From assembly GCA_017535785.1 (NCBI GenBank), contig JAFXTN010000025.1, positions 1 through 64,000 on the forward strand: DNA of 64,000 nt. Direction: 5' to 3'. Below are positions 1 to 64,000 of the stretch, in pieces. The number at the start of each line of letters is the position of its first letter. Within the stretch, counting starts at the first letter, position 1. The notes under the pieces were generated by a model. That model made no database searches. It saw nothing but the letters and a program-made list of their open reading frames with translations, and was not told the origin of the DNA. Origin of the DNA: Butyrivibrio sp. (GTDB taxonomy: Bacteria > Bacillota > Clostridia > Lachnospirales > Lachnospiraceae). The position numbers were made by a program, and so were the translations under genes.

Positions 1-261
1 AGGATTCTGAAGGTCGCCGAATTTCTTACCGTTAATCTCTTCCATCTTCTTAACGCCGTCCATAGCCTGAGCCATGATCTCGTCGTTAATCTTACGACCG
101 TCCTCATAGTACTGTGTACATGCCTCTGTTGTGATTGTGAATCCCTGAGGTACAGGAAGACCAATACTTGTCATCTCAGCAAGGTTAGCACCCTTACCAC
201 CGAGAAGGTTACGCATTGTCATGTTACCTTCGTTGAACATATAAACCCACTTGTTCGCCAT
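1..261 (-). CDS. ppdK: Pyruvate, phosphate dikinase, N-terminal part (cut by window edge)
   Basis: The first 87 codons of a gene that continues past base 1. PPDK interconverts pyruvate, ATP and phosphate with PEP, AMP and pyrophosphate; in anaerobic Firmicutes it serves glycolysis and gluconeogenesis in the cytoplasm. The reading starts MANKWVYMF and has the family's GGKGANLAEM signature at residues 21-30, followed by LPVPQGFTITTEAC, the start of the ATP-grasp nucleotide-binding domain. An AAAGG ribosome site precedes the ATG. The phosphohistidine and PEP domains lie outside the window. PEP synthase shares this N-terminal fold, but the opening MANKWVY and the NP at the break fit PPDK better. 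Confidence 0.93.
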   Translation of the reverse strand, partial: MANKWVYMFNEGNMTMRNLLGGKGANLAEMTSIGLPVPQGFTITTEACTQYYEDGRKINDEIMAQAMDGVKKMEEINGKKFGDLQNP

Positions 262-369
262 TGTTTTACCTTTCTTGCCATTCCTCTATAATGGCAACCT
301 TTCATATATACATTTTTATTTATAACTACTGCGGTTCTTTTATCAAAAGTAAAAAGATGCAGTTAATTA

Positions 370-1230
370 TCAAAGATCAGGACCTTGAGCCGGTACAAAA
401 CTGTCGAAGATGTAGATGTCGAAGTTAAGCTTGGCTCTGTCAAGCTCATCCTCACTCTTTATCGTCCATGCGGCAGTGACATTATGGTATAAATGTCTGC
501 AAAGCCAAAGCGATAGATTATAAGGATATTTGTGATTGTAAGCAATGAAATCAGGCTTAGCAAACACATTAAGCATGAGATTCGTAAGTGCAAAATACAA
601 AAAAGTATTGAATTCTTCAGGTTTTTCCTTATGGAACTCATCTGAGAGCTGTCCGCGCATAACTGTGGGATTATGTCTCTTATACCAAATAAGTCCGAGC
701 GGATTGAAGGATTCGATACAATAAACACCCTTGTAATCTCTTAGAAGACTGTCAACCTTAGGGCATACCGAAAGGTCCTTAAGCTCTATCTTCAGCTCAA
801 CTATAAGCGGTATCTTGCCGTCTACAAGCTTAAGGAAATCTTCAAACTTAGGAATGCGTTCATCTGAATCAAGAAGCTTGAACTGCATAAGCTCATCGTA
901 TGTATAATCGATGACCTTGCCCTTTGCAGGTGTTCCGTCCGCATTTCTTGCAACTCTCTCAAGTGTGAAATCATGAAAGATAACGGGTACGCCGTCCTTG
1001 GAGAGCTGAACATCACACTCTATTCCGTATCCGGCGTCAACTGCCTTCTTAAAAGCAGCCATCGAATTCTCGGGAGCTTCACTGTTGTTATCATGAAGTC
1101 CTCGGTGAGCATATAAAACTTTGACATGGGGTTCTCTTGACGGCTTACAAATCATTCTGGGCATTATGAGAACAAAATAAAGTGCCGTCAGAATAACCAA
1201 AACAGCGCATAAAACCTCGAAAAAGAACAT
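370..1230 (-). CDS. Membrane-anchored glycerophosphodiester phosphodiesterase family protein
   Basis: A 286-residue GDPD-fold enzyme, expected to hydrolyse glycerophosphodiesters to glycerol 3-phosphate and an alcohol. One hydrophobic helix (residues about 4-23) anchors it in the membrane; the TIM-barrel follows. Family residues are visible: His42-Arg43 in AHRG, Glu54 in APENS, the metal pair Glu71 and Asp73 in ECDVQ, and His86 in IFHD. I chose the ATG at 1230 because an AGGA site lies 10 bases upstream; a GTG three codons earlier sits too close to that site. It stands alone downstream of the MFS gene on the same strand. Substrate is unknown. Confidence 0.88.
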   Translation of the reverse strand: MFFFEVLCAVLVILTALYFVLIMPRMICKPSREPHVKVLYAHRGLHDNNSEAPENSMAAFKKAVDAGYGIECDVQLSKDGVPVIFHDFTLERVARNADGTPAKGKVIDYTYDELMQFKLLDSDERIPKFEDFLKLVDGKIPLIVELKIELKDLSVCPKVDSLLRDYKGVYCIESFNPLGLIWYKRHNPTVMRGQLSDEFHKEKPEEFNTFLYFALTNLMLNVFAKPDFIAYNHKYPYNLSLWLCRHLYHNVTAAWTIKSEDELDRAKLNFDIYIFDSFVPAQGPDL

Positions 1231-1321
1231 CCAAATCACTTCCTAATGTCATATTTTTAACGCGTCCGCTAAATATTTTACAGCCTAATTGTCTAATTGA
1301 CAACAAAAAAATGAAGAAATA

Positions 1322-2629
1322 TCAGTCATCTATATCAAAATTTTCCAAAATAGTCTTCTTTTTATCCGGACGTGTATCTCCGTGCTTTACCATAAGCATT
1401 GTTGCAAACGCAAGCATCGAGAAGATAAACGAATACGGAAACAGTGTTTTATATGAGATATGCTCAAGCAAAAATCCTGAGAAAATAGGTGTAAATACCT
1501 GAGCTGCCATTGAGAAAGTATAATACATACCGGTAAACTTACCGATATCTCCTGCCTTACACATCTCAACCACCATAGGATAAGAGTTTACATTGATAGA
1601 TGCCCATCCGATACCTACCAAAACAAAGCATATATTAATAAAGAACGAAAAGCTGTGGAACATTCCCGCTGTTATATAACCCGTCGCCATAATGACTATT
1701 CCGATAAGGATCGTCTTTTTTCTTCCGATCTTACCGGATATAATGGCGATCGGAACATAGCTGAGTGTTGCAGCTACCGTTGCGACCAAAAGACATGTCG
1801 CATAAGCTCCGTCTCTGAGGTCCCATACTTCAACAACAAATCTTGAAAATGCAGTGGTCACTGCGTTGTAAGCCGTATACCAAAGAAAAACGGACATAAG
1901 AAGGAATAATAAGCTCTTCTCAACCTCTTTTGACACGGTTGTCTTTTCTCTGAAGGAGCTTCCCTCTTCTTCAAGTTCCTCTCCGAGTGAAAAAAGTCCG
2001 CCCTCTTCTTTTATCTTTTTCTTTATAACATTCTCTTTGATGGTAAAAACAAGAATGCCTATTCCGATAGCCATGCAGAGGATTACGCTGATAGTAAAAG
2101 GCATGTAGTTGGTTTCTGCGGGATTAGCTGCCTCTTTTAACAAAACCTTAGTCATAACAAGCACATATATACCGCCGAGCGTTCCCATAAGATTGATTAT
2201 GGCGTTGGCCGAGCTACGGACCGGCGCGGGTGTCAGATCAGGCATTAGCGAAACTGCAGGTGATCTGAATATTCCCATTGAAATAAGAAGGAGTAAAAGA
2301 ACTCCGATAAATATTAGAAGGTTTCCGCTGTTTCTGGCAACAGCAATAAGTATGTATAAGAATGCGATGGAAAGGACCGTACCTGTGATTATATACGGCA
2401 TTCTCTTACCAATGCGGGTATCGGTCTTATCGGAAAGAGATCCGAAAAGCGGAAGAAGGAAAAGAGCCAGGACATTGTCCATTGCCATAACGGCTCCTGT
2501 CGCGGTCTCCCCAAGGCCGAATGTATACTTCAAGATCTTTGGGATCTCATTATCGTAAAATTGCCAAAATGCACAGATGGCAAGAAATGCAAATCCGATC
2601 AGTAAAGTTCTCTTGTAGTTAAGCTTCAT
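1322..2629 (-). CDS. MFS transporter (GPH/SLC45-like sugar carrier)
   Basis: A 435-residue, roughly 12-helix permease. The loop after helix 2 carries the MFS motif A variant GSLSDKTDTRIGKR (residues 63-76), and a charged central loop (about 205-240, rich in Glu and Lys) divides the halves. The N-terminal FWQFYDNEIPKIL and the overall layout resemble the glycoside-pentoside-hexuronide and SLC45-type carriers that move sugars with cations, but no residue fixes the substrate. It is transcribed away from the ABC-F gene, sharing a 174-base divergent intergenic region. Function as a transporter is secure; sugar specificity is inference. Confidence 0.82.
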   Translation of the reverse strand: MKLNYKRTLLIGFAFLAICAFWQFYDNEIPKILKYTFGLGETATGAVMAMDNVLALFLLPLFGSLSDKTDTRIGKRMPYIITGTVLSIAFLYILIAVARNSGNLLIFIGVLLLLLISMGIFRSPAVSLMPDLTPAPVRSSANAIINLMGTLGGIYVLVMTKVLLKEAANPAETNYMPFTISVILCMAIGIGILVFTIKENVIKKKIKEEGGLFSLGEELEEEGSSFREKTTVSKEVEKSLLFLLMSVFLWYTAYNAVTTAFSRFVVEVWDLRDGAYATCLLVATVAATLSYVPIAIISGKIGRKKTILIGIVIMATGYITAGMFHSFSFFINICFVLVGIGWASINVNSYPMVVEMCKAGDIGKFTGMYYTFSMAAQVFTPIFSGFLLEHISYKTLFPYSFIFSMLAFATMLMVKHGDTRPDKKKTILENFDIDD

Positions 2630-2726
2630 TCTTATGTCCCCTTTACACTATTAATTAAGTACACATATTTTCATGCCTATATATAATATCTTATAATCAC
2701 ATCAAAAACAAATGGCGGCCGATATA

Positions 2727-2755
2727 TTGCATTTTATGGAAGATTCTCCTATAAT
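2727..2755 (+). promoter_or_regulatory. Promoter of the ABC-F gene
   Basis: TTGCAT at 2727-2732 and TATAAT at 2750-2755 with a 17-base spacer, a near-consensus vegetative promoter. Predicted start of transcription is about 2762, giving a 5' leader of roughly 40 bases to the ATG at 2804. Confidence 0.75.
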
Positions 2756-2803
2756 ACGAACTGTTGCAAAGATAATTGATTTTATTAAGTGAGGCTATTT
2801 TTA

Positions 2804-4444
2804 ATGATAAGTGCTAATAATGTAACTTTACGAGTAGGTAAAAAGGCTCTTTTCGAGGATGTAAACATCAAGTTCACCGAGGGGAACTGCTATGGTATCA
2901 TCGGTGCCAACGGTGCAGGTAAGTCAACATTCCTTAAGATCCTTTCAGGACAGATCGAGACAACAAACGGTGATATCGCTATAACACCCGGTCAGCGTCT
3001 CTCCTTCCTTGAGCAGGACCACTTCAAATACGATAACGATGTTGTTCTTGATACTGTTATTGCAGGTAACGCAAGACTTTTCGAGATCAAGAACGAAAAG
3101 GATGCCATTTATGCCAAAGAGGACTTCTCTGATGAGGACGGTATCCGCGCAAGTGAGCTCGAGGCTGAATTTGCCGAGATGAACGGATGGGAAGCTGAGT
3201 CTGATGCAGAGTCTCTTCTCAACGGACTTGGAATAGAAACCGAGAACCACTACAAGCTCATGAAAGATCTTGACGGTAATCAGAAGGTCAAGGTTCTTCT
3301 TGCGAGAGCTCTTTTCGGTAATCCCGATATCCTCCTTCTCGACGAGCCTACCAACCACTTGGATCTTGATGCTATTGCATGGCTCGAGGAGTTCCTTATC
3401 AACTTTGAGAATACCGTTATCGTGGTATCTCATGACCGTTACTTCCTTAATAAAGTTTGCACATATATCGCAGATATCGACTACGGCAAGATCCAGCTCT
3501 TTGCCGGTAACTATGACTTCTGGTATGAATCTTCACAGCTCATGATCAGACAGATGAAGGAAGCCAATAAGAAAAAAGAGGAACAGATCAAGGAACTTAA
3601 AGAGTTCATCGCTCGTTTCTCTGCTAACGCAAGTAAGTCCAAGCAGGCTACTTCAAGAAAGAAAGCTCTTGAGAAGATCGAGCTTGATACTATCAAGCCT
3701 TCAAGCAGAAAATATCCTTATATTGATTTCAGACCCGAAAGAGAGATTGGTAACGAGGTACTTACAGTTGACGGAATCTCCAAGACCATCAACGGAGAAA
3801 AGGTACTTGATAACATCTCATTCGTTGTTCAGCACGATGACAAGATCGCATTTGTCGGCGGCAATGAGCTTGCAAAGACTACTCTCTTCCAGATCCTTAC
3901 AGGTGAGATCGAGCCCGATGAGGGAACTTATAAATGGGGTGTAACTACATCTCAGGCTTATTTCCCCAAGGACAGCACTAAGGAATTCGACAATGACTAC
4001 AATATCACAGAGTGGCTTACAGGCTATTCAGAGATCAAGGACGCTACATACGTAAGAGGTTTCCTTGGACGTATGCTCTTTGCCGGTGAAGACGGTGTTA
4101 AGAAGGTTAAAGTCCTTTCCGGAGGAGAAAAGGTTCGTTGTCTCCTTTCAAAGATGATGATCAGCGGTGCAAACTGTCTCATTTTCGATGAGCCTACAAA
4201 CCACCTCGACATGGAATCAATCTCCGCTCTTAACGACGGAATGATCAAGTTCCCCGGAGTTGAGCTTTTTGCTTGTCGTGACCACCAGGTAGTTCAGACT
4301 ACAGCCAACAGAATAATGGAGATCCTTCCCGACGGAACACTTGTTGACAAGCGCTCTACCTATGATGAGTATCTTGAAAGCGACGAGATGGCAAGAAAAC
4401 GTACAGTTTATAATACAGTAGCTGAGGAAGAGGAAGACGACTGA
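2804..4444 (+). CDS. ABC-F family ATPase, YkpA/YbiT type, with one degenerate ATP site
   Basis: A 546-residue soluble protein with two ATPase domains joined by a charged helical linker (about 240-290) and no membrane segments, the layout of ABC-F proteins that act on ribosomes. Domain 1 has a full Walker A (GANGAGKS, 34-41), Walker B Asp180-Glu181 and switch His210, but its signature is LDGNQ (156-160). Domain 2 has a poor P-loop, GGNELAKT (352-359), a good signature LSGGE (438-442), Asp462-Glu463, and Arg492 where the switch His is expected. The ATG at 2804 is preferred over a GTG at 2789 because the AAGTGAGG site overlaps that GTG. purC follows 37 bases later. Confidence 0.9.
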   Translation: MISANNVTLRVGKKALFEDVNIKFTEGNCYGIIGANGAGKSTFLKILSGQIETTNGDIAITPGQRLSFLEQDHFKYDNDVVLDTVIAGNARLFEIKNEKDAIYAKEDFSDEDGIRASELEAEFAEMNGWEAESDAESLLNGLGIETENHYKLMKDLDGNQKVKVLLARALFGNPDILLLDEPTNHLDLDAIAWLEEFLINFENTVIVVSHDRYFLNKVCTYIADIDYGKIQLFAGNYDFWYESSQLMIRQMKEANKKKEEQIKELKEFIARFSANASKSKQATSRKKALEKIELDTIKPSSRKYPYIDFRPEREIGNEVLTVDGISKTINGEKVLDNISFVVQHDDKIAFVGGNELAKTTLFQILTGEIEPDEGTYKWGVTTSQAYFPKDSTKEFDNDYNITEWLTGYSEIKDATYVRGFLGRMLFAGEDGVKKVKVLSGGEKVRCLLSKMMISGANCLIFDEPTNHLDMESISALNDGMIKFPGVELFACRDHQVVQTTANRIMEILPDGTLVDKRSTYDEYLESDEMARKRTVYNTVAEEEEDD

Positions 4445-4481
4445 TAAAGTTATCTTTTCTATATATTAAGGAGGAGCAATT

Positions 4482-5357
4482 ATGCAAACATTTAGTCCTG
4501 TAAAAGAAGGTAAGGTTCGTGAGATCTATGATATCGGTGAAAACCTGATCATGGTAGCAACAGACAGAATCTCTGCTTTCGATGTAATTCTCAAAAACAA
4601 AGTAACCAAGAAAGGTGCTGTTCTTACTCAGATGTCCAGATTCTGGTTTGATTACACCAAAGACATCGTGGCTAACCACATGATCAGCGTAGATACAGCT
4701 GATATGCCTGAATACTTCAGAACACCTGATTTCACAGGAAACAGCATGCTTTGCAAAAAGCTCACAATGATCCCTGTTGAGTGCATCGTCCGCGGATATA
4801 TCACAGGAAGCGGCTGGGCAAGCTACAAGGAAAACGGAACCGTATGCGGAATCAAGCTTCCCGAGGGTCTTAAAGAGTGCGACAAGCTCCCTGAACCCAT
4901 CTACACTCCCAGCACAAAGGCTGAGATTGGTGATCACGATGAGAACATCGATTTCGAAAAGAGCGTTGAGGTTCTTGAAAAGGAATTCCCCGGCAAGGGT
5001 CTTGAGTACGCAACCAAGATCAAGGATTGCACTATTGCTCTTTACAAGAAATGTGCTGACTACGCTCTCACTCGCGGCATCATTATCGCTGATACAAAGT
5101 TTGAGTTCGGTATTGATGAAAACGGCAACGTTGTTCTTGCAGATGAGATGCTCACACCTGACAGCTCACGTTTCTGGCCTGTAGACGGCTATGAGCCCGG
5201 ACACGGACAGCCTTCATTTGATAAGCAGTTCGTTCGTGACTACTTAAAGGCTAATCCCGAGTGTGACTACAATCTTCCTCAGGATGTCATCGATAAGACA
5301 ATAGCTAAGTACCTCGAAGCATATAAGCTTCTTACAGGAACTGAACTTAACGTATAA
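4482..5357 (+). CDS. purC: Phosphoribosylaminoimidazole-succinocarboxamide synthase
   Basis: SAICAR synthetase, step eight of inosinate synthesis: CAIR, aspartate and ATP give SAICAR. The 291 residues include the family opening GKVREIYD, the nucleotide-binding ATDRISAFD (about 27-35), [14 protein letters not shown] in the middle and [10 protein letters not shown] near the C-terminus, all typical of the longer eukaryote/Clostridium-like PurC. A strong AAGGAGGAG site lies just before the ATG. It is isolated from other pur genes in this window, sitting between the ABC-F gene and a terminator. Confidence 0.96.
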
Positions 5358-5374
5358 TAATTGATACAAAAACT

Positions 5375-5412
5375 AACGGCTTGAGTACATCACGTACCCA
5401 AGCCGTTTTTTT
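5375..5412 (+). terminator. Rho-independent terminator after purC
   Basis: AACGGCTTG (5375-5383) pairs with CAAGCCGTT (5399-5407), with an inner GTAC/GTAC extension, followed by a run of seven T. It ends purC transcription and lies just before the convergent gene ending at 5439. Confidence 0.88.
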
Positions 5413-5438
5413 AATACATTTCTTTGATGATCCAATGA

Positions 5439-7211
5439 TCAGTCACTTTCATATTTTACGAGCTTATCAAATATGATCCTGTACTCTCCGCCACCCTTAA
5501 ATTCAAAGATTATATCTCCGGAATCCTCAGTGCCTTCCACAAAGCCTGCCACACCTTTTATCTCCATTTTTACCTCATCATTTTTATCTACCCCGATAAG
5601 CTTGTGATCGGGAGTTGTGTAATACAGGAAATCGGTTAATGTGTCATAAGCAAGACTCGGACAAACATCCGGTCCGCCTTCATATGAATATATTCGCTCA
5701 ATGGCATCTCCGCTTACATGGTATATATCCTTCCCTTCCGTGGAAAGCCATATATTATTAGCTTCATCATCCGAAACGATCTCGTAAATGGGATCATCTC
5801 CTTCTTTTAGGATCACATCTCCTGCTTTTCCGTCTATCCATGTGGCATAGTGAATATCGCCTTCGTTTGTATACAGAAACTTATAATCGTCTTTATCTTT
5901 GGCCACGGTTCCAACCGTCTCTTCTATCTCGTTTTCTGCAAACGGAACAGTATTCATATCCTTATCAAGCCAATAATAAGGACCTCCACTGAAGCCCTCA
6001 TCGCAAATAACGATCCCGTCAAAAGAATCTTCTAAGATAAAATGCGCATAACTATCTATATCCATATTTGCTTTAGGATAGATCTCGGTTTTTACTCCCG
6101 AAGCGGAATAAATAAGCTCACATCCATTATCTCCGGCAGTATGACAATAAATTTTATTATGGTCATTTATAAGCATTTTATTCTCATCGACATTTAAATA
6201 GATCTCAGTATAATCAGGTTCATTAGCAGAATATATTTCATCAAATTTTCCATCATGAAGACAATAATATTTATCCCCATCGTATAGCGGTCTTAGATAA
6301 ACAGTCTTTCCATCATTGCTCATACTGAGGATTTCATAATAATCATAACCAAGATCATACTCATAAATTGGATTATCTTCTTTATCGAATACACAGATCT
6401 TGTACTTCTGATCACCATTATATACGTCATACCATGCTTCTTCTGTACAAATATACCCCGAATTAGGGGACATTGCAGCGTATGTGACCTGGTTTACGGA
6501 TTTATGTGTCATGGTGGTCCTATTTAGAAGGTCATTGACCTTTAGCTTCATGTCATCATCAATATAATACAGCGTACCGCCGTAATAACTGCAGGCGTAT
6601 CCTATAGCATGATCGATATATTCCGTAGTCAGATCTTCGCAGTTTATAAAATAAAGATTATTATCATTATCAATAACTACGCCGATGTGACCTGCGGGGA
6701 TAAAGAGCATGTTGCTGAGATTATTTTTAAATTCATCGTTTACTACGCCCCTATTGTTATATAAAATGCCATTATTTTGAGCAAGCATCACTTCTTCCGA
6801 GTCATTGTCGATAAATTCGGATACAACGGGGCTTTTAAAAGAATAATAAATTGACCAGAAATTGGGAATGATAAAAAAACATCCCATGAATACGAACAAC
6901 ACAATAAGAACGATCGTAGTCAGCTTTACTTCTTTCTTATTTTCCGGGTTTCTTATTATCTTTAATGTTTCTTTTATCTTTTCTATAAAAAGAAAAGGAT
7001 TCTTTTTAGGCTTCTTTTCAGGCTCTTTTTCCAAAAACTCAGCTATTTCCTGCCTGGAGTAATTGATCTCACCTGCCACGACGGGAGCCTTCAATTCCGG
7101 GATTTCCACCTTTTCCCAATCTGTGTCATCCATTTTCATAATGGGACTTCCGCAGATCGGGCAATACTTCGCTCCCTCATTAAGTTCATGACCGCAATTA
7201 TAGCATTTCAT
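5439..7211 (-). CDS. Zinc-ribbon membrane protein with large extracytoplasmic beta-propeller-like domain
   Basis: A 590-residue protein of no recognised specific function. It starts with a zinc ribbon (Cys3, Cys6, Cys17, Cys20), then a charged linker, then a single membrane helix near residues 100-122. The remaining ~470 residues are extracellular and made of repeated short beta segments rich in Tyr, Asp and Gly (for example YYGGTLYYIDDDMKL), resembling DUF5050-type propellers and the smaller protein at 32113. The first ATG is kept because AAGGA lies about 9 bases upstream. The topology suggests a sensor or scaffold reading the cell exterior; that is inference only. Confidence 0.7.
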   Translation of the reverse strand: MKCYNCGHELNEGAKYCPICGSPIMKMDDTDWEKVEIPELKAPVVAGEINYSRQEIAEFLEKEPEKKPKKNPFLFIEKIKETLKIIRNPENKKEVKLTTIVLIVLFVFMGCFFIIPNFWSIYYSFKSPVVSEFIDNDSEEVMLAQNNGILYNNRGVVNDEFKNNLSNMLFIPAGHIGVVIDNDNNLYFINCEDLTTEYIDHAIGYACSYYGGTLYYIDDDMKLKVNDLLNRTTMTHKSVNQVTYAAMSPNSGYICTEEAWYDVYNGDQKYKICVFDKEDNPIYEYDLGYDYYEILSMSNDGKTVYLRPLYDGDKYYCLHDGKFDEIYSANEPDYTEIYLNVDENKMLINDHNKIYCHTAGDNGCELIYSASGVKTEIYPKANMDIDSYAHFILEDSFDGIVICDEGFSGGPYYWLDKDMNTVPFAENEIEETVGTVAKDKDDYKFLYTNEGDIHYATWIDGKAGDVILKEGDDPIYEIVSDDEANNIWLSTEGKDIYHVSGDAIERIYSYEGGPDVCPSLAYDTLTDFLYYTTPDHKLIGVDKNDEVKMEIKGVAGFVEGTEDSGDIIFEFKGGGEYRIIFDKLVKYESD

Positions 7212-7289
7212 TAGTCTTTCCTTTTTCCGCTTATGTATTCTAATTGATTATAATATCAGGGTAATGAACTGACAATAGCGATAGCAGGA

Positions 7290-7319
7290 TTGTTTACAAC
7301 GCTTTCGCCTATTTATAAA
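7290..7319 (+). promoter_or_regulatory. Candidate promoter of an intergenic transcript
   Basis: TTGTTT (7290-7295) and TATAAA (7314-7319) with an 18-base spacer, on the strand opposite to both neighbouring genes. The expected start is about 7326. Confidence 0.5.
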
Positions 7320-7416
7320 CTATTCCTAAAACTTCTAAGAAATCTATGAAATCCCACCCAAAAGCTAATGGTGGGAACTTAAGAGACGATATATAGAGTG
7401 AAGGAGGAAAGGGAAC

Positions 7417-7440
7417 ATGAATAACCTTTCAGAATTATAA
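7417..7440 (+). CDS. Seven-residue micro-ORF inside the candidate small RNA
   Basis: Reads MNNLSEL then TAA. The AAGGAGG site is 9 bases upstream of the ATG, as good as any in this window. The stop codon abuts the 5' arm of the terminator stem, so a ribosome finishing here would sit on that arm. Translation is predicted from the site only. Confidence 0.4.
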   Translation: MNNLSEL

Positions 7441-7482
7441 AGTACCGTCACTGCGGCAGGATCCCGGTGGCGGTACTTTTTT
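7441..7482 (+). terminator. Strong terminator of the intergenic transcript
   Basis: AGTACCGTCAC (7441-7451) pairs with GTGGCGGTACT (7467-7477) including one G-U pair, followed by T-rich sequence. The T run is on the plus strand. It may also serve weakly on the minus strand behind the gene ending at 7533. Confidence 0.8.
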
Positions 7483-7532
7483 ATCTTTCTTTATGTATTT
7501 AAGCTGTTGAGCTAAGTCATATGCTCTTTTTT

Positions 7533-9164
7533 CTAAGCTTCATTCTCGTACGGATTAACCGGCTGTTCCGGCAATCCTCTCTTTGTCAGGATCTGGATCA
7601 CGAGTCTCACGATACCTATCAGTATCAGATATGTTCCAACTGTAATAGATTTACCGTAATTAAGGCGCTGAGGCATAAATAACGTGATTATACCAAGGTT
7701 AAGGTTGATAACGGCAATCGTGATCATCCAGAATATTCCGCCCCTTTTGATGGTATCCTTGTGCTTAACTATAAAGAGCACACTGGCAACCGCAAGGTAA
7801 AAGAAAATAATTGAAACAAGTGCATTGGTCCACTTCGGTATTCTCTCAATATTGGAAAGTATAAAGACCATAAAGCTTAGTACAAATATGTGGAATACCA
7901 TTCGGCCACGCTTAATAAAGGCTTTTTCCTCACGAAGACCGGCTTTAACAAGTCTTGTAGAGCTCCATATCGCAATAGAAAGCGCAACTCCTCCGCCTAT
8001 AAAGTTATAGACAGCCTGCGGTGTGGCAAGGAATATAATACCCAGTAATATAAGAAAGACATCGATGATACCTTGCTGCGTCTTAAGAGCTTCAAGGATC
8101 CTTATCTTCTCGAATTCGCGCCACAGAGAACCGAAGAACTTACCCAAAAGGATCTTGGTCTTGCTCTCAGCTCCCGCTGCTGAAAGGATGATCGTTCCAA
8201 AATCATGGATCCCGCTCTTTGAAATATCTTCAAGCGAAACTGCTCCGCCCGATTTCATCGAATCAAACATATCCTTGGTAAAGGACTTACGCTGTTCCAT
8301 TGTGGCGTTACCGATCCAATCATCAATGACCCTGTTAAGTCCGGCGCTCTCTTCAGTCACATGCTTTTTGGCAACAAAATGGTCGCCCTCAACCTGCCAG
8401 GTCATACCCGAATGCTGCAAAAACTTGCTTGCATCGCTGGCAACGATCTTATGCGCAACTGGCAGTTCAAAGAGCATTCCGACAATACTGTACGTCGGGA
8501 TGATATGAGTAAGCTTCCATTTGATATCTTCAAACTTCTTCATATCGATAAGCTCAGGGCAAAATCCCGGGCCGTCATTGCTGTAGATCTGCTTTATCCT
8601 GTCCTGAACTTCATCGGATATATGCATTGCGGCATAAAGAGCCAGATTACCGCCCTTCGAATGTCCGCCTACATACACATCACCTGAGTACTTATTCAGG
8701 ATATGATTAAGATATTTAACAGCAGCTTTCTGCGCCTTTATCTCTTCAAAGCTGATCTGGAAATCCATTCTCCAGTCATCGATCTCCATCGTGGTTCCTC
8801 TGAACACAACAAACAATGCACCCGGAAGATGCACTGTAAAAGCAGTGATCATCATATCTCTCTCGGTATCTTTGATATCAAGATAGTCGGAAAGACGAAG
8901 CTCACCAAATCTCTTGGAAAATCTCATATAGTAAGGCACCCAGCCAAAGTCTGTCCTAGGCGCACCTTCCATGGGATTATTCTTTATAAACTCTTCGGAT
9001 GCTTTTTTTATGCTGACACTTCCCTCTTCATCCTTACCGGGAACAATCCCGGCAAGATCATTGTAAACAAGAAGAGAAAGCGCAAGATTATCAACTTCGT
9101 TAAAAGGCGATCTTCCAAAAGTCAGATCTCCGCGCCATTTTATATAATTGATCAGATTCGCCAT
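7533..9164 (-). CDS. Mbeg1/DUF2974-type alpha/beta hydrolase with C-terminal membrane helices
   Basis: A 543-residue protein. Residues 1-300 form a lipase-like domain: FRGT (121-124, oxyanion hole) and the nucleophile elbow GHSKG with Ser169. The opening MANLINYIKWRGD and SPFNEVDNL are typical of the DUF2974 family. The C-terminal ~180 residues hold five or so membrane helices ending in a polar tail with Pro and Asn. An esterase or lipase acting at the membrane is likely; substrate unknown. I chose the ATG at 9164 since GGAG lies six bases upstream; a start nine codons earlier has no good site. Confidence 0.78.
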   Translation of the reverse strand: MANLINYIKWRGDLTFGRSPFNEVDNLALSLLVYNDLAGIVPGKDEEGSVSIKKASEEFIKNNPMEGAPRTDFGWVPYYMRFSKRFGELRLSDYLDIKDTERDMMITAFTVHLPGALFVVFRGTTMEIDDWRMDFQISFEEIKAQKAAVKYLNHILNKYSGDVYVGGHSKGGNLALYAAMHISDEVQDRIKQIYSNDGPGFCPELIDMKKFEDIKWKLTHIIPTYSIVGMLFELPVAHKIVASDASKFLQHSGMTWQVEGDHFVAKKHVTEESAGLNRVIDDWIGNATMEQRKSFTKDMFDSMKSGGAVSLEDISKSGIHDFGTIILSAAGAESKTKILLGKFFGSLWREFEKIRILEALKTQQGIIDVFLILLGIIFLATPQAVYNFIGGGVALSIAIWSSTRLVKAGLREEKAFIKRGRMVFHIFVLSFMVFILSNIERIPKWTNALVSIIFFYLAVASVLFIVKHKDTIKRGGIFWMITIAVINLNLGIITLFMPQRLNYGKSITVGTYLILIGIVRLVIQILTKRGLPEQPVNPYENEA

Positions 9165-9211
9165 ATTTTGCTCCATCGTCCGTGAAATCAAAACCTATTT
9201 CTATTATATAT

Positions 9212-9246
9212 AAAAAAGGAACCGCATTCAAAATGAACACGATTCC
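9212..9246 (-). terminator. Terminator after thrH
   Basis: On the minus strand GGAAT..TTCA pairs imperfectly with TGAA..GTTCC (9218-9246 on the plus strand) and is followed by a run of six T. It separates thrH from the downstream hydrolase gene. Confidence 0.6.
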
Positions 9247-9274
9247 TCATATTTATCTGATCAAAAAATTCAGA

Positions 9275-9874
9275 TCAAAGAGCTTTCTTGATCGCAGCAA
9301 GAAGATCATCATACTCTTCGAAAGCAGGAAGCTCAGGATAATCTGCCTTGATCTTGTCCGTTGAACGGAAAAGGAAGCCAGCCTTTGAAGCCTGGATCAT
9401 AGCAAGGTCGTTGTAGCTGTCGCCGCTTGCGATGGTCTCATAGCCGATAGACTGAAGAGCCTTAACAGTTGTAAGCTTTGAATTCTCGATTCTCATCTTA
9501 AAGCCTGTGATCTCTCCGCTGTCCGCAACCTCGAGTGAATTGCAGAAAATTGTGGGCCAGCCGAGCTTCTCCATAAGAGGAGTTGCAAACTGTGTAAATG
9601 TATCACTTATGATGATGACCTGAGTTGTCTTTCTGAGCTCATCAAGGAACTCTTTTGCTCCCGGAAGGGGATCGATCTTAGCGATGGTCTCCTGGATCTC
9701 CTTAAGGCCAAGTCCGTGCTCCTTAAGGATTCCGATCCTCCAATTCATAAGCTTATCATAATCGGGTTCATCCCTGGTTGTCTTCTTAAGCTCGGGGATT
9801 CCGCTCTCTTTAGCAAATGCGATCCAAATTTCGGGGACTAAAACGCCCTCAAGGTCCAAACAAACGATGTTCAT
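9275..9874 (-). CDS. thrH: HAD phosphatase, ThrH-like phosphoserine phosphatase/homoserine phosphotransferase
   Basis: A 199-residue HAD enzyme. Motif I is DLEG (Asp7-Glu9), motif II SDTF, the Lys comes in ENSKLTTV and motif III is GDSYND. The DLEGVLVPEIW opening and the EPDYDKLMNWRI segment are those of ThrH, which dephosphorylates phosphoserine and can transfer phosphate to homoserine. The ATG at 9874 has AGGAG seven bases upstream; the longer frame to 9913 has no site. It stands alone between two terminators. Whether it serves serine or threonine synthesis here is not shown by the neighbours. Confidence 0.87.
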   Translation of the reverse strand: MNIVCLDLEGVLVPEIWIAFAKESGIPELKKTTRDEPDYDKLMNWRIGILKEHGLGLKEIQETIAKIDPLPGAKEFLDELRKTTQVIIISDTFTQFATPLMEKLGWPTIFCNSLEVADSGEITGFKMRIENSKLTTVKALQSIGYETIASGDSYNDLAMIQASKAGFLFRSTDKIKADYPELPAFEEYDDLLAAIKKAL

Positions 9875-9956
9875 AATAATACTCCTATCTAAATTACTAT
9901 TCCGAATAAACAATCCAATGACGATTTTAACACATTAAAGCATCATAGACAACAAA

Positions 9957-9998
9957 GAAAATCCCTCATCTTACATTAATTCAAATGCAAGATGAGGG
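9957..9998 (-). terminator. Terminator of the oxidoreductase/ABC operon
   Basis: CCCTCATCTT (9963-9972) pairs perfectly with AAGATGAGGG (9989-9998); on the minus strand it is followed by ATTTTCTTT. It closes the operon running from 17077 leftward. Confidence 0.8.
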
Positions 9999-10004
9999 TA
10001 CATT

Positions 10005-11177
10005 TTACCAGTGAACCTGCCATCTTCCCGAATACTCCGTGTTAGTACTGAGCTTATGCTCTGCAGTTCCTCCTTGCTTGTCCTTATCCTTTTGTTTGGA
10101 AAGCTCTTTTACAAAAAGCTCCTTGTCAAAAGGAAGCTCTATCTTGCGGTCAAGCCAAGTTGAAAGATATGCGGCATTACTGATAGTCAGAGAATTGATT
10201 CCGTCATATCCCGGAGCGATAAGCTCTTTTCCTGTTAAAAGATGGTCCGTAAAGTTCTGAAGTATCTTGATATGGCCATTGTTATCCGCTCCGAAAGAAA
10301 GCTCTATCTTACTTACCTTCTCATCTGTGACAAAGCCGTACTTCTCCTGCCTAAGGAGCTCTTCATCCCTGTGCAAAAGAAACAGCTTAAGCTTTCCGTC
10401 CTCGGCAACAGCCTTACCCATTGTTCCCGATATCTCTATCCGGTTTGTTCCGGGATACTCACCTGTAGAAGTGATAAACACGCCTGTTGAACCGTTAGGA
10501 TACTCAGCGTATATCGTCGCATCATCCTCAACCGCTATATCATGGAAATGACCTTTGATACAGTGCGCCTGTATACTTGATGGCATTCCGATCATCCACT
10601 GCCAGAGATCTAAGTTATGTGGGCACTGATTGATAAGTACTCCGCCGCCTTCACCTTTCCATGTAGCTCTCCATCCCGCAGAATCGTAGTAGCCCTGCGT
10701 TCTGTACCAATTGCTGATTATCCAGACAAAACGCTTTATCTCTCCAAACATTCCGATAGCGATATAGTAACGAAGCGCCTGATAAAGCGGGTCCGTTCTT
10801 TGGTTGAACATGATACCGAATGCTTTACCGCTCTTCTTTGCTGCTTCATTCATTCTTTCAACAGAAAGTGTATCTACACCGGCCGGCTTCTCAGTAAGTA
10901 CATTCCATCCGTGCTCAAAAGCTTCTTCTGCGATTATTGGATGAAGATAGTGAGGAGTCGCGATAAGAAGAACATCGCCGACCTTCGCCTTTATCAGCTC
11001 ATGATAGTCCTCATAATACTCAATATTATCGCCGTATATTTCCTTTGCAGCCTCTATCTTTTCATGATCAGCGTCGCAAAGCGCGGCAAGGGTTGCCCCT
11101 TTAACCGCGCCTTCAAAAAGCTTACCCGCATGAACACTTCCCATATTACCGATACCGACAATAGCAAACTTGATCAT
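10005..11177 (-). CDS. Gfo/Idh/MocA family oxidoreductase (third of three)
   Basis: A 390-residue NAD(P)-dependent sugar dehydrogenase-like protein. The Rossmann loop is GIGNMG (8-13), the catalytic-face motif TEKPAG has Lys97, and GGGVLINQCPHNLDLWQW (about 177-194) carries His187 and Asp190 in the substrate pocket. The C-terminus RWQVHW is shared by clostridial relatives acting on glycosides. It is the last gene of a six-gene operon with an ABC importer; 17 bases separate it from the previous gene. Likely it oxidises a hydroxyl of the imported sugar or glycoside; which one is unknown. Confidence 0.88.
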   Translation of the reverse strand: MIKFAIVGIGNMGSVHAGKLFEGAVKGATLAALCDADHEKIEAAKEIYGDNIEYYEDYHELIKAKVGDVLLIATPHYLHPIIAEEAFEHGWNVLTEKPAGVDTLSVERMNEAAKKSGKAFGIMFNQRTDPLYQALRYYIAIGMFGEIKRFVWIISNWYRTQGYYDSAGWRATWKGEGGGVLINQCPHNLDLWQWMIGMPSSIQAHCIKGHFHDIAVEDDATIYAEYPNGSTGVFITSTGEYPGTNRIEISGTMGKAVAEDGKLKLFLLHRDEELLRQEKYGFVTDEKVSKIELSFGADNNGHIKILQNFTDHLLTGKELIAPGYDGINSLTISNAAYLSTWLDRKIELPFDKELFVKELSKQKDKDKQGGTAEHKLSTNTEYSGRWQVHW

Positions 11178-11194
11178 TTAAGCTTCTCCGTCTT

Positions 11195-12361
11195 TTATTT
11201 ATAATTTCCTACAGTAAAAGATTCATCTGCGAAATTCTCAACGCTCTCTTTTTTCTCATAGAAATGAGGAGCCTTATTAACGATAGTTCCTGTATGAGCA
11301 AATTCAGAATCCATCGAAATAGGCATCTCAACCTGTTTTTTCATGATGCCGGCAGCATATATTGCTGTGATAAGTTCAATGGTTCTTTTTCCGTCCTCAC
11401 CTGTGATAAGAGGTCTTGTTCCGTTCTCAAGCGCTGTAAGATAGTCATCTATCTCACCTGTGTGTCCCTCATATTTAAGATCGGGAATACTGTTATAGTA
11501 ATCTGTGATCTCTTTTATAAGTTCAGTATTTCCACCCTCTTTAGGAAAACCGTTGGCCTGACCGATCTCAGCTTTTACATCAAAAGGAACGGAAATCTTA
11601 GCTTTTTCGCACTGAAGAGAGATTCCCTGCTCCTCGCCGTGATGAACAACCGAGCTTAAGATCCTAGCCATGCTGTTGTCCTTGTACTTAACACATGCTA
11701 CGGAAATATCCTCTACCTCAGCATTGTCGTGCATTACGTTTGAAAGCATTGCGATCACCTCTGTGGGTTCGCATCCCATCATCCAGTTGAGCATATCGAT
11801 ATGATGAACGGCATGATTGAGTGTGGGGCCGCCGCCCTCTTTTTCCCATGTTCCTCTCCACCAGAGGTCATAATATGAATGAGCTCTCCACCATGCGGAT
11901 TCTACCTCTGCAAAGCAAAGCTTTCCTGCAAGTCCGCTGTCAAGGAGCTTCTTAAGCTTATATACGCCGTTTCTGAATCTGTTCTGAGCTATCGCACCGA
12001 GTACTACACCGTTCTTTTTCTCAGCTTCAAGCATCTCATTGCACTCCTCAATGCTGGCTGCCAAAGGCTTTTCACAAAGTACGTTGCAACCTGCATTCAT
12101 GCTGTCGATACTGATCGAGCTGTGAACATAAGGAGGTGTACAAACATGTACAACATCAATCTTTACATCAGACTCAAGCATGCTTTTATGATCAGCAAAG
12201 ATCTCGCAGTCTTTGATCTCGTATTTCTCTTTCATCGCCTCGGCTTTTTCGGGATATATATCGCAAAGAGCAACAATCTTACATCTTTCGGGAAACTCAA
12301 GAAGTCCCTTAACGTGCATGTTTGCAATATTACCTGTTCCGACTATTGCTACATTTATCAT
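11195..12361 (-). CDS. Gfo/Idh/MocA family oxidoreductase (second of three)
   Basis: A 388-residue member of the family with the nucleotide loop GTGNIA (8-13), CEKPLA with Lys98, and a GGGPTLNHAVHHIDML pocket motif with several His. An AGGAG site lies nine bases before the ATG. It differs from both neighbours enough that the trio is not a recent tandem duplication, so three distinct steps or substrates are likely. Overlap is absent; the spacing to the genes on either side is 17 and 45 bases, consistent with one transcript. Direction of the reaction cannot be told from sequence. Confidence 0.88.
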   Translation of the reverse strand: MINVAIVGTGNIANMHVKGLLEFPERCKIVALCDIYPEKAEAMKEKYEIKDCEIFADHKSMLESDVKIDVVHVCTPPYVHSSISIDSMNAGCNVLCEKPLAASIEECNEMLEAEKKNGVVLGAIAQNRFRNGVYKLKKLLDSGLAGKLCFAEVESAWWRAHSYYDLWWRGTWEKEGGGPTLNHAVHHIDMLNWMMGCEPTEVIAMLSNVMHDNAEVEDISVACVKYKDNSMARILSSVVHHGEEQGISLQCEKAKISVPFDVKAEIGQANGFPKEGGNTELIKEITDYYNSIPDLKYEGHTGEIDDYLTALENGTRPLITGEDGKRTIELITAIYAAGIMKKQVEMPISMDSEFAHTGTIVNKAPHFYEKKESVENFADESFTVGNYK

Positions 12362-12406
12362 TAGTATGTTCTCCTATCGCTTATTATTTTCAAGGATATT
12401 GCGCTA

Positions 12407-13495
12407 TCATGAACGGCGACTTAAGTCTACCGCCTGCATCTGCGCTCTGACGCAAAGCTCTGCAGCCTTAAAGGCATGAGCCTGTGTCATCGCATTCTCT
12501 GTTCTGTTGATACAATCAAGGATCAGCTGTCCGAAGAAAGGATATCCTACCTTACCTGCAACCTCAAAGTGCTGCTCTCCGTCCTTATTAACAAGAAAAA
12601 CGTGATCTGTCGTTCCGTCATTTGTTCCGACATTTACGTACTTACGGATCTCGATATATCCATCGGTTCCGATGATAAAGGTACGTCCGTCTCCCCAAGT
12701 TGAAAGTCCGTCCGGAGTAAACCAATCCACTCTGAAGTGCTGTGTTGCGCCGTTGTCGCCAACAATGATCGCATCACCGTAATCATCAAGTCCCGGATGA
12801 TCGGGATGATTATAATTGGCAACCTCACTGTAAGCGACGTGCGCGTTCTCTTCTCCGCAGAAGAATAAGAACTGTTCTATCTGATGGCTTCCTATATCGC
12901 ATAGGATTCCGCCGTATTTTTCTTTTTCAAAAAACCAATCGGGTCTTCCCTTAGGATCTCCGATCCTGTGAGGTCCGAAGCCGTCTACATGAACAGGCTT
13001 TCCGATAAGACCTCTTTCTATGAGTTGTCCTGCATATACAGCCGATTCCACATGGATTCTCTCGCTGTAGTAAACCATGTACTTCTTACCGGTCTCGGCT
13101 ACTGTCTTCTTGGCTTCCTCAAGCTGTTCCAAAGTTGTGAGAGGAGCCTTGTCTGTAAAATAGTCTTTCCCCGCTTTCATAGCCCTGATCCCCAAAGGGC
13201 ATCTTTCGCTGGTAACAGCTGCAGAGCAAACAAGCTTAACTTCAGGGTCATCCAAGATTTCTTTTTCGCTTTTGGCAACCTTAACTCCGGGATAAGTCTT
13301 TACAAAATTTTCAACTCTATTCTCATCGTCGTCATATACCCACTTAAGAGTTGCTCCGGCTTCGATAAGACCGTTACACATTCCGTATATATGTCCGTGA
13401 TTAAGTGCAATTGCAGCAATGCAGAACTCACCGTCTTTAACAACAGGGCTCGGCTTCCCCTTTGGTGCATAATTCATTCCGTCTTGTTTACTCAT
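12407..13495 (-). CDS. Gfo/Idh/MocA family oxidoreductase with an atypical nucleotide loop (first of three)
   Basis: A 362-residue member lacking the usual GxGxxG: the first strand is followed by ALNHGHIYG (30-38). The usual EKP is DKAPL (Asp114, Lys115), so the catalytic-face Lys is kept. GGILCDIGSHQIEQF holds the pocket His. Many relatives with this ALxHGHI start exist among sugar-catabolic clusters, so the loop may be a subfamily trait. AAGGAG lies five bases before the ATG. A hairpin (13506-13545) separates it from the binding-protein gene, which probably lowers its expression relative to that gene. Confidence 0.83.
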   Translation of the reverse strand: MSKQDGMNYAPKGKPSPVVKDGEFCIAAIALNHGHIYGMCNGLIEAGATLKWVYDDDENRVENFVKTYPGVKVAKSEKEILDDPEVKLVCSAAVTSERCPLGIRAMKAGKDYFTDKAPLTTLEQLEEAKKTVAETGKKYMVYYSERIHVESAVYAGQLIERGLIGKPVHVDGFGPHRIGDPKGRPDWFFEKEKYGGILCDIGSHQIEQFLFFCGEENAHVAYSEVANYNHPDHPGLDDYGDAIIVGDNGATQHFRVDWFTPDGLSTWGDGRTFIIGTDGYIEIRKYVNVGTNDGTTDHVFLVNKDGEQHFEVAGKVGYPFFGQLILDCINRTENAMTQAHAFKAAELCVRAQMQAVDLSRRS

Positions 13496-13505
13496 CTTCT
13501 CTCCT

Positions 13506-13545
13506 TAAAAATGCGGGGTGACAGTATAAACGCTGCCATCCCCGC
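13506..13545 (-). terminator. Intra-operon hairpin between binding-protein and oxidoreductase genes
   Basis: GCGGGG (13513-13518) pairs with CCCCGC (13540-13545), with a further CAG/CTG pairing inside, and on the minus strand it is followed by ATTTTT and then directly by the AAGGAG of the next gene. It is a leaky terminator or a 3' stabiliser of the binding-protein mRNA. Confidence 0.65.
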
Positions 13546-13578
13546 TTAAATTAAATTAAATTCATTTTGGAAAAATTA

Positions 13579-15237
13579 TTACTGCTTTCCTTCGTAGTAC
13601 TCTGTACGCTCGTCGATGATAGTATCGATACCGATGCTCTTGAGCTCATCCATGTACTCCTGGTATGTAGCATCGAACTCAGCCTCAGGACATGTTACAA
13701 CCTTAACCTGATAATCATCCTTTGCGATGTTGAGGTCAGTGATAAGATCTGCTGTTGAAGGTGATGTCCAAGAAGCATCGTGGATAACATTTCCTTCAAG
13801 AGCAAGCTCATAGTTCTGTAATACGTAATCTTCGAAGCCGGGAGCTTCTTTAGCTGTACACTTGTTGAAGTCCTCAACAGACTCGAAGTATCCCTGGTTA
13901 CCTGTAAGGAAGATATCTGTACGGATCCAGTCCTTATCCTGTGCATTGAACTCAGCATCGATTACCTGAGGTACGCCGTCAACCATGTTATAGTTCTCGC
14001 CCTCAAATCCGTGATAAAGAACGAATCCACCTTCTTTTGTGCACATCCAGTCAAGGTATGTCATACAAGCCTCAACCTTCTCTTCGTCTGCAGTCTTAGG
14101 GCAGAATGCGATAAGACCACCCTCGCCGTAGCCTGCGTTGTATACCTGTCCGTCGTTTACGTTTGCAAACTGAGGGATAGAAACGAAGTCAGCATCTGAA
14201 ACATTCTCTCTGAGTGTCTTAAGAAGTGAACCACGAAGAACGTCAACGTTACCGTTTACACTGTACTCAGCAAAGCAAAGCTTACCAGATACGATCTGGC
14301 TCTTGAAGTCATCTTCCTTAAGTGTGTAGTACTCATGATGAAGAAGTCCGTTGTTGTAGAGCTTATTCATGAACTTATAGTAGTCACGCATACCGGGATC
14401 ATAGTAATCCTGGATAACTTCCTCACCGCCGCCGCAGATATTGTTCTTGAGAGGATCGTTGGCGATCTTTGAGAATACTTCCTTTAAGTTCCAGCCGTTC
14501 CAGATGATAGCACCAACTGCATTCTTGTCGCCGTTGGGATTCTCATGAACCATCTTGTCAAGGCAGTTGTAAAGCTCATCGGGACTCTTGGGAACTTCAA
14601 GTCCGAGCTTATCAAGAAGGTCTTTACGAATGAAGTAGTTACTCTTTGCTGTTGTCGCTCTTTTTGCTACGATTCCGTAAAGTGCTCCGTCTGAGTTACG
14701 TCCGATATCAAGAACATCGCTTCCGATATAAGCTCTTAAGTTCTGAGCCTGATCTTTTCCGTCTACAAACTCTGAAAGATCCCATGTTCCACCCTGGTTA
14801 AAATAGTCTTCTGCATAAGCATATGTGTATGTAAGTGTAAGGTCAGGTGCCTCTCCTGCAGGTACAAGTGCCTGCATCTTAGTAACCTCATCCCATCTGG
14901 GAACGGGTACAAACTCTACATTGATACCAACCTTGTTCATCTGTTCGTTAACATACTTGGTCCACTTGTTGTCTGTGATAGTGGAACCGTCAGGCGCATT
15001 ACTTCTGTCGAAAAGCTCTACAGTGATAGTTACGTTATCAAACTGCTTAGAGCCGTAAGTTGTCTGATACTTACTGGGTGTATCAGTTTCGGCAGTGTCC
15101 TGTCCTCCCTCATCTTTTGTGTCAGCTGTGTTTGTGCTTGGTGTGCCCGCCTCAGGCTTATTCTCGATGCCGCACCCCGCAAGCATGGTAGTTGCAAATA
15201 CTGTTGCAAGTACCAAAGAAATAACTCTCTTTTTCAT
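13579..15237 (-). CDS. ABC importer sugar-binding lipoprotein, module A
   Basis: A 552-residue extracellular solute-binding protein of the LplA/oligosaccharide type. The signal peptide ends in LAGC with the lipidated Cys22, followed by a Thr/Asp/Glu-rich tether. PRWDEV and the downstream APDLTLTY are typical of the family. The C-terminal RTEYYEGKQ matches relatives. The ATG at 15237 has AGGAG six bases upstream. It is third in the operon after two permeases and is paralogous to the lipoprotein at 18307. Ligand is probably an oligosaccharide or glycoside; no ATPase gene is nearby, so a shared MsmX-like ATPase is expected. Confidence 0.9.
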   Translation of the reverse strand: MKKRVISLVLATVFATTMLAGCGIENKPEAGTPSTNTADTKDEGGQDTAETDTPSKYQTTYGSKQFDNVTITVELFDRSNAPDGSTITDNKWTKYVNEQMNKVGINVEFVPVPRWDEVTKMQALVPAGEAPDLTLTYTYAYAEDYFNQGGTWDLSEFVDGKDQAQNLRAYIGSDVLDIGRNSDGALYGIVAKRATTAKSNYFIRKDLLDKLGLEVPKSPDELYNCLDKMVHENPNGDKNAVGAIIWNGWNLKEVFSKIANDPLKNNICGGGEEVIQDYYDPGMRDYYKFMNKLYNNGLLHHEYYTLKEDDFKSQIVSGKLCFAEYSVNGNVDVLRGSLLKTLRENVSDADFVSIPQFANVNDGQVYNAGYGEGGLIAFCPKTADEEKVEACMTYLDWMCTKEGGFVLYHGFEGENYNMVDGVPQVIDAEFNAQDKDWIRTDIFLTGNQGYFESVEDFNKCTAKEAPGFEDYVLQNYELALEGNVIHDASWTSPSTADLITDLNIAKDDYQVKVVTCPEAEFDATYQEYMDELKSIGIDTIIDERTEYYEGKQ

Positions 15238-15275
15238 ATTTTGCTCCTTTCGCATTTATAAAAGCTAAGACAGGA

Positions 15276-16148
15276 TCAGCCTTTGACTGAACCGATCATA
15301 ACGCCCTTAACAAAGTACTTCTGCAGCCATGGATAAACCAAAAGGATAGGCATTGTAGAAACCGCAACTGTTGCCATCTTAAGTGACTGCGTCATAACCT
15401 GAGTACCGATACCCTCCACGTTGGCGCCTGAGTTGTTGAGCTCTCCTTCAAACAGAAGGCTCTTGAGTCGTAGCTGTAATGTATATTTCTCAGGACTCTT
15501 GATATAAAGAAGTGCATCGAAATATGTGTTCCAATATGCAACCGCATAGAAAAGTCCGATTGTAGCAATGATAGGTATCGAAAGAGGAAGCACGATCTTA
15601 AACAGTATCGTCATATAAGAAGCACCGTCAATTCTTGCAGCCTCCGACAAACTCTCCGGAAGATTTCTGAAGAAAGTACGCATAACGATAAAGTTAAATA
15701 CATTGATCGCCTGAGGTAAAAACAGCGAAAGCAATGTGTCATACATTCCAAGGCTCTTTACTACAATGAATGTCGGGATCATACCGCCGCTGAAATACAT
15801 TGTGAAAAGAATGAAAACAGTGAACGTTTTTCTTCCCGGAAGATCCTTGATCGACAATGCATATGCCGCAAAGATCGTAAGTATAAGTGAAAGTGCCGTT
15901 CCGAGCACCGTTACTATAGTTGTTGCTCTCATAGCAAGCCAGATCTGTGTCTTACCAAGGATCTGCCTGTAAGCATCAACATTAAAATCAATGGGATAAA
16001 ATGTAACCTTACCCGATAGAACCGCATTGTATCCGCTCATTGAATATGCAAGCACGTTTAAAAACGGATACAGACAGATAAAACCGATTATAAAAAGTAC
16101 AATTCCGTTTATGATAAGTCCTACCGACAGTTTTTTCTTTGTCGTCAT
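15276..16148 (-). CDS. ABC sugar permease, LplC/YtcP type, module A
   Basis: A 290-residue six-helix permease of the MalG group. The EAA loop, contacting the ATPase, reads ESLSEAARIDGASYMTI (about 190-206), and the protein ends in GVMIGSVKG, the usual terminus of this subfamily. AGGAGG lies five bases before the ATG. It follows the first permease with 14 bases between them, and the lipoprotein gene comes 38 bases later. It forms the membrane channel with the 16163 product. Confidence 0.93.
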   Translation of the reverse strand: MTTKKKLSVGLIINGIVLFIIGFICLYPFLNVLAYSMSGYNAVLSGKVTFYPIDFNVDAYRQILGKTQIWLAMRATTIVTVLGTALSLILTIFAAYALSIKDLPGRKTFTVFILFTMYFSGGMIPTFIVVKSLGMYDTLLSLFLPQAINVFNFIVMRTFFRNLPESLSEAARIDGASYMTILFKIVLPLSIPIIATIGLFYAVAYWNTYFDALLYIKSPEKYTLQLRLKSLLFEGELNNSGANVEGIGTQVMTQSLKMATVAVSTMPILLVYPWLQKYFVKGVMIGSVKG

Positions 16149-16162
16149 ATAAGCCTCCTAGA

Positions 16163-17077
16163 TTAGATGATTCCGTCTTCGCCGATGAGCTTGGCAAATT
16201 TATCTGCAAGAACAAGTACGATGATGTTAAATACAGACTGGAAAAGTCCGATCGCTGTAGAATCACTGTACTTTGCTCTCTCAATACCTATTCTGTAGGT
16301 ATATGTACTGATAACTTCGGATACACCAAGTACCTTCTTGTTACCGATAAGAAGAGGTGCTTCCAAACCAATGGTCATCATCTTGGAGATCTGTAATATG
16401 AGCATTGTTACTATGACTGATTTGATCGACGGAAGTGTTATATAGATAAGTCTCTGGAACTTTGTGGCACCATCGAGATAAGCAGCTTCATACAAGCTCT
16501 CATCAACACCTGTAAGTGCTGCGAGATAAATGATGGTTCCCCATCCTATCTCTTTCCATACATTACATATAACGTAGGTAACAACCCACCATGTATTGTC
16601 GGAAAGGAACGGAATGGCTTTAAAGCCTGCTCTCTCAACGATCATGTTGATCGTTCCATCTGTTACAGAGAACATGTTTACTGAAATAGCTGCAACAACT
16701 ACCCAAGAAATGAAGTGAGGAAGATAAAGAATTGACTGTGTTACTCTCTTGAATACTGCGCTTCTGACCTCATTGAGCATAAGAGAAACGATGATGGTCA
16801 GAGGAAAACTAACAAGCAGTGTTGCGAAATTAAGAATAAGTGTGTTTCGTACAGCGAGCCAAAAGTTCTTATTGGCAAAAAGCTTATTAAAAACTTTTAA
16901 TCCGCACCAAGGACTGGCAAGTACTCCCTTAAAAACGTTGTAGTCCTTAAACGCAATGGTTACGCCATACATAGGTATGTATTTAAAGATGACGTAATAA
17001 GCCACTATAGGAACAAGCATCAGATATAACCAGCGATAATTCCATATTTTGGCCAAAAGCTTACGATTATCCTTCAT
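16163..17077 (-). CDS. ABC sugar permease, LplB/YteP type, module A
   Basis: A 304-residue six-helix permease of the MalF group. YRWLYLMLVPIVAYYVIFKYIPMYG is the first helix, and the EAA loop reads DESLYEAAYLDGATKFQ. The ATG at 17077 has GGGAGG five bases upstream; the 40 codons in front of it are AT-rich promoter DNA. First gene of the six-gene module-A operon, divergent from the AraC regulator. No clear sigma-70 -35 was found in front of it, consistent with a promoter needing the activator. Confidence 0.92.
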   Translation of the reverse strand: MKDNRKLLAKIWNYRWLYLMLVPIVAYYVIFKYIPMYGVTIAFKDYNVFKGVLASPWCGLKVFNKLFANKNFWLAVRNTLILNFATLLVSFPLTIIVSLMLNEVRSAVFKRVTQSILYLPHFISWVVVAAISVNMFSVTDGTINMIVERAGFKAIPFLSDNTWWVVTYVICNVWKEIGWGTIIYLAALTGVDESLYEAAYLDGATKFQRLIYITLPSIKSVIVTMLILQISKMMTIGLEAPLLIGNKKVLGVSEVISTYTYRIGIERAKYSDSTAIGLFQSVFNIIVLVLADKFAKLIGEDGII

Positions 17078-17163
17078 AAAAGCCTCCCAAAATTTATAAA
17101 TGTTTTTTGCTGGCTTAAATATAACAAAATGACATCTAAATTCCGTCCACTTATTTGATAAGA

Positions 17164-17172
17164 ACTTTGCGC
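17164..17172. promoter_or_regulatory. ACTTTGCGC motif in the module-A divergent region
   Basis: The 9-mer ACTTTGCGC at 17164-17172 also occurs at 22061-22069 in the equivalent divergent region of module B. A partly matching GTGCGC lies at 17240-17245. It is a candidate half-site for the two paralogous AraC regulators. The 268-base region between 17078 and 17345 otherwise holds only AT-rich promoter DNA. Confidence 0.35.
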
Positions 17173-17288
17173 CAAATAACTTAATGAAAAATAGCATTAA
17201 GCGATATTTATTCGGTATTTAGGCGTTTTTGGGCAAAAGTGCGCTAAAATATATATTTTTTACATCAGAAAACGCAATATTTTCTCAT

Positions 17289-17317
17289 TGAACAATGTAC
17301 GTTTTCACGATATAATA
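17289..17317 (+). promoter_or_regulatory. Promoter of AraC regulator, module A
   Basis: TTGAAC (17289-17294) and TATAAT (17312-17317), 17-base spacer. The sequence CACGATATAATAC around the -10 is repeated exactly at the module-B regulator's promoter. Confidence 0.8.
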
Positions 17318-17345
17318 CATTTATTCAAAAACAGGGAGAAAAAAT

Positions 17346-18221
17346 ATGGAACAGAAAAGGCGAAGATCCTACCATTCACTGGGCGCAGAGCTATTATGTG
17401 AGATAAAGAATGTTAGCGCTCCGTTTGATCAAACTACAGACATGCACAATCACACCAATCATGAGATCCTCATCGTAAAAAACGGAAGGCTCAATCTTTT
17501 TACAGATCATGCCGGAATTGAATTGACACGCGGAGATATCGCTCTCATCCCCATGTATAAGTTCCATCGCGGCGAAATACTGACTCCCGAAGAATACGAC
17601 AGGATCGTTATAAACGTGACCGAGAACATCTTGGAAGAAGCTTCATATGAGCAATACGATCTGAACAAATGCTTTAAGCCATATAATGATAAGCACATCC
17701 ATACTGCTCATCTGACCGAGGAAGAGCTTGAAGAGATCGACAGATACAGTTCTATGTTAAAAGATAACCTGTTCAGCTCTACACCTGAATCGGAAATCCT
17801 TACAGATGCATATTTTAAGCTGATACTTGTTCTGATAAACAAAAAGTACAGAAAAAACGAATTTTCTCTTGCTGAAGACAAGATGCCCGATATCGTAAAG
17901 AGGACCTTTAACTATATAGATAAGCATCTTACGGAAGAGATCACTCTCAAGGCTTTGGAAAACGAGATCCACAACAACGGTACCTACATCTCAAGATGTG
18001 TAAAAAAGATATCCGGACTTTCGATCTCCCAATATATCATAGCCAAAAGGATCGCACTTGCCTGCAGACTTCTTCGCGAAGGCAACACGGCTAACGAAGC
18101 TTGCTACCAATCGGGCTTTAATAATTACTCCAACTTCTCTCGTACTTTTTCAAAGCAAGTCGGAGTATCTCCCAAACAGTTCCAGATAGAATACAGAAAA
18201 GGCGTTATCGCTAACGTATAA
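17346..18221 (+). CDS. AraC-family transcriptional regulator, module A
   Basis: A 291-residue regulator. The N-terminal cupin-like sensing domain carries HNHTNHEI and RGDIALIP (about 33-75); the C-terminal ~100 residues have two helix-turn-helix units, the second being NEACYQSGFNNYSNFSRTF, and end in the AraC hallmark GVSPKQFQ. It is divergent from the module-A operon and likely activates it on binding the imported sugar. It is highly similar along its full length to the regulator at 22140 and identical to it across much of the DNA-binding domain, so the two may recognise overlapping sites. Confidence 0.93.
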   Translation: MEQKRRRSYHSLGAELLCEIKNVSAPFDQTTDMHNHTNHEILIVKNGRLNLFTDHAGIELTRGDIALIPMYKFHRGEILTPEEYDRIVINVTENILEEASYEQYDLNKCFKPYNDKHIHTAHLTEEELEEIDRYSSMLKDNLFSSTPESEILTDAYFKLILVLINKKYRKNEFSLAEDKMPDIVKRTFNYIDKHLTEEITLKALENEIHNNGTYISRCVKKISGLSISQYIIAKRIALACRLLREGNTANEACYQSGFNNYSNFSRTFSKQVGVSPKQFQIEYRKGVIANV

Positions 18222-18228
18222 ATAATAT

Positions 18229-18281
18229 AAAAAGCCTTCGGTTCTACATATCATCTCTAATGTAAAACCGAGGGCTTTTTT
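18229..18281. terminator. Bidirectional terminator between modules A and B
   Basis: AAAAAGCC with TTCGGTT (18229-18243) pairs with AACCGAGGGCTTTTTT (18266-18281). It sits between the convergent regulator and the module-B lipoprotein gene and can work on both strands. Confidence 0.82.
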
Positions 18282-18306
18282 AACGTCTTATTGTTTCATT
18301 GCCTTA

Positions 18307-19992
18307 TCATCTTATGTTTTCAGAAGAATAAACTGAATCCCACTTCTCTGTTCTTTCATCGATGATGTCCTGTCCGCCTGATGAAAGATAATCGGAAAGA
18401 CCAGCTTCCCATGTAGCATCAAATTCTGCTGTAGGTGCCTTAACCGCATTGTCGAAGCAAGTATCTCTCTTAGCTGTAAGAGTATCACCTGCGCCGCTCT
18501 CAGATTCGATATCTCCGACATTTACATTGATACCGATCCTTGTATCTGTCTTAGCGATCTTATCTGCATCAAGGATATCCTGAGGATCTATGCCAGCATA
18601 TGTATGAGCGAGTGACTTATCTGTAAGCTCCTGGTTTGTAAGCTTAAGTCCGTTACATGTAATTGTATAGTCAATGTTCATTCCGGAATTCTGAATAGCA
18701 TCTCCTGTTGCAGCAAGGATCTCATATCCGCCGTCATCAAGAGTCTTATGGGTCACACCCTCTTCTCCTACCTGAAGGAACTCGATAACCTCAGGGCTTG
18801 AAATGTAATCAAGATAAAGCATGGAAGCAAGAGGCTCATCGTTGGTTGCAGGGAAGAAGATCTTTCTGTCGATAGGACCTGCAAGGAACTTATTGTGTCC
18901 GCCCTTCTTATCCTCAAAAGGATCGATAGCGATGTACTTGGCATCATCGCCTACAAGTCTCTTAAGGTTTGCAGCGATGGAATCCTCACCGTTTCTCCAA
19001 GGATAATCCCAGTTATGTGTAAATGCTCCAACATATCCGGCCTTCATCATGTCATCCTCTGTTGAGTCACCGGATCCGTAGAGATAGAAATCCTTCCACA
19101 AAAGTCCTTCGTTATACCACTCGTTAAGAAGCTTAACGCCGTCCTTTGTTCCGTTCTGGCAGATTTTTCTGTCATCAAAACCGTTTACATAGTATTCCTT
19201 ATCAGACATATCGGGATCAAGGAAAGACTCGATAAGAGTAGCTGCTCTCCAGCCCACATCATATGATACTGAATAAGGAACCATCTTGTTTGCATCAGAT
19301 CCGAGAAGTGTGTCCGCATTCTCCTTGAAAGCAACAAGGACCTCATGGAACTCCTCTTTTGTCGTAGGCTCTTTTAAGTTGAGCTTATCAAGCCAGTCCT
19401 TACGGATAAATGTGATAACACGGTTCATGTTGGCAAGCTTTGCTTCGATAGCCCATGTTGTTCCGTCGTTAAGATCTGAATTCCAATAAAGATTGGTCTC
19501 ACCGAGCCAGTTCCAAAGATTGGGAAGCTCGCTCTTATAGTTGTCGATATAAGGTCTCATATCGATGATCGCATCCATATCCGCATAAGCTTTAACTGTA
19601 GGATATGAATAGGTTACGCATACATCGGGAGCTGTTCCTGCAGCAAGCTGAGTGTTGATCTCATCAACCTCTGTCCAACGAGGGATAGCAACAAACTCAA
19701 CTTCTACGTTGTGCTTTTCAAGCATTCCCTTTTTGATGTACTCTGTGTAAACGTTGTTTGTAGGGTCTGAACCGCCGTCGTTGTTACGGTCATAAACCTC
19801 TACTGTGATGTGTCTTGTCTCGGCAAATTTGCCGTCTGTAAGCTCTGATGCTGCACCTTCTGCCTGAGCTGATGCTTCACCCGCATCGCTTCCCGAAGGT
19901 GCCGCAGGAGCTTCCCCACCTGTTTTACCGCATGCAGCAAGTGAAAGAGTCATTGCACATGCAAGTAAGAATGATAAAACCTTTTTCTTCAT
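18307..19992 (-). CDS. ABC importer sugar-binding lipoprotein, module B
   Basis: A 561-residue lipoprotein: signal peptide with the lipidation motif LAAC (Cys21), a Gly/Ala/Ser/Glu-rich tether to about residue 55, then the binding domain with PRWTEV and APDVCVTYSY. It aligns in outline with the module-A lipoprotein (ITVEVYDRNN against ITVELFDRSN; both end near IIDERTE), so the modules are paralogous, but divergence is large and ligands probably differ. GGGAGG lies six bases before the ATG. Last gene of the module-B operon; no enzymes accompany it. Confidence 0.9.
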   Translation of the reverse strand: MKKKVLSFLLACAMTLSLAACGKTGGEAPAAPSGSDAGEASAQAEGAASELTDGKFAETRHITVEVYDRNNDGGSDPTNNVYTEYIKKGMLEKHNVEVEFVAIPRWTEVDEINTQLAAGTAPDVCVTYSYPTVKAYADMDAIIDMRPYIDNYKSELPNLWNWLGETNLYWNSDLNDGTTWAIEAKLANMNRVITFIRKDWLDKLNLKEPTTKEEFHEVLVAFKENADTLLGSDANKMVPYSVSYDVGWRAATLIESFLDPDMSDKEYYVNGFDDRKICQNGTKDGVKLLNEWYNEGLLWKDFYLYGSGDSTEDDMMKAGYVGAFTHNWDYPWRNGEDSIAANLKRLVGDDAKYIAIDPFEDKKGGHNKFLAGPIDRKIFFPATNDEPLASMLYLDYISSPEVIEFLQVGEEGVTHKTLDDGGYEILAATGDAIQNSGMNIDYTITCNGLKLTNQELTDKSLAHTYAGIDPQDILDADKIAKTDTRIGINVNVGDIESESGAGDTLTAKRDTCFDNAVKAPTAEFDATWEAGLSDYLSSGGQDIIDERTEKWDSVYSSENIR

Positions 19993-20034
19993 CTTATACC
20001 TCCCATTTATATATTTTTTTATTAAGAACCCCAC

Positions 20035-20919
20035 TTATTCCTTAACCGCTCCCAAAGTAACTCCGGAAATGAAGTACTTCTGAAGGAAAGGATAAACACA
20101 GATAATAGGAACCGTTGAGAACATTACTATGGCGCACTTTATAGCCTCGTTCAGACCGGGAGTCGTGAATCCCTCCTGCGTTGCCACTTCAACGGCATTG
20201 ATGTTCTTCAGGATGTTATACAAAAGAAGCTGCAAAGGATACAGATCCTTGTTCTTTATATACATAAGAGCATCCGAGTATCCGTTCCATCTTCCGACCG
20301 CATAGAACAATGCAAGCGTAGCCATAACAGGCTTGGAAAGCGGTACGTAGATACTCATCAATATCCTTATAAAGCTCGCTCCGTCGATCATCGCCGATTC
20401 CCTCAGTGATTCGGGAATTCCGTAAAAGAAGCTTCTCATGATGATGACGTTATATACGCTCATACAGCTTGGAATGATCAGCGCCCAAGGTGTATCCAAC
20501 ATTCCGATCCTAAAGAGCAAAAGATAGTTCGGAATGATACCTGCGTTAAAAAACATTGTGATAGTCACAAATATATTGATCGCTTTTCTGCCTTTGAGCT
20601 CATCGTAGATCAAAGGATATGCACAAAGCATCGTCATAACTAGTGAAAGCACTGTGCATCCCAAAGTAAGGAACGCTGTCCATACGAAAGCTCTTATGTA
20701 CTTGGCATCTTTAAGTACATGCATATATGCATCTGCGTTAAAGCCCTTGGGTAACAGATATACTTCTCTTCTGATCAGATAATCCGTACCAGAAAATGAT
20801 TTAGCCAAAAGATTTATCATAGGGATGATACATAACAAGGAAATGATCACGCAGATAAGTATAAATATCGCATCCCCAATCTTACTACCGGTGGAATGTA
20901 CCACTCTGTTCTCTTCCAT
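20035..20919 (-). CDS. ABC sugar permease, LplC/YtcP type, module B
   Basis: A 294-residue six-helix permease, counterpart of the 15276 product. The EAA loop reads ESLRESAMIDGASFIRI and the C-terminus is GVTLGAVKE. AGGAGG lies eight bases before the ATG. It follows the first permease by 12 bases and precedes the lipoprotein by 42. Confidence 0.93.
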   Translation of the reverse strand: MEENRVVHSTGSKIGDAIFILICVIISLLCIIPMINLLAKSFSGTDYLIRREVYLLPKGFNADAYMHVLKDAKYIRAFVWTAFLTLGCTVLSLVMTMLCAYPLIYDELKGRKAINIFVTITMFFNAGIIPNYLLLFRIGMLDTPWALIIPSCMSVYNVIIMRSFFYGIPESLRESAMIDGASFIRILMSIYVPLSKPVMATLALFYAVGRWNGYSDALMYIKNKDLYPLQLLLYNILKNINAVEVATQEGFTTPGLNEAIKCAIVMFSTVPIICVYPFLQKYFISGVTLGAVKE

Positions 20920-20931
20920 TTAACTTACCTC

Positions 20932-21879
20932 CTACCATATTCCGCGTTCGCCAAACTTCCTCGACAACCAGTTGGCGCCTAACAGGAAGAATACATTTAC
21001 TACAGATTGGAATAAACCAACCGCGGCGGTAAGAGAAAACTGAGAACCTTTGATACCTGCCTTGTATACGTATGTAGCGATAACTTCAGCTTTTTCAAGT
21101 ACTGTGGGATTTGCCATTGCAAACGGCCTGTCAAATCCGGAACCAATGATATTACCAAGCGCCATGATAAGAAGCACGATTATGGTAGATCTGATCCCCG
21201 GAAGTGTTATATGCCACATCTTCTGGAATCTCGAAGCGCCGTCGACGCTTGCGGCTTCGTACAGATCAGGTGATATACCGGCGATCGCTGCGAGATAAAT
21301 GATTGAATTCCATCCAAAGCTCTGCCAGATTCCGAGGCCTATATAAGTCCTCACCCAGTTACCGGGTTCACCGAGGAAATTGATCGATGTTCCTCCGAGC
21401 TTTTCGATAAACAGATTTACAAGTCCCGTAGAGGGAGCAAAAAGCTGCAATGCCAAACCGTAGATAACTACCCATGAAAGGAAGTGTGGCATGTATGTGA
21501 TGGTCTGCACCACCTTTTTAAATTTCTTTACTCTAAGCTCATTTAAGATAAGAGCAAATATGATCGGAACGGGGAAACCTACGATAAGATCCTTTAGGTT
21601 GAGCACTATGGTGTTCTTCAACGCGATCAAAAAGTCTTTTGACTTAAATGCCTTGATGAAAAACTCCATACCGTTGTGCTTAGCCCAAGCCATCTTGTGT
21701 ACGGGAAGTACGATACTGTATTTTTTGAATGCGATCAGTATGTACCACATCGGAATGTACTTGAATATCAATAGATAGATCAATGGTAATGCTAAAAGAA
21801 GATACAGTTGATAATATCTTTTTAAGTAGACTTTATCAAATTTAACTTTAGGTGCCTTATAACCTTTGTCTCTAGCCAC
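20932..21879 (-). CDS. ABC sugar permease, LplB/YteP type, module B
   Basis: A 315-residue six-helix permease, counterpart of the 16163 product; the EAA loop is PDLYEAASVDGASRFQ. I place the start at the GTG at 21879 because GGAGG lies nine bases upstream of it; a GTG at 21912 is in frame but has no site. A GTG start may lower translation. First gene of the module-B operon, divergent from its regulator. Confidence 0.9.
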   Translation of the reverse strand: MARDKGYKAPKVKFDKVYLKRYYQLYLLLALPLIYLLIFKYIPMWYILIAFKKYSIVLPVHKMAWAKHNGMEFFIKAFKSKDFLIALKNTIVLNLKDLIVGFPVPIIFALILNELRVKKFKKVVQTITYMPHFLSWVVIYGLALQLFAPSTGLVNLFIEKLGGTSINFLGEPGNWVRTYIGLGIWQSFGWNSIIYLAAIAGISPDLYEAASVDGASRFQKMWHITLPGIRSTIIVLLIMALGNIIGSGFDRPFAMANPTVLEKAEVIATYVYKAGIKGSQFSLTAAVGLFQSVVNVFFLLGANWLSRKFGERGIW

Positions 21880-22060
21880 TTTCCTACTCCTCCACAAATT
21901 TTCTAAGCTCACTTTATCACTTAAGCGTATACTTCACCTTTACTGATATGATTAAAATATTGCAAAATATTACCATGCTTACGCATAATTAATATCTATT
22001 TTCCCGTTTTTATGCACATTGCAGCAAAAAAGATATATAAATCTGTACAAAACTCACATC

Positions 22061-22069
22061 ACTTTGCGC
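22061..22069. promoter_or_regulatory. ACTTTGCGC motif in the module-B divergent region
   Basis: Second exact copy of the 9-mer at 17164. It lies 12 bases upstream of the regulator's -35 and 181 bases upstream of the permease start. The 260-base region 21880-22139 shows no other gene. Confidence 0.35.
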
Positions 22070-22080
22070 AATTTTTATCA

Positions 22081-22109
22081 TTGTGATATATTCTCAATCA
22101 CGATATAAT
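22081..22109 (+). promoter_or_regulatory. Promoter of AraC regulator, module B
   Basis: TTGTGA (22081-22086) and TATAAT (22104-22109), 17-base spacer, sharing CACGATATAATAC with the module-A regulator promoter. Confidence 0.78.
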
Positions 22110-22139
22110 ACTTTCAAAATATGATTCACGGGGATGATT

Positions 22140-23015
22140 ATGAGTGAAAAGGGAAGAAAACTTTATCAAGCCATGGGTTCTGAGCTTGTATGCGAAGTCA
22201 AGACGATAACAGATCCTCTTGACGGAACAAGTGATATGCACAATCACACGTGTCATGAGATCCTTATCATCAAAGAAGGTTGTCTAAACTTTTTTACTGA
22301 GAATTCTGGTGTTGAAATGGAACGTGGAGATGTTGCTCTCGTGCCCAAATATGTATTTCACAGAGGCGAGCTGACAACTCCCGGCATATACGACAGGATC
22401 GTTATAAATGTCAGCGAAGAAGTTATAGAAAAGGCTTCAACCCAGCATTGCAACTTAAACAGCTGTTTTAAACCATATAACGATAAGGCGATACATACGG
22501 TCCACCTTGATGAAAACGAACTTGAAGAGATCAACCAATTAAGCACAAAGCTTCAGGAGAACCTGTTTAACACTACTCCCGAATCAGTCATTCTTGCCAT
22601 GGCGTATCTGAAGATCATCATGGTCAAGCTCAATAAGAAATATAAAAGAAACGATATCGGCATTGCTCAAGATAAGATGCCCGATATCGTAAAGAGAACA
22701 TTTAACTATATAGATGAGCATATCACAGGCGATATCTCACTTAAGATCCTGGAAAAAGAGATCCACAGTAACGGAACATACATCTCAAGATGTGTGAAAA
22801 AGATATCCGGACTTTCGATCTCACAATACGTCATAGCTAAGAGGATCGACCTTGCAGGTAAGCTCCTTCGCGAGGGAAATACCGCATACGAAGCGTGCTA
22901 TCGATCAGGCTTTAACAACTATTCCAATTTCTCGCGTACATTTACCAAGCAAGTCGGTGTCTCACCCAAGCAGTACCAGATGGAATATCGAAAAGGAATA
23001 ATAGCAAACATATAA
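22140..23015 (+). CDS. AraC-family transcriptional regulator, module B
   Basis: A 291-residue paralogue of the regulator at 17346, same length once the ATG at 22140 is used (GGGG six bases upstream; the ATG at 22134 touches that site). HNHTCHEI in the sensing domain and YEACYRSGFNNYSNFSRTF with GVSPKQYQ in the DNA-binding domain are nearly identical to module A. It is divergent from the module-B permease operon. The sensing halves differ more than the DNA-binding halves, suggesting different inducers but possible cross-talk at DNA. Confidence 0.93.
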   Translation: MSEKGRKLYQAMGSELVCEVKTITDPLDGTSDMHNHTCHEILIIKEGCLNFFTENSGVEMERGDVALVPKYVFHRGELTTPGIYDRIVINVSEEVIEKASTQHCNLNSCFKPYNDKAIHTVHLDENELEEINQLSTKLQENLFNTTPESVILAMAYLKIIMVKLNKKYKRNDIGIAQDKMPDIVKRTFNYIDEHITGDISLKILEKEIHSNGTYISRCVKKISGLSISQYVIAKRIDLAGKLLREGNTAYEACYRSGFNNYSNFSRTFTKQVGVSPKQYQMEYRKGIIANI

Positions 23016-23055
23016 AAAAGAGGAAAATGCCCTATAATGACATTTTCCTCTTTTG
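23016..23055. terminator. Bidirectional terminator between regulator B and trpB2
   Basis: AAAAGAGGAAAATG (23016-23029) pairs perfectly with CATTTTCCTCTTTT (23041-23054). It lies between two convergent genes and has A and T tails on both sides. Confidence 0.88.
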
Positions 23056-23082
23056 TTATTTCATCTAAACCAAAGAAGCTAA

Positions 23083-24459
23083 TCAATCAACCTTAGGAAG
23101 TGTTGCAAAGCTCTTTGCAAGCTCTTCGTCTGTAGGGATATAGTCAGTCATATCTCCGTCATTGAACTTCTGATATGCAACCATATCGAAATATCCTGTA
23201 CCTGTAAGACCAAAGAGAATTGTCTTCTCCTCTCCTGTCTCCTTGCACTTAAGAGCTTCATCGATAGCAGCTCTGATAGCATGGCTACTCTCGGGAGCGG
23301 GAAGGATACCCTCAACTCTTGCAAACTGCTGAGCTGCCTCGAATACAGATGTCTGCTCAACAGAAATAGCCTCCATATAACCATCGTGATAGAGCTGTGA
23401 AAGGATCGGGCTCATGCCGTGATATCTAAGTCCTCCGGCGTGGTTAGCTGAAGGAATGAAGTTACTTCCGAGTGTGTACATCTTAGCAAGAGGACATACC
23501 ATTCCTGTATCACAGAAGTCGTATGCGAACTTACCTCTTGTAAAGCTGGGACAGCTTGCGGGCTCAACAGCAATGATCCTGTAGTCCTTCTCTCCTCTGA
23601 GCTTCTCGCCCATGAAAGGAGAAATAAGTCCGCCGAGGTTGGATCCGCCGCCTGCACATCCGATGATCACATCGGGAGTGATGTTGTACTTATCAAGTGC
23701 AGCCTTAGCCTCAAGACCGATAACTGTCTGATGGAGAAGTACCTGGTTAAGAACTGATCCAAGAACATATCTGTAGCCTTCTGTCTTAGTTGCAACCTCA
23801 ACAGCTTCTGAGATAGCACATCCGAGTGAACCTGTTGTTCCGGGATGCTCAGCGTTGATCTTACGTCCGATCTCTGTATCCATTGAAGGTGAAGGAGTTA
23901 CGCTTGCGCCGTATGTGCGCATAACTTCTCTTCTGAAAGGCTTCTGCTCATATGAAACCTTAACCATGTATACTTTACAATCAATTCCAAGATAAGCTGA
24001 GGCCATTGAAAGAGCTGTTCCCCACTGACCTGCACCGGTCTCTGTGGTAACACCCTTAAGTCCCTGCTTCTTGGCATAATATGCCTGAACAATAGCGGAG
24101 TTAAGCTTGTGGCTTCCGCTTGTGTTGTTTCCTTCGAATTTGTAATAAATCTTCGCGGGAGTTCCGAGTGCCTTCTCAAGACAGTACGCTCTTACAAGTG
24201 GTGAAGGTCTGTACATCTTGTAGAAATCCTGAACTTCCTGAGGGATATCAATGTAAGGAGTTGTATCGTCAAGCTCCTGCTTGATAAGCTCATCGCAGAA
24301 TACGGGACGAAGATCGTCAAAGCCCATAGGCTGAAGTGTTCCGGGATTAAGAAGCGGTGCGGGCTTATTTTTCATATCTGCCCTTACGTTGTACCACTGC
24401 TTGGGAATCTCGTCCTCAGATAAATAAATCTTATAAGGTATCTTATTATTTTCACTCAT
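23083..24459 (-). CDS. trpB: TrpB2-type tryptophan synthase beta subunit
   Basis: A 458-residue PLP enzyme of the TrpB2 branch, longer than canonical TrpB1. TSGSHKLN holds the PLP lysine Lys118; GCAGGGSNLGG binds the cofactor phosphate; LGSVLNQVLLHQTVIG and HAGGLRYHG are TrpB2 signatures. It makes tryptophan from indole (or phosphoserine/serine plus indole) and can act without TrpA. No other trp gene is near, as is common for TrpB2, which often salvages indole. The ATG at 24459 has AGGGGG nine bases upstream; a start eight codons earlier lacks a site. Confidence 0.92.
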   Translation of the reverse strand: MSENNKIPYKIYLSEDEIPKQWYNVRADMKNKPAPLLNPGTLQPMGFDDLRPVFCDELIKQELDDTTPYIDIPQEVQDFYKMYRPSPLVRAYCLEKALGTPAKIYYKFEGNNTSGSHKLNSAIVQAYYAKKQGLKGVTTETGAGQWGTALSMASAYLGIDCKVYMVKVSYEQKPFRREVMRTYGASVTPSPSMDTEIGRKINAEHPGTTGSLGCAISEAVEVATKTEGYRYVLGSVLNQVLLHQTVIGLEAKAALDKYNITPDVIIGCAGGGSNLGGLISPFMGEKLRGEKDYRIIAVEPASCPSFTRGKFAYDFCDTGMVCPLAKMYTLGSNFIPSANHAGGLRYHGMSPILSQLYHDGYMEAISVEQTSVFEAAQQFARVEGILPAPESSHAIRAAIDEALKCKETGEEKTILFGLTGTGYFDMVAYQKFNDGDMTDYIPTDEELAKSFATLPKVD

Positions 24460-24519
24460 GGAATAATGCCCCCTGATTTTCACAATTTAATTCATTAAAG
24501 CACAAAAATACACGGTCTG

Positions 24520-25371
24520 TCAACCTCTCGCAGCCTTGATCGCATCAAGCAGATCTTCAGGAATAAACAGCTTTCCAAAGCCACAGCCAAGGTCGATCTT
24601 CGGTTTGTTTTTACCGTGAAAATCAGATCCTCCGCTTATCAAAAGATCGTATTTAGCCGCCAGTTCTTTTATCTGTCTCTCATCTCTTGCATCATAAGTG
24701 GAATATATGGCTTCTATGCCCATAAGTCCGGCGTCCTTGAGCCTTGAAACAAGCGCATCAAGCTTCTCATCGCTAAGATGATACAAAATGGGATGTGCAA
24801 GGATCGGCACGCCGCCTGCATCAAGGATATACTTAACTCCTACCTCGGGATCTATCTTGTTCGGAGGAACAAAGCAAGGCTTTCCTTCCCCTATATATCT
24901 GTCAAAGGCTTCCTGCCAGCTTCCTACAAATCCCTTTTCCAAAAGATATTTCGCAAAGTGCGCTCTTGTCATAACAGCGCCCGGAAACTCGTTTTGAACA
25001 TCCTCATAGGTAAGATCGAGGCCACCGATGGTCTGAAGCTTACCTGCTATCTCGATATTTCTTTTCTCTCTTACTTCATGAAGCTCTTTTAACCTGTTTA
25101 AAAAGAGCTCGTCGTGATGATCGACGTAAAGGCCTACGATATGGCAATCTTTTCCTTCATTTACAGTCGATATCTCAACTCCGGGAATGAGTTCCATCCC
25201 GGGACAATTCTCTTTAGCATATTCAAGTGCTTCATCGATGCCTTTTACTGTATCGTGGTCTGTTAAAGCTATCGCCGCAAGATCCTTTTGATAAGCGCGG
25301 TCCAAAAGCTCTTTTACCGTAAAGGTCCCGTCTGAATTATTGGAATGTGTGTGAAGATCTATTGCTCTCAT
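24520..25371 (-). CDS. PHP-domain phosphoesterase (RNase AM/TrpH-like)
   Basis: A 283-residue PHP-fold metalloenzyme. Metal ligands visible: His7 and His9 in DLHTHS, Asp14, Asp38-His39-Asp40 in LTDHD, Glu in PGVEIS, HCHIVGLYV-like strand, AHPILY and the C-terminal GSDFHG. This set matches YciV/RNase AM proteins that trim 5' ends of RNA or hydrolyse 3',5'-nucleoside bisphosphates. The ATG immediately follows the stop of the upstream HAD gene (TAAATG), with GGGAG eight bases upstream inside that gene, so the pair is translationally coupled. Confidence 0.86.
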   Translation of the reverse strand: MRAIDLHTHSNNSDGTFTVKELLDRAYQKDLAAIALTDHDTVKGIDEALEYAKENCPGMELIPGVEISTVNEGKDCHIVGLYVDHHDELFLNRLKELHEVREKRNIEIAGKLQTIGGLDLTYEDVQNEFPGAVMTRAHFAKYLLEKGFVGSWQEAFDRYIGEGKPCFVPPNKIDPEVGVKYILDAGGVPILAHPILYHLSDEKLDALVSRLKDAGLMGIEAIYSTYDARDERQIKELAAKYDLLISGGSDFHGKNKPKIDLGCGFGKLFIPEDLLDAIKAARG

Positions 25372-26190
25372 TTATATTGCTCCCAGTATAAACTCGGCAA
25401 GTCCGTCGTGATCGTTGTCCTCTTTCGTGATCACATCAGCACATGCCTTAACGCTGTCTTTTCCGTTTATCATCGCGATTCCGCAGCCGGCAGCTTCAAG
25501 CATTGAGATGTCATTTTCCTCATCTCCTGCCGCGTAAGTATTTTCTATCGGGATGTTCAGATATTCGGAAAGTCTTTTTACAACGCTTCCCTTTCCTGCC
25601 TCAGCGGGAAAGATCTCAAGATAATACGGATTGGAATAAAGCGTTGTGAGCGCATCGCCCGTCATCTCGTGAAGAGCCCTTCTGAAGCGCTCCTGTTTCT
25701 CATGATCGTGTAGCTCAACAGAAAGAAGCTTAGACGGTGGCGTCTTAACCTCTTTGAGGATATCGTCGGTGACGATGAGCGGAGTCTTGATGACTCTTCT
25801 GTAGTACTTCATGCACTCTCCGTCGTTTAACGAAACAATATGTGTCTCGGTATAAGCATGCACGTGAACATCATATTTCTTGGCAAGATCAAATATCGGT
25901 CTGATCATTTCAAGCGGCACACCGACTTTGTAAACAAAATCGCCCTTATCTACATCGTAGATCTCTGTGCCGTCACTGCCACATAAAAAAGAGCCCTTAA
26001 AATTCAGTCCGAGGTCGGCCGCAACAGCCTTAGCGCTGTCGATGGCACGCCCCGTATTGATGCAGAAATGATTACCTGCATCAGTGAACTTTTTAAGGGC
26101 ATCCATGGTCTTTTCAGAGACCTGCTTACCACCGGTAAGCAAAGTCCCATCAAGATCAAAGAAAAATATTTTTTTCGCGGATATACTCAT
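25372..26190 (-). CDS. Cof-type HAD-IIB sugar-phosphate phosphatase
   Basis: A 272-residue HAD hydrolase with the large C2B cap. Motif I is FFDLDGTLL (Asp12, Asp14), motif II appears in CINTGR, and motif III is GDEENDISMLEAAG near the C-terminus. Members dephosphorylate sugar phosphates, flavin mononucleotide or related small molecules; the actual substrate cannot be told here. It is directly adjacent to the PHP gene and 18 bases downstream of the small acidic protein gene. Confidence 0.88.
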   Translation of the reverse strand: MSISAKKIFFFDLDGTLLTGGKQVSEKTMDALKKFTDAGNHFCINTGRAIDSAKAVAADLGLNFKGSFLCGSDGTEIYDVDKGDFVYKVGVPLEMIRPIFDLAKKYDVHVHAYTETHIVSLNDGECMKYYRRVIKTPLIVTDDILKEVKTPPSKLLSVELHDHEKQERFRRALHEMTGDALTTLYSNPYYLEIFPAEAGKGSVVKRLSEYLNIPIENTYAAGDEENDISMLEAAGCGIAMINGKDSVKACADVITKEDNDHDGLAEFILGAI

Positions 26191-26208
26191 TTTAACAAAC
26201 TCCGATCA

Positions 26209-26463
26209 TTAAGCCTCAACAATGAGATATCTGCCATCTCCTATGTCAAAAACCTCATCTGCATCAAGCACGTTTTCATCTCCAATGTCAACACCGGTAT
26301 CTTCAAAGTATTCCATAACTTCATCGGCGCCTTCAACAACAACCGCCATGGAATCCTCCAAAAACGCCTCAGCCTCTTCCATGTTCTCTGCTACATTCTC
26401 AGGAAAAAGCTGTCCCTGATTCTCAAGAAAACATTTCAAAACCGCATCATCATACTCGTGCAT
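26209..26463 (-). CDS. Small acidic protein of unknown function, beside maf
   Basis: An 84-residue protein I do not recognise by function. It is strongly acidic (many Glu and Asp), has no membrane helix or Cys motif, and ends in a short beta-like DGRYLIVEA. MHEYDDAVLKCF at the start looks helical. GGAGG lies six bases before the ATG at 26463; an ATG two codons earlier overlaps the spacing. It sits 14 bases downstream of maf in an operon with the HAD and PHP genes. Similar small proteins near maf in clostridia suggest conservation, but I cannot confirm that. Confidence 0.7.
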   Translation of the reverse strand: MHEYDDAVLKCFLENQGQLFPENVAENMEEAEAFLEDSMAVVVEGADEVMEYFEDTGVDIGDENVLDADEVFDIGDGRYLIVEA

Positions 26464-26477
26464 ACACAACCTCCAAA

Positions 26478-27062
26478 TTATAACAAACCTCTTTTTTTCA
26501 TTTCCCGGTATAGCCTTGCAATCGGAAGTCCAACCACGTTGTAGTAATCTCCTCTTATTCCGTTTATAAATTTACCGAATTGACCTTGGACGCCGTAAGC
26601 ACCTGCCTTGTCATCGGCTTCTCCCGTCGCTACGTACTCATCAACTTCCTCTTCGGACATTGTTGTCACGTAAACGAGAGTCTCTTCGGAAAACGAAAAG
26701 TGTCCTTCTTTTCCGTCTTTTACAAAAAAGACGGTTACCCCTGTATAGACTGCATGCTCGTCTCCCTGTAGAGAAGTTATCATCTTCTTGGCGTCTTCTC
26801 TGTCTTTAGGCTTCCCCAGTACTCTATAATTATATGATACGACTGTGTCAGCGCCTATTACAACTAGGTTTTCGGTATCTTCGGTAAAAATTTTGTGAAA
26901 AATCTCTGAAGCTTTATTGAAAGAAAGCTCCTCTACAATATCGTTTGGTCTTACACTTGTTGTACTCTCATCACCCTCTGCAGGTATAACTTCGTATTCA
27001 GTTATTATCTTGGATAGAAGCTCCTTTCTTCTGGGTGATCCTGATGCTAAAATATAACGCAT
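26478..27062 (-). CDS. maf: Maf-like nucleotide pyrophosphatase
   Basis: A 194-residue Maf/YhdE protein that hydrolyses non-canonical or canonical nucleoside triphosphates (dTTP/UTP type). Motifs: ASGSPRR (6-12), IGADTVV with Asp72, LGKP (82-85) with the catalytic-site Lys, and TGVTVF. The C-terminal GAYGVQGQFGKFINGIRGDYYNVVGLPI is diagnostic. The segment between GADTVV and LGKP is SYNYRV, where relatives usually have an Asp-Gly turn. Located 35 bases after ppk. Confidence 0.93.
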   Translation of the reverse strand: MRYILASGSPRRKELLSKIITEYEVIPAEGDESTTSVRPNDIVEELSFNKASEIFHKIFTEDTENLVVIGADTVVSYNYRVLGKPKDREDAKKMITSLQGDEHAVYTGVTVFFVKDGKEGHFSFSEETLVYVTTMSEEEVDEYVATGEADDKAGAYGVQGQFGKFINGIRGDYYNVVGLPIARLYREMKKRGLL

Positions 27063-27097
27063 TACTACTAATTCCTCTCTCCTTTTGTTTCTTTTTC

Positions 27098-29269
27098 TCA
27101 GAATCTGTTTTCCGGATTCATCTCCGGAACAAAGACTCTTGAGTTCTGTGTACTCGCCTTGCCGGCAGCCTGTACCGCTTCATCCCCGAAGATCTTCTGT
27201 GAATTGATCCTCTTTGCTCCCTCAGGCAAAAAAGCCGACTGCTTGATATACACGCCGTTCTCATTCATGACATGAGCCTTCTCTGTATCCTTAAGCTCAA
27301 GATCGAGAATGTGCCACAGCTTAGCTTTTAGTATATCATTTTCTACAGGAAACATGATCTCAACTCTTCGCTCTAAGTTTCGAGGCATCCAATCCGCACT
27401 GCTGGCGTAGTATTCCGGACTTCCTCCGTTTTCAAAATAAAAGATCCTGCTGTGCTCAAGGAAATTTCCAACGATAGATCTTACAGTGATATTCTCGGAT
27501 ATTTCGGGTATGCCTGCCTTAAGACAGCATATTCCTCGAACAATAAGATCCACCTTAACGCCGGCGCAGCTTGCTCTGTAGAGCTCAGCTATAACTTCCT
27601 TGTGACATATCGAATTCATCTTAGCGATGATCCTTGCAGGCTCACCGCTGAGCGCATGTTCTTCTTCTCTCTTTATAAGATCTATGATCCTGTCCTTGAG
27701 CCAAAGCGGAGCAAGCGATAACTTATTCCACGAAAGCGGCTCGGAATAACCCGAAAGCATATTAAATACAGCGGTAGCATCTTCGCCGTACGCAGGCGCA
27801 CAGGTAAAGAGACCCACGTCTGTATACTGCTTGGCTGTGGAATCATTATAGTTACCTGTCGCAAGGTGAACATATCTTTTGATACCGTCCTCTTCACGCC
27901 TTACTATAAGCGTGATCTTACAGTGCGTCTTAAGACCGACAAGTCCGTAAATAACATGACAGCCTGCTTTCTCAAGCATCTTGGCCCATACAATATTATT
28001 TTCCTCATCGAATCTTGCCTTTAACTCAACAAGAACAGTTACCTGTTTGCCGTTATCCGCAGCCTTTGCAAGCGCCGCAATGATCGGCGAATTACCGCTG
28101 ACTCTGTAAAGAGTCTGCTTTATCGCAAGAACATTGGGATCTACTGCAGCATTTTCAACAAACTTAACTACATTTTCAAAAGTCTCGTAAGGATGATGCA
28201 TGAGCACATCGCCCTTAGAAATGACTTCAAATATATCTTCGCCTCTGTCAAACTCAGGAACCGCCTGTGGTGCCTTATAGCTGTGCTCCTTGAGCTCATC
28301 AAAGCCATCAAGCTTATAAAGCTTCATGAGGAAGGTTAGATCCAAAGGACCGTCCACCGAGAAGATCTCACTGTCATCAACCTGAAGCTCTCTTGAGATA
28401 AACTTAAGGAGCTTTTTATCAATGCTCTTATCTACCTCAAGCCTAATCGCCTGTCCCCACTGACGGCGCTTAATCTGCTTCTCGATCTCTTTTAAAAGAT
28501 CCTCCGCCTCGTCCTCGTCTATCGAAAGATCGGCGTTTCTCTCAACCCTGTACGGCGCGCTGGTGATAACGTCATAGTTAAGATAAAGCTTATCAACATA
28601 TGTCATGATGAGCTGCTCCAAAAGAACAACTCGTCTTATCGTCTCATCTTCATATTCTTCAGGCAACTCAATAACTCTCGGAAGAACATCGGGAACTTGA
28701 ACTGTCGCGAAATCGACATCATCTTTTCCCTCTTTCTTTTTCAAAAGAGATCCGATATTTAGCGTCTTGTTCCTGATAAGCGGAAAAGGTCTCGATGAAT
28801 CAACCGCCATCGGTGTAAGTACCGGATATACAAACTCATCGAAATATCTGCTCAGATAATCCTTGTCCTTATTGGAAACATCGGCAGGATTACATATGTA
28901 CAGCTCCTCTTTTCGAAGGAGTGGGATCAGCATGTCATTGTAAATGCTGTACTGATGATCCACAAATCTGTGCAGATCCTTAAGCACGGCGTCAAGCTGC
29001 TGTTTTGCGGTCATTCCTGCAATATCGAGCTTACTGTACTCCGCGTTTATCATGTCCTTTAGCGAAGCAACTCTGACCATGAAAAATTCATCGAGATTGC
29101 TCGCGGATATGCTTAGGAATTTAAGCCTTTCAAAAAGCGGATTCCCCGTATCTTCCGCCTCGGAAAGAACTCTTGAGTTAAAGCTTATCCAGCTAAGTTC
29201 CCTGTTGATATAGAGCTTTGGATTTTCAAAATCAAATTCTTTTAACTTTTTATGTCCGCTCTTTGCCAT
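27098..29269 (-). CDS. ppk1: Polyphosphate kinase 1
   Basis: A 723-residue PPK1 that reversibly transfers the gamma phosphate of ATP to polyphosphate. The N-terminal domain opens YINRELSWISFNSRVL; the two phospholipase-D-like halves contain the histidine motifs KTHCKI and YVHLATGNYN, and the second half contains RGICCLKAG and ENITVRSIVGNFLEHSR, all standard. Full length for the family. GAGGG lies five bases before the ATG. It is 16 bases downstream of the exopolyphosphatase gene, so synthesis and degradation of polyphosphate are co-transcribed. Confidence 0.96.
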   Translation of the reverse strand: MAKSGHKKLKEFDFENPKLYINRELSWISFNSRVLSEAEDTGNPLFERLKFLSISASNLDEFFMVRVASLKDMINAEYSKLDIAGMTAKQQLDAVLKDLHRFVDHQYSIYNDMLIPLLRKEELYICNPADVSNKDKDYLSRYFDEFVYPVLTPMAVDSSRPFPLIRNKTLNIGSLLKKKEGKDDVDFATVQVPDVLPRVIELPEEYEDETIRRVVLLEQLIMTYVDKLYLNYDVITSAPYRVERNADLSIDEDEAEDLLKEIEKQIKRRQWGQAIRLEVDKSIDKKLLKFISRELQVDDSEIFSVDGPLDLTFLMKLYKLDGFDELKEHSYKAPQAVPEFDRGEDIFEVISKGDVLMHHPYETFENVVKFVENAAVDPNVLAIKQTLYRVSGNSPIIAALAKAADNGKQVTVLVELKARFDEENNIVWAKMLEKAGCHVIYGLVGLKTHCKITLIVRREEDGIKRYVHLATGNYNDSTAKQYTDVGLFTCAPAYGEDATAVFNMLSGYSEPLSWNKLSLAPLWLKDRIIDLIKREEEHALSGEPARIIAKMNSICHKEVIAELYRASCAGVKVDLIVRGICCLKAGIPEISENITVRSIVGNFLEHSRIFYFENGGSPEYYASSADWMPRNLERRVEIMFPVENDILKAKLWHILDLELKDTEKAHVMNENGVYIKQSAFLPEGAKRINSQKIFGDEAVQAAGKASTQNSRVFVPEMNPENRF

Positions 29270-29285
29270 AAATACCCTCTCATAT

Positions 29286-30833
29286 TTACATCAGTTTCTT
29301 TTGACGGATAACAGGTTTCAAACCGAAAACTTCTTCAAAGAAAGATGCTCTGTTAAAAAATAGTCCCTTCTCAAGCGTGATGTCTGCAGATGTATCTACG
29401 TTTATTATAAGATTTCTGTCTTTTATACTAACGGTAACGTCCCTGAATTTCTGCTTATGCGTTCTGTCAAGGCCGTTGGCTATGCGCATTATCGCAGTAA
29501 GCTTGGAGATCCTAAGGTAATCCTCCTTAGACATTCCTTCAAAGTACTGCGAACCGCTGTTGTAATACTCAAACTCCTCGTGATTGAATCTTACGACGTT
29601 TGCCACGATCGATCTCTCAATATGTGAAAGACCGATGATCTCAGTCGACATGATGATGTTGTATGAGCAATCTCCGAGATAGACAAGACTAATATATTTG
29701 CCGCAGTCATGAAGAATGGTCGCGATCTCAAGAAGGAGCCTGTCTCTGTCGGAAAGCCCATGTATATCTCTCGTACTGTCAAAAACGGTAAGCGCGATCT
29801 TTTTAAGAGTCTCTTTTCTGGACTTACTTCCCATGTATCTCTTGGAGATATTCTGAGCACATGCGATGATATCCTGCTCGAAATCGTGCGGTGACTTGAT
29901 ATAGTCTTTTTTCTCCGCATATTCATATGCGATACCGTCGCAGAGCGTTATACCGGGAGCCCAGAGATTCTCTGCTTTTGTAGCATCGAGGATACACTTT
30001 ATCAGAATACCCGCCACATGAAGGAGCGGAACATTTTCTTCGGGAATTCCAAGCTTCTTGGCAACATCGTAGTCGCTCATATCATCTGCATAAGCCAGGA
30101 TCTTAAAGAACTCTTCTCTTGTCGCGAAGCCGTCACCGTCATCTCCCGATCTTACCTTCTGCATGATCGGAGAAATATAGTCATCGATGATTATAAGATT
30201 CTCTATCTTTCTGTCTTTCAAATGCATCTTGGAAAAGACGGAAAGTCTTGAATTTATGAGCTCTGAAACAAGCTCTGCATATTTAAGTCTGGACGCGTGT
30301 ACCTGCTCCATAGTCGTGTGCAGTCTGAGCACGCCTGTCATAAGGTTCTGCGTGGCAACCAAAGTATCTTTTTCAAAAAGAGATATCTGGATACTTCCGC
30401 CTCCGATATCGACGATCGCAGTCGGTTTCTCAAGCACCTTTTCAAACTTATCGTGCCTTAACGCAATTGACTTATAGTCAATGAAACGCTGCTCCGAGTT
30501 ACTTAGAACATCAATACGGATCCCGGTCCTCTGCTCGATGAGATCACGCACTATCAGGATATCTTTGGTCTCCCTGATCGCACTTGTTCCGTAAGCCTGA
30601 TAACGATCGGCACCGTATTCCTTCATTATCTTCTTAAACTCCGACAGTATCCTTATCATCTCATCTACGTGAAGACTCGAGATCTTACCCGTCGCGTAAG
30701 TTTCACTTCCAATATCCATACGATGCCTTACATGATCAAGCTCTCTGATGCCCTTTCTTTTAGAAAGCTCAAAGATCTTGAGTGCGATCTCGTATGAACC
30801 AACATCAATTGCCGCAAATACCTCACCCATCAT
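29286..30833 (-). CDS. ppx: Ppx/GppA exopolyphosphatase with HD domain
   Basis: A 515-residue protein of the actin-like Ppx/GppA family. Motifs: AIDVGSYE at the N-terminus, GTSAIRE, and the phosphate-binding DIGGGSIQISLF. The C-terminal third is an HD-type domain with LHDCGKY and NVVRFNHEEFE. It removes terminal phosphate from polyphosphate, or pentaphosphate from pppGpp. It precedes ppk1 in one transcript. The two consecutive N-terminal Met codons share a GAGGG site; the first is used here. Confidence 0.93.
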   Translation of the reverse strand: MMGEVFAAIDVGSYEIALKIFELSKRKGIRELDHVRHRMDIGSETYATGKISSLHVDEMIRILSEFKKIMKEYGADRYQAYGTSAIRETKDILIVRDLIEQRTGIRIDVLSNSEQRFIDYKSIALRHDKFEKVLEKPTAIVDIGGGSIQISLFEKDTLVATQNLMTGVLRLHTTMEQVHASRLKYAELVSELINSRLSVFSKMHLKDRKIENLIIIDDYISPIMQKVRSGDDGDGFATREEFFKILAYADDMSDYDVAKKLGIPEENVPLLHVAGILIKCILDATKAENLWAPGITLCDGIAYEYAEKKDYIKSPHDFEQDIIACAQNISKRYMGSKSRKETLKKIALTVFDSTRDIHGLSDRDRLLLEIATILHDCGKYISLVYLGDCSYNIIMSTEIIGLSHIERSIVANVVRFNHEEFEYYNSGSQYFEGMSKEDYLRISKLTAIMRIANGLDRTHKQKFRDVTVSIKDRNLIINVDTSADITLEKGLFFNRASFFEEVFGLKPVIRQKKLM

Positions 30834-30872
30834 AATTTATACCCTCTGAGAAAACGAAACATTCAGTCCAAC

Positions 30873-32000
30873 TTAGTAGTTACCGAGTATCCTTAGCATC
30901 CTGGCTTCTTCTCTTAGCCCCCTAAGTGCGTTCTTAACCGCGCTGTCAGCCAGATTGCCGTCAAAATCAATAAAGAATCTGTACTCCCAATTTCTGTCCT
31001 CGATAGGCCTAGACTCGATCTTGGTCATATTGAGGTTGTTGTAGATAAAGTGTGACATGAGGTGGTAAAGAGATCCGGCCTCATGCGGAATCTCAAGGCA
31101 AAGACTGATCTTGCCCGCATCCTTAAGGAATACCTTCTGATTGGTAACGATGATAAACCTAGTGGAATTGGCATCAGCCGAATTGATGCCCTCTTCGATG
31201 ATATCAAGTCCGTACACCTTGGCTGCACCGGCACTTGCTATCGCAGCCTGACTCTTATCCTTATCTTCCGCAACCTTTTTTGCTGCAAAAGCATTATTCT
31301 TCATACCTACCTGCTGAATATAGCTCTTTTCCGAAAGAAATCTCGCGCTCTGCATAAGAGCCTGCGGATGCGCGTAAACTGTCTTGATATCGGAAAGCTT
31401 TGCACCCGGAACGCCCAGAAGACAATGCTTTATCTTGATTATCTGCTCACCGATGATGTAGTGCTCATATTCCGCAAGAAGATCGTAGATCTCGCTTACG
31501 ATACCGGCTGTGGAATTCTCGATCGGAAGGACCGCATAGTCAGCACTTCCTTCCTCCAAAAGAGCCATCGCATCCCTGAAGGTATCGACAGGGATACTGT
31601 TTACGTCGTCCCCAAAAAAGCTCTTCATTGCTTCTTCAGAATACGAACCTGCCGCGCCCTGATAGCAAACCCTGGCATTCTTTTTATCTATAGAATCGAT
31701 TTTAATAAAAGGAAGCTGTCCCGAAGCACCGGCCTCTGCAAGCTTCTGATACTGTAATTTCCTACTCATCGACATGAGCTGTGAAAAGAGCTCCACAAGC
31801 CCTGTTCTGTTAAAATCCGACTTAGCAAGCTTTTTTATCTCATTTAATTTCTCATCTTCTCTTTGCTTGTCAAAAACCTTTTTACCTGTGCCTATCTTGT
31901 AATCGGCAACTCTGGATGCTATATCCATTCTCTTTTCATACAGTTCGACTATCTGTTTATCAACTGCATCTATCTCTTTACGAAGATCCTTTAAATCCAT
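30873..32000 (-). CDS. pheA: Bifunctional chorismate mutase/prephenate dehydratase
   Basis: A 375-residue P-protein making phenylpyruvate from chorismate. Residues 1-85 are an AroQ chorismate mutase (LRKEIDAVDKQIVELYEKR). Residues about 108-285 are the dehydratase, with YQGAAGSYSEEA, ENSTAGIV and the catalytic TRF in NSTRFII. The C-terminal ACT domain (about 295-375) has the phenylalanine-sensing ESRP in KIESRPIEDR. GGAGG precedes the ATG. The gene has its own promoter at 32034-32062, with no sign of a T-box or attenuator in the ~30-base leader. Confidence 0.96.
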   Translation of the reverse strand: MDLKDLRKEIDAVDKQIVELYEKRMDIASRVADYKIGTGKKVFDKQREDEKLNEIKKLAKSDFNRTGLVELFSQLMSMSRKLQYQKLAEAGASGQLPFIKIDSIDKKNARVCYQGAAGSYSEEAMKSFFGDDVNSIPVDTFRDAMALLEEGSADYAVLPIENSTAGIVSEIYDLLAEYEHYIIGEQIIKIKHCLLGVPGAKLSDIKTVYAHPQALMQSARFLSEKSYIQQVGMKNNAFAAKKVAEDKDKSQAAIASAGAAKVYGLDIIEEGINSADANSTRFIIVTNQKVFLKDAGKISLCLEIPHEAGSLYHLMSHFIYNNLNMTKIESRPIEDRNWEYRFFIDFDGNLADSAVKNALRGLREEARMLRILGNY

Positions 32001-32033
32001 TTTTTCCTCCGAAAAACCTAATTATCTACTTGA

Positions 32034-32062
32034 ATTTTAGAACAAATATTTCTTGATAGCAA
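32034..32062 (-). promoter_or_regulatory. pheA promoter
   Basis: Minus-strand TTGCTA (32062-32057) and TAAAAT (32039-32034), 17-base spacer. Its -35 overlaps the -35 of the opposite promoter by two bases. Confidence 0.72.
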
Positions 32063-32081
32063 GAAATAACGCGCCTATAAT
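32053..32081 (+). promoter_or_regulatory. Promoter for the DUF5050-like gene and pyrBI
   Basis: TTGATA (32053-32058) and TATAAT (32076-32081), 17-base spacer, nearly consensus. Back to back with the pheA promoter. Confidence 0.8.
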
Positions 32082-32112
32082 AATTATGAGGAAGAACATT
32101 GAGGGGATAAAA

Positions 32113-33123
32113 ATGAAAATAAAAACTGCAATATTTTTTATACTTGCAATTCTTATAATGGTCGGAATCACTGCTTTTTACATTTCCGAGCAACACGTGA
32201 CGATGTCACCAACGGATCACGGTAATACTGCCGGTAACCTTCATAATTCCGGACTCTTTTTTGAAATGGACGGCAAGGTCTATTTCTCCAATTCCAACGA
32301 CAGCAACTGTCTTTATTCAATGAACGTCGACGAATCTAAACCCAAACGCCTCACAAGTATGGGTGTCAAATATATCAGCGGAGCAAAAGATTTTTTATAT
32401 TTCTATATGGATTCCACCAAGGTTTCGGGCAATGTATCGGGACTTGGTACTGCTACAAACCAGTTCGGTATTTACAGATGCAGGACTTCGGGCCGCAGCC
32501 AGACTTGTCTTTTGCGTGACTTCTGCGGTGAAGTCCAGCTTTGCGGCGAGTACCTCTACTATCAGGTAAAGACAAACGGCGGATCGCTGCAAAAGATCCG
32601 TGTAGATCAGAATAATAAATCCGAGATATCCACCGAGCTTATCTCACCCGTATGCTATGACAACGGAGTCATCTACTACACAGGCGTTACCAACGATCAC
32701 AATATACATGCCATGTTTACCAACGCAGGCGATTCCGAGAACACTGTTGTTTACGGCAACTACTTCTTCCCTGTCGTGAGCGGTTCTTATATTTACTATA
32801 TGAACGGAGACGATGATTACAAGATCTACCGCACCAATCTCATGGACGGCTCTCAGGAGAAGATCACGGAAGACAGAGTAGACTGCTTTACCATGGATTC
32901 CAACTATATCTACTATTCCACTTCCGTCAAGAACTTTGAATCACTTCGCAGATGTGACCTAAACGGAAACGGTACGGTAGCCATGTTCTACGGTATTACC
33001 AACAGTCTCAACGTAACTTCAAGATATCTTTATTTTAAGGTTTACGGAAACGACAATGTGATGTACCATATACCTTTGGATGGATCAGCTCCTGCATCCG
33101 TTTTTGATGTAAAAGTACAATAA
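32113..33123 (+). CDS. DUF5050-like membrane-anchored beta-propeller protein
   Basis: A 336-residue protein with one N-terminal membrane helix (about 4-23) and an extracytoplasmic region of repeated short beta strands with Tyr-Tyr and Gly-Asp turns (for example YIYYMNGDDDYKIY), the pattern of DUF5050 propellers. No catalytic residues are recognisable. The ATG at 32113 has GAGGGG six bases upstream; a start 20 codons earlier would overlap the promoter. It lies 26 bases upstream of pyrB, so it is probably co-transcribed with pyrBI although no functional link is known. Same architecture, without the zinc ribbon, as the protein at 5439. Confidence 0.72.
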   Translation: MKIKTAIFFILAILIMVGITAFYISEQHVTMSPTDHGNTAGNLHNSGLFFEMDGKVYFSNSNDSNCLYSMNVDESKPKRLTSMGVKYISGAKDFLYFYMDSTKVSGNVSGLGTATNQFGIYRCRTSGRSQTCLLRDFCGEVQLCGEYLYYQVKTNGGSLQKIRVDQNNKSEISTELISPVCYDNGVIYYTGVTNDHNIHAMFTNAGDSENTVVYGNYFFPVVSGSYIYYMNGDDDYKIYRTNLMDGSQEKITEDRVDCFTMDSNYIYYSTSVKNFESLRRCDLNGNGTVAMFYGITNSLNVTSRYLYFKVYGNDNVMYHIPLDGSAPASVFDVKVQ

Positions 33124-33149
33124 ATATAATTATATAATGAGGAGAGTGT

Positions 33150-34106
33150 ATGAATAACATGCGACACATGATGAATCCGCTGGATTTCACGGTGGATGAA
33201 CTTGAGGCGCTCTTCGATGTGGCAAACGACATCGAAAGCAACATGGAAGCCTATTCTCACAAATGTGACGGCAAGATACTTGCCACCTGCTTCTATGAGC
33301 CCAGTACCAGAACAAGACTAAGTTTTGAAACAGCTATGTTAAGACTTGGAGGAAAGACGCTCGGTTTTGCCGATGCAAGTAATTCCTCAGCAGCAAAAGG
33401 CGAAAGTGTCGCAGATACTATTCGTGTTATTTCCTGTTTCGCAGATATATGCGCTATGCGTCATCCCAAGGAGGGAGCTCCTATGGTGGCAGCATCCAAA
33501 TCTTCTATCCCGGTCATCAATGCCGGCGACGGTGGTCATCAACATCCCACACAGACACTCACAGATCTTTTAACTATCAGATCTTTATACGGAAGCTTAA
33601 GCAACTTTACGATCGGTCTTTGCGGAGACCTCAAATTCGGTCGTACGGTTCACTCTCTTATCAACGCTCTTACAAGATACGAGGGAATCCACTTCGTATT
33701 CGTTTCTCCCAAAGAGCTCCGTGTTCCCGATTACATTACAGAAATGCTCGATTCCAAGGGCATAACATACGAAGAGGTCATCAAACTTGAAGATGTCATC
33801 GGAAAACTTGATTTCCTCTACATGACAAGAGTTCAGAAGGAACGTTTCTTCAACGAAGAAGATTACATCCGCTTAAAGAACTTCTATATACTCGACAAAG
33901 CTAAGATGGAGCTTGCAAAAGAAAAGATGTTCATCCTCCACCCGCTTCCTCGTGTAAACGAGATCTCAGTCGAGGTAGACAGCGATCCGAGAGCTGCATA
34001 CTTTAAACAGGTTCAGTACGGATTGTACGTAAGAATGGCACTTATACTGACACTCCTTGATATGACAGACGCTCATATGAATGAAGGTCTTCTAAGAAAA
34101 TTTTGA
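33150..34106 (+). CDS. pyrB: Aspartate carbamoyltransferase catalytic subunit
   Basis: A 318-residue ATCase catalytic chain, the committed step of pyrimidine synthesis (carbamoyl phosphate plus aspartate). STRTRLSFE (about 52-60) binds carbamoyl phosphate; HPTQTLTDL (about 133-141) and HPLPRVNEI are further active-site segments. GAGGAG lies five bases before the ATG. The carbamoyl phosphate may come from CarB at 56270. Unlike Bacillus, this ATCase has a regulatory chain (next gene). Confidence 0.97.
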
Positions 34107-34129
34107 TCAAATAGAGAAAGAGGTATTTC

Positions 34130-34573
34130 ATGTTAAATATCGGAAAAATTGAAGAGGGATTCGTTCTCGATCATATCCAGGCCGGAAAAGGAATGCAGAT
34201 CTATCGTCATTTGGGACTTGATAAGCTTGATTCCACCGTTGCCATAATAAAAAATGCCAAGAGTAAGGTTATGGGCAAAAAAGACATCTTAAAGGTCGAA
34301 TGCGACATAGATACTCTTAACCTCGACATCCTTGCTTTCATCGACCACAACATCACTGTCAACGTTATTAAAGCAGGTGAGATCATAGAAAAAAGAGCTC
34401 TCGTACTCCCTAAAGAGATCCACGGCGTTTTAAGATGCCACAATCCCAGATGTATCTCTTCCATCGAGCAGGAGCTTCCTCAGATCTTCTATCTTGCGGA
34501 TGAAAAGAACGAAGTTTACAGATGCAAATACTGCGACGAGAAGTATTCCGACGGCGACGCAGTAAAGAAATGA
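34130..34573 (+). CDS. pyrI: Aspartate carbamoyltransferase regulatory subunit
   Basis: A 147-residue PyrI with an N-terminal effector-binding domain (nucleotides CTP and ATP in the family) and a C-terminal zinc domain with Cys in LRCHNPRC and YRCKYCDE, the expected four ligands. It follows pyrB by 23 bases and ends at a terminator. Its presence implies allosteric feedback on the pathway at the protein level; I saw no attenuator upstream of pyrB. Confidence 0.97.
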   Translation: MLNIGKIEEGFVLDHIQAGKGMQIYRHLGLDKLDSTVAIIKNAKSKVMGKKDILKVECDIDTLNLDILAFIDHNITVNVIKAGEIIEKRALVLPKEIHGVLRCHNPRCISSIEQELPQIFYLADEKNEVYRCKYCDEKYSDGDAVKK

Positions 34574-34594
34574 TATGATAAAGCAATAATAATA

Positions 34595-34627
34595 CGAGCC
34601 GATCACATAAGTGGTCGGCTCGTTTAT
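34595..34627. terminator. Terminator after pyrI
   Basis: CGAGCCGATCAC (34595-34606) pairs with GTGGTCGGCTCG (34611-34622) followed by TTTATT. The hairpin can also serve the convergent small gene ending at 34651. Confidence 0.87.
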
Positions 34628-34650
34628 TAAATGCGATCATTCGCGGTTAT

Positions 34651-34821
34651 TTACTTAATGTATCCGTTTTGGCGATTGTAGATATCGTCCGTGTGTTTCT
34701 CACGGCGTCTCTCTTCGCTTCTTAAAAGCTCCTGCATATACGGATTGTCATTGGCTCCCGATACGGAGATCGGTCTTGTCTCACTGTTAAGGTAAATATC
34801 TTTCGAAGAGTTTCCAAACAT
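34651..34821 (-). CDS. Small 56-residue protein of unknown function
   Basis: A 57-codon frame starting MFGNSSKDIYLNSE and ending NRQNGYIK. AGGAGG lies eight bases before the ATG at 34821, the best evidence that it is real, and the frame is clean to a TAA. It is hydrophilic with a basic, Glu/Arg-rich helix in the middle (QELLRSEERRREKH) and no signal or membrane helix. I do not recognise a family. It fills the otherwise empty gap between pyrI and the CAP-domain gene, flanked by terminators on both sides, so it is a separate transcription unit or follows the CAP gene by readthrough. Confidence 0.72.
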   Translation of the reverse strand: MFGNSSKDIYLNSETRPISVSGANDNPYMQELLRSEERRREKHTDDIYNRQNGYIK

Positions 34822-34854
34822 ATCAGATACCTCCTTAAAAATAAGTATTTAGGA

Positions 34855-34906
34855 AAAGAAATCCGCATAAATGAAGGAAAGCAATTATTCGTTCATCTAT
34901 GCGGAT
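34855..34906 (-). terminator. Terminator after the CAP-domain gene
   Basis: ATCCGCATAAATGAA (34861-34875) pairs with TTCATCTATGCGGAT (34892-34906) with one mismatch; on the minus strand it is followed by TTCTTTTCC. Confidence 0.75.
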
Positions 34907-34923
34907 GTTATATCATCATATTA

Positions 34924-35481
34924 TCAATATCCAAATTCCTGAGCCCAGAACCAGTTGCCGTTAGGATCTTGTGCGATTGCAATTCCTACTGTCTTGAAAC
35001 CACCGTCCATCATGTTGGCTGCGTGTGTAGGTGAATTCATCCAAGCTGCGCAAACAGAGTCAGCAGACTGATAAAGCTTTGCAAGGTTCTCGCCGTACTG
35101 TACGCTACTGTCAACAGTCCAAAACTCGGATCCGTCAGGTCTTGTGTGTGAGAAGGATGTAATGATCTCATTGGCACGAACCTGAGCTGCATTAGTAAGT
35201 GCATCACTCCACTGCAAAGCAGCAAGTCCCTGAGCTGCTCTCTGCTGATTTATTAAGTTGAAAGCTGCGGAACACGCATCGATACAAGCCTGGCTTGAAG
35301 CTGCGCTTCCTGCAAGTGCAATAGAACCGTCATCGATTATAACGAACTGTGCGTTCTCATCATATTCTCTTTTTACAGCTGAGTCATCAATAGCTCCGTA
35401 ATTAGCTGAACCGCATGCTGTAAATGTGAATGTGAGAACTCCGGCCATCAGCACCGCTACTATCTTGCCAAATTTCTTCAT
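34924..35481 (-). CDS. CAP/SCP-domain lipoprotein
   Basis: A 185-residue secreted lipoprotein: hydrophobic signal (about 5-20) and a TAC-type lipobox with Cys23. The CAP domain (about 70-185) has INQQRAAQGLAALQW, the His in SFSHTRPDG, the ENLA loop and the PTHAANMMDG helix, ending in WFWAQEFGY. Bacterial SCP-like proteins are extracytoplasmic with uncertain function, sometimes protease-like or lipid-binding. The ATG at 35481 has AGGAG 11 bases upstream, slightly long. A promoter lies at 35540-35568. Confidence 0.9.
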   Translation of the reverse strand: MKKFGKIVAVLMAGVLTFTFTACGSANYGAIDDSAVKREYDENAQFVIIDDGSIALAGSAASSQACIDACSAAFNLINQQRAAQGLAALQWSDALTNAAQVRANEIITSFSHTRPDGSEFWTVDSSVQYGENLAKLYQSADSVCAAWMNSPTHAANMMDGGFKTVGIAIAQDPNGNWFWAQEFGY

Positions 35482-35539
35482 AGCAATCACTTCTCCTTGT
35501 GAATGATAATTGTTAAGGAACATCCATGTTCCTAAAATG

Positions 35540-35568
35540 ATGTTAATCTATTTGCGAAATTGAATCAA
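35540..35568 (-). promoter_or_regulatory. Promoter of the CAP-domain gene
   Basis: Minus-strand TTGATT (35568-35563) and TAACAT (35545-35540) with a 17-base spacer. Confidence 0.6.
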
Positions 35569-35656
35569 TTAGGAGAAGAAAATTTTTTCGTGTTTTTAAG
35601 TTCTTTATTTCATAAACATAATCCGGCTTTGAAATTTTTTTCCAGAACATATACGT

Positions 35657-36931
35657 TCAATTAAGAAGACTTCCCTTTACTACGGCATCCTTGCCGAATT
35701 TCTCGGTTATATCATCTGCCATCTTCCCAAGCTTCTTGGCCTTTTCATCCGTAGAAAAAGCCTCATCAAACAGGCTCATCTGCCTATATGAGCCGTCATC
35801 GAGCTTAGAAACGCCAACGCCGACAAGACGCACAACCTCGCCGTATATAAACAGTCCTTCTTCACCAAGAAGGAGCTTGTCTGCAAGATATTTGGCACAT
35901 CTGTAGATCTCAGCCGCATCGCTGGTGGAGTTATCAAGCTGCATCTGGCAGGAATGTCTTTTAAAATTACCGGTCTTTACGGATAAGGTGATGGTCCTTC
36001 CATAGACCTCGTCCCTTCTAAGTCTCCCTGATACCTTTTCAGAGAGATATTTAAGGACCGGCACTATATCTTTATCATATCCATCTGCATTTAGGTCAAA
36101 TGAAAGCGTAGTCTCATTGGAATAGCTCTTGGCTTCCTCATATGTATCCGAAATATGCGAGCTTCCGATACCGTTGGCGCTTGCATATATATAGCTACCT
36201 GCATTCTCTCCAAGTATCCCTGTAAGCATCTCATAATCCGCATTGGCTGCATCACCGATCGTGCGTATTCCAAGGCTTATAAGCCTACTTGCCGTCGATC
36301 CGCCGCATCCGTACAGGTCACCTATAGGAAGAGGCCACATCTTCTCTTCTATTTCATCGGGAAAAAGAGTGTGTATCCGATCGGGCTTAGTAAAATCACT
36401 TGCCATCTTCGCAAGGAGCTTATTGTCGGAAATACCGACATTGACCGTAAACCCAAGCGTATCTCTTATCTCATCCTTGATCTTACGCGCCACACAGATT
36501 GGAAAAGGACAATCGGGAGTTTCAAGGTCCTTGTACATGGATCCGGTCCCCGTCATATCCATATATGCTTCATCTATAGAAACCTGTGCTACAAGCGGAG
36601 AATACTTGCATAATATCTCTATAAAAGCATGTGAACATTCTCTGTAAAACTCAAAGTCGGATCGCACCATGACAAGATTAGGACACTTCTGAAGCGCCTT
36701 AACAACAGGCTCACCCGTCACTATGCCATATTTCTTGGCAGGAATGGACTTTGCCGTGATAATGCCGTGTCTTGTCTTGACATCACCGCCTACCGCCGAG
36801 GGAATCGTCCTAAGATCAACACTCCCCGGCTCATCGCGAAGCATTTTGATCGCAGACCAAGATAGGAACGCGGAATTGACATCGACATGAAATATGAAAT
36901 TGTCATAGTCATAAGCCCTTGTTTTCTCCAT
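35657..36931 (-). CDS. dinB: DNA polymerase IV (Y-family), DinB, SOS-controlled
   Basis: A 424-residue translesion polymerase. HVDVNSAFLSW has the first metal Asp (about residue 16); VSIDEAYMDMT has the catalytic Asp-Glu pair; GISDNKLLAKMASDFTKPD and a little-finger domain follow. I place the start at the ATG at 36931, although no ribosome site precedes it, because a promoter with a LexA box ends exactly six bases upstream, implying a leaderless mRNA; the longer frame to 37003 would run through that promoter. It lies downstream of the pseudouridine synthase gene on the same strand. Confidence 0.9.
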   Translation of the reverse strand: MEKTRAYDYDNFIFHVDVNSAFLSWSAIKMLRDEPGSVDLRTIPSAVGGDVKTRHGIITAKSIPAKKYGIVTGEPVVKALQKCPNLVMVRSDFEFYRECSHAFIEILCKYSPLVAQVSIDEAYMDMTGTGSMYKDLETPDCPFPICVARKIKDEIRDTLGFTVNVGISDNKLLAKMASDFTKPDRIHTLFPDEIEEKMWPLPIGDLYGCGGSTASRLISLGIRTIGDAANADYEMLTGILGENAGSYIYASANGIGSSHISDTYEEAKSYSNETTLSFDLNADGYDKDIVPVLKYLSEKVSGRLRRDEVYGRTITLSVKTGNFKRHSCQMQLDNSTSDAAEIYRCAKYLADKLLLGEEGLFIYGEVVRLVGVGVSKLDDGSYRQMSLFDEAFSTDEKAKKLGKMADDITEKFGKDAVVKGSLLN

Positions 36932-36937
36932 ACCTGT

Positions 36938-36966
36938 ATTATACATCGCACAGATGTTCGAGGCAA
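36938..36966 (-). promoter_or_regulatory. dinB promoter
   Basis: Minus-strand TTGCCT (36966-36961), 17-base spacer, TATAAT (36943-36938). Six bases later comes the ATG (36931), so transcription should start at or next to the A of the start codon. Confidence 0.8.
36947..36960 (-). promoter_or_regulatory. LexA box in the dinB promoter spacer
   Basis: CGAACATCTGTGCG on the minus strand; the Gram-positive LexA (DinR) consensus is CGAAC-N4-GTTCG, one mismatch. It lies wholly between -35 and -10, a position that would block polymerase. Confidence 0.75.
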
Positions 36967-37003
36967 TATGATAAATCAAGCAAAAAAGCCGGAGATCTTT
37001 CAT

Positions 37004-37930
37004 TCATCTCCGACTTTTCATCATATCTATTGCTTTTTCCATATCTTCAGGCATCTCAGCTTCAAATACAAGCTTTTCTCCTGTTATCGGCTGCTCAAAT
37101 TCAAGATGCGCCGCATGCAGAGCTGCCCTCGTAAGTCCGTAGTTCTCCGAGAATTCTTTTCCGTAGAAATTATCTCCAACAAGCGGATGTCCAAGATAAG
37201 CCATATGTACGCGTATCTGGTGAGTTCTTCCTGTATCGAGACGGAGCCTTACCAGACTGCAATCCCTATAGGTTTCTATGACTTTATAATGGGTGATGGC
37301 TCTTTTGCCATCCTGTCTTACTTCTCTTATCATTCTCTGACCGGGAATGCGCTCTATCGGAGCATCCACAGTCCCTTCGGGCTCTTCAAATATTCCTCTG
37401 CAAAGAGCAAGGTACTCTTTTCTCTTGGACATATTCTGCCCCTGCTTCGATAAAAGCGCAGCGCTGTGCCTGTTCTTGGCAAAAATAATAAGCCCGGATG
37501 TCTCTCTGTCGAGCCTTCCGATAACACGCATCACGTGCATGTCTCCTCGCCTTTGGTAGAAACCTGCAAGAGCATTGCTCAGCGAGTCCGTGTAGTGCGC
37601 ATAAGAAGGATGGACGACCATATCTCCGGGCTTATTTAAAAGAATCAGATCCTCATCTTCATATACGATATCAACCGGAATCTCGGAAGGAACTATCTCG
37701 GAGCTGTTCTCCATATCTTCATAGATCCTTACGACAAGAGTCTGTCCGGGGCTAAGCTCAGTGATGATCCTGATCCCTTTTCCGTCCAACATAACGCCGT
37801 CATCAAAGCTCTTACACCTTGAGACCTCTCTGCTTGAAAGAGATAGCTTCTGCCGCATGATATCACCGGCAGTAATATTCCCATCAGCTTCCGTTACCGT
37901 ATATTCAATCTGTCTGAAATTATCATTCAT
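37004..37930 (-). CDS. RluA/RluD-family pseudouridine synthase
   Basis: A 308-residue enzyme converting uridine to pseudouridine in rRNA or tRNA. The catalytic loop is GRLDRETSG (usually HRLDxxTSG) with its Asp; LLNKPGDMVVHPS and TGRTHQIRVHMAYLGHPLVGD are the other family motifs. An S4-like segment occupies the N-terminus. The start is uncertain: the ATG at 37930 lies 14 bases after the stop of the feo small gene with an AAGGA site 20 bases away, and the ATG at 37966 overlaps that gene. Translational coupling is likely. Target nucleotide unknown. Confidence 0.88.
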   Translation of the reverse strand: MNDNFRQIEYTVTEADGNITAGDIMRQKLSLSSREVSRCKSFDDGVMLDGKGIRIITELSPGQTLVVRIYEDMENSSEIVPSEIPVDIVYEDEDLILLNKPGDMVVHPSYAHYTDSLSNALAGFYQRRGDMHVMRVIGRLDRETSGLIIFAKNRHSAALLSKQGQNMSKRKEYLALCRGIFEEPEGTVDAPIERIPGQRMIREVRQDGKRAITHYKVIETYRDCSLVRLRLDTGRTHQIRVHMAYLGHPLVGDNFYGKEFSENYGLTRAALHAAHLEFEQPITGEKLVFEAEMPEDMEKAIDMMKSRR

Positions 37931-37944
37931 ATTATGATTACAGT

Positions 37945-38112
37945 TTATTGTCCTTTGTGATCGCATTTACCGCAGGAACAACCACCGGGACAGGAAGCAC
38001 AGCCTCCGCCCGATAATTCATGCTTGATGTTTCTGATAAAGTTCCTACCGCATATTAAAACTATAATACATAATACTGCAATTACAATTACATGTCCAAG
38101 TAAAGGCGTCAT
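37945..38112 (-). CDS. FeoB-associated Cys-rich membrane protein
   Basis: A 55-residue protein: one membrane helix (about 5-22) followed by a Cys-rich tail with GGGCASCPGGCSCGKC. This matches the small proteins encoded after FeoB in Firmicutes, thought to assist ferrous iron transport or bind metal at the membrane. GGAGG lies eight bases before the ATG at 38112. It is 29 bases downstream of feoB. Confidence 0.9.
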   Translation of the reverse strand: MTPLLGHVIVIAVLCIIVLICGRNFIRNIKHELSGGGCASCPGGCSCGKCDHKGQ

Positions 38113-38141
38113 AATACATACCTCCATTGAAAAACGACATT

Positions 38142-40430
38142 TTATGAATTAGCTTTTACTGCCGACTCGAGACCTTCATTTCCTGTGGCAACATAGCCCT
38201 TTCTGAAAAGAAGGTAGATAAGTCCTGCCAAAAGAACTATCGCTACAACACTACCGATTCCGAATGATGCAGCGCCTGTGATAAGGCTTCCGAGGTTGTA
38301 AACGATAAGTGCAAGCACATAAGCCCACAAAGTCATATATCCGATAGCTGCCCATGTCCACTTTGCATTGTTCATCTCTCTCTTGATCGCACCGATAGCA
38401 GCAAAGCAAGGAGCGCAAAGAAGGTTAAATACCATGAATCCAAATGCTGCAAGAGGTGTATAATCAGCAGCTACTCTATCCCATATCTGCTCACCTTCTT
38501 CGCTAAGCTCTTCCGCGTCATTGTCGTAGTTGTAAAGAACACCAAAGGTCCCTACTACTTGTTCCTTAGCTACTAGACCGGTTATAGTTGCTACAGTAGC
38601 CTTCCAGTTACCAAATCCAAGTGGTTTGAATACCGGTGAACATGCATTTCCGAATCCTGCAAGAAGAGATGCGTCCATAGGATTTACATCCTCAGCGGGA
38701 ACATCCATCTTGGCAGCAAGGCTCTCAACATACTCACCTGTAACTATTGATTCATCCTCAAAGAGGTTGTCTACAAGTCCGAAGTTTCCGTTTACATTAC
38801 CGAATGCGGAAAGGAACCAGATAATGATAGAAGAAACTACGATAACGCTGCCGGCACGCTTAATGAATGACCAGCCTCTCTCCCATGTTGCACGAAGCAC
38901 ACCTGCCCATGAAGGGATATGGTATGCGGGAAGCTCCATAACGAAAGGAGCGGGGATTCCTGCAAACGCCTTGAACTTCTTAAGAATGATACCCGAAAGT
39001 ACGATTGAACCGATTCCGATAAAGTAAGCCGATGCTGCGATAAGAGGTGATCCTCCGAATACGGCGCCTGCAATAAGTCCGATAATAGGAAGCTTAGCTC
39101 CGCAAGGCATAAACGTCGTCGTCATGATAGTCATACGTCTGTCACGCTCATTTTCAATAGTGCGGCTTGCCATAACACCGGGAACACCGCAGCCTGTAGC
39201 AACAAGGCAAGGAATGAATGACTTACCTGAAAGTCCGAACTGACGGAAAATACGGTCCATAACGAAAGCAACACGAGCCATATATCCGACATCTTCCAAA
39301 ATAGAAAGAAGGAAGAAAAGAACGAGCATCTGAGGAACGAATCCAATGACCGATCCGACACCTGCTACAATACCGTCCTGGATAAGTCCATACAAAACAG
39401 TTCCCTCTTCTACATGAAGAGCTGTGAGGATCGTATCAAAGAATCCGGGGATCCACTCACCAAAGATAACATCATTGGTAAAATCAGTTGCGGCTGTTCC
39501 GATTGAAACGCTCCATCCGCCCATTGCAACAGCATATATAATGAACATGATAAGAGCAAAAATAGGAAGACCGAGAATACGGTTGGTAACTATCCTGTCT
39601 ATCTTATCGGAAATAGAAAGCTCGCCCTTTGCACGGCCCTTTTTTACAGCCTTCTCTGCTACATCTGTTATATATGTATATCTATCGTTGGTTATGATAG
39701 ACTCTGCATCATCATCAAGAGAAGCTTCACATGCCTTTGTTATGCTCTCGATCTGAGCCTTCTTATCTGCTGAGAGGTTAAGACTCTCCATAGCCTTAGA
39801 ATCACGCTCAAACGCCTTAATAGCTGTCCAGTGAAGGAATTTATCATCCACTGAGCCCTTTAAGATCTCTTCGATCTTTTCTACAGCTTCTTTTACTTCG
39901 CCTGTGAGAACTTCTTTTCTGTCAGCAGTCTTTCCTGCCTTTGCTGCAGCAACCGCTTTCTTTACTACTGCCTCAGTACCCTCGGATTTAAGAGCTGAAA
40001 GCTCAACAACTTCACATCCAAGAGCCTCTGAAAGAGTCTTGATATCAACCTTATCTCCGTTCTTACGAACAAGATCCATCATATTAAGAGCTACTACAAT
40101 AGGAATGTTTAACTCAAGAAGCTGAGTTGTAAGATAGAGGTTACGCTCAATATTGGTACCGTCAACGATATTGATGATCGCATCGGGCTTCTCAGTTACA
40201 AGATATGTACGTGATACAACTTCCTCAAGAGTATAAGGAGAAAGAGAATAGATACCGGGAAGATCCTGGATGATGACATCCTTATATTCCTGACCTTTAA
40301 GTCTTCCTTCTTTCTTTTCTACGGTAACACCGGGCCAGTTACCAACGTACTGTCTGCTACCTGTAAGATCATTAAATAATGTTGTTTTTCCGCTGTTGGG
40401 GTTACCCGCCAAAGCAATCTTGATTTCCAT
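38142..40430 (-). CDS. feoB: Ferrous iron transporter FeoB
   Basis: A 762-residue GTPase-permease importing Fe2+. The N-terminal G domain has G1 GNPNSGKTT (9-17), switch GNWPGVTVEKKEG, G3 DLPG and G4 NMMD; a helical GDI region follows to about residue 265, then the membrane region with the Gate motifs containing VATGCGVPGVMASRT and CGAKLPI. AGGAGG precedes the ATG. Two FeoA genes lie just upstream. Expression is probably iron-controlled through operators at 40943-40985. Confidence 0.97.
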   Translation of the reverse strand: MEIKIALAGNPNSGKTTLFNDLTGSRQYVGNWPGVTVEKKEGRLKGQEYKDVIIQDLPGIYSLSPYTLEEVVSRTYLVTEKPDAIINIVDGTNIERNLYLTTQLLELNIPIVVALNMMDLVRKNGDKVDIKTLSEALGCEVVELSALKSEGTEAVVKKAVAAAKAGKTADRKEVLTGEVKEAVEKIEEILKGSVDDKFLHWTAIKAFERDSKAMESLNLSADKKAQIESITKACEASLDDDAESIITNDRYTYITDVAEKAVKKGRAKGELSISDKIDRIVTNRILGLPIFALIMFIIYAVAMGGWSVSIGTAATDFTNDVIFGEWIPGFFDTILTALHVEEGTVLYGLIQDGIVAGVGSVIGFVPQMLVLFFLLSILEDVGYMARVAFVMDRIFRQFGLSGKSFIPCLVATGCGVPGVMASRTIENERDRRMTIMTTTFMPCGAKLPIIGLIAGAVFGGSPLIAASAYFIGIGSIVLSGIILKKFKAFAGIPAPFVMELPAYHIPSWAGVLRATWERGWSFIKRAGSVIVVSSIIIWFLSAFGNVNGNFGLVDNLFEDESIVTGEYVESLAAKMDVPAEDVNPMDASLLAGFGNACSPVFKPLGFGNWKATVATITGLVAKEQVVGTFGVLYNYDNDAEELSEEGEQIWDRVAADYTPLAAFGFMVFNLLCAPCFAAIGAIKREMNNAKWTWAAIGYMTLWAYVLALIVYNLGSLITGAASFGIGSVVAIVLLAGLIYLLFRKGYVATGNEGLESAVKANS

Positions 40431-40443
40431 GTCAACCTCCTGA

Positions 40444-40665
40444 TTATTCGACTTCTACAAATTCTGCGTCTGCTTTACGAACAGTAAGTTCGTAGCCTCT
40501 GACTGTAAGCTCGATAGGGTCACCAAGAGGCGCTACCTTGCGAACGATTATCTCTGTTCCTTTTGTAAGTCCCATGTCCATAATTCTGCGTCTTGTAGGA
40601 CCTTCCCCATGCAGCTTCTTAATGACAGCTGACTGTCCGATCGCAACATCTTTTAATGTCTTCAT
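40444..40665 (-). CDS. feoA: FeoA-family protein (second copy)
   Basis: A 73-residue SH3-like FeoA domain: GQSAVIKKLHGEGPTRRRIMDMGLTKGTEI and a C-terminal GYELTVRKADAEFVEV, typical. FeoA supports FeoB GTPase/permease activity in the cytoplasm. It sits 13 bases upstream of feoB. Confidence 0.93.
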   Translation of the reverse strand: MKTLKDVAIGQSAVIKKLHGEGPTRRRIMDMGLTKGTEIIVRKVAPLGDPIELTVRGYELTVRKADAEFVEVE

Positions 40666-40694
40666 GAATAAAGTCTCCTCTTCATTTATATCTA

Positions 40695-40904
40695 TCAGAT
40701 CATAATGCGATTAGCCAAAGTCTTATCAAGTGCGATACGGCTATCCTTAACATTGATGATCATATTGCCACCGTTCTTACTGACAATTGATACAAGCTCA
40801 CCTATGATAAATCCAAGCTCAGCAAGATGCTGACGAGTCTCATCATTACCTGTGATACGCTTTATAGAAACAAGCTCACCAATACTTCCCATACTTAATG
40901 GCAT
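40695..40904 (-). CDS. feoA: FeoA-family protein (first copy)
   Basis: A 69-residue FeoA domain: LVSIKRITGNDETRQHLAELGFIIGELVSIV, ending SRIALDKTLANRIMI. It differs markedly from the second copy, so they are probably functionally distinct partners of FeoB and not a fresh duplication. First gene of the operon; AGGAG before the ATG. Confidence 0.93.
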   Translation of the reverse strand: MPLSMGSIGELVSIKRITGNDETRQHLAELGFIIGELVSIVSKNGGNMIINVKDSRIALDKTLANRIMI

Positions 40905-40942
40905 ATTGATCTCCTTTCAAAAACAAATAAAATGGATCAAAA

Positions 40943-40985
40943 CTAACGGTTAGCAATAGCTGACAAATAGTTAGTCTCCGCTAAC
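40943..40985 (-). promoter_or_regulatory. Candidate DtxR/IdeR-type operators of the feo operon
   Basis: Two inverted repeats: GTTAG-N6-CTAAC (40970-40985), overlapping the predicted start of transcription, and CTAAC-G-GTTAG (40943-40953) in the leader. Both use the TTAG/CTAA half-sites of DtxR-family iron repressors. Binding would block transcription when iron is plentiful. No repressor gene is in the window. Confidence 0.5.
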
Positions 40986-40992
40986 CATGATA

Positions 40993-41021
40993 AGAATAGT
41001 CTTTTTGATACTTATTGTCAA
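40993..41021 (-). promoter_or_regulatory. feo operon promoter
   Basis: Minus-strand TTGACA (41021-41016, perfect) and TATTCT (40998-40993), 17-base spacer. Predicted start about 40986, inside the operator. Confidence 0.8.
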
Positions 41022-41090
41022 TAGATTTTTGCAATTTTTTGTTGTTTTTTGCTAACAAAATTTCTTAGTATTTTCAAGGCTTTGCAAATA

Positions 41091-41121
41091 AAAAACACCC
41101 CGCTTATAAAAGCGAGGTGTT
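41091..41121 (-). terminator. Terminator after phoH
   Basis: On the minus strand AACACCTCGCTT pairs with AAGCGGGGTGTT with one mismatch, followed by T5. Confidence 0.85.
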
Positions 41122-41152
41122 AGCTGACAATAACAATATATAGACTCTTTTG

Positions 41153-42544
41153 TCAGAAATCTTTTTTATCTCTCATGCGTTCGATAGCATCCATTGCAAG
41201 GCGGCTACGCTCACACTCTGAAGCAGATAACGATACCTGCCAGCAAAACGGGCTTCCCTTCATGTGCTCCGATGCATAAGATAATCCGTTGGTCCTCTCA
41301 TCAAGGAACGGTCTGTCTATCTGATTGGGATCTCCAAGAAGTATGATCTTGGTATCCTTACCCGCTCTGGTGATGATACCTTTGGCCTGAGTGGGTGTCA
41401 TGTTCTGCGCTTCATCTATAATAAGGAAGGTCTTCAAGATCGAACGTCCTCTTATAAAATTAAGCGCTTCGCACTGTACAATGCCTCTTTCAAAGACTTC
41501 ATCCGTCTTATCCTGAAGCTCTTTCTCGTCCTTGTATCTCTCTTCCTCATTGGAATCAATGAGCTGCTCGAGGTTATCTATGATAGGGCGCATAAGCGGT
41601 GATATCTTCTCCTGCTCATCGCCGGGAAGGAATCCGATATCATCATCAAACTGCGAATTGGGTCTGCATACAAGGATCCTTCTGTACTCTCCGGTCGGTC
41701 TGTTGATCATCTTCTCAAGTCCGACTGCCAGTGAATAGAAGGTCTTGGCTGTACCTGCCATACCTTTTACGATTACAAGCGGCGCTACATCAGCCGGCTG
41801 CATAAGAGCTTCCTGTAAAAAGTACTGGCCTGCATTTCTTGGCTTAACGCCATAGGGCTGTGCTCTCTCAAATTCAAGCTTCTTGATAATACCTTTACTT
41901 ACTCTGCCCATCTGAGTCTTATTCGTGGACTGATCGGCTCTTACTACAACAAACTCGTTCTCATAAAGCTCGGGTTCGTACTTATTGCCGTTCTCATCAC
42001 AGCAATATACCTTACTTACAGGGATTCCTTTTTTCTTGAAATCCTTAAAGATCTCTTCGGGAGCATATACATCGATTCGTCCACTGTACTGCTCCTGGTG
42101 TCCGGCAACCTGCTCAGTTGTAAAATCTTCAGATCTTATATCAATGAGCTGTGCCTTGATACGCATCAGAATATCTTTTGTAACCAGTACTACCTGTTCT
42201 TTCCTGCTCTCCGACAATCCCTTACATACCTTAAGGATCCTATTATCGGATTTGTGCTCCGCCATATCTTCCGGAAGGATCGTATCCTTGAAGTTCTTCT
42301 CTACTCGAAGACTTCCCCCGTTATCAAGCTTAACACCGGCAACCAGATCGCCTGATCCTCGAAGCTGTTCGAGGATTCTGATCGCCTCTCTTACATTGGC
42401 TCCTCTCTCGCCCTCATCGCGTTTGTGGGCGTCCAATTCTTCTAAGACTACCAGCGGAAGAACGACCTCGTTATCATCAAAGCACTTCAAGGCGTGTGGT
42501 GCCTGAATCAAAACGTTGGTGTCCAGTACATAGATCTTCTTCAT
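41153..42544 (-). CDS. PIN-PhoH fusion protein
   Basis: A 463-residue protein with an N-terminal PIN nuclease domain (YVLDTNVLIQ with Asp8; acidic residues in LEELDAHK and NRIL) and a C-terminal PhoH ATPase (Walker A KGMAGTAKT, Walker B FLIIDEAQNM, then LLGDPNQID). PhoH2-type proteins are RNA helicase/ribonucleases. GGGGG lies before the ATG. A TATAAT lies upstream (42577-42582 on the minus strand) within a small palindrome ACCAC-TATAT-GTGGT, a possible control site. Confidence 0.92.
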   Translation of the reverse strand: MKKIYVLDTNVLIQAPHALKCFDDNEVVLPLVVLEELDAHKRDEGERGANVREAIRILEQLRGSGDLVAGVKLDNGGSLRVEKNFKDTILPEDMAEHKSDNRILKVCKGLSESRKEQVVLVTKDILMRIKAQLIDIRSEDFTTEQVAGHQEQYSGRIDVYAPEEIFKDFKKKGIPVSKVYCCDENGNKYEPELYENEFVVVRADQSTNKTQMGRVSKGIIKKLEFERAQPYGVKPRNAGQYFLQEALMQPADVAPLVIVKGMAGTAKTFYSLAVGLEKMINRPTGEYRRILVCRPNSQFDDDIGFLPGDEQEKISPLMRPIIDNLEQLIDSNEEERYKDEKELQDKTDEVFERGIVQCEALNFIRGRSILKTFLIIDEAQNMTPTQAKGIITRAGKDTKIILLGDPNQIDRPFLDERTNGLSYASEHMKGSPFCWQVSLSASECERSRLAMDAIERMRDKKDF

Positions 42545-42617
42545 GCGTAGATCCCCCTATATATGTATGACTTGTACCTTAATTATACCACATATAGTGG
42601 TTACGCAGTATATTATT

Positions 42618-44264
42618 TTATTGTATTTCTGCGGCTCTTTTTAGCGCTTCGTCGATGTGAGGGAGGAAATTCTCACGTCCTACAAGCTCTACAAAACCGT
42701 CTTTTTCCATAGTTTTCATGGGCTGCTCATTTACATGTGAAAAGACAAGCTGAACGTCGTTCTTCTTACATCTGTCATAGAGCTGCTCAAAAGAATGCAT
42801 GGCTGTAGCGTCAATAGCAGGCACACCACGCATACGGATAACAAGCGCCTTGGTAAAGTCTTTGATACTGATCTCTGCGACCTGCTCGGCATCACCAAAG
42901 AACATAGGTCCGCTTATCTCATATACTCTTACATGATGAGGAATATCCTTAAGTCCCATTCCGTCAGGGTCATCCTCAGGATCGAAGTACTTCCAGCCTC
43001 TTACACGTGACTCTTCGCTCATTCTCTTCATGAAAAGAAGGCACGCAAGTACCATACCAATCTCGATAGCAACAACAAGGTCAAATACAACCGTAAGTAC
43101 AAATGTAAGCACGAGCACAAGGATATCGCTCTTAGGTGCGGTCTTTACAAGATGTACAAAAGTTCTCCACTGACACATGTTATATGCGACCATAAATAGG
43201 ATGGCTGCGATAGTCGGCATAGGAATAAGTGCCGCATAAGGCATAAGTACCACAAGAACAAGCACAAGGCAGATCGAATGGATCATGCCTGCGATAGGTG
43301 TTCTGCCGCCGTTCTTGATATTAGCTGCTGTACGCGCAATAGCCCCTGTTGCGGGAATTCCGCCAAAAAGAGCTGATCCGATGTTACCTGCACCCTGCGC
43401 AACAAGTTCCATATTTGATCTATGCTTTGAATCGATCATACTGTCCGCAACAACACAGGACAAAAGAGATTCTATAGCCGCAAGGATCGCAATGGTAAAA
43501 CCGTCTCCCGCTACATCTTTTAACATAGGATAGCTTAAAGCGGGAAGTCTGAATGCGGGGAGCTGCCCCTTTATCTCATAGAGATCTCCGATTGTATTTA
43601 CGTTAAGTCCAAGTAATTTGACCATGAAGATACCAACAATAACGGCTATAAGAGATCCTGGTATCTTACTGCTGATCTTGGGCCATACGATCTGAATGAC
43701 AAGGCAAACAATACCTACTATTAGAGCCTGATAATTGATCGTACCGATGTTTCTTCCGATAGCTTCGATCTTATCCATTGTCTCCACAGTTGCTGTTCCG
43801 GCAGGATATGTAAGTCCTAAGAAATCCTTTATCTGTCCGATAAGGATGGTCACAGCGATACCTGCTGTAAATCCGGAAGTGATCGTATAAGGAATAAACT
43901 TGATGAGTGAACCTAATTTAAATACACCCATAAGTATAAGAAGGATTCCCGCAAACACTGTTGCAAGCGCAAGTCCTTCCATTCCCTTTGTAGCGACGAT
44001 GCCGGCAACGATAGTTGCAAAAGCCGCGGTAGGTCCCGCTATCTGTACTCTGCTTCCGCCAAGGAATGAAATGATAAATCCGGCAACGATAGCCGTATAC
44101 AGACCTTCCTCAGGTCCAACGCCCGATGCAAGCGCAAGAGCGATAGATAAAGGAAGTGCGATGATGGCAACAATTATGCCCGATATAAGATCCTGAGCAA
44201 ATTGTTTACCGTTATAGCCCTTTAGAACTGAAAAGAGCATAGGCTTAAGTTTTTCTTTTTCCAT
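42618..44264 (-). CDS. SulP-family anion transporter with STAS domain
   Basis: A 548-residue transporter with about 11-14 helices of the SLC26/SulP fold (GVGPEEGLYTAIVAGFI and IAGPTAAFATIVAG in helices 2-3) and a cytoplasmic STAS domain (about 430-548; VPAIDATAMHSFEQL). Members move sulfate, bicarbonate or other anions; specificity is not evident. The ATG at 44264 has GGGAG ten bases upstream. It starts only 17 bases after the opp terminator and no promoter fits in between, so it probably depends on readthrough. Confidence 0.93.
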   Translation of the reverse strand: MEKEKLKPMLFSVLKGYNGKQFAQDLISGIIVAIIALPLSIALALASGVGPEEGLYTAIVAGFIISFLGGSRVQIAGPTAAFATIVAGIVATKGMEGLALATVFAGILLILMGVFKLGSLIKFIPYTITSGFTAGIAVTILIGQIKDFLGLTYPAGTATVETMDKIEAIGRNIGTINYQALIVGIVCLVIQIVWPKISSKIPGSLIAVIVGIFMVKLLGLNVNTIGDLYEIKGQLPAFRLPALSYPMLKDVAGDGFTIAILAAIESLLSCVVADSMIDSKHRSNMELVAQGAGNIGSALFGGIPATGAIARTAANIKNGGRTPIAGMIHSICLVLVLVVLMPYAALIPMPTIAAILFMVAYNMCQWRTFVHLVKTAPKSDILVLVLTFVLTVVFDLVVAIEIGMVLACLLFMKRMSEESRVRGWKYFDPEDDPDGMGLKDIPHHVRVYEISGPMFFGDAEQVAEISIKDFTKALVIRMRGVPAIDATAMHSFEQLYDRCKKNDVQLVFSHVNEQPMKTMEKDGFVELVGRENFLPHIDEALKRAAEIQ

Positions 44265-44280
44265 AATACTTTTTCTCCCT

Positions 44281-44314
44281 AAAAACGCCGCCCCGGAACC
44301 TCCGGGGCGACGCC
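44281..44314 (-). terminator. GC-rich terminator after oppA
   Basis: CGCCCCGGA pairs perfectly with TCCGGGGCG (44289-44309), extended by GCG/CGC flanks, followed on the minus strand by five T. Confidence 0.88.
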
Positions 44315-44342
44315 ATGATGTCATACACAAGAAGTATAACTA

Positions 44343-46133
44343 TTATTTATTGATTGTGCAATACATGAAATACTTAAAGCCGAGAGGAGTTGTGAAGAAT
44401 CCGTCTACGCTGTCGTCGATCATGTAAAGATCTGTGTAGTAATAGATAGGGCAAATTGTGCCTGTTGACATAAGGAGATCCTCAGCCTTGTGCATAAGCG
44501 CATATCTTGTCTTAGGATCTGTGCATGTCTTGATGTCGCTGATAACAACGTCATAAGTCTCAGCCCATGTTCCGTTCTCAACCTTTGTATCATAGCCAAG
44601 GTCTGTAAGGTCAATGCTGTAAGCCTTAACTGTCTCATTGTCGCCCTTACCGAGCTGAACATCGTTGTTTCCTGAAACTGTTGTCCACATATCAAGGAAA
44701 GAAATAGGATCGTTGTAATCTCCGAGCCATCCGTTACGTGCTACAGAGAAGTCACCGTTCTTTCTTGTCTCAAGGAATGTAGCCCACTCCTGATTCTCAA
44801 GGCTCATGTTGATGCCCATCTGAGCGAAGTTAGACTGGATAGCCTCAGCGATTGCCTTATGTCCCTCGTTTGTGTTGTAGAGGTATACAAGTGAAGGCAT
44901 ATCTGTGAACTTTCCTGAAGCCTCATCAAATGTGTAGTACTTCTTGAGTATTTCTTTAGCTTCTTCCCAAGTCTTTTCATATGCTTCTTTAGATACATCA
45001 AAGTATCCTGTATAGTCGTTATTACCTGCATTCTTATAGAATTCAGTTCCGTCAGCGTCTGTAAGACCCATAGCGACGAATGAAGAAGCGGGAACCTGTC
45101 CGCCCTGTGATACATCTTCAACAATGTAGTTTCTGTCTACAAGAAGGTTGATCGCATTTCTGATCTCAGCCTCTGCAAGAGCCTTCTCTGTGCCCTCAAG
45201 ATCACTGTTGGGAAGAAGGTCTTCATTTACATTCCAGCAAAGATAGTATGTACCAACGTTACCTGTGATAACGAACTCATCAGGGTAATCCTTCTTAAGA
45301 GCAGGAATCTCGTTTGTAGGTACATCATCAATGAACTGCCAATCGCCGTTCTTGAAGTTAGCAAGGTCATTATTTACATCGTCAGAAAGATAGAAGTTGA
45401 TAGCAGGCATTGTTACCTTAGCAGCATCAACAAAGTCATCTCTCTTTCTAAGTGTAAGATAAGAGTTGTGCTCCCAGCTCTCGATTGTGTAAGCACCGTT
45501 GCAGATCATTGTCTTAGGCTCTGTTGCCCAAGCTTCGTTAGATACAACATCCTCACGTACAGGCTTGTATGTAGGGAATGCCATAAGCTCGTTCCAGTAA
45601 GGAACCTGATTCTTAAGTGTTACAACAAGAGTCTTGTCATCGGGAGCCTGAACATTAAGTGTCTCATCACCCTTGGCATCATCAGCCCACATAGCATCAT
45701 ATCCGTCGATTACATCAAACATGTAACCGTAATCTGCTGCTGTTGCAGGTGAAGCGGCGCGGTTCCAAGCAAATACGAAATCGCCTGCTGTTACAGCCTT
45801 ACCGTCAGACCATGTAAGACCATCCCTAAGTGTATAAGTATAAGTTACTGTTCCGTCAGGATTCTCTACACCCTCAGTAAACTCTGTGATGCAATCGGGA
45901 GCAAGTACGCTCTCACCGTTTGCGCCCTCTTCCCAAGTAGCAAGACCTGCGAAAAGGTGATTGATAACGATACCGCAATCTACAGCTGACTGAAGTGCAG
46001 GATCAAGTGTTGCCGGCTCGGATGCTAAACATACGTTGATTCCATCCTCTGCAGGGCCCTTTTTAGCGCCGCAGGCAACAAGGCTCAGTACCATTGTCAT
46101 TGCAAGAAGTACTGAAAATAACTTCTTTTTCAT
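44343..46133 (-). CDS. oppA: Oligopeptide-binding lipoprotein
   Basis: A 596-residue SBP family 5 lipoprotein. Signal peptide with LVAC (Cys21), EPATLDPALQSAVD, LRDGLTWSDGKAVTAGDFVFAWNR and NGAYTIESWEHN are the family signatures. It captures peptides outside the cell for OppBC. Last gene of oppBCDFA, after a 42-base gap with AAGGAGG, and followed by a strong terminator, which suits the high expression of binding proteins. Confidence 0.95.
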   Translation of the reverse strand: MKKKLFSVLLAMTMVLSLVACGAKKGPAEDGINVCLASEPATLDPALQSAVDCGIVINHLFAGLATWEEGANGESVLAPDCITEFTEGVENPDGTVTYTYTLRDGLTWSDGKAVTAGDFVFAWNRAASPATAADYGYMFDVIDGYDAMWADDAKGDETLNVQAPDDKTLVVTLKNQVPYWNELMAFPTYKPVREDVVSNEAWATEPKTMICNGAYTIESWEHNSYLTLRKRDDFVDAAKVTMPAINFYLSDDVNNDLANFKNGDWQFIDDVPTNEIPALKKDYPDEFVITGNVGTYYLCWNVNEDLLPNSDLEGTEKALAEAEIRNAINLLVDRNYIVEDVSQGGQVPASSFVAMGLTDADGTEFYKNAGNNDYTGYFDVSKEAYEKTWEEAKEILKKYYTFDEASGKFTDMPSLVYLYNTNEGHKAIAEAIQSNFAQMGINMSLENQEWATFLETRKNGDFSVARNGWLGDYNDPISFLDMWTTVSGNNDVQLGKGDNETVKAYSIDLTDLGYDTKVENGTWAETYDVVISDIKTCTDPKTRYALMHKAEDLLMSTGTICPIYYYTDLYMIDDSVDGFFTTPLGFKYFMYCTINK

Positions 46134-46175
46134 AATTTTCCTCCTTATTATGAATTATGAGTTGGATTTTATCAT

Positions 46176-47165
46176 TCAGTTGGCGTCTTCCATATGATGA
46201 CACGCAACAAAGTGACCTTTGCTAACCTCTTTAAACTCAGGCATGCACTCTGCACAATCAGCCTTTGCATAAGGGCATCTCGTACGGAAAGGACATCCCG
46301 AAGGAGCATTAAGAGGACTGGGTATATCACCGGACAATACAATACGCTGATTGGCTCTTGCGATCTTGGGGTCCGGAACGGGTACTGCGGAAAGAAGTGA
46401 TTTGCTGTAAGGATGAAGCGGATTATTGTAAATCTCATCAGCATCCGCAAGCTCTACCATCTTACCTAAGTACATAACTGCTATTCTGTCACTGATATGG
46501 CGCACAACCAAAAGGTCATGTGCTATAAACAAATATGTAAGTCCGAGCTTATCCTGAAGCTCATCAAACATATTGATAACCTGCGCCTGAATGGAAACGT
46601 CAAGAGCCGATACGGGCTCGTCACAAACTATAAATTCAGGATTAACGGCAAGAGATCTTGCGATACCGATACGCTGTCTCTGTCCGCCGGAAAATTCATG
46701 TGCATATCTGGAAGCGTGCTCAGAGTTAAGTCCTACATATCCCATGAGTTCAAGGATATGCTCTCTGCGCTCTTCCTTAGTCTTGTAAAGCTTATGTATG
46801 TCAAGCGGCTCGCCGATAATATCGGAAACCGTCATTCTCGGATTAAGTGATGAATAAGGATCCTGGAAAACCATAGTAGCTTTTTTGCGGAACTCTTTTA
46901 TATCCTCTTTGGTCTTAATAAGCTTACCGTCATACCAAATCTCACCGGATGTGGGCTTATAAAGATTAAGAATAGTGCGTCCGACGGTTGTCTTACCGCA
47001 GCCTGATTCTCCTACAAGGCCTAATGTCTCACCTTTTTTGATGGCAAAAGAGACATCGTCAACCGCCTTAAGAGGCTTGGTCTTGAAAAATCCTACGTTA
47101 ATATCAAAGTATTCTTTTAAGTGTTTAATCTCAAGGAGATTTTTTTCGTTATTATTTGTACTCAT
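46176..47165 (-). CDS. oppF: Oligopeptide ABC transporter ATPase OppF
   Basis: A 329-residue ATPase: Walker A GESGCGKT, signature [13 protein letters not shown], Walker B FIVCDEP, switch His in FIAHD. The C-terminal oligopeptide-transporter extension has the Cys cluster [14 protein letters not shown], a likely iron-sulfur site. Overlaps oppD by four bases (ATGA). Confidence 0.96.
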
Positions 47166-48151
47166 GACCTATCACCGCCTTCCATCTGCTTTTTGACATT
47201 CATCCAACAGCCTGCGGCGTGGTCGTCATTTATCTGCATGCGCTCTGCTCTCTCACGAAGACATATCTTCATGGCAGCATCGCATCTAGGTGCGAAAGGA
47301 CATCCTTTCGGCATATTGAGAAGGTCGATAGGCGTTCCGCTGATAGGCTCAAGCTTCTTACCCTCTTTTCCCTCTGTAGGAATTGAACGAAGAAGGCCCT
47401 TTGTATATTCGTGACAAGGATTGTAGAAGATCTCATCCGCTGTTCCCTGCTCACAGATAGAACCTGCGTACATTACGATAACTTCATCGCACATCTGAGC
47501 AACAACGCCAAGATCGTGTGTGATCATGATGATAGCCATTCCAAGCTCTTCCTGAAGTGATTTCATAAGATCAAGGATCTGTGCCTGAATTGTAACGTCA
47601 AGCGCTGTTGTGGGCTCATCCGCGATAAGGATATCGGGTTCACATGCAAGCGCCATAGCGATCATAACTCTCTGTCTCATACCGCCTGAAAACTCGTGTG
47701 GATACTGATCCATACGCTTTTCGGGCTCATTTACGTTAACGAGCCTCAGCATCTCGATCGCACGTTCTTTTGCCTGCTCTTTATTTCTTCCTGTATGGAG
47801 TAAAATTGCCTCCATAAGCTGATGACCGATTGTATATGTAGGGTTAAGACTGGTCATGGGATCCTGGAAAATAATCGAAATCTTATTTCCTCTTACGGTC
47901 TTCATGACTTTCTCGCCTGAATTAACAAGCTCCTGACCGTCAAGCTTTATAGAACCCGAAACGATCTTACCTGCTCCCGCAAGAATCTGCATGATCGAAT
48001 AAGCCGTAACCGACTTACCTGAGCCTGACTCTCCTACTATTCCAAGGACTTTGCCTCTGTCTAAATTAAAAGATATTCCGTTAACTGCCTTGACCTCTCC
48101 CGCATCCGTAAAGAAAGAGGTGTGCAGATCTCTGACTTCCAATAAACTCAT
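47162..48151 (-). CDS. oppD: Oligopeptide ABC transporter ATPase OppD
   Basis: A 329-residue ATPase: Walker A GESGSGKS, signature [13 protein letters not shown], Walker B ILIADEP, His in MITHD, and the C-terminal Cys cluster [14 protein letters not shown]. It pairs with OppF to drive the OppBC channel. Confidence 0.96.
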
Positions 48152-48190
48152 ATTTAAATCTCCATCTGTTTTCTCTTATAAAAATGTCTA

Positions 48191-49249
48191 TCAAGTATCA
48201 AGCTTAGGATCAAACGCATCGCGAAGTCCGTCGCCGAAAAGGTTAAGAGACAAAACGATGAGTGAAATTACAAGTGCCGGGATCACCAATCTTGAAGGAT
48301 ATGATGAAACACCGTTGAGCGCGTCACATGCAAGAGATCCGAGCGAAGGCATCGGTGCGTTAACACCAAGTCCAAGGAATGAGAGGTAACTCTCTGTGAA
48401 TATTGCACTTGGAATCTGAAGCGCTGTTGAAATAATGATTACCGAAAAGCAGTTGGGAATAAGATGTTTAAGAATGATCCACTTTCCTTTTGCTCCGGCT
48501 GCCTGAGAAGCAAGTACATACTCCTGTTCACGAAGTGAAAGGATCTGTCCTCTGATAAGTCTTGCCATTGATACCCAGTAAAGAACACCGAATACGATGA
48601 ACAAACTGATGATGTTCGAACCGATCTTGGCAAGTACCGTTCCGTCAAGCGCTCCCTCCATTACAACCTTAAGGACTGATGAAAGAAGGATAACCATAAG
48701 CATATCCGGAAGTGAATATATGATATCGACTATTCTCATTATGATAAGATCGACTCTTCCTCCCGCATAACCTGCGATGGAACCGATCGTCATACCAATA
48801 ATAAGAACGATTATGCTGGCAAAAAAGCCAACTGCGAGTGAAATACGTGTTCCGTAAACTACACGGATGAAATAATCTCTACCCTGAGAATCTGTTCCGA
48901 AGATATGAGGAACAACCTTCTCTCCGGCAGCTCTTAAAGTCTGCTCTGTCGTGCTGTACTCAAAAGGACTGAGATTATTAAAAGAATTGTCTGTAGCCTT
49001 ACCGGCCTGCATCCCAAGCATCTGCTCATATGAATAAGGCCAGAACATCGGCACGAAAATAGCTGCCAATGTGATAAATACTATTATAAAGAAACAAGTT
49101 GTAGCAACCTTGTTCTTGAGAAGTCTCTTTACGCTGTCTTTAAAAAAAGTAGATGAAGGACGCATCTGCACCATATACTCTTTTTCAGAGTCTGTGGCAG
49201 GAATAAAGTCGTCCATATTAACCTGTGCACTGAAAATTTTCTTGTCCAT
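48191..49249 (-). CDS. oppC: Oligopeptide ABC transporter permease OppC
   Basis: A 352-residue permease with an extended N-terminus (residues 1-45, cytoplasmic), first helix at about 46-68, a periplasmic-side insertion, then five helices. EAA loop: EQEYVLASQAAGAKGKWII. Ends LFGDGLRDAFDPKLDT as usual for the family. Confidence 0.95.
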   Translation of the reverse strand: MDKKIFSAQVNMDDFIPATDSEKEYMVQMRPSSTFFKDSVKRLLKNKVATTCFFIIVFITLAAIFVPMFWPYSYEQMLGMQAGKATDNSFNNLSPFEYSTTEQTLRAAGEKVVPHIFGTDSQGRDYFIRVVYGTRISLAVGFFASIIVLIIGMTIGSIAGYAGGRVDLIIMRIVDIIYSLPDMLMVILLSSVLKVVMEGALDGTVLAKIGSNIISLFIVFGVLYWVSMARLIRGQILSLREQEYVLASQAAGAKGKWIILKHLIPNCFSVIIISTALQIPSAIFTESYLSFLGLGVNAPMPSLGSLACDALNGVSSYPSRLVIPALVISLIVLSLNLFGDGLRDAFDPKLDT

Positions 49250-49266
49250 TTATATTACTCTCCCAA

Positions 49267-50196
49267 TTATTCTAAAGTGATACGAGGATCCACAACCTTA
49301 TACATGATGTCACCGATAAGGTTCATGATTACGATGAGGGCTGCAAGTATGATAGTTGTGCCCATTACAAGCGGATAGTCACGTCCCGTGATGCTGTTAA
49401 CGAACGCTCTTCCGATTCCGGGAACCGCGAAGATCTGTTCAACAACGAGGGAACCTGTAACAATACCGGCAAGCATCGGTCCAAAGTATGTGATAACCGG
49501 GATGAGTGAATTCTTAAGCGCATGTCCGAAAATAATCTTTGTTCCGGATACGCCTTTTGCCTTTGCTGTTCTGATATAATCCTGTCCCAAAACTTCAAGC
49601 ATTGAAGATCTGGTAAGTCTTGTGATATATGCCATCGGATAAAGCGAAAGCGTTACAACTGGAAGGAAAAGTCCGTTTCTTGCCGCTCCGTTAGCCGGGA
49701 AAATCTTAAGAGAAATTGCAAATATTATAAGAAGGAACGATCCCATGATAAATGAAGGCATTGATACGAATGCTGTTGTCATTACCATAATGATCCTGTC
49801 AACGAGTTTGTTTCTGCGAAGTGCTGCAAAAGATCCGAGAACAACTCCGAAGATAAGAGCGATGAGCGCTGCAATGATACCGAGCTTGGCGGAAGTCTTC
49901 ATTCCGTCAAGGATGATACCGTTTACATTACGTCCTCTCTGCTTTAATGAAGGACCGAAGTCAAAGTGCAGACATACGTCCTTAAGATAAGTAAGATACT
50001 GTGTTCCTAAAGGTTTATCCAAACCGTATTTGGCTTCCATAGCTGCCATAACCTGCTTAGTTACAGCCTTCTCACCAGTGAATGGGCCTCCGGGTACTGC
50101 GTGCATAACGAAAAAGGTAACTGTAATAACTACCCAGATAGTAACAATTGCAAGCAATACTCTCTTTACAATGTACATTAGTGTCTTAGTATTCAT
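49267..50196 (-). CDS. oppB: Oligopeptide ABC transporter permease OppB
   Basis: A 309-residue six-helix permease, first gene of the operon. EAA loop: GQDYIRTAKAKGVSGTKII; ends IMYKVVDPRITLE. The ATG at 50196 has GGAG five bases upstream; a start 18 codons earlier would overlap the -10. Confidence 0.95.
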   Translation of the reverse strand: MNTKTLMYIVKRVLLAIVTIWVVITVTFFVMHAVPGGPFTGEKAVTKQVMAAMEAKYGLDKPLGTQYLTYLKDVCLHFDFGPSLKQRGRNVNGIILDGMKTSAKLGIIAALIALIFGVVLGSFAALRRNKLVDRIIMVMTTAFVSMPSFIMGSFLLIIFAISLKIFPANGAARNGLFLPVVTLSLYPMAYITRLTRSSMLEVLGQDYIRTAKAKGVSGTKIIFGHALKNSLIPVITYFGPMLAGIVTGSLVVEQIFAVPGIGRAFVNSITGRDYPLVMGTTIILAALIVIMNLIGDIMYKVVDPRITLE

Positions 50197-50241
50197 AGTC
50201 TCTCCAACCTGTTTAGAATTTATGTTATCGGCTATAAGTTT

Positions 50242-50247
50242 ATTATA
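50242..50247 (-). promoter_or_regulatory. -10 element of the opp operon
   Basis: Minus-strand TATAAT at 50247-50242, preceded by TG, with no good -35 seventeen bases upstream. The leader to oppB would be about 40 bases. Confidence 0.45.
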
Positions 50248-50319
50248 CACCGAAATTATGGAATGTTAGATTTTCATTTGCCATGCAAAGCGTTATCACT
50301 TTATCACGCTAAATCGAGC

Positions 50320-50414
50320 AAAAAAAGTACAATGACATACTTGCCCGTACGTCATTGTACCGAAACTTCCATATTAAGCACACGTATATTACTTATCTTA
50401 AATACGTGCAAGCA
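50320..50414 (-). ncRNA. Candidate small RNA between flagellin-like gene and opp
   Basis: About 95 bases on the minus strand, starting seven bases after a strong promoter. A first hairpin (CACGTAT 50381-50387 with ATACGTG 50402-50408) begins near the 5' end; a linker follows; a 14-bp terminator hairpin (outer arms GTACAATGAC/GTCATTGTAC, 50327-50360) ends in seven T. No ORF of note. The rest of the 339-base gap 50197-50535 holds the opp -10. It could instead be an attenuated opp leader; I match it to no riboswitch class. Confidence 0.6.
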
Positions 50415-50420
50415 CAGACT

Positions 50421-50449
50421 ATGATAATCAAACGATTAACTGATGTCAA
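50421..50449 (-). promoter_or_regulatory. Promoter of the candidate small RNA
   Basis: Minus-strand TTGACA (50449-50444, perfect), 17-base spacer, TATCAT (50426-50421). Confidence 0.78.
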
Positions 50450-50535
50450 GCAATAGATTAAAATCGCTCAAAGTGATTAATATACATCAAGATTCCTTGA
50501 CAAAAAAACACCTGTGCGTGAGTCAAAGACGTTTT

Positions 50536-51306
50536 TTAACCAAAAAGCATCGTTGACTGTCTCTCTTTATCCTCCTGTTGTTTCTTCTGAAGATTTACCT
50601 GATAAGCATCAAGAGCCTGCTTGGTCTTAAGTGCGCTTATCGCATCTGATACATTCTGCTCTTCCTTGTTCATCTGATAACCGTTAAGCTCCATAGCGGC
50701 ATGACTGTTATATGTAAGAGCATGCTCTACTCTGTTGGTAGTAGCTCCCGCATCACTTCTGGCTTTGGAAAGACTCTCGATCGCCTTGTCAATCCTGCTC
50801 ATGTCAAAATCACCTGAAGTAACGTCATAATCCTCTATTCCGAGTGCTTTTAGCGATACATTCTTGGAAGAGATCACTTCCTCGGATCCGTTATTATCGG
50901 ATGCAACTCTCATATCGGGAGTAGTTCCGTCGAGAAGTTTCTTTTCATTATAAGTTGTGTTACCGGCAATATCATCTATGCCCTTCTTGTACTGATCGAT
51001 CTGGTCCTGTATCGAACGTCTGTCACTGTCCGACAAAGTTCCGTTCGAAGCCTTTACGGAAAGCTCTTTTATCGACTGCAGGTACTCGGTAACTTCCTGC
51101 ATTGCTCCGTCTTCAACATTGAGTGCGGACTTTGCGGAAGTGAGATTCTGTGCGCCTGCATCAAGACCTGTCGTCTGAGACTTGGTCTTTTCCTGAATAG
51201 CAAGCTCAGAAGCTCCCTGAGCAGCTCTTGTATATGTGCCTCCGTTGGAAATAACAGAATACGGTGAATAAGCAGAGTATCCTGATACTGAAGAAATGCC
51301 TGTCAT
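50536..51306 (-). CDS. Orphan flagellin-like protein
   Basis: A 256-residue protein with a flagellin D0/D1-type core: AQNLTSAKSALNVEDGAMQEV, IKELSVKASNGTL, DQIDQYKKGIDDIAGNTTYNEKKLLDG and NRVEHALTYN all match flagellin segments. It lacks the canonical N-terminal MRINxN start, having a Ser/Tyr-rich opening instead, and its C-terminus is Gln/Lys-rich with a TMLFG end where flagellins have an export/assembly helix. AAGGAGG lies four bases before the ATG. No other flagellar gene is nearby. It may be a divergent minor filament protein or a relict; no signal peptide. Confidence 0.75.
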   Translation of the reverse strand: MTGISSVSGYSAYSPYSVISNGGTYTRAAQGASELAIQEKTKSQTTGLDAGAQNLTSAKSALNVEDGAMQEVTEYLQSIKELSVKASNGTLSDSDRRSIQDQIDQYKKGIDDIAGNTTYNEKKLLDGTTPDMRVASDNNGSEEVISSKNVSLKALGIEDYDVTSGDFDMSRIDKAIESLSKARSDAGATTNRVEHALTYNSHAAMELNGYQMNKEEQNVSDAISALKTKQALDAYQVNLQKKQQEDKERQSTMLFG

Positions 51307-51507
51307 ACGGCCTCCTTGTAAAAAAACATAAACCCACGTGAAATCGATAAAGATTCCACATAAAAACATAATTCTGATTTTATAGTAGTTATGCTTCAAA
51401 TAAAAAGCCATAGAAAAAGCATTAAATTTCACCCAAACTGAAATGAAATTACATTGTCCACAACTTTCTTTGAAAATTTTTTTGAAAAAAGTAAATTATT
51501 TCACTTT

Positions 51508-51536
51508 TTGAACACAATTATGGTTTATATTATAAG
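51508..51536 (+). promoter_or_regulatory. Promoter of C-rich candidate sRNA 1
   Basis: TTGAAC (51508-51513) and TATAAG (51531-51536), 17-base spacer; expected start 51543, at the base of the first stem. Confidence 0.7.
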
Positions 51537-51542
51537 TAAGTT

Positions 51543-51638
51543 AGTGATGTAATCATGCTCTAAATCTTTAGAGTAATCACTATCTCCCCCTCATAAGAAA
51601 ATCGCAGGCACTCACGTCCCCCCGTGGGTGTTTTTGCG
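51543..51638 (+). ncRNA. Candidate C-rich small RNA 1
   Basis: About 96 bases, on the strand opposite to both flanking genes. Stem 1: TAGTGAT (51542-51548) with ATCACTA (51576-51582), enclosing CTCTAAA/TTTAGAG (51558-51573). Then a single-stranded TCTCCCCCTC (51583-51592), then a terminator hairpin CACTCACG/CGTGGGTG (51609-51630) whose loop is TCCCCC, with T5. C-rich unpaired tracts are how several Gram-positive trans-acting sRNAs bind Shine-Dalgarno sequences. The remainder of the 51307-51731 gap shows only a second terminator. Confidence 0.6.
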
Positions 51639-51668
51639 TTATTGAGATAATTTTATTTACGAAAAGCA

Positions 51669-51699
51669 AACGGCCGCAGTTTCCTGCGACCGTTTTTTT
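51669..51699. terminator. Terminator at the end of the repeat-protein gene
   Basis: AACGGCCGCAG pairs with CTGCGACCGTT (51669-51694), loop TTTC, one mismatch; T run on the plus strand and TTTGCTTTT on the minus strand. Confidence 0.75.
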
Positions 51700-51731
51700 A
51701 TCCGTATAATTATACTTTTTTCTTCTAAAGT

Positions 51732-52673
51732 TTAGTCCTTATACTTCTGATACATATCCGTGAGCTCTTTTATCTCCTCGGGAGAAAGATTCTCTGCGGC
51801 ATATTGCATAAGTCCGGACTCATCTCCTTCATTTACATATTGCATTACTTCTGTAACTGTCTCAGCATCCATGTGCTCTTCTACGATTTCTGTGACCTTC
51901 TGCTTATCTTCCTCGGACATCTTGGATGTGATCTCTTCTATCTTCTCGCCTGCACCGGGGATCTTTCCGGCATTTTCAAATACCGTCTCAACTGCCTTTT
52001 CAGCTACTGCTTCCTTTGCCTTATGTTTAACTGCAGGAATTGCTACCTTTATAAATACAACGAGCACAAGGATAACAGCCGCAAACACTATAAGTGCTTT
52101 TACTGCGCCTTTTTTTGCATGTTTACCGCCTGATGTCGCGCTCTCAAACTCATCTTCAAAGTCTTCAACACGTCCGCGTTTGCGACGTTTTATAAGCTTT
52201 TCGTCTCTGTCGTCGCGCTCATAACGGTCATCGTATCTGTTGCCATAATCATCGTATCTGTCATCGTCGTCATACCTATCGTCGTAGCGGTCATCCCTGC
52301 GATCATAATCATCGCGCCTATCATCATATCTATCATCGTAGCGATCATCGTAGCGGTCATAGTCATCGCGCTCATAACGATCATCGTATCTGTCGTCGTA
52401 GCGATCATAGTCATCTTCATAATCTTCCTCATAACGTTCGTCACGATCATCTACGTAATCATCATATCGCTCATCTCGATAATATCTTTCATTTTCTTCA
52501 TAATAATCATCATGATCATCATAACGATCATCATATCTTTCATCTTCATAGCGATCATCGGGAAATACTTCTTTAAAATCATCCTGAAGGCGCTCATATC
52601 CCCTATCACGCCTGTCATCCCTCTCAGAATAGCCCCTCTGAGAGTGTCTGTTATTTCGTATATCTTTTGACAT
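51732..52673 (-). CDS. Arg-Tyr-Asp repeat protein with a single membrane helix
   Basis: A 313-residue protein of unknown function. Residues about 36-160 are a low-complexity, highly charged tract built from RYDD and RYDDRYDD units. A basic stretch (LIKRRKRGRVEDF) leads to one membrane helix (about 192-215), and a 95-residue C-terminal domain rich in Glu, Lys and Met follows, ending in two short helices (SEEDKQKVTEIVEE, SPEEIKELTDMYQ). By charge the repeat tract should be cytoplasmic and the C-terminal part outside. The tract may drive self-association. AGGAG precedes the ATG. Confidence 0.75.
   Translation of the reverse strand: MSKDIRNNRHSQRGYSERDDRRDRGYERLQDDFKEVFPDDRYEDERYDDRYDDHDDYYEENERYYRDERYDDYVDDRDERYEEDYEDDYDRYDDRYDDRYERDDYDRYDDRYDDRYDDRRDDYDRRDDRYDDRYDDDDRYDDYGNRYDDRYERDDRDEKLIKRRKRGRVEDFEDEFESATSGGKHAKKGAVKALIVFAAVILVLVVFIKVAIPAVKHKAKEAVAEKAVETVFENAGKIPGAGEKIEEITSKMSEEDKQKVTEIVEEHMDAETVTEVMQYVNEGDESGLMQYAAENLSPEEIKELTDMYQKYKD
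52200..52568 (-). repeat. Imperfect tandem codon repeats encoding RYDD units
   Basis: A run of near-repeats of CGATCATCGTA-like units (read on the plus strand) of 12 and 24 bases, in frame with the protein. Codon variation among copies (TAC/TAT, GAC/GAT, CGC/CGA/AGA) shows selection on the protein and long-term maintenance, with room for slippage. Confidence 0.8.
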
Positions 52674-52764
52674 TTTTTCTCTCTCCTATTTTTATTTTTT
52701 GAATTGGTTATAATTCTTTTATAATTTTGTCACAGTTTGGCAACAGTTACATTGTAATATAAAT

Positions 52765-52890
52765 TACATCAGAAGGACAGACCTTCTGAACCCCCAACAA
52801 TACTTTTTTTCATACACGGGCTGTCAGGTCCCCCAACCGGACAGCCCCTCCTCCCAAAAAATATGGACCTGCTTATAGCAAGCAGGTCCT
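52765..52890 (+). ncRNA. Candidate C-rich small RNA 2
   Basis: Three perfect hairpins in the plus-strand direction: CAGAAGG/CCTTCTG (52770-52788), GGGCTGTC/GACAGCCC (52818-52847) and GGACCTGCTT/AAGCAGGTCC (52865-52889). CCCCCAAC occurs twice, once single-stranded (52791-52798) and once in the loop of the second hairpin (52830-52837), and a CCCCTCCTCCC stretch follows (52845-52855). I found no convincing -35, so the 5' end is a guess. On the minus strand the last hairpin also ends the ATPase gene. The region 52674-52933 holds no ORF. Confidence 0.45.
52865..52889. terminator. Terminator behind the HerA-like gene
   Basis: Ten-base-pair stem, loop of five. Followed on the minus strand by ATATTTTTT and on the plus strand by TTTG. 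Confidence 0.78.
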
Positions 52891-52933
52891 TTGTATTGCA
52901 TAAATCTTTTTTGGTAAAGATAAACATCGGCTA

Positions 52934-54511
52934 TCAGGTCTTGAATATTGTTGAAAGGATTCCTCTTCCGAGACTTGCTCCGAGATTTCCTCCGAGTGTC
53001 TTTCCGAATTTTCCGAACTTTCCACCAAGTCCTTTTCCTACTTCTCTTCCTACAGTACCAACAACTGCGTTACCAACAGTCTTGATCCTCTGTTTCTGTT
53101 TTCTCTTCTCGGCGGCCTCTTCTTTTTCTTTTGCCTTTGCAGCGGCAGCTTCCTCTTTCTCTTTTTCCTTGCGAGCAAGCTCTTCAGCCTTGAGTCTCTC
53201 AGCTTCCTTGGCATCCTCTATGCCCTTTCTCTGAAGGAACTCATAAGCAGAATCAGGATCATGAGCTTCGAAGTACTTGCTGTAAAGTACGCTGCCCTTG
53301 ATCTCTTTATCCCTGACAGAATCGTCGATTCCGCCCATACGGCTCTGAGGAGGTAAGATCTTAACACGCTCACACATTGTAGGTGTTCCGTGCTCATCAA
53401 GGAATGAGCATACAGCCTCACCAGTAGAAAGCTCCTGAATGATATCGGCTGTCTTGAACGCGGGATTCTCACGGAAAGAATCTGCCGCAGCCTTAACCGC
53501 CTTCATATCGGAAGGTGTGTAAGCTCTGAGTGCATGCTGGATCTTATTACCGAGCTGTGCAAGAACTCCGTCGGGAATATCCCTGGGGTTCTGTGTTACA
53601 AAGTAAATGCCTACGCCCTTAGATCTGATGAGCTTAATAACCTGCTCTATCTTGTCCATCAGGATCTTGGGAGCATCTGCAAAAAGAAGGTGTGCTTCAT
53701 CAAAGAAGAATACCATCTTGGGCTTGTCGAGGTCGCCCACCTCGGGAAGTGTCTCAAATAACTCAGACATCATCCAAAGAAGGAATGTTGAATAAAGAGT
53801 TCCGTTGTTGATAAGGCTTGTGCTGTCGAGGATATTGATCATACCCTTGCCGCCTTCGCCTGTTGTGAACCAGTCTCTTATGTTGAGCGCGGGCTCGAAG
53901 AAGAACTTATCTCCGCCTGCGATCTCAAGAGAAACAACCGCACGCACGATAGCAGCAACAGAAACCTTGCTGATATTGCCGTATTCTGCGGCGAACTCCT
54001 TATTGTTGTCAGAAATATATGTAAGCATTGCCTTGAGATCCTTGGTATCTACCAAAAGAAGCTCGTTGTCATCGGCAATCTTAAAAGCGATCGAAAGTAT
54101 GTCTCTCTGAAGATCGTTAAGTCCAAGGATCCTGGACAAAAGAACCGGGCCCATCTCAGAGATCGTTGTTCTGAGCGGAATACCCTTTTCTCCGAATACA
54201 TCCCAGAAAGTTGAAGGATATTTCTGATAATCAAAGCCGGCTTCTTCAAGGCCGAATCTCTGAATACGCTTCTGCATATCCTCGGAATCCACGCCTTCCT
54301 GGACCATTCCGGCAAGGTCTCCCTTGACGTCCGCAAGAAATACCGGAACTCCCATATCACTAAAAGACTCAGCAAGTACCTTAAGAGTTATAGTCTTACC
54401 TGTTCCCGTTGCACCTGCAATGAGTCCGTGTCTGTTAGCCATCTTGGGCAAAAGAAATACATTCTCGCCGCTTTCGTTGTTAGCAACCCATATTTTTCCG
54501 TCTTTTAACAT
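52934..54511 (-). CDS. HerA-like/DUF853 ATPase
   Basis: A 525-residue ATPase of the FtsK-HerA group. Walker A is GATGTGKT (33-40), Walker B is MVFFFDEAHLLF (about 250-261), and YFVTQNPRDIP and LGNKIQHALRAYTP are family segments. After about residue 425 there is a Lys/Glu/Ala coiled coil, then a Gly-rich, basic tail (KGLGGKFGKFGKTLGG). DUF853 members are annotated as helicases or DNA translocases without firm function. AGGAGG precedes the ATG. It is divergent from the Y-family polymerase gene. Confidence 0.9.
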   Translation of the reverse strand: MLKDGKIWVANNESGENVFLLPKMANRHGLIAGATGTGKTITLKVLAESFSDMGVPVFLADVKGDLAGMVQEGVDSEDMQKRIQRFGLEEAGFDYQKYPSTFWDVFGEKGIPLRTTISEMGPVLLSRILGLNDLQRDILSIAFKIADDNELLLVDTKDLKAMLTYISDNNKEFAAEYGNISKVSVAAIVRAVVSLEIAGGDKFFFEPALNIRDWFTTGEGGKGMINILDSTSLINNGTLYSTFLLWMMSELFETLPEVGDLDKPKMVFFFDEAHLLFADAPKILMDKIEQVIKLIRSKGVGIYFVTQNPRDIPDGVLAQLGNKIQHALRAYTPSDMKAVKAAADSFRENPAFKTADIIQELSTGEAVCSFLDEHGTPTMCERVKILPPQSRMGGIDDSVRDKEIKGSVLYSKYFEAHDPDSAYEFLQRKGIEDAKEAERLKAEELARKEKEKEEAAAAKAKEKEEAAEKRKQKQRIKTVGNAVVGTVGREVGKGLGGKFGKFGKTLGGNLGASLGRGILSTIFKT

Positions 54512-54607
54512 ACCTTCCTCCTCTAAAGAATTTCTCAGATATACCGATTATAGCACAATATATCTTCTATTTGTTACAAATGAGGAGCTATCTGAAGGAA
54601 ACCGAAT

Positions 54608-54636
54608 TTGACTATCAGAACATATGTTTGTATAAT
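54608..54636 (+). promoter_or_regulatory. Promoter of the second Y-family polymerase
   Basis: TTGACT (54608-54613), 17-base spacer, TATAAT (54631-54636). The ATG is at 54643, six bases after the -10, as at dinB. Confidence 0.85.
54617..54630 (+). promoter_or_regulatory. LexA box in the polymerase promoter spacer
   Basis: AGAACATATGTTTG, the consensus CGAACRNRYGTTYG with only the first base changed, filling the -35/-10 spacer. Confidence 0.85.
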
Positions 54637-54642
54637 AAAAAT

Positions 54643-55911
54643 ATGGCAGCTGAAAGAGAAAGAACATATATCTGCATAGATCTAAAGTCTTTCTACGCCT
54701 CTGTAGAATGCGTAGAGAGGAAACTTGACGTTATGACCACGCGTCTTGTCGTAGCCGATCCCGAGCGAAGCGACAAGACTATTTGTCTTGCGGTCTCACC
54801 TGCGATGAAAGCTCTCGGAGTCCCGAACAGATGTCGCGTTTTTGAGATACCCAAGCACATAGACTACATCATGGCGGTTCCGAGGATGCAGAAATACCTC
54901 GATTATTCCGCTCAGGTTTATTCCATATATCTTAAGTACATTTCCAAGGACGATATCCATGTTTACTCAGTCGACGAGGCTTTTATGGACGTCACCGAGT
55001 ACCTTAATCTGTATCACATGACAGCCAAGGAACTCGGTCAGACCATAATCGGCGACATCTACGAGAGCCTTGGCCTTCGCGCTACCTGTGGCATCGGAAG
55101 CAATCTCTTTTTGACCAAAGTCGCTCTTGATATCACAGCCAAGCATGCCAAGGATTTTATCGGAGAACTTGATGAAAAGAGCTATCGAGAGACCCTATGG
55201 GATCACAGACCCCTTACGGATTTCTGGCGCATAGGTCCCGGAATCGCGCGTAAGCTCGAGACCTACGGTATGCTCACTATGAGAGATATAGCACACGGCA
55301 ATGAGAATCTTCTTTATAAGCTTCTGGGCGTCAACGCAGAGCTCCTTATAGACCACGCCTGGGGACGTGAGCCCACTACGATCAGGGATATCAAGGCGTA
55401 TTCGTCCGCGGCACACTCTCTTTCTCAAGGTCAGGTCCTTATGAGCGATTATACCTTCGATATGGGACTTGTCATCGCAAAAGAGATGATGGATATCCTC
55501 TGCCTTGATATGGTCGATAAAGGGCTTGTCAGCAAGTCTTTTTCCCTGATGGTCGGCTACGCCAAAGGCTGCCCACTGCCTGCCGCTAAGGGAACGTTTT
55601 CTTTTGACACAGAGACCAACGCTTCGTTCTTACTTATTCCGGGTATCGCCGACCTTTACAGCAAGATCGTAAACCCGCAGTACAAGGTCCGCCGCATGTA
55701 CGTTGTCGCCAATAATGTCATCCCCGAGGAATACACGCAGTACTCTTTCTTCATGCCCGCGCAGGATCTTGAGAAGGACCGCAAGATGCAGAAGGCTGTC
55801 CTTGAGATCAAGAACAAATTCGGAAAGAATGCGATCCTTAAGGGACTTAACTTCGAAGACGGCGCAACGACCAGAGACCGCAACAATCAGATCGGCGGAC
55901 ATAAAGCTTAG
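54643..55911 (+). CDS. Y-family DNA polymerase of the UvrX/YqjW (Pol V-like) group
   Basis: A 422-residue translesion polymerase. CIDLKSFYASVECVER has the first catalytic Asp (Asp13); YSVDEAFMDVT has the Asp-Glu pair; GIGSNLFLTKVALDITAKH and DFWRIGPGIARKL are typical of the UvrX/UmuC branch as opposed to DinB. The ATG at 54643 has no ribosome site and lies at the predicted +1. YolD follows 12 bases later, as in Bacillus yqjW-yqjX, supporting the group assignment. Expected to be induced by DNA damage. Confidence 0.92.
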   Translation: MAAERERTYICIDLKSFYASVECVERKLDVMTTRLVVADPERSDKTICLAVSPAMKALGVPNRCRVFEIPKHIDYIMAVPRMQKYLDYSAQVYSIYLKYISKDDIHVYSVDEAFMDVTEYLNLYHMTAKELGQTIIGDIYESLGLRATCGIGSNLFLTKVALDITAKHAKDFIGELDEKSYRETLWDHRPLTDFWRIGPGIARKLETYGMLTMRDIAHGNENLLYKLLGVNAELLIDHAWGREPTTIRDIKAYSSAAHSLSQGQVLMSDYTFDMGLVIAKEMMDILCLDMVDKGLVSKSFSLMVGYAKGCPLPAAKGTFSFDTETNASFLLIPGIADLYSKIVNPQYKVRRMYVVANNVIPEEYTQYSFFMPAQDLEKDRKMQKAVLEIKNKFGKNAILKGLNFEDGATTRDRNNQIGGHKA

Positions 55912-55922
55912 CGAGGTAACAT

Positions 55923-56258
55923 ATGCCAAGACAGAAAATGCCAATAGAAAAAAGAGCCGCTCAGTTCCTTCCGTTTCAAGCGGTAAAGGGACTTGACGAA
56001 GCTCTTCTTGCAAAAGAAAAAATAGTTGTACCAAAAATCGAGCTCTCCGAAGAAATGTACGAAGAGCTCGATAAGAAAATGCATAATATCAAAAAGGGCC
56101 GGATCATAACCTGTGTCTATTTCCACAAAGATGAATATCTCAAGGTAACAGGCATGGTTGCGAGGTTCGATGAGATCGCCCGCATCCTTCAGATAGTAAA
56201 TACCAAGATCCCTTTTGAAGATATATTGGATGTCTCATTTGATGAGGATCTGCAATAA
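55923..56258 (+). CDS. YolD-like protein
   Basis: A 111-residue protein of the YolD/YqjX family, characteristic partners of UvrX-type polymerases; start MPRQKMPIEKRAAQFLPFQAVKGLDEAL and C-terminal strand-rich TGMVARFDEIARILQIVNTKIPFEDILDVSF. Role unproven; suggested to modulate the polymerase, somewhat like UmuD. GAGG lies six bases before the ATG, so unlike the polymerase it has a normal ribosome site. Confidence 0.88.
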   Translation: MPRQKMPIEKRAAQFLPFQAVKGLDEALLAKEKIVVPKIELSEEMYEELDKKMHNIKKGRIITCVYFHKDEYLKVTGMVARFDEIARILQIVNTKIPFEDILDVSFDEDLQ

Positions 56259-56269
56259 CATTCTGTTTA

Positions 56270-59200
56270 TTACAGCTCACCGTGGTAAGCCTGAAGAGAA
56301 TTGATGTTGCCGCATCCCTTAGTCTTTACCTCATGGATTCCCTCTGCTGCAGCCTTTGCAGCTGCTACTGTTGTTATATAAGGAATTCTTGCTTTTATAG
56401 CCGCGCGGCGAACATATCCGTCATCATGATCAGCGTCCTTACCTATAGGAGTGTTGATGATCAGCTGAACCTCATCATTCTTGATAAGATCCTCGATGTT
56501 GGGTCTTCCGCCTTCATAATTCTTCATGACTTTTCCGGCTTCAATTCCCGCTTCGGTAATAATATCGTAAGTCTTTCCTGTAGCGAAGATCTTAAATCCG
56601 TCTTCTGCAAAGCTCTTAGCAAGCGCTGATGCATTGGGCTTATCCTCTTCGTTGAGAGAGATAAGAACCGCACCCTCTGTAGGAAGAGCCGCATTTGCAG
56701 CTTCCTGAGCCTTAAAGAATGCCTCACCGGGAGTCTTGGCAAGTCCAAGAACCTCTCCTGTTGAACGCATCTCAGGTCCGAGAACAGGGTCAACCTCAGG
56801 GAACATATTGAACGGGAACACAGCTTCTTTTACACCGTAGTATACAGGCTCTGTGTCTTTCTTAGCTGCAATAAGATCTTCAACAGGTGACTTTCTTCCT
56901 GTAAGACTGGCAGTGATGATATCTGTAGCAACAGGAACCATCTTGATACCGCAAACCTTTGATACAAGCGGAACTGTTCTTGATGCACGAGGGTTGGCTT
57001 CAAGAACATATACAGTATCATCTTCTATCGCATACTGCATGTTCATAAGTCCCACAACGTTCATCTCTACAGCGATCTTCTTGGTATATTCCTCGATAGT
57101 CTTGAGGTGCTTCTTGGATATGTGCTTGGAAGGAATGATACAAGCTGAGTCACCGGAGTGAATGCCGGCAAGCTCGATGTGCTCCATAACCGCAGGAACA
57201 AAAGCTTCCTTTCCGTCACTTATAGCATCTGCTTCACACTCAAGAGCGTTATGCAGGAATCTGTCGATAAGGATAGGTCTGTCGGGAGTTACACCAACAG
57301 CGGCCTTCATGTAGCCTTCCATGCTCTCCTCGTCGCGAACGATCTCCATTCCGCGTCCACCAAGAACGAATGAAGGACGCACCATTACGGGATAACCGAT
57401 CTTGGCCGCGATCTCTTTTGCCCCTTCAACATCAGAAGCCATGCCTGATTCAGCCATCGGGATCCCGAGCTTATCCATCATCATTCTGAACTGATCTCTG
57501 TCCTCTGCAAGGTCGATAACCTCAGGTGTTGTGCCGAGGATGTTAACGCCCTCTTCCTTAAGCTTAGCTGCAAGGTTAAGAGGTGTCTGACCTCCAAACT
57601 GAGCAATTACGCCAAGAGGCTTTTCTTTTCTATAGATCTGAAGTACATCTTCAAGAGTAAGAGGCTCAAAGTAGAGCTTATCTGAAGTATCATAGTCTGT
57701 TGAAACCGTCTCGGGGTTGCAGTTTACAATGATCGTCTCGAAGCCGAGCTTCTTAAGAGCCATGGCTGCATGTACGCAGCAGTAGTCGAACTCGATACCC
57801 TGTCCGATCCTGTTGGGACCGCCGCCGAGGATCATGATTTTGTTATTTCCTGCTGAATCGGGAGTTTCATTGGCGCCTGCATTATCCTCATTCTGATATG
57901 TTGAGTAATAATATGCGCTTCCGTTTGTTCCGTATACGTGAACGCCGTCCCAGCTCTCTGTAAGGCCTGCCTTCTCGCGTCCCTGTCTGATATCGTCCTC
58001 AGTTACGCCGAGAACCTTTGCAAGATACTTATCAGCAAAACCGTCTTCCTTGGCTGCGATAAGATCTGAAGCTGCGGGAACAGTTCCTTTGTACTTATTA
58101 ACAAGCTCAACTTCCTCATCCACAAGTTCTTTTATCTGATTGAGGAAATAGTGCTTAACCTTTGTAATATCAAAGAGCTCATCTACAGTTACGCCCTTTT
58201 TCATTGCTTCATACATAAGGAAGTAGCGCTCTGAAGAAGCATCTTTTAACAGGCGAAGAAGTTCTTTCTTGTCCATCTTCTCGAACTTCTCGATGGCACC
58301 AAGGCCGTAACGATCTTTCTCAAGGGATCTGATAGCCTTCTGGAATGCCTCTTTGAAGTTCTTACCGATACTCATAACTTCACCTACTGCACGCATCTGA
58401 GTACCGAGCTTATCTTCCACTCCGTGGAACTTTTCAAATGCCCAACGAGCGAACTTAACTACTACGTAGTCTCCGTTAGGTACATATTTATCAAGGGTTC
58501 CGAATTTGGAATCGGGGAGCTCTGCAAGTGTAAGGCCTGTAGCAAGCTTAGCCGAAACAAGTGCGATCGGGAAGCCTGTAGCCTTGCTGGCAAGGGCTGA
58601 AGAACGGGATGTTCTGGGATTGATCTCAATAACGATGATACGTCCGGATACCGGATCATGTGCGAACTGCACGTTGGTTCCACCGATAACGCCGATGTGC
58701 TCAACGATCTTGTAAGCCTGACGCTGGAGCTCTTTCTGAAGGTCCTCATCAATAGTGAGCATAGGCGCTGTACAGAATGAATCACCTGTGTGAACGCCGA
58801 CAGGGTCAACGTTCTCGATAAAGCAAACAGTGATCATGTTGTTGTCTTTATCACGAACTACTTCAAGCTCAAGCTCTTCCCATCCGAGGATAGACTCCTC
58901 AACAAGGACCTGATGAATGATAGATGCCTGAAGTCCTCTTGCGCAAACGGTCTGAAGTTCTTCCTTGTTGTAAACAAGTCCGCCGCCGGCACCGCCCATT
59001 GTATAAGCGGGACGAAGGACTACGGGATAGCCGAGCTCATCTGCTTCAGCAAGAGCCTCTTCTATGCTGTAGCATGCCTTAGAACGTGCCATCTCAATAC
59101 CGAGCATATCCATTGTCTTCTTAAACTCGGTTCTGTCCTCACCACGCTCAATAGCGTCAACCTGAACACCTATAACTTTTACATTGTATTTATCGAGAAT

Positions 59201-59518
59201 ACCTGCCTGATATAGCTCAGAACAAAGATTAAGACCAGATTGTCCACCAAGATTAGGTAGAAGAGCGTCCGGTCTTTCCTTTTCAATAACTGCTGCAACA
59301 CGATCCACATTAAGTGGCTCGATATACGTCTTATCTGCCATTTCCGGGTCTGTCATAATAGTCGCCGGATTTGAATTAACGAGTACGATCTCATATCCAA
59401 GACTACGAAGCGCCTTACACGCCTGCGTTCCTGAATAGTCAAATTCACACGCTTGCCCGATAACAATAGGTCCTGAACCGATTATCAGCACTTTGTGTAT
59501 GTCTGTTCTCTGTCCCAT
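56270..59518 (-). CDS. carB: Carbamoyl-phosphate synthase large subunit
   Basis: A 1082-residue CarB making carbamoyl phosphate for pyrimidines and arginine. Two ATP-grasp halves: the first opens KVLIIGSGPIVIGQACEFDYSGTQACKAL, the second KIMILGGGPNRIGQGIEFDYCCVHA; each has its own metal-binding INPRTSRSSALASKATG/ANPRASRTVPLVSKV segment. A C-terminal MGS-like allosteric domain (about 940-1082) ends the protein. The ATG at 59518 has GGAGG six bases upstream. No carA is next to it, so the small subunit is encoded elsewhere. Confidence 0.97.
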   Translation of the reverse strand: MGQRTDIHKVLIIGSGPIVIGQACEFDYSGTQACKALRSLGYEIVLVNSNPATIMTDPEMADKTYIEPLNVDRVAAVIEKERPDALLPNLGGQSGLNLCSELYQAGILDKYNVKVIGVQVDAIERGEDRTEFKKTMDMLGIEMARSKACYSIEEALAEADELGYPVVLRPAYTMGGAGGGLVYNKEELQTVCARGLQASIIHQVLVEESILGWEELELEVVRDKDNNMITVCFIENVDPVGVHTGDSFCTAPMLTIDEDLQKELQRQAYKIVEHIGVIGGTNVQFAHDPVSGRIIVIEINPRTSRSSALASKATGFPIALVSAKLATGLTLAELPDSKFGTLDKYVPNGDYVVVKFARWAFEKFHGVEDKLGTQMRAVGEVMSIGKNFKEAFQKAIRSLEKDRYGLGAIEKFEKMDKKELLRLLKDASSERYFLMYEAMKKGVTVDELFDITKVKHYFLNQIKELVDEEVELVNKYKGTVPAASDLIAAKEDGFADKYLAKVLGVTEDDIRQGREKAGLTESWDGVHVYGTNGSAYYYSTYQNEDNAGANETPDSAGNNKIMILGGGPNRIGQGIEFDYCCVHAAMALKKLGFETIIVNCNPETVSTDYDTSDKLYFEPLTLEDVLQIYRKEKPLGVIAQFGGQTPLNLAAKLKEEGVNILGTTPEVIDLAEDRDQFRMMMDKLGIPMAESGMASDVEGAKEIAAKIGYPVMVRPSFVLGGRGMEIVRDEESMEGYMKAAVGVTPDRPILIDRFLHNALECEADAISDGKEAFVPAVMEHIELAGIHSGDSACIIPSKHISKKHLKTIEEYTKKIAVEMNVVGLMNMQYAIEDDTVYVLEANPRASRTVPLVSKVCGIKMVPVATDIITASLTGRKSPVEDLIAAKKDTEPVYYGVKEAVFPFNMFPEVDPVLGPEMRSTGEVLGLAKTPGEAFFKAQEAANAALPTEGAVLISLNEEDKPNASALAKSFAEDGFKIFATGKTYDIITEAGIEAGKVMKNYEGGRPNIEDLIKNDEVQLIINTPIGKDADHDDGYVRRAAIKARIPYITTVAAAKAAAEGIHEVKTKGCGNINSLQAYHGEL

Positions 59519-59558
59519 GGAACTCCTCCCTTGTGTCTTTTTAATAATCATCCTTATC

Positions 59559-59587
59559 ATTCTATTATCAGAAGAGGATTTTCACAA
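59559..59587 (-). promoter_or_regulatory. carB promoter
   Basis: Minus-strand TTGTGA (59587-59582) and TAGAAT (59564-59559), 17-base spacer. Leader about 35 bases, too short for a PyrR attenuator. Confidence 0.6.
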
Positions 59588-59601
59588 GGGATTTTTTTAG
59601 G

Positions 59602-60093
59602 TCAAAAGAAATTTTTTATTTGCGAAAAAAGACCGTGGCAACCTTCAGATACATCTCTCCAAGTCGCATCGAAATTTCCGGTGTACCAAGGATCTGCGAC
59701 ATCACCGTCTCTGTCCGTAAAATCAAGCATCTTGTAGATCTTGTTCTCGGGGTCACCGCCGTAAATCCGGTTCATATCACGGATATTTGCTGAGTCCATT
59801 CCTATAATGTAGTCAAAATTTTCGTAATCTCTTTTGACAGTTAATCTGGCTCTCTTCTCGGATACACCAAGCTCGTTGTCGTCCGTTCCGATCCCGTGCT
59901 CGCGAAGCTTAGCTCTCGCCGGCGGATAAACCGGGCTTCCCATCCCGTTCCAGATCTCATCTGTGTGCGTTGCCGCGGACTCAATATGAAACTCATCCGC
60001 TTCTCCCGCCTTATTCACTATGTCTTTCATAACAAACTCCGCCATTGTCGAGCGGCAGATATTGCCGTGGCAGACGAATAAAATTCTTATCAT
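59602..60093 (-). CDS. Low-molecular-weight protein-tyrosine phosphatase
   Basis: A 163-residue LMW-PTP. The P-loop CHGNICRS (8-15) has the nucleophile Cys8 and Arg14; the general acid is in ADPWYTGNF near residue 124. Such enzymes dephosphorylate tyrosine or arginine on proteins (McsB targets in Bacillus). No partner kinase is in view. AAGGAG lies nine bases before the ATG. Confidence 0.94.
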   Translation of the reverse strand: MIRILFVCHGNICRSTMAEFVMKDIVNKAGEADEFHIESAATHTDEIWNGMGSPVYPPARAKLREHGIGTDDNELGVSEKRARLTVKRDYENFDYIIGMDSANIRDMNRIYGGDPENKIYKMLDFTDRDGDVADPWYTGNFDATWRDVSEGCHGLFSQIKNFF

Positions 60094-60160
60094 TGATTAT
60101 GGCTCCTTGTAATTCTGAGTTATTCCCTGTAATGCGCACCGTTGCGGGATAAAAGTAGAG

Positions 60161-60189
60161 TTCACATATCACGGTGACAGAACTATAAT
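60161..60189 (+). promoter_or_regulatory. Candidate plus-strand promoter in the 60.1-60.3 kb gap
   Basis: TTCACA (60161-60166) and TATAAT (60184-60189), 17-base spacer, driving the small frame at 60230. Confidence 0.45.
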
Positions 60190-60229
60190 ATCACAGTTTG
60201 TGTAATAACTACGAATATCTAGGAAAATC

Positions 60230-60340
60230 ATGGACATGAAAAGTAGTCAAAAAGTAGTAAGGCACATTTTTGATTCTGAGGTATTCCGGGAAATGAAAAA
60301 GAGACCTCTTTTTATAATTGCCTATATTAGCACCAATTAA
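60230..60340 (+). CDS. Possible 36-residue protein
   Basis: A 37-codon frame, MDMKSSQKVVRH to ISTN. It has AGGA five bases before the ATG and a promoter 40 bases upstream, and is the only coding candidate in the 233-base gap. It runs 14 bases into the 3' end of the opposite gene at 60327. No family recognised; basic first half, hydrophobic LFIIAYI end. Could be chance. Confidence 0.25.
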   Translation: MDMKSSQKVVRHIFDSEVFREMKKRPLFIIAYISTN

Positions 60341-62141
60341 ACTTTGGAGCTGCTTTTTCAAACGCCTCCAATTCCTCATGTTGGCTTTGAATTAAAGTCT
60401 CTAATCCTTTCTTTCTCTTAAACCTCAGAACTGGTAGTTCCTCCTTCTCCTTTCTCATTGCCTCAAGATTCGCTCTTTTCTTTTCAATTTCATTTTCGAA
60501 TTTGTTTCTTGAATCCAAAAACCTAGCCTTCGACTCTTTCATTTGCCCATTGTACTCCACAACTTTAGGCGAGATAATTTCGACATATTTCTTGTTAATG
60601 GAATCCAAATCCGTAAGATTCTCGACTGATATGCTATTTATATCCACAAGTCTTTCACGGATTAATATCTCAATATTTGCCCTACTTCTAATATCCTCAA
60701 TATAATCGACTACCTCTTTCTCTAACTTTTCGATTGAAATCTCTGTAAACGTTTCACAATCTTTTCCACATGGTAATCTTTTTTGAATAAAAGCAAGTAA
60801 ACCTTCATTTTTTATTGCAAGAGTGCTTAACTCTTTATATGCACCTGTAACCAAACTAATGTCTGCTGAATATAATGATTTTAATGCCTCATCCCATGTT
60901 TCTCTATAAAAGCAACTCACTAAAATGTCACACTTTTCAGATACAACATTAAAGTCAGCTAGATTATTTTTGCAAAAATTCTCAAGCTCAGCTACCACCT
61001 CGTTACGGACATGACAATTATACGAAAAAGCCAAATCCAAAGCATCAATGTCAATCGCACCCACTTGAGCAGCCTTAATATATATCTCTGAATCAAACGG
61101 GCACTTCTCAAACGCTTGTTGTAATTTTGATATAGCATCACTTTTGGGAGTATTAGCTGTTATCTGATCTACAATTATTTTAGACTCCTGCGGGTTGAAA
61201 TCCTTAATCTCAGAGTAGACCGGATGATCATTTCTAGTCTCATACGAAACTGCTCTTTCAGTAACCTCATTAATCCAGATAGAAATGCATCTTCTGGCCG
61301 CTGGTAGAAATTGGTCATAATATAATTCACTTAACTGTCGTGCATAGGCACTATATGCACGTCCGGCGGCAGCTCCTGCCTCTCTTGCATATTGTTTATC
61401 TGCTTTTTTCGCCTGGCTTTTCAAAGTTGCATTTGAAACAGCATTATAGAAAAGCAAATCAACCGCACTATTTGTTATAATTCCATATCTCATACCGGTA
61501 ATATTGGATGCGGCATTTCTGTATGCTGTTTGCTGACCATATTCAACATCCCTTTCTCTTTGATAATATATGTTCCTTGCCGCATCTTCCAACGCGTCCG
61601 CCAATTTTACCATTGACCTATATCCAGTGGTTCTCTTCGAATAATTATCATAATCATCTCCATATGGACAGACGTCAATTCCTGCATATTCCATGGCCTC
61701 AGCAATAACATCAGCGCCATCGCCTCTTCCCGAAATATCATCCCAAAATTCCATTTGTATCCAAAAGCCCTGATTCCCCTGCTCAGACTCATGTTTTTTT
61801 AATTCATCTATTCTTCTTTGAAGCGTACTGTTCACATCAGTATAGGCCTTTGCAATAGTATTCATCAGATTCCGATATTCGTTTATTTCAAATGAATTCG
61901 GCATTATAAAACTTTTTCCAAGAAACTCAACTTTCTCGTGATTTTCATCAATATATGCATCACCACAAAAGGGGCAGATAGCCGTTTCAAGATTTGGATC
62001 AACTTGTAATCCTGCTCCACAACTTGTACATTTCGCATGGGCAAGCATTTGCTTGTTCTCTGATTTAATTATCTTGGCACCGCAACTCGAACAAAACGAT
62101 GACCCTTCAGCTATTTCTGCTCCACAACTATTACAAAACAT
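60327..62141 (-). CDS. Zinc-ribbon protein with long helical region and C-terminal coiled coil
   Basis: A 604-residue protein of unknown function. Two zinc ribbons: FCNSCGAEIAEGSSFCSSCG at the very start and CTSCGAGLQ...CPFCGDAY (about 38-60). A ~400-residue mixed region follows with no recognised domain, then a coiled coil rich in Glu/Lys/Arg (about 525-595) ending in KFNWC. No signal or membrane segment. The ATG at 62141 has GGAGG five bases upstream. Its start overlaps the end of the small gene upstream by 11 bases. Base composition appears more AT-rich than the rest of the window, hinting at separate ancestry. Confidence 0.7.
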   Translation of the reverse strand: MFCNSCGAEIAEGSSFCSSCGAKIIKSENKQMLAHAKCTSCGAGLQVDPNLETAICPFCGDAYIDENHEKVEFLGKSFIMPNSFEINEYRNLMNTIAKAYTDVNSTLQRRIDELKKHESEQGNQGFWIQMEFWDDISGRGDGADVIAEAMEYAGIDVCPYGDDYDNYSKRTTGYRSMVKLADALEDAARNIYYQRERDVEYGQQTAYRNAASNITGMRYGIITNSAVDLLFYNAVSNATLKSQAKKADKQYAREAGAAAGRAYSAYARQLSELYYDQFLPAARRCISIWINEVTERAVSYETRNDHPVYSEIKDFNPQESKIIVDQITANTPKSDAISKLQQAFEKCPFDSEIYIKAAQVGAIDIDALDLAFSYNCHVRNEVVAELENFCKNNLADFNVVSEKCDILVSCFYRETWDEALKSLYSADISLVTGAYKELSTLAIKNEGLLAFIQKRLPCGKDCETFTEISIEKLEKEVVDYIEDIRSRANIEILIRERLVDINSISVENLTDLDSINKKYVEIISPKVVEYNGQMKESKARFLDSRNKFENEIEKKRANLEAMRKEKEELPVLRFKRKKGLETLIQSQHEELEAFEKAAPKFNWC

Positions 62142-62289
62142 GACTTCCTCCTGCTCCGCCAAACATAGGCGACATAAGGTACATTATTTCTAAATTGCCT
62201 TTTCTGACTTCTTCTTTTGCTTTATCTACAGAATCAATTTCTGCAAAAGAAATGGTATTCTTTTTCTTAAATATATCAAATAAGCCCAT
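62131..62289 (-). CDS. Small 52-residue protein coupled to the zinc-ribbon gene
   Basis: Starts MGLFDIFKKK, a short amphipathic helix of a kind that often peripherally binds membranes, then an acidic helix, and ends in MSPMFGGAGGSHVL. AAGGAG lies before the ATG at 62289. Its stop lies 11 bases inside the next gene, whose ribosome site is within this gene, so the two are coupled and probably act together. No family recognised. Confidence 0.68.
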   Translation of the reverse strand: MGLFDIFKKKNTISFAEIDSVDKAKEEVRKGNLEIMYLMSPMFGGAGGSHVL

Positions 62290-62343
62290 TTTTATTCTCC
62301 TTCTCAAGCAGTATTTACGCGACATTAAAATAATAACATAAAA

Positions 62344-62391
62344 ACAGCCCCCGGACTGAGCTTAATTTCCTGCCCAGTCCAAAAGGCTGTC
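62344..62391 (-). terminator. Terminator after the XRE-regulator gene
   Basis: Minus-strand ACAGCC/GGCTGT outer arms enclose GGACTGGGC/GCTCAGTCC, followed by T5. It separates the regulator gene from the small-protein operon. Confidence 0.82.
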
Positions 62392-62445
62392 AATTAATTA
62401 CATGTTTCATTTTAAAAAGCCATGATTTGACTCCCTGTACCTAGC

Positions 62446-63381
62446 TCAAGCTATGACTTCCGCCACGTTTTTACGCTTCTTGTACAGTGTTATAGTTTGA
62501 TAAATAAACAATCCGAACAATATTATTTGGAACAGGCTGGAAACTATAAGGTGTGTATCGCTACAATCTTGTTCCCAGAACATATCTGTGCTTGTGCCCA
62601 TTCTCAACGAAAACGTCCCCAAATAACCCCATACGGTTGTAATTATTCTTATAGCAAAAAATGCGCACAGCAATATCATCCAGATTATTCTTTTGCTATT
62701 TCGAATGAAAAAGAAAAATGCTGACAAAACTATAATCAAATACCCCGAAATATTTACTAAAGGTATAAGAACAAAAGGTTCAAGAATATGGGCATGATCC
62801 CAAAGACTAGGACATTCAATAAATAAACTTATGTATCCTACGTTCAAGTACAAAAGCTCCAGCGAGAAAAAAGATACTATAACAGCACCTACTCTCTTAG
62901 GTGAAAGAGTTCCCTTTAATGCGTGAACCAACCCATATGCGAAGATTATCATATACAAAACATTTCTTATCTGTCCTGAGATCTCAATGACAGTTGAAGT
63001 GCCATTAAGAGCCGGTTCCCTTGTGCCTGTGGAAATAGCGATAATATTGGTTGTTAATTCATCCAGTATCAATATCAAAAAAGATACCACGATAAATGCA
63101 TACAACATGATCAATATATTATTCGCCCATTTTTTCTCTATAACAGGATTTCTTTCTACTACTTCATTCATATCTTCTCCGGACAATAGGTCGTCAAGGC
63201 TCACATCCAGTATCTCCGATATTTTCTTTGTAGTAGGAAGATCGGGAAATCTAACTCCACACTCCCAATGAGAAACAGACTGCCTCGTTACAAATAACTT
63301 CTCCGCCAGCGTCTGCTGGGTCATCCCTTTTTCTTCTCTAGCTCTTCTAAGCTGCTCACCAAATTCGACCATATTATCCAT
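62446..63381 (-). CDS. Membrane-bound XRE-family regulator
   Basis: A 311-residue protein with an N-terminal helix-turn-helix (about 6-62; GMTQQTLAEKLFVTRQSVSHWECGV) and about six membrane helices from residue 85 on. Such HTH-plus-membrane proteins are common in Firmicutes near stress or bacteriocin-type functions; ligand and targets unknown. The first ATG has AGGAG only three bases away; the fourth codon is also ATG (12 bases) and either could be used. Confidence 0.85.
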   Translation of the reverse strand: MDNMVEFGEQLRRAREEKGMTQQTLAEKLFVTRQSVSHWECGVRFPDLPTTKKISEILDVSLDDLLSGEDMNEVVERNPVIEKKWANNILIMLYAFIVVSFLILILDELTTNIIAISTGTREPALNGTSTVIEISGQIRNVLYMIIFAYGLVHALKGTLSPKRVGAVIVSFFSLELLYLNVGYISLFIECPSLWDHAHILEPFVLIPLVNISGYLIIVLSAFFFFIRNSKRIIWMILLCAFFAIRIITTVWGYLGTFSLRMGTSTDMFWEQDCSDTHLIVSSLFQIILFGLFIYQTITLYKKRKNVAEVIA

Positions 63382-63493
63382 ATGCTCCTTTCAAAGTGTC
63401 ACCTGCAAGTGTAATTTCAGTATCTGTAATCCTCTGAAAATATTCAAGCAACACCTCAAAAAAACAATGTATCCGCTATGTAGCATCCGGTAT

Positions 63494-64000
63494 TTAGTAG
63501 CTAAAATACTCTAATTCTCCGCTATTTCTATTTCTAATGGTAACTACTCTGTTTTCCCTGTCCATATCGACATAGTCGCCTTGGCGAAGGGGAGAATATG
63601 TCTTATCATTTGCAGAAAAATCTACGCAGTCATTGTATACACTTCCGTATAGAGCGGGACCCATGTCACCTTCACTACGTTTTTCAAAATAAGTCGAATT
63701 CATCAAGAAATAGCCCAATCTAACTTCTTCATCAATATACTCAGTAAGTGCAGGAGTCGGATCAACATGATATCCAACGCCATTCACAGTGACATAGGAC
63801 CAAGCATGAGTCAAAGTTGAACTTCTGTATTTAAGCGCGTCAACTCCTACCTGAAGAAGCAGATAATTATATAAGCTGCACAGATCTCGGCAAACTCCCT
63901 GCTTTTCAAAAAGTGTTCTACAGGTTCCGTAGTACTCTTTCACCAATTGCTCAAAATCCGGAGAGTACTTAGCATCTTTTTCATCCATGTCATAGACATA
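63494..64000 (-). CDS. Transglutaminase-like protein, C-terminal part (cut by window edge)
   Basis: 168 residues open at the right edge; the frame continues upstream (YVYD before the first internal Met), so the start is outside. The transglutaminase-core triad is visible: Cys in QGVCRDLCSLYNYLL, His in LTHAWSYVTV and Asp in YHVDPT. Bacterial members are usually cysteine proteases or peptidoglycan-associated and often secreted; nothing here tells which. A short beta-rich tail (VDMDRENRVVTIRNR) follows the core. Confidence 0.82.
   Translation of the reverse strand, partial: YVYDMDEKDAKYSPDFEQLVKEYYGTCRTLFEKQGVCRDLCSLYNYLLLQVGVDALKYRSSTLTHAWSYVTVNGVGYHVDPTPALTEYIDEEVRLGYFLMNSTYFEKRSEGDMGPALYGSVYNDCVDFSANDKTYSPLRQGDYVDMDRENRVVTIRNRNSGELEYFSY

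Follow-up and report, generated by a model that had tools for sequence, protein, structure and literature searches.

Probable leaderless starts at two LexA-box polymerase genes of Butyrivibrio and their scattered recurrence in the Lachnospiraceae

The two Y-family DNA polymerase genes, umuC and dinB, in a 64,000-nt stretch of Butyrivibrio DNA (hereafter the window) are likely to be leaderless: a LexA operator would occupy the promoter spacer, the A of the ATG would be the first base transcribed and translation would proceed without a Shine-Dalgarno (SD) site. Should this hold, gut and rumen Firmicutes would control induced mutagenesis at two levels, through LexA and through the architecture of the start codon, and leaderless translation, which is reported to be rare in Lachnospiraceae, would gain a defined set of targets. 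The layout would also matter for predicting start codons and annotating LexA regulons in these genomes. The window corresponds to C4:1-64000 of a genome of 2.9 Mb in 39 contigs (G000; Butyrivibrio, Lachnospiraceae).

The plus strand at 54608-54645 reads TTGACT, a 17-bp spacer, TATAAT, AAAAAT and the ATG at 54643 (Table 1), so the arrangement given in the preliminary description, TTGACT-17-TATAAT-6-ATG with a box in the spacer ahead of a Y-family polymerase gene, is confirmed. The pattern TTGACT-N15-19-TATAAT-N4-9-ATG has this one match in the window, as against a shuffle mean of 0.02. Our reference for the operator is the LexA-box consensus CGAACATATGTTCG, a B. subtilis-type box, from which the umuC box AGAACATATGTTTG departs by two mismatches; the umuC and dinB boxes each retain 7 of the 8 core letters of GAAC-N4-GTTC. 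The umuC product carries an IMS domain (Pfam PF00817, E 1.5e-27), its top NCBIfam matches are Y-family polymerases with scores below the family cut-offs, and its nearest named relative is that of Butyrivibrio sp. INlla21 (99% identity). In the Butyrivibrio relatives the ATG lies 6-8 codons ahead of the conserved motif YICIDLKS. The SD energy of the window's umuC, 0.8 kcal/mol, means that an SD is absent. We infer from this layout that transcription starts at the A at 54643. A HerA-like helicase gene with a strong SD (-11.8 kcal/mol) is divergent from umuC, on the minus strand at 52934-54511, and all 14 letters of the umuC box recur on the minus strand of contig C39 of this genome (L078, 1710-1723), upstream of a lipoprotein-like gene.

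On the minus strand, dinB is preceded by TTGCCT (36966-36961), 17 bp, TATAAT (36943-36938) and ACAGGT, with its ATG at 36931. The product carries the IMS domain (Pfam PF00817, E 5e-36), and with an energy of -1.4 kcal/mol an SD is again absent. The two genes had been described as identical in geometry; the 17-bp and 6-nt spacings are indeed equal, but the -35 letters differ and so does the operator register, the box core ending 13 nt from the ATG in umuC and 16 nt in dinB, that is, 3 bp farther away.

Table 1. Features of the umuC-yolD and dinB loci in the window
Feature	Position	Strand	Remark
-35 element of umuC-type gene	54608..54613	+	TTGACT
LexA-like box of umuC-type gene	54617..54630	+	AGAACATATGTTTG, within 17-bp spacer
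-10 element of umuC-type gene	54631..54636	+	TATAAT
6-nt linker of umuC-type gene	54637..54642	+	AAAAAT, pyrimidine at -1
Y-family (UmuC-type) DNA polymerase gene	54643..55911	+	422 aa, without upstream SD
Shine-Dalgarno site of yolD	55913..55917	+	GAGGT
yolD	55923..56258	+	111 aa, Pfam PF08863
-35 element of dinB	36961..36966	-	TTGCCT
LexA-like box of dinB	36947..36960	-	CGAACATCTGTGCG
-10 element of dinB	36938..36943	-	TATAAT
6-nt linker of dinB	36932..36937	-	ACAGGT
dinB (Y-family, DNA polymerase IV type)	35657..36931	-	424 aa

Both recA and lexA are present in the genome, each with LexA-like boxes. Two scans, one for CGAACATATGTTCG allowing at most three mismatches and one from box to ATG, led to these two genes and to a divergent LysM gene, an HAD-like gene and a gene upstream of uvrB (the HAD-like gene and uvrB were named by eye; Pfam returned no match for the HAD-like protein or for the ORF before uvrB). 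LexA-box patterns alone were no more frequent in the genome than a reversed control pattern, and single boxes therefore serve only as leads. The preliminary description had proposed that the distance from -10 to ATG be scanned across LexA-box genes: umuC and dinB stand at 6 nt, but recA (-9.3 kcal/mol), lexA (-11.1), the LysM gene (-9.2) and the HAD-like gene (-8.6) are SD-led, with the TATAAT of recA 37 nt ahead of its ATG; the ORF before uvrB has a weak SD (-4.2 kcal/mol). The idea that all SOS genes are leaderless was rejected on account of these four SDs, and to judge from the sequence it is the two polymerases, not the whole regulon, that lack leaders. The HAD-like gene is preceded by tandem LexA-like boxes (L079, contig C39, 1685-1731). 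Within 324 kb of the genome (273 long ORFs, 2063 candidate start codons) an exact TATAAT lies 6 nt before a start in two cases, both at the polymerases; exact TATAAT averages about one match per spacing in the same 324 kb, so the count of two is not significant by itself. Because neither the own-genome counts nor the boxes rise above background, the case rests on comparative data.

Among 13 named Butyrivibrio umuC loci, 12 have exactly 6 nt between the -10 element and the ATG. In these 12 the promoter spacer is 17 or 18 bp and the LexA-like box ends 13 or 14 nt from the ATG, and the letters of the linker mostly vary while its length is kept. One of them, L202, has a hexamer at 6 nt (TACTAT) that matches in only 4 of 6 letters and a 5/6 match at 3 nt; L181 and L182 likewise have an additional -10-like hexamer at 3 nt. 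At the exceptional locus, L185, the end of herA lies codirectionally upstream of umuC and the leaderless promoter is absent.

The dinB gene is more mixed. A search of 61 genomes of the genus matched 50, and the best 30 of these 50 loci comprise 14 with a gap of exactly 6 nt (two with TATCCT as the -10), 12 with an SD of -5 kcal/mol or stronger and four with neither. Six of the 12 SD-led genes have a TTG start with the -10 about 55 nt upstream; 12 of the 14 with the 6-nt gap have the box end 16 nt before the ATG, the others (L294 and L303) having no good box. On a tree of 29 distinct dinB sequences the leaderless label changes five times, at least three of these changes being forced by well-supported branches; it is a quick tree, in which the long branches of L303 and L304 meet and may be misplaced. 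The dinB orthologs within one genus would thus differ in whether they have a leader, which offers a natural experiment. For recA, an SD of -6.4 kcal/mol or stronger is present in all 30 loci read (52 of the 61 genomes matched). A looser pattern of box, TANNNT, 5-7 nt and ATG gave 79 listed matches in the genus against about 172 for the reversed control (counted by eye), which is no enrichment; the gap in the 79 was 6 nt in 46, 5 in 18 and 7 in 15, and umuC and dinB were among the genes matched where long ORFs were read, and in these two respects alone the looser pattern agrees with the other data.

Beyond the genus, the combination of LexA box, TATAAT and ATG was sought across 299 Lachnospiraceae genomes and found in 104 rows, against about 50 for the control (control counted by eye). 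The gap peaks at 6 nt (23 rows), with 6-12 rows at each other gap from 3 to 12. We read 49 of the 104 rows, the window's own excluded and 20 fetched stretches having been picked with gaps of 3-7 nt; the ATG opened an ORF of at least 100 codons in 12 of 22 rows at 6 nt vs 2 of 27 at other gaps. These twelve are one umuC, two dinB, seven radical-SAM genes, one recG (L165, genome G087, ATG at 135, behind a LexA-like box, TATAAT and 6 nt) and one 102-aa protein with no Pfam match (L143, G220, ATG at 1527, LexA-like box and TATAAT-6-ATG). The radical-SAM genes with this layout come from seven genera (L129, L137, L141, L156, L158, L159 and L164, all from the pattern search), and the two members tested, L129 and L156, both fall in TIGR03916, a putative DNA modification/repair family; the layout suggests that the protein belongs to the SOS regulon in those seven genera. 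The gene was found in only 1 of the 61 genus genomes at E <= 1e-60 and, being nearly absent, has no bearing on Butyrivibrio itself. A UvrD/PcrA-type gene (Pfam UvrD-helicase; L360, G313, minus strand, ATG at 1503) has a LexA-like box and TACAAT with a 7-nt gap.

Counting named genes, the 6-nt gap is shared by 16 further genera among the family genomes sampled (G005, G019, G023, G047, G049, G070, G087, G088, G100, G129, G171, G184, G190, G232, G244 and G283; the -10 of G184 is weak and its LexA box absent), plus L216. A umuC of G124 with a gap of 4 was left out, since by eye an in-frame ATG farther on is the likelier start. The loci are best-scoring matches, 30 each from 207 umuC-positive, 179 dinB-positive and 162 radical-SAM-positive family genomes, rather than a random draw. 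The same spacing recurs at the radical-SAM repair gene and at a recG. A ribosome site upstream in relatives, which the preliminary description had named as evidence against its reading, is present at the 12 SD-led dinB loci of the genus and, outside the genus, in 60 of 78 umuC and 22 of 29 dinB rows (15 of 25 for radical-SAM). With so many SD-led orthologs, the leaderless design is dispensable, and the best reading is a leaderless architecture that part of the family's LexA regulon has acquired or lost several times.

Rows of umuC, dinB and radical-SAM were pooled, each start being assigned from the SD or from position, with the -10 playing no part in the choice. A -10 matching in at least 5 of 6 letters stands 6 nt from the start in 33 of 66 SD-less starts vs 1 of 110 SD-led ones, and in 31 of 63 vs 1 of 110 once rows that had been added because they showed this gap (L144, L163, L158 and L159) are left out; no such -10 occurs at 4, 5 or 7 nt in either pool. 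The remaining 32 of the 63 SD-less starts have no 5/6 match at 6 nt by the start rule used. The single SD-led case, L296, has GGG one base before the ATG. Ten SD-less rows have a -10-like hexamer at 0, 1, 3, 8 or 11 nt, nine of them besides one at 6. Since the rows are phylogenetically related, nominal Fisher p-values overstate the contrast and are a guide only. Eight of 101 umuC rows had been dropped (four without a start, three duplicates, one without the motif), as had 2 of 60 dinB rows, 7 of 32 radical-SAM rows and 3 duplicates among 30 recA rows.

All 41 linkers at a 6-nt gap (with a -10 of 4/6 or better; 36 distinct) end in T or C. The pyrimidine at -1 is thus found in 36 of 36 distinct linkers vs 145 of 229 SD-led genes of the window's own genome; among SD-led rows it occurs in 34 of 59 umuC, 28 of 35 dinB, 8 of 15 radical-SAM and 15 of 16 recA. 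An invariant pyrimidine at this place would be predicted were the A of the ATG the first base transcribed, and one study of four gut species, a Lachnospiraceae bacterium among them, describes transcription starts with a YR step at -1/+1 in every one (PMC4782308). The -35/-10 spacer is 17 or 18 bp in 40 of 43 rows, a figure helped by a tie rule favouring 17, and several -35 elements share just 2-3 letters with TTGACA. The operator register varies between genes (15-16 nt in dinB, mostly 13-14 in umuC and radical-SAM), yet they share the 6-nt gap; the gap also occurs without a good LexA box at L294, L303 and L117, and the box lies outside the spacer at L034 and L041. L377 shows the gap only at an ATG inside an SD-led gene and was not counted with the 41 linkers, and the ATG-only make-up of the 6-nt cases was not used as evidence because the start rule prefers ATG. 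The proposal that any exact promoter gives a sharp 6-nt peak was rejected: among the matches listed for exact TTGACA/TATAAT followed by ATG (17 of 250 genomes, 146 distinct rows) the counts form a plateau over gaps of 4-8 nt (21, 15, 23, 21 and 20). Taken together, the claim of a leaderless start with a LexA operator and a selected spacing stands as regards the 6-nt gap in umuC, the near mutual exclusion of this gap and an SD, and the pyrimidine, but the design is not universal.

These features can be assembled into a mechanism. Sigma-A-type promoters would read umuC and dinB, and RNA polymerase, with the -10 ending exactly 6 nt before the ATG, would take the first base of the start codon as its own starting point and give an mRNA with no leader. 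The promoter would be blocked by LexA sitting in the spacer until RecA-driven loss of LexA allowed a transcript beginning 5'-AUG, which would then have to rely on leaderless translation (from a 5'-terminal AUG, as reported for 70S ribosomes) with no SD pairing. A review describes 70S ribosomes binding an AUG that stands at the 5' end or close to it, with translation falling as the distance from that end grows (PMC9031893). With SD leaders kept at recA, lexA and other box genes, the polymerases would probably be made at low yield, perhaps under selection for it, and depend on the state of ribosomes and initiation factors. A broader version, which we regard as speculative and rather unlikely, is that DinB, UmuC, the radical-SAM protein (TIGR03916) and occasionally RecG form a leaderless SOS sub-regulon of mutation-prone or hazardous repair enzymes in Lachnospiraceae, in which LexA is joined by a second control through ribosome or initiation-factor state, so that these enzymes would appear little or late and RecA at once.

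The same leaderless mechanism could have another reason: compaction without special function, in which the operator fills the spacer, leaders are lost by neutral deletion and leaderless translation is tolerated where need is low. We give this somewhat less than an even chance. The several changes of state on the genus dinB tree and the many SD-led relatives are what it predicts, whereas the gap of exactly 6 nt rather than 4, 5 or 7, and the constant length of the umuC linker as its letters change, speak against it; a leaderless gene needs the 6-nt spacing to work, however, and for this reason the kept spacing is compatible with a neutral origin.

Two further explanations both appear improbable. 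One has the transcript starting farther upstream, or a different start codon, with the 6-nt gap a coincidence. At the window's dinB there is indeed another ATG in frame, 72 nt farther upstream, that has an SD-like stretch, and in-frame ATG and TTG codons, both lacking an SD, precede its umuC; yet in 41 of 42 cases with the 6-nt gap none of the in-frame starts farther upstream has an SD of -5 kcal/mol or stronger, the N-termini of Butyrivibrio UmuC begin 6-8 codons ahead of the conserved motif, and a near-consensus promoter stands at the umuC ATG. The other holds that this genome has many leaderless starts, in which case a layout shared by two polymerases means little. It draws on the plateau of exact promoters at 4-8 nt and on a glycosyltransferase-like gene (Pfam) of the own genome (L086, minus strand, ATG at 8589) with TACAAT-6-ATG and a weak SD (-1.6 kcal/mol), possibly a non-SOS leaderless gene. 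Against it, few leaderless genes are reported in C. phytofermentans, of the same family (PMC5171806), a start with an SD of -6 kcal/mol or stronger can be assigned to 229 of the 273 long ORFs sampled (a figure inflated by choosing the best of several codons), and exact TATAAT-6-start is confined to the two polymerases in the 324 kb.

The cI transcript of phage lambda made from PRM is leaderless, its promoter abutting the ATG. The promoter at umuC and dinB abuts the ATG likewise; unlike these genes, cI is a phage repressor gene without a LexA operator. A study of D. deserti reportedly found a damage response together with leaderless mRNAs. That combination resembles the present one, with DdrO/IrrE as the regulator there and, here, likely LexA. 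In the table of Zheng et al. 2011 leaderless genes are widespread in Deinococcus-Thermus (PMC3160421), whereas the genes sampled here are mostly SD-led. The leaderless genes of that study likewise have a TANNNT-type signal just upstream of the start and no SD; among Firmicutes they were mainly from Lactobacillales and Mycoplasma, whereas ours are LexA-box repair genes of another Firmicutes family that stand beside SD-led genes (PMC3160421). In C. phytofermentans (Lachnospiraceae) 4% of one start class is reported as potentially leaderless, these generally having another upstream start with a typical RBS (PMC5171806), and about 2-3% is the figure for three clostridia (PMC9045289). The LexA/SOS regulon of C. 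difficile has GAACNNNNGTTY-type operators on repair genes, as here, but the available part of that paper mentions no leaderless layout, and dinB, umuC and yolD are absent from its main text (PMC4234289). A literature search covering few subscription journals turned up no earlier description of leaderless SOS polymerases among Firmicutes.

The gene downstream of umuC is organized differently. The preliminary description had assigned an ordinary ribosome site to yolD, and this proved correct: its SD, GCGAGGTAACATATG, has an energy of -7.8 kcal/mol. At 15 umuC loci checked, the script found no following ORF in three, and the following ORF has an SD of -5 kcal/mol or stronger in 10 and a weaker one in two. 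It is plausible that the yield of yolD is set separately from that of umuC on a shared mRNA.
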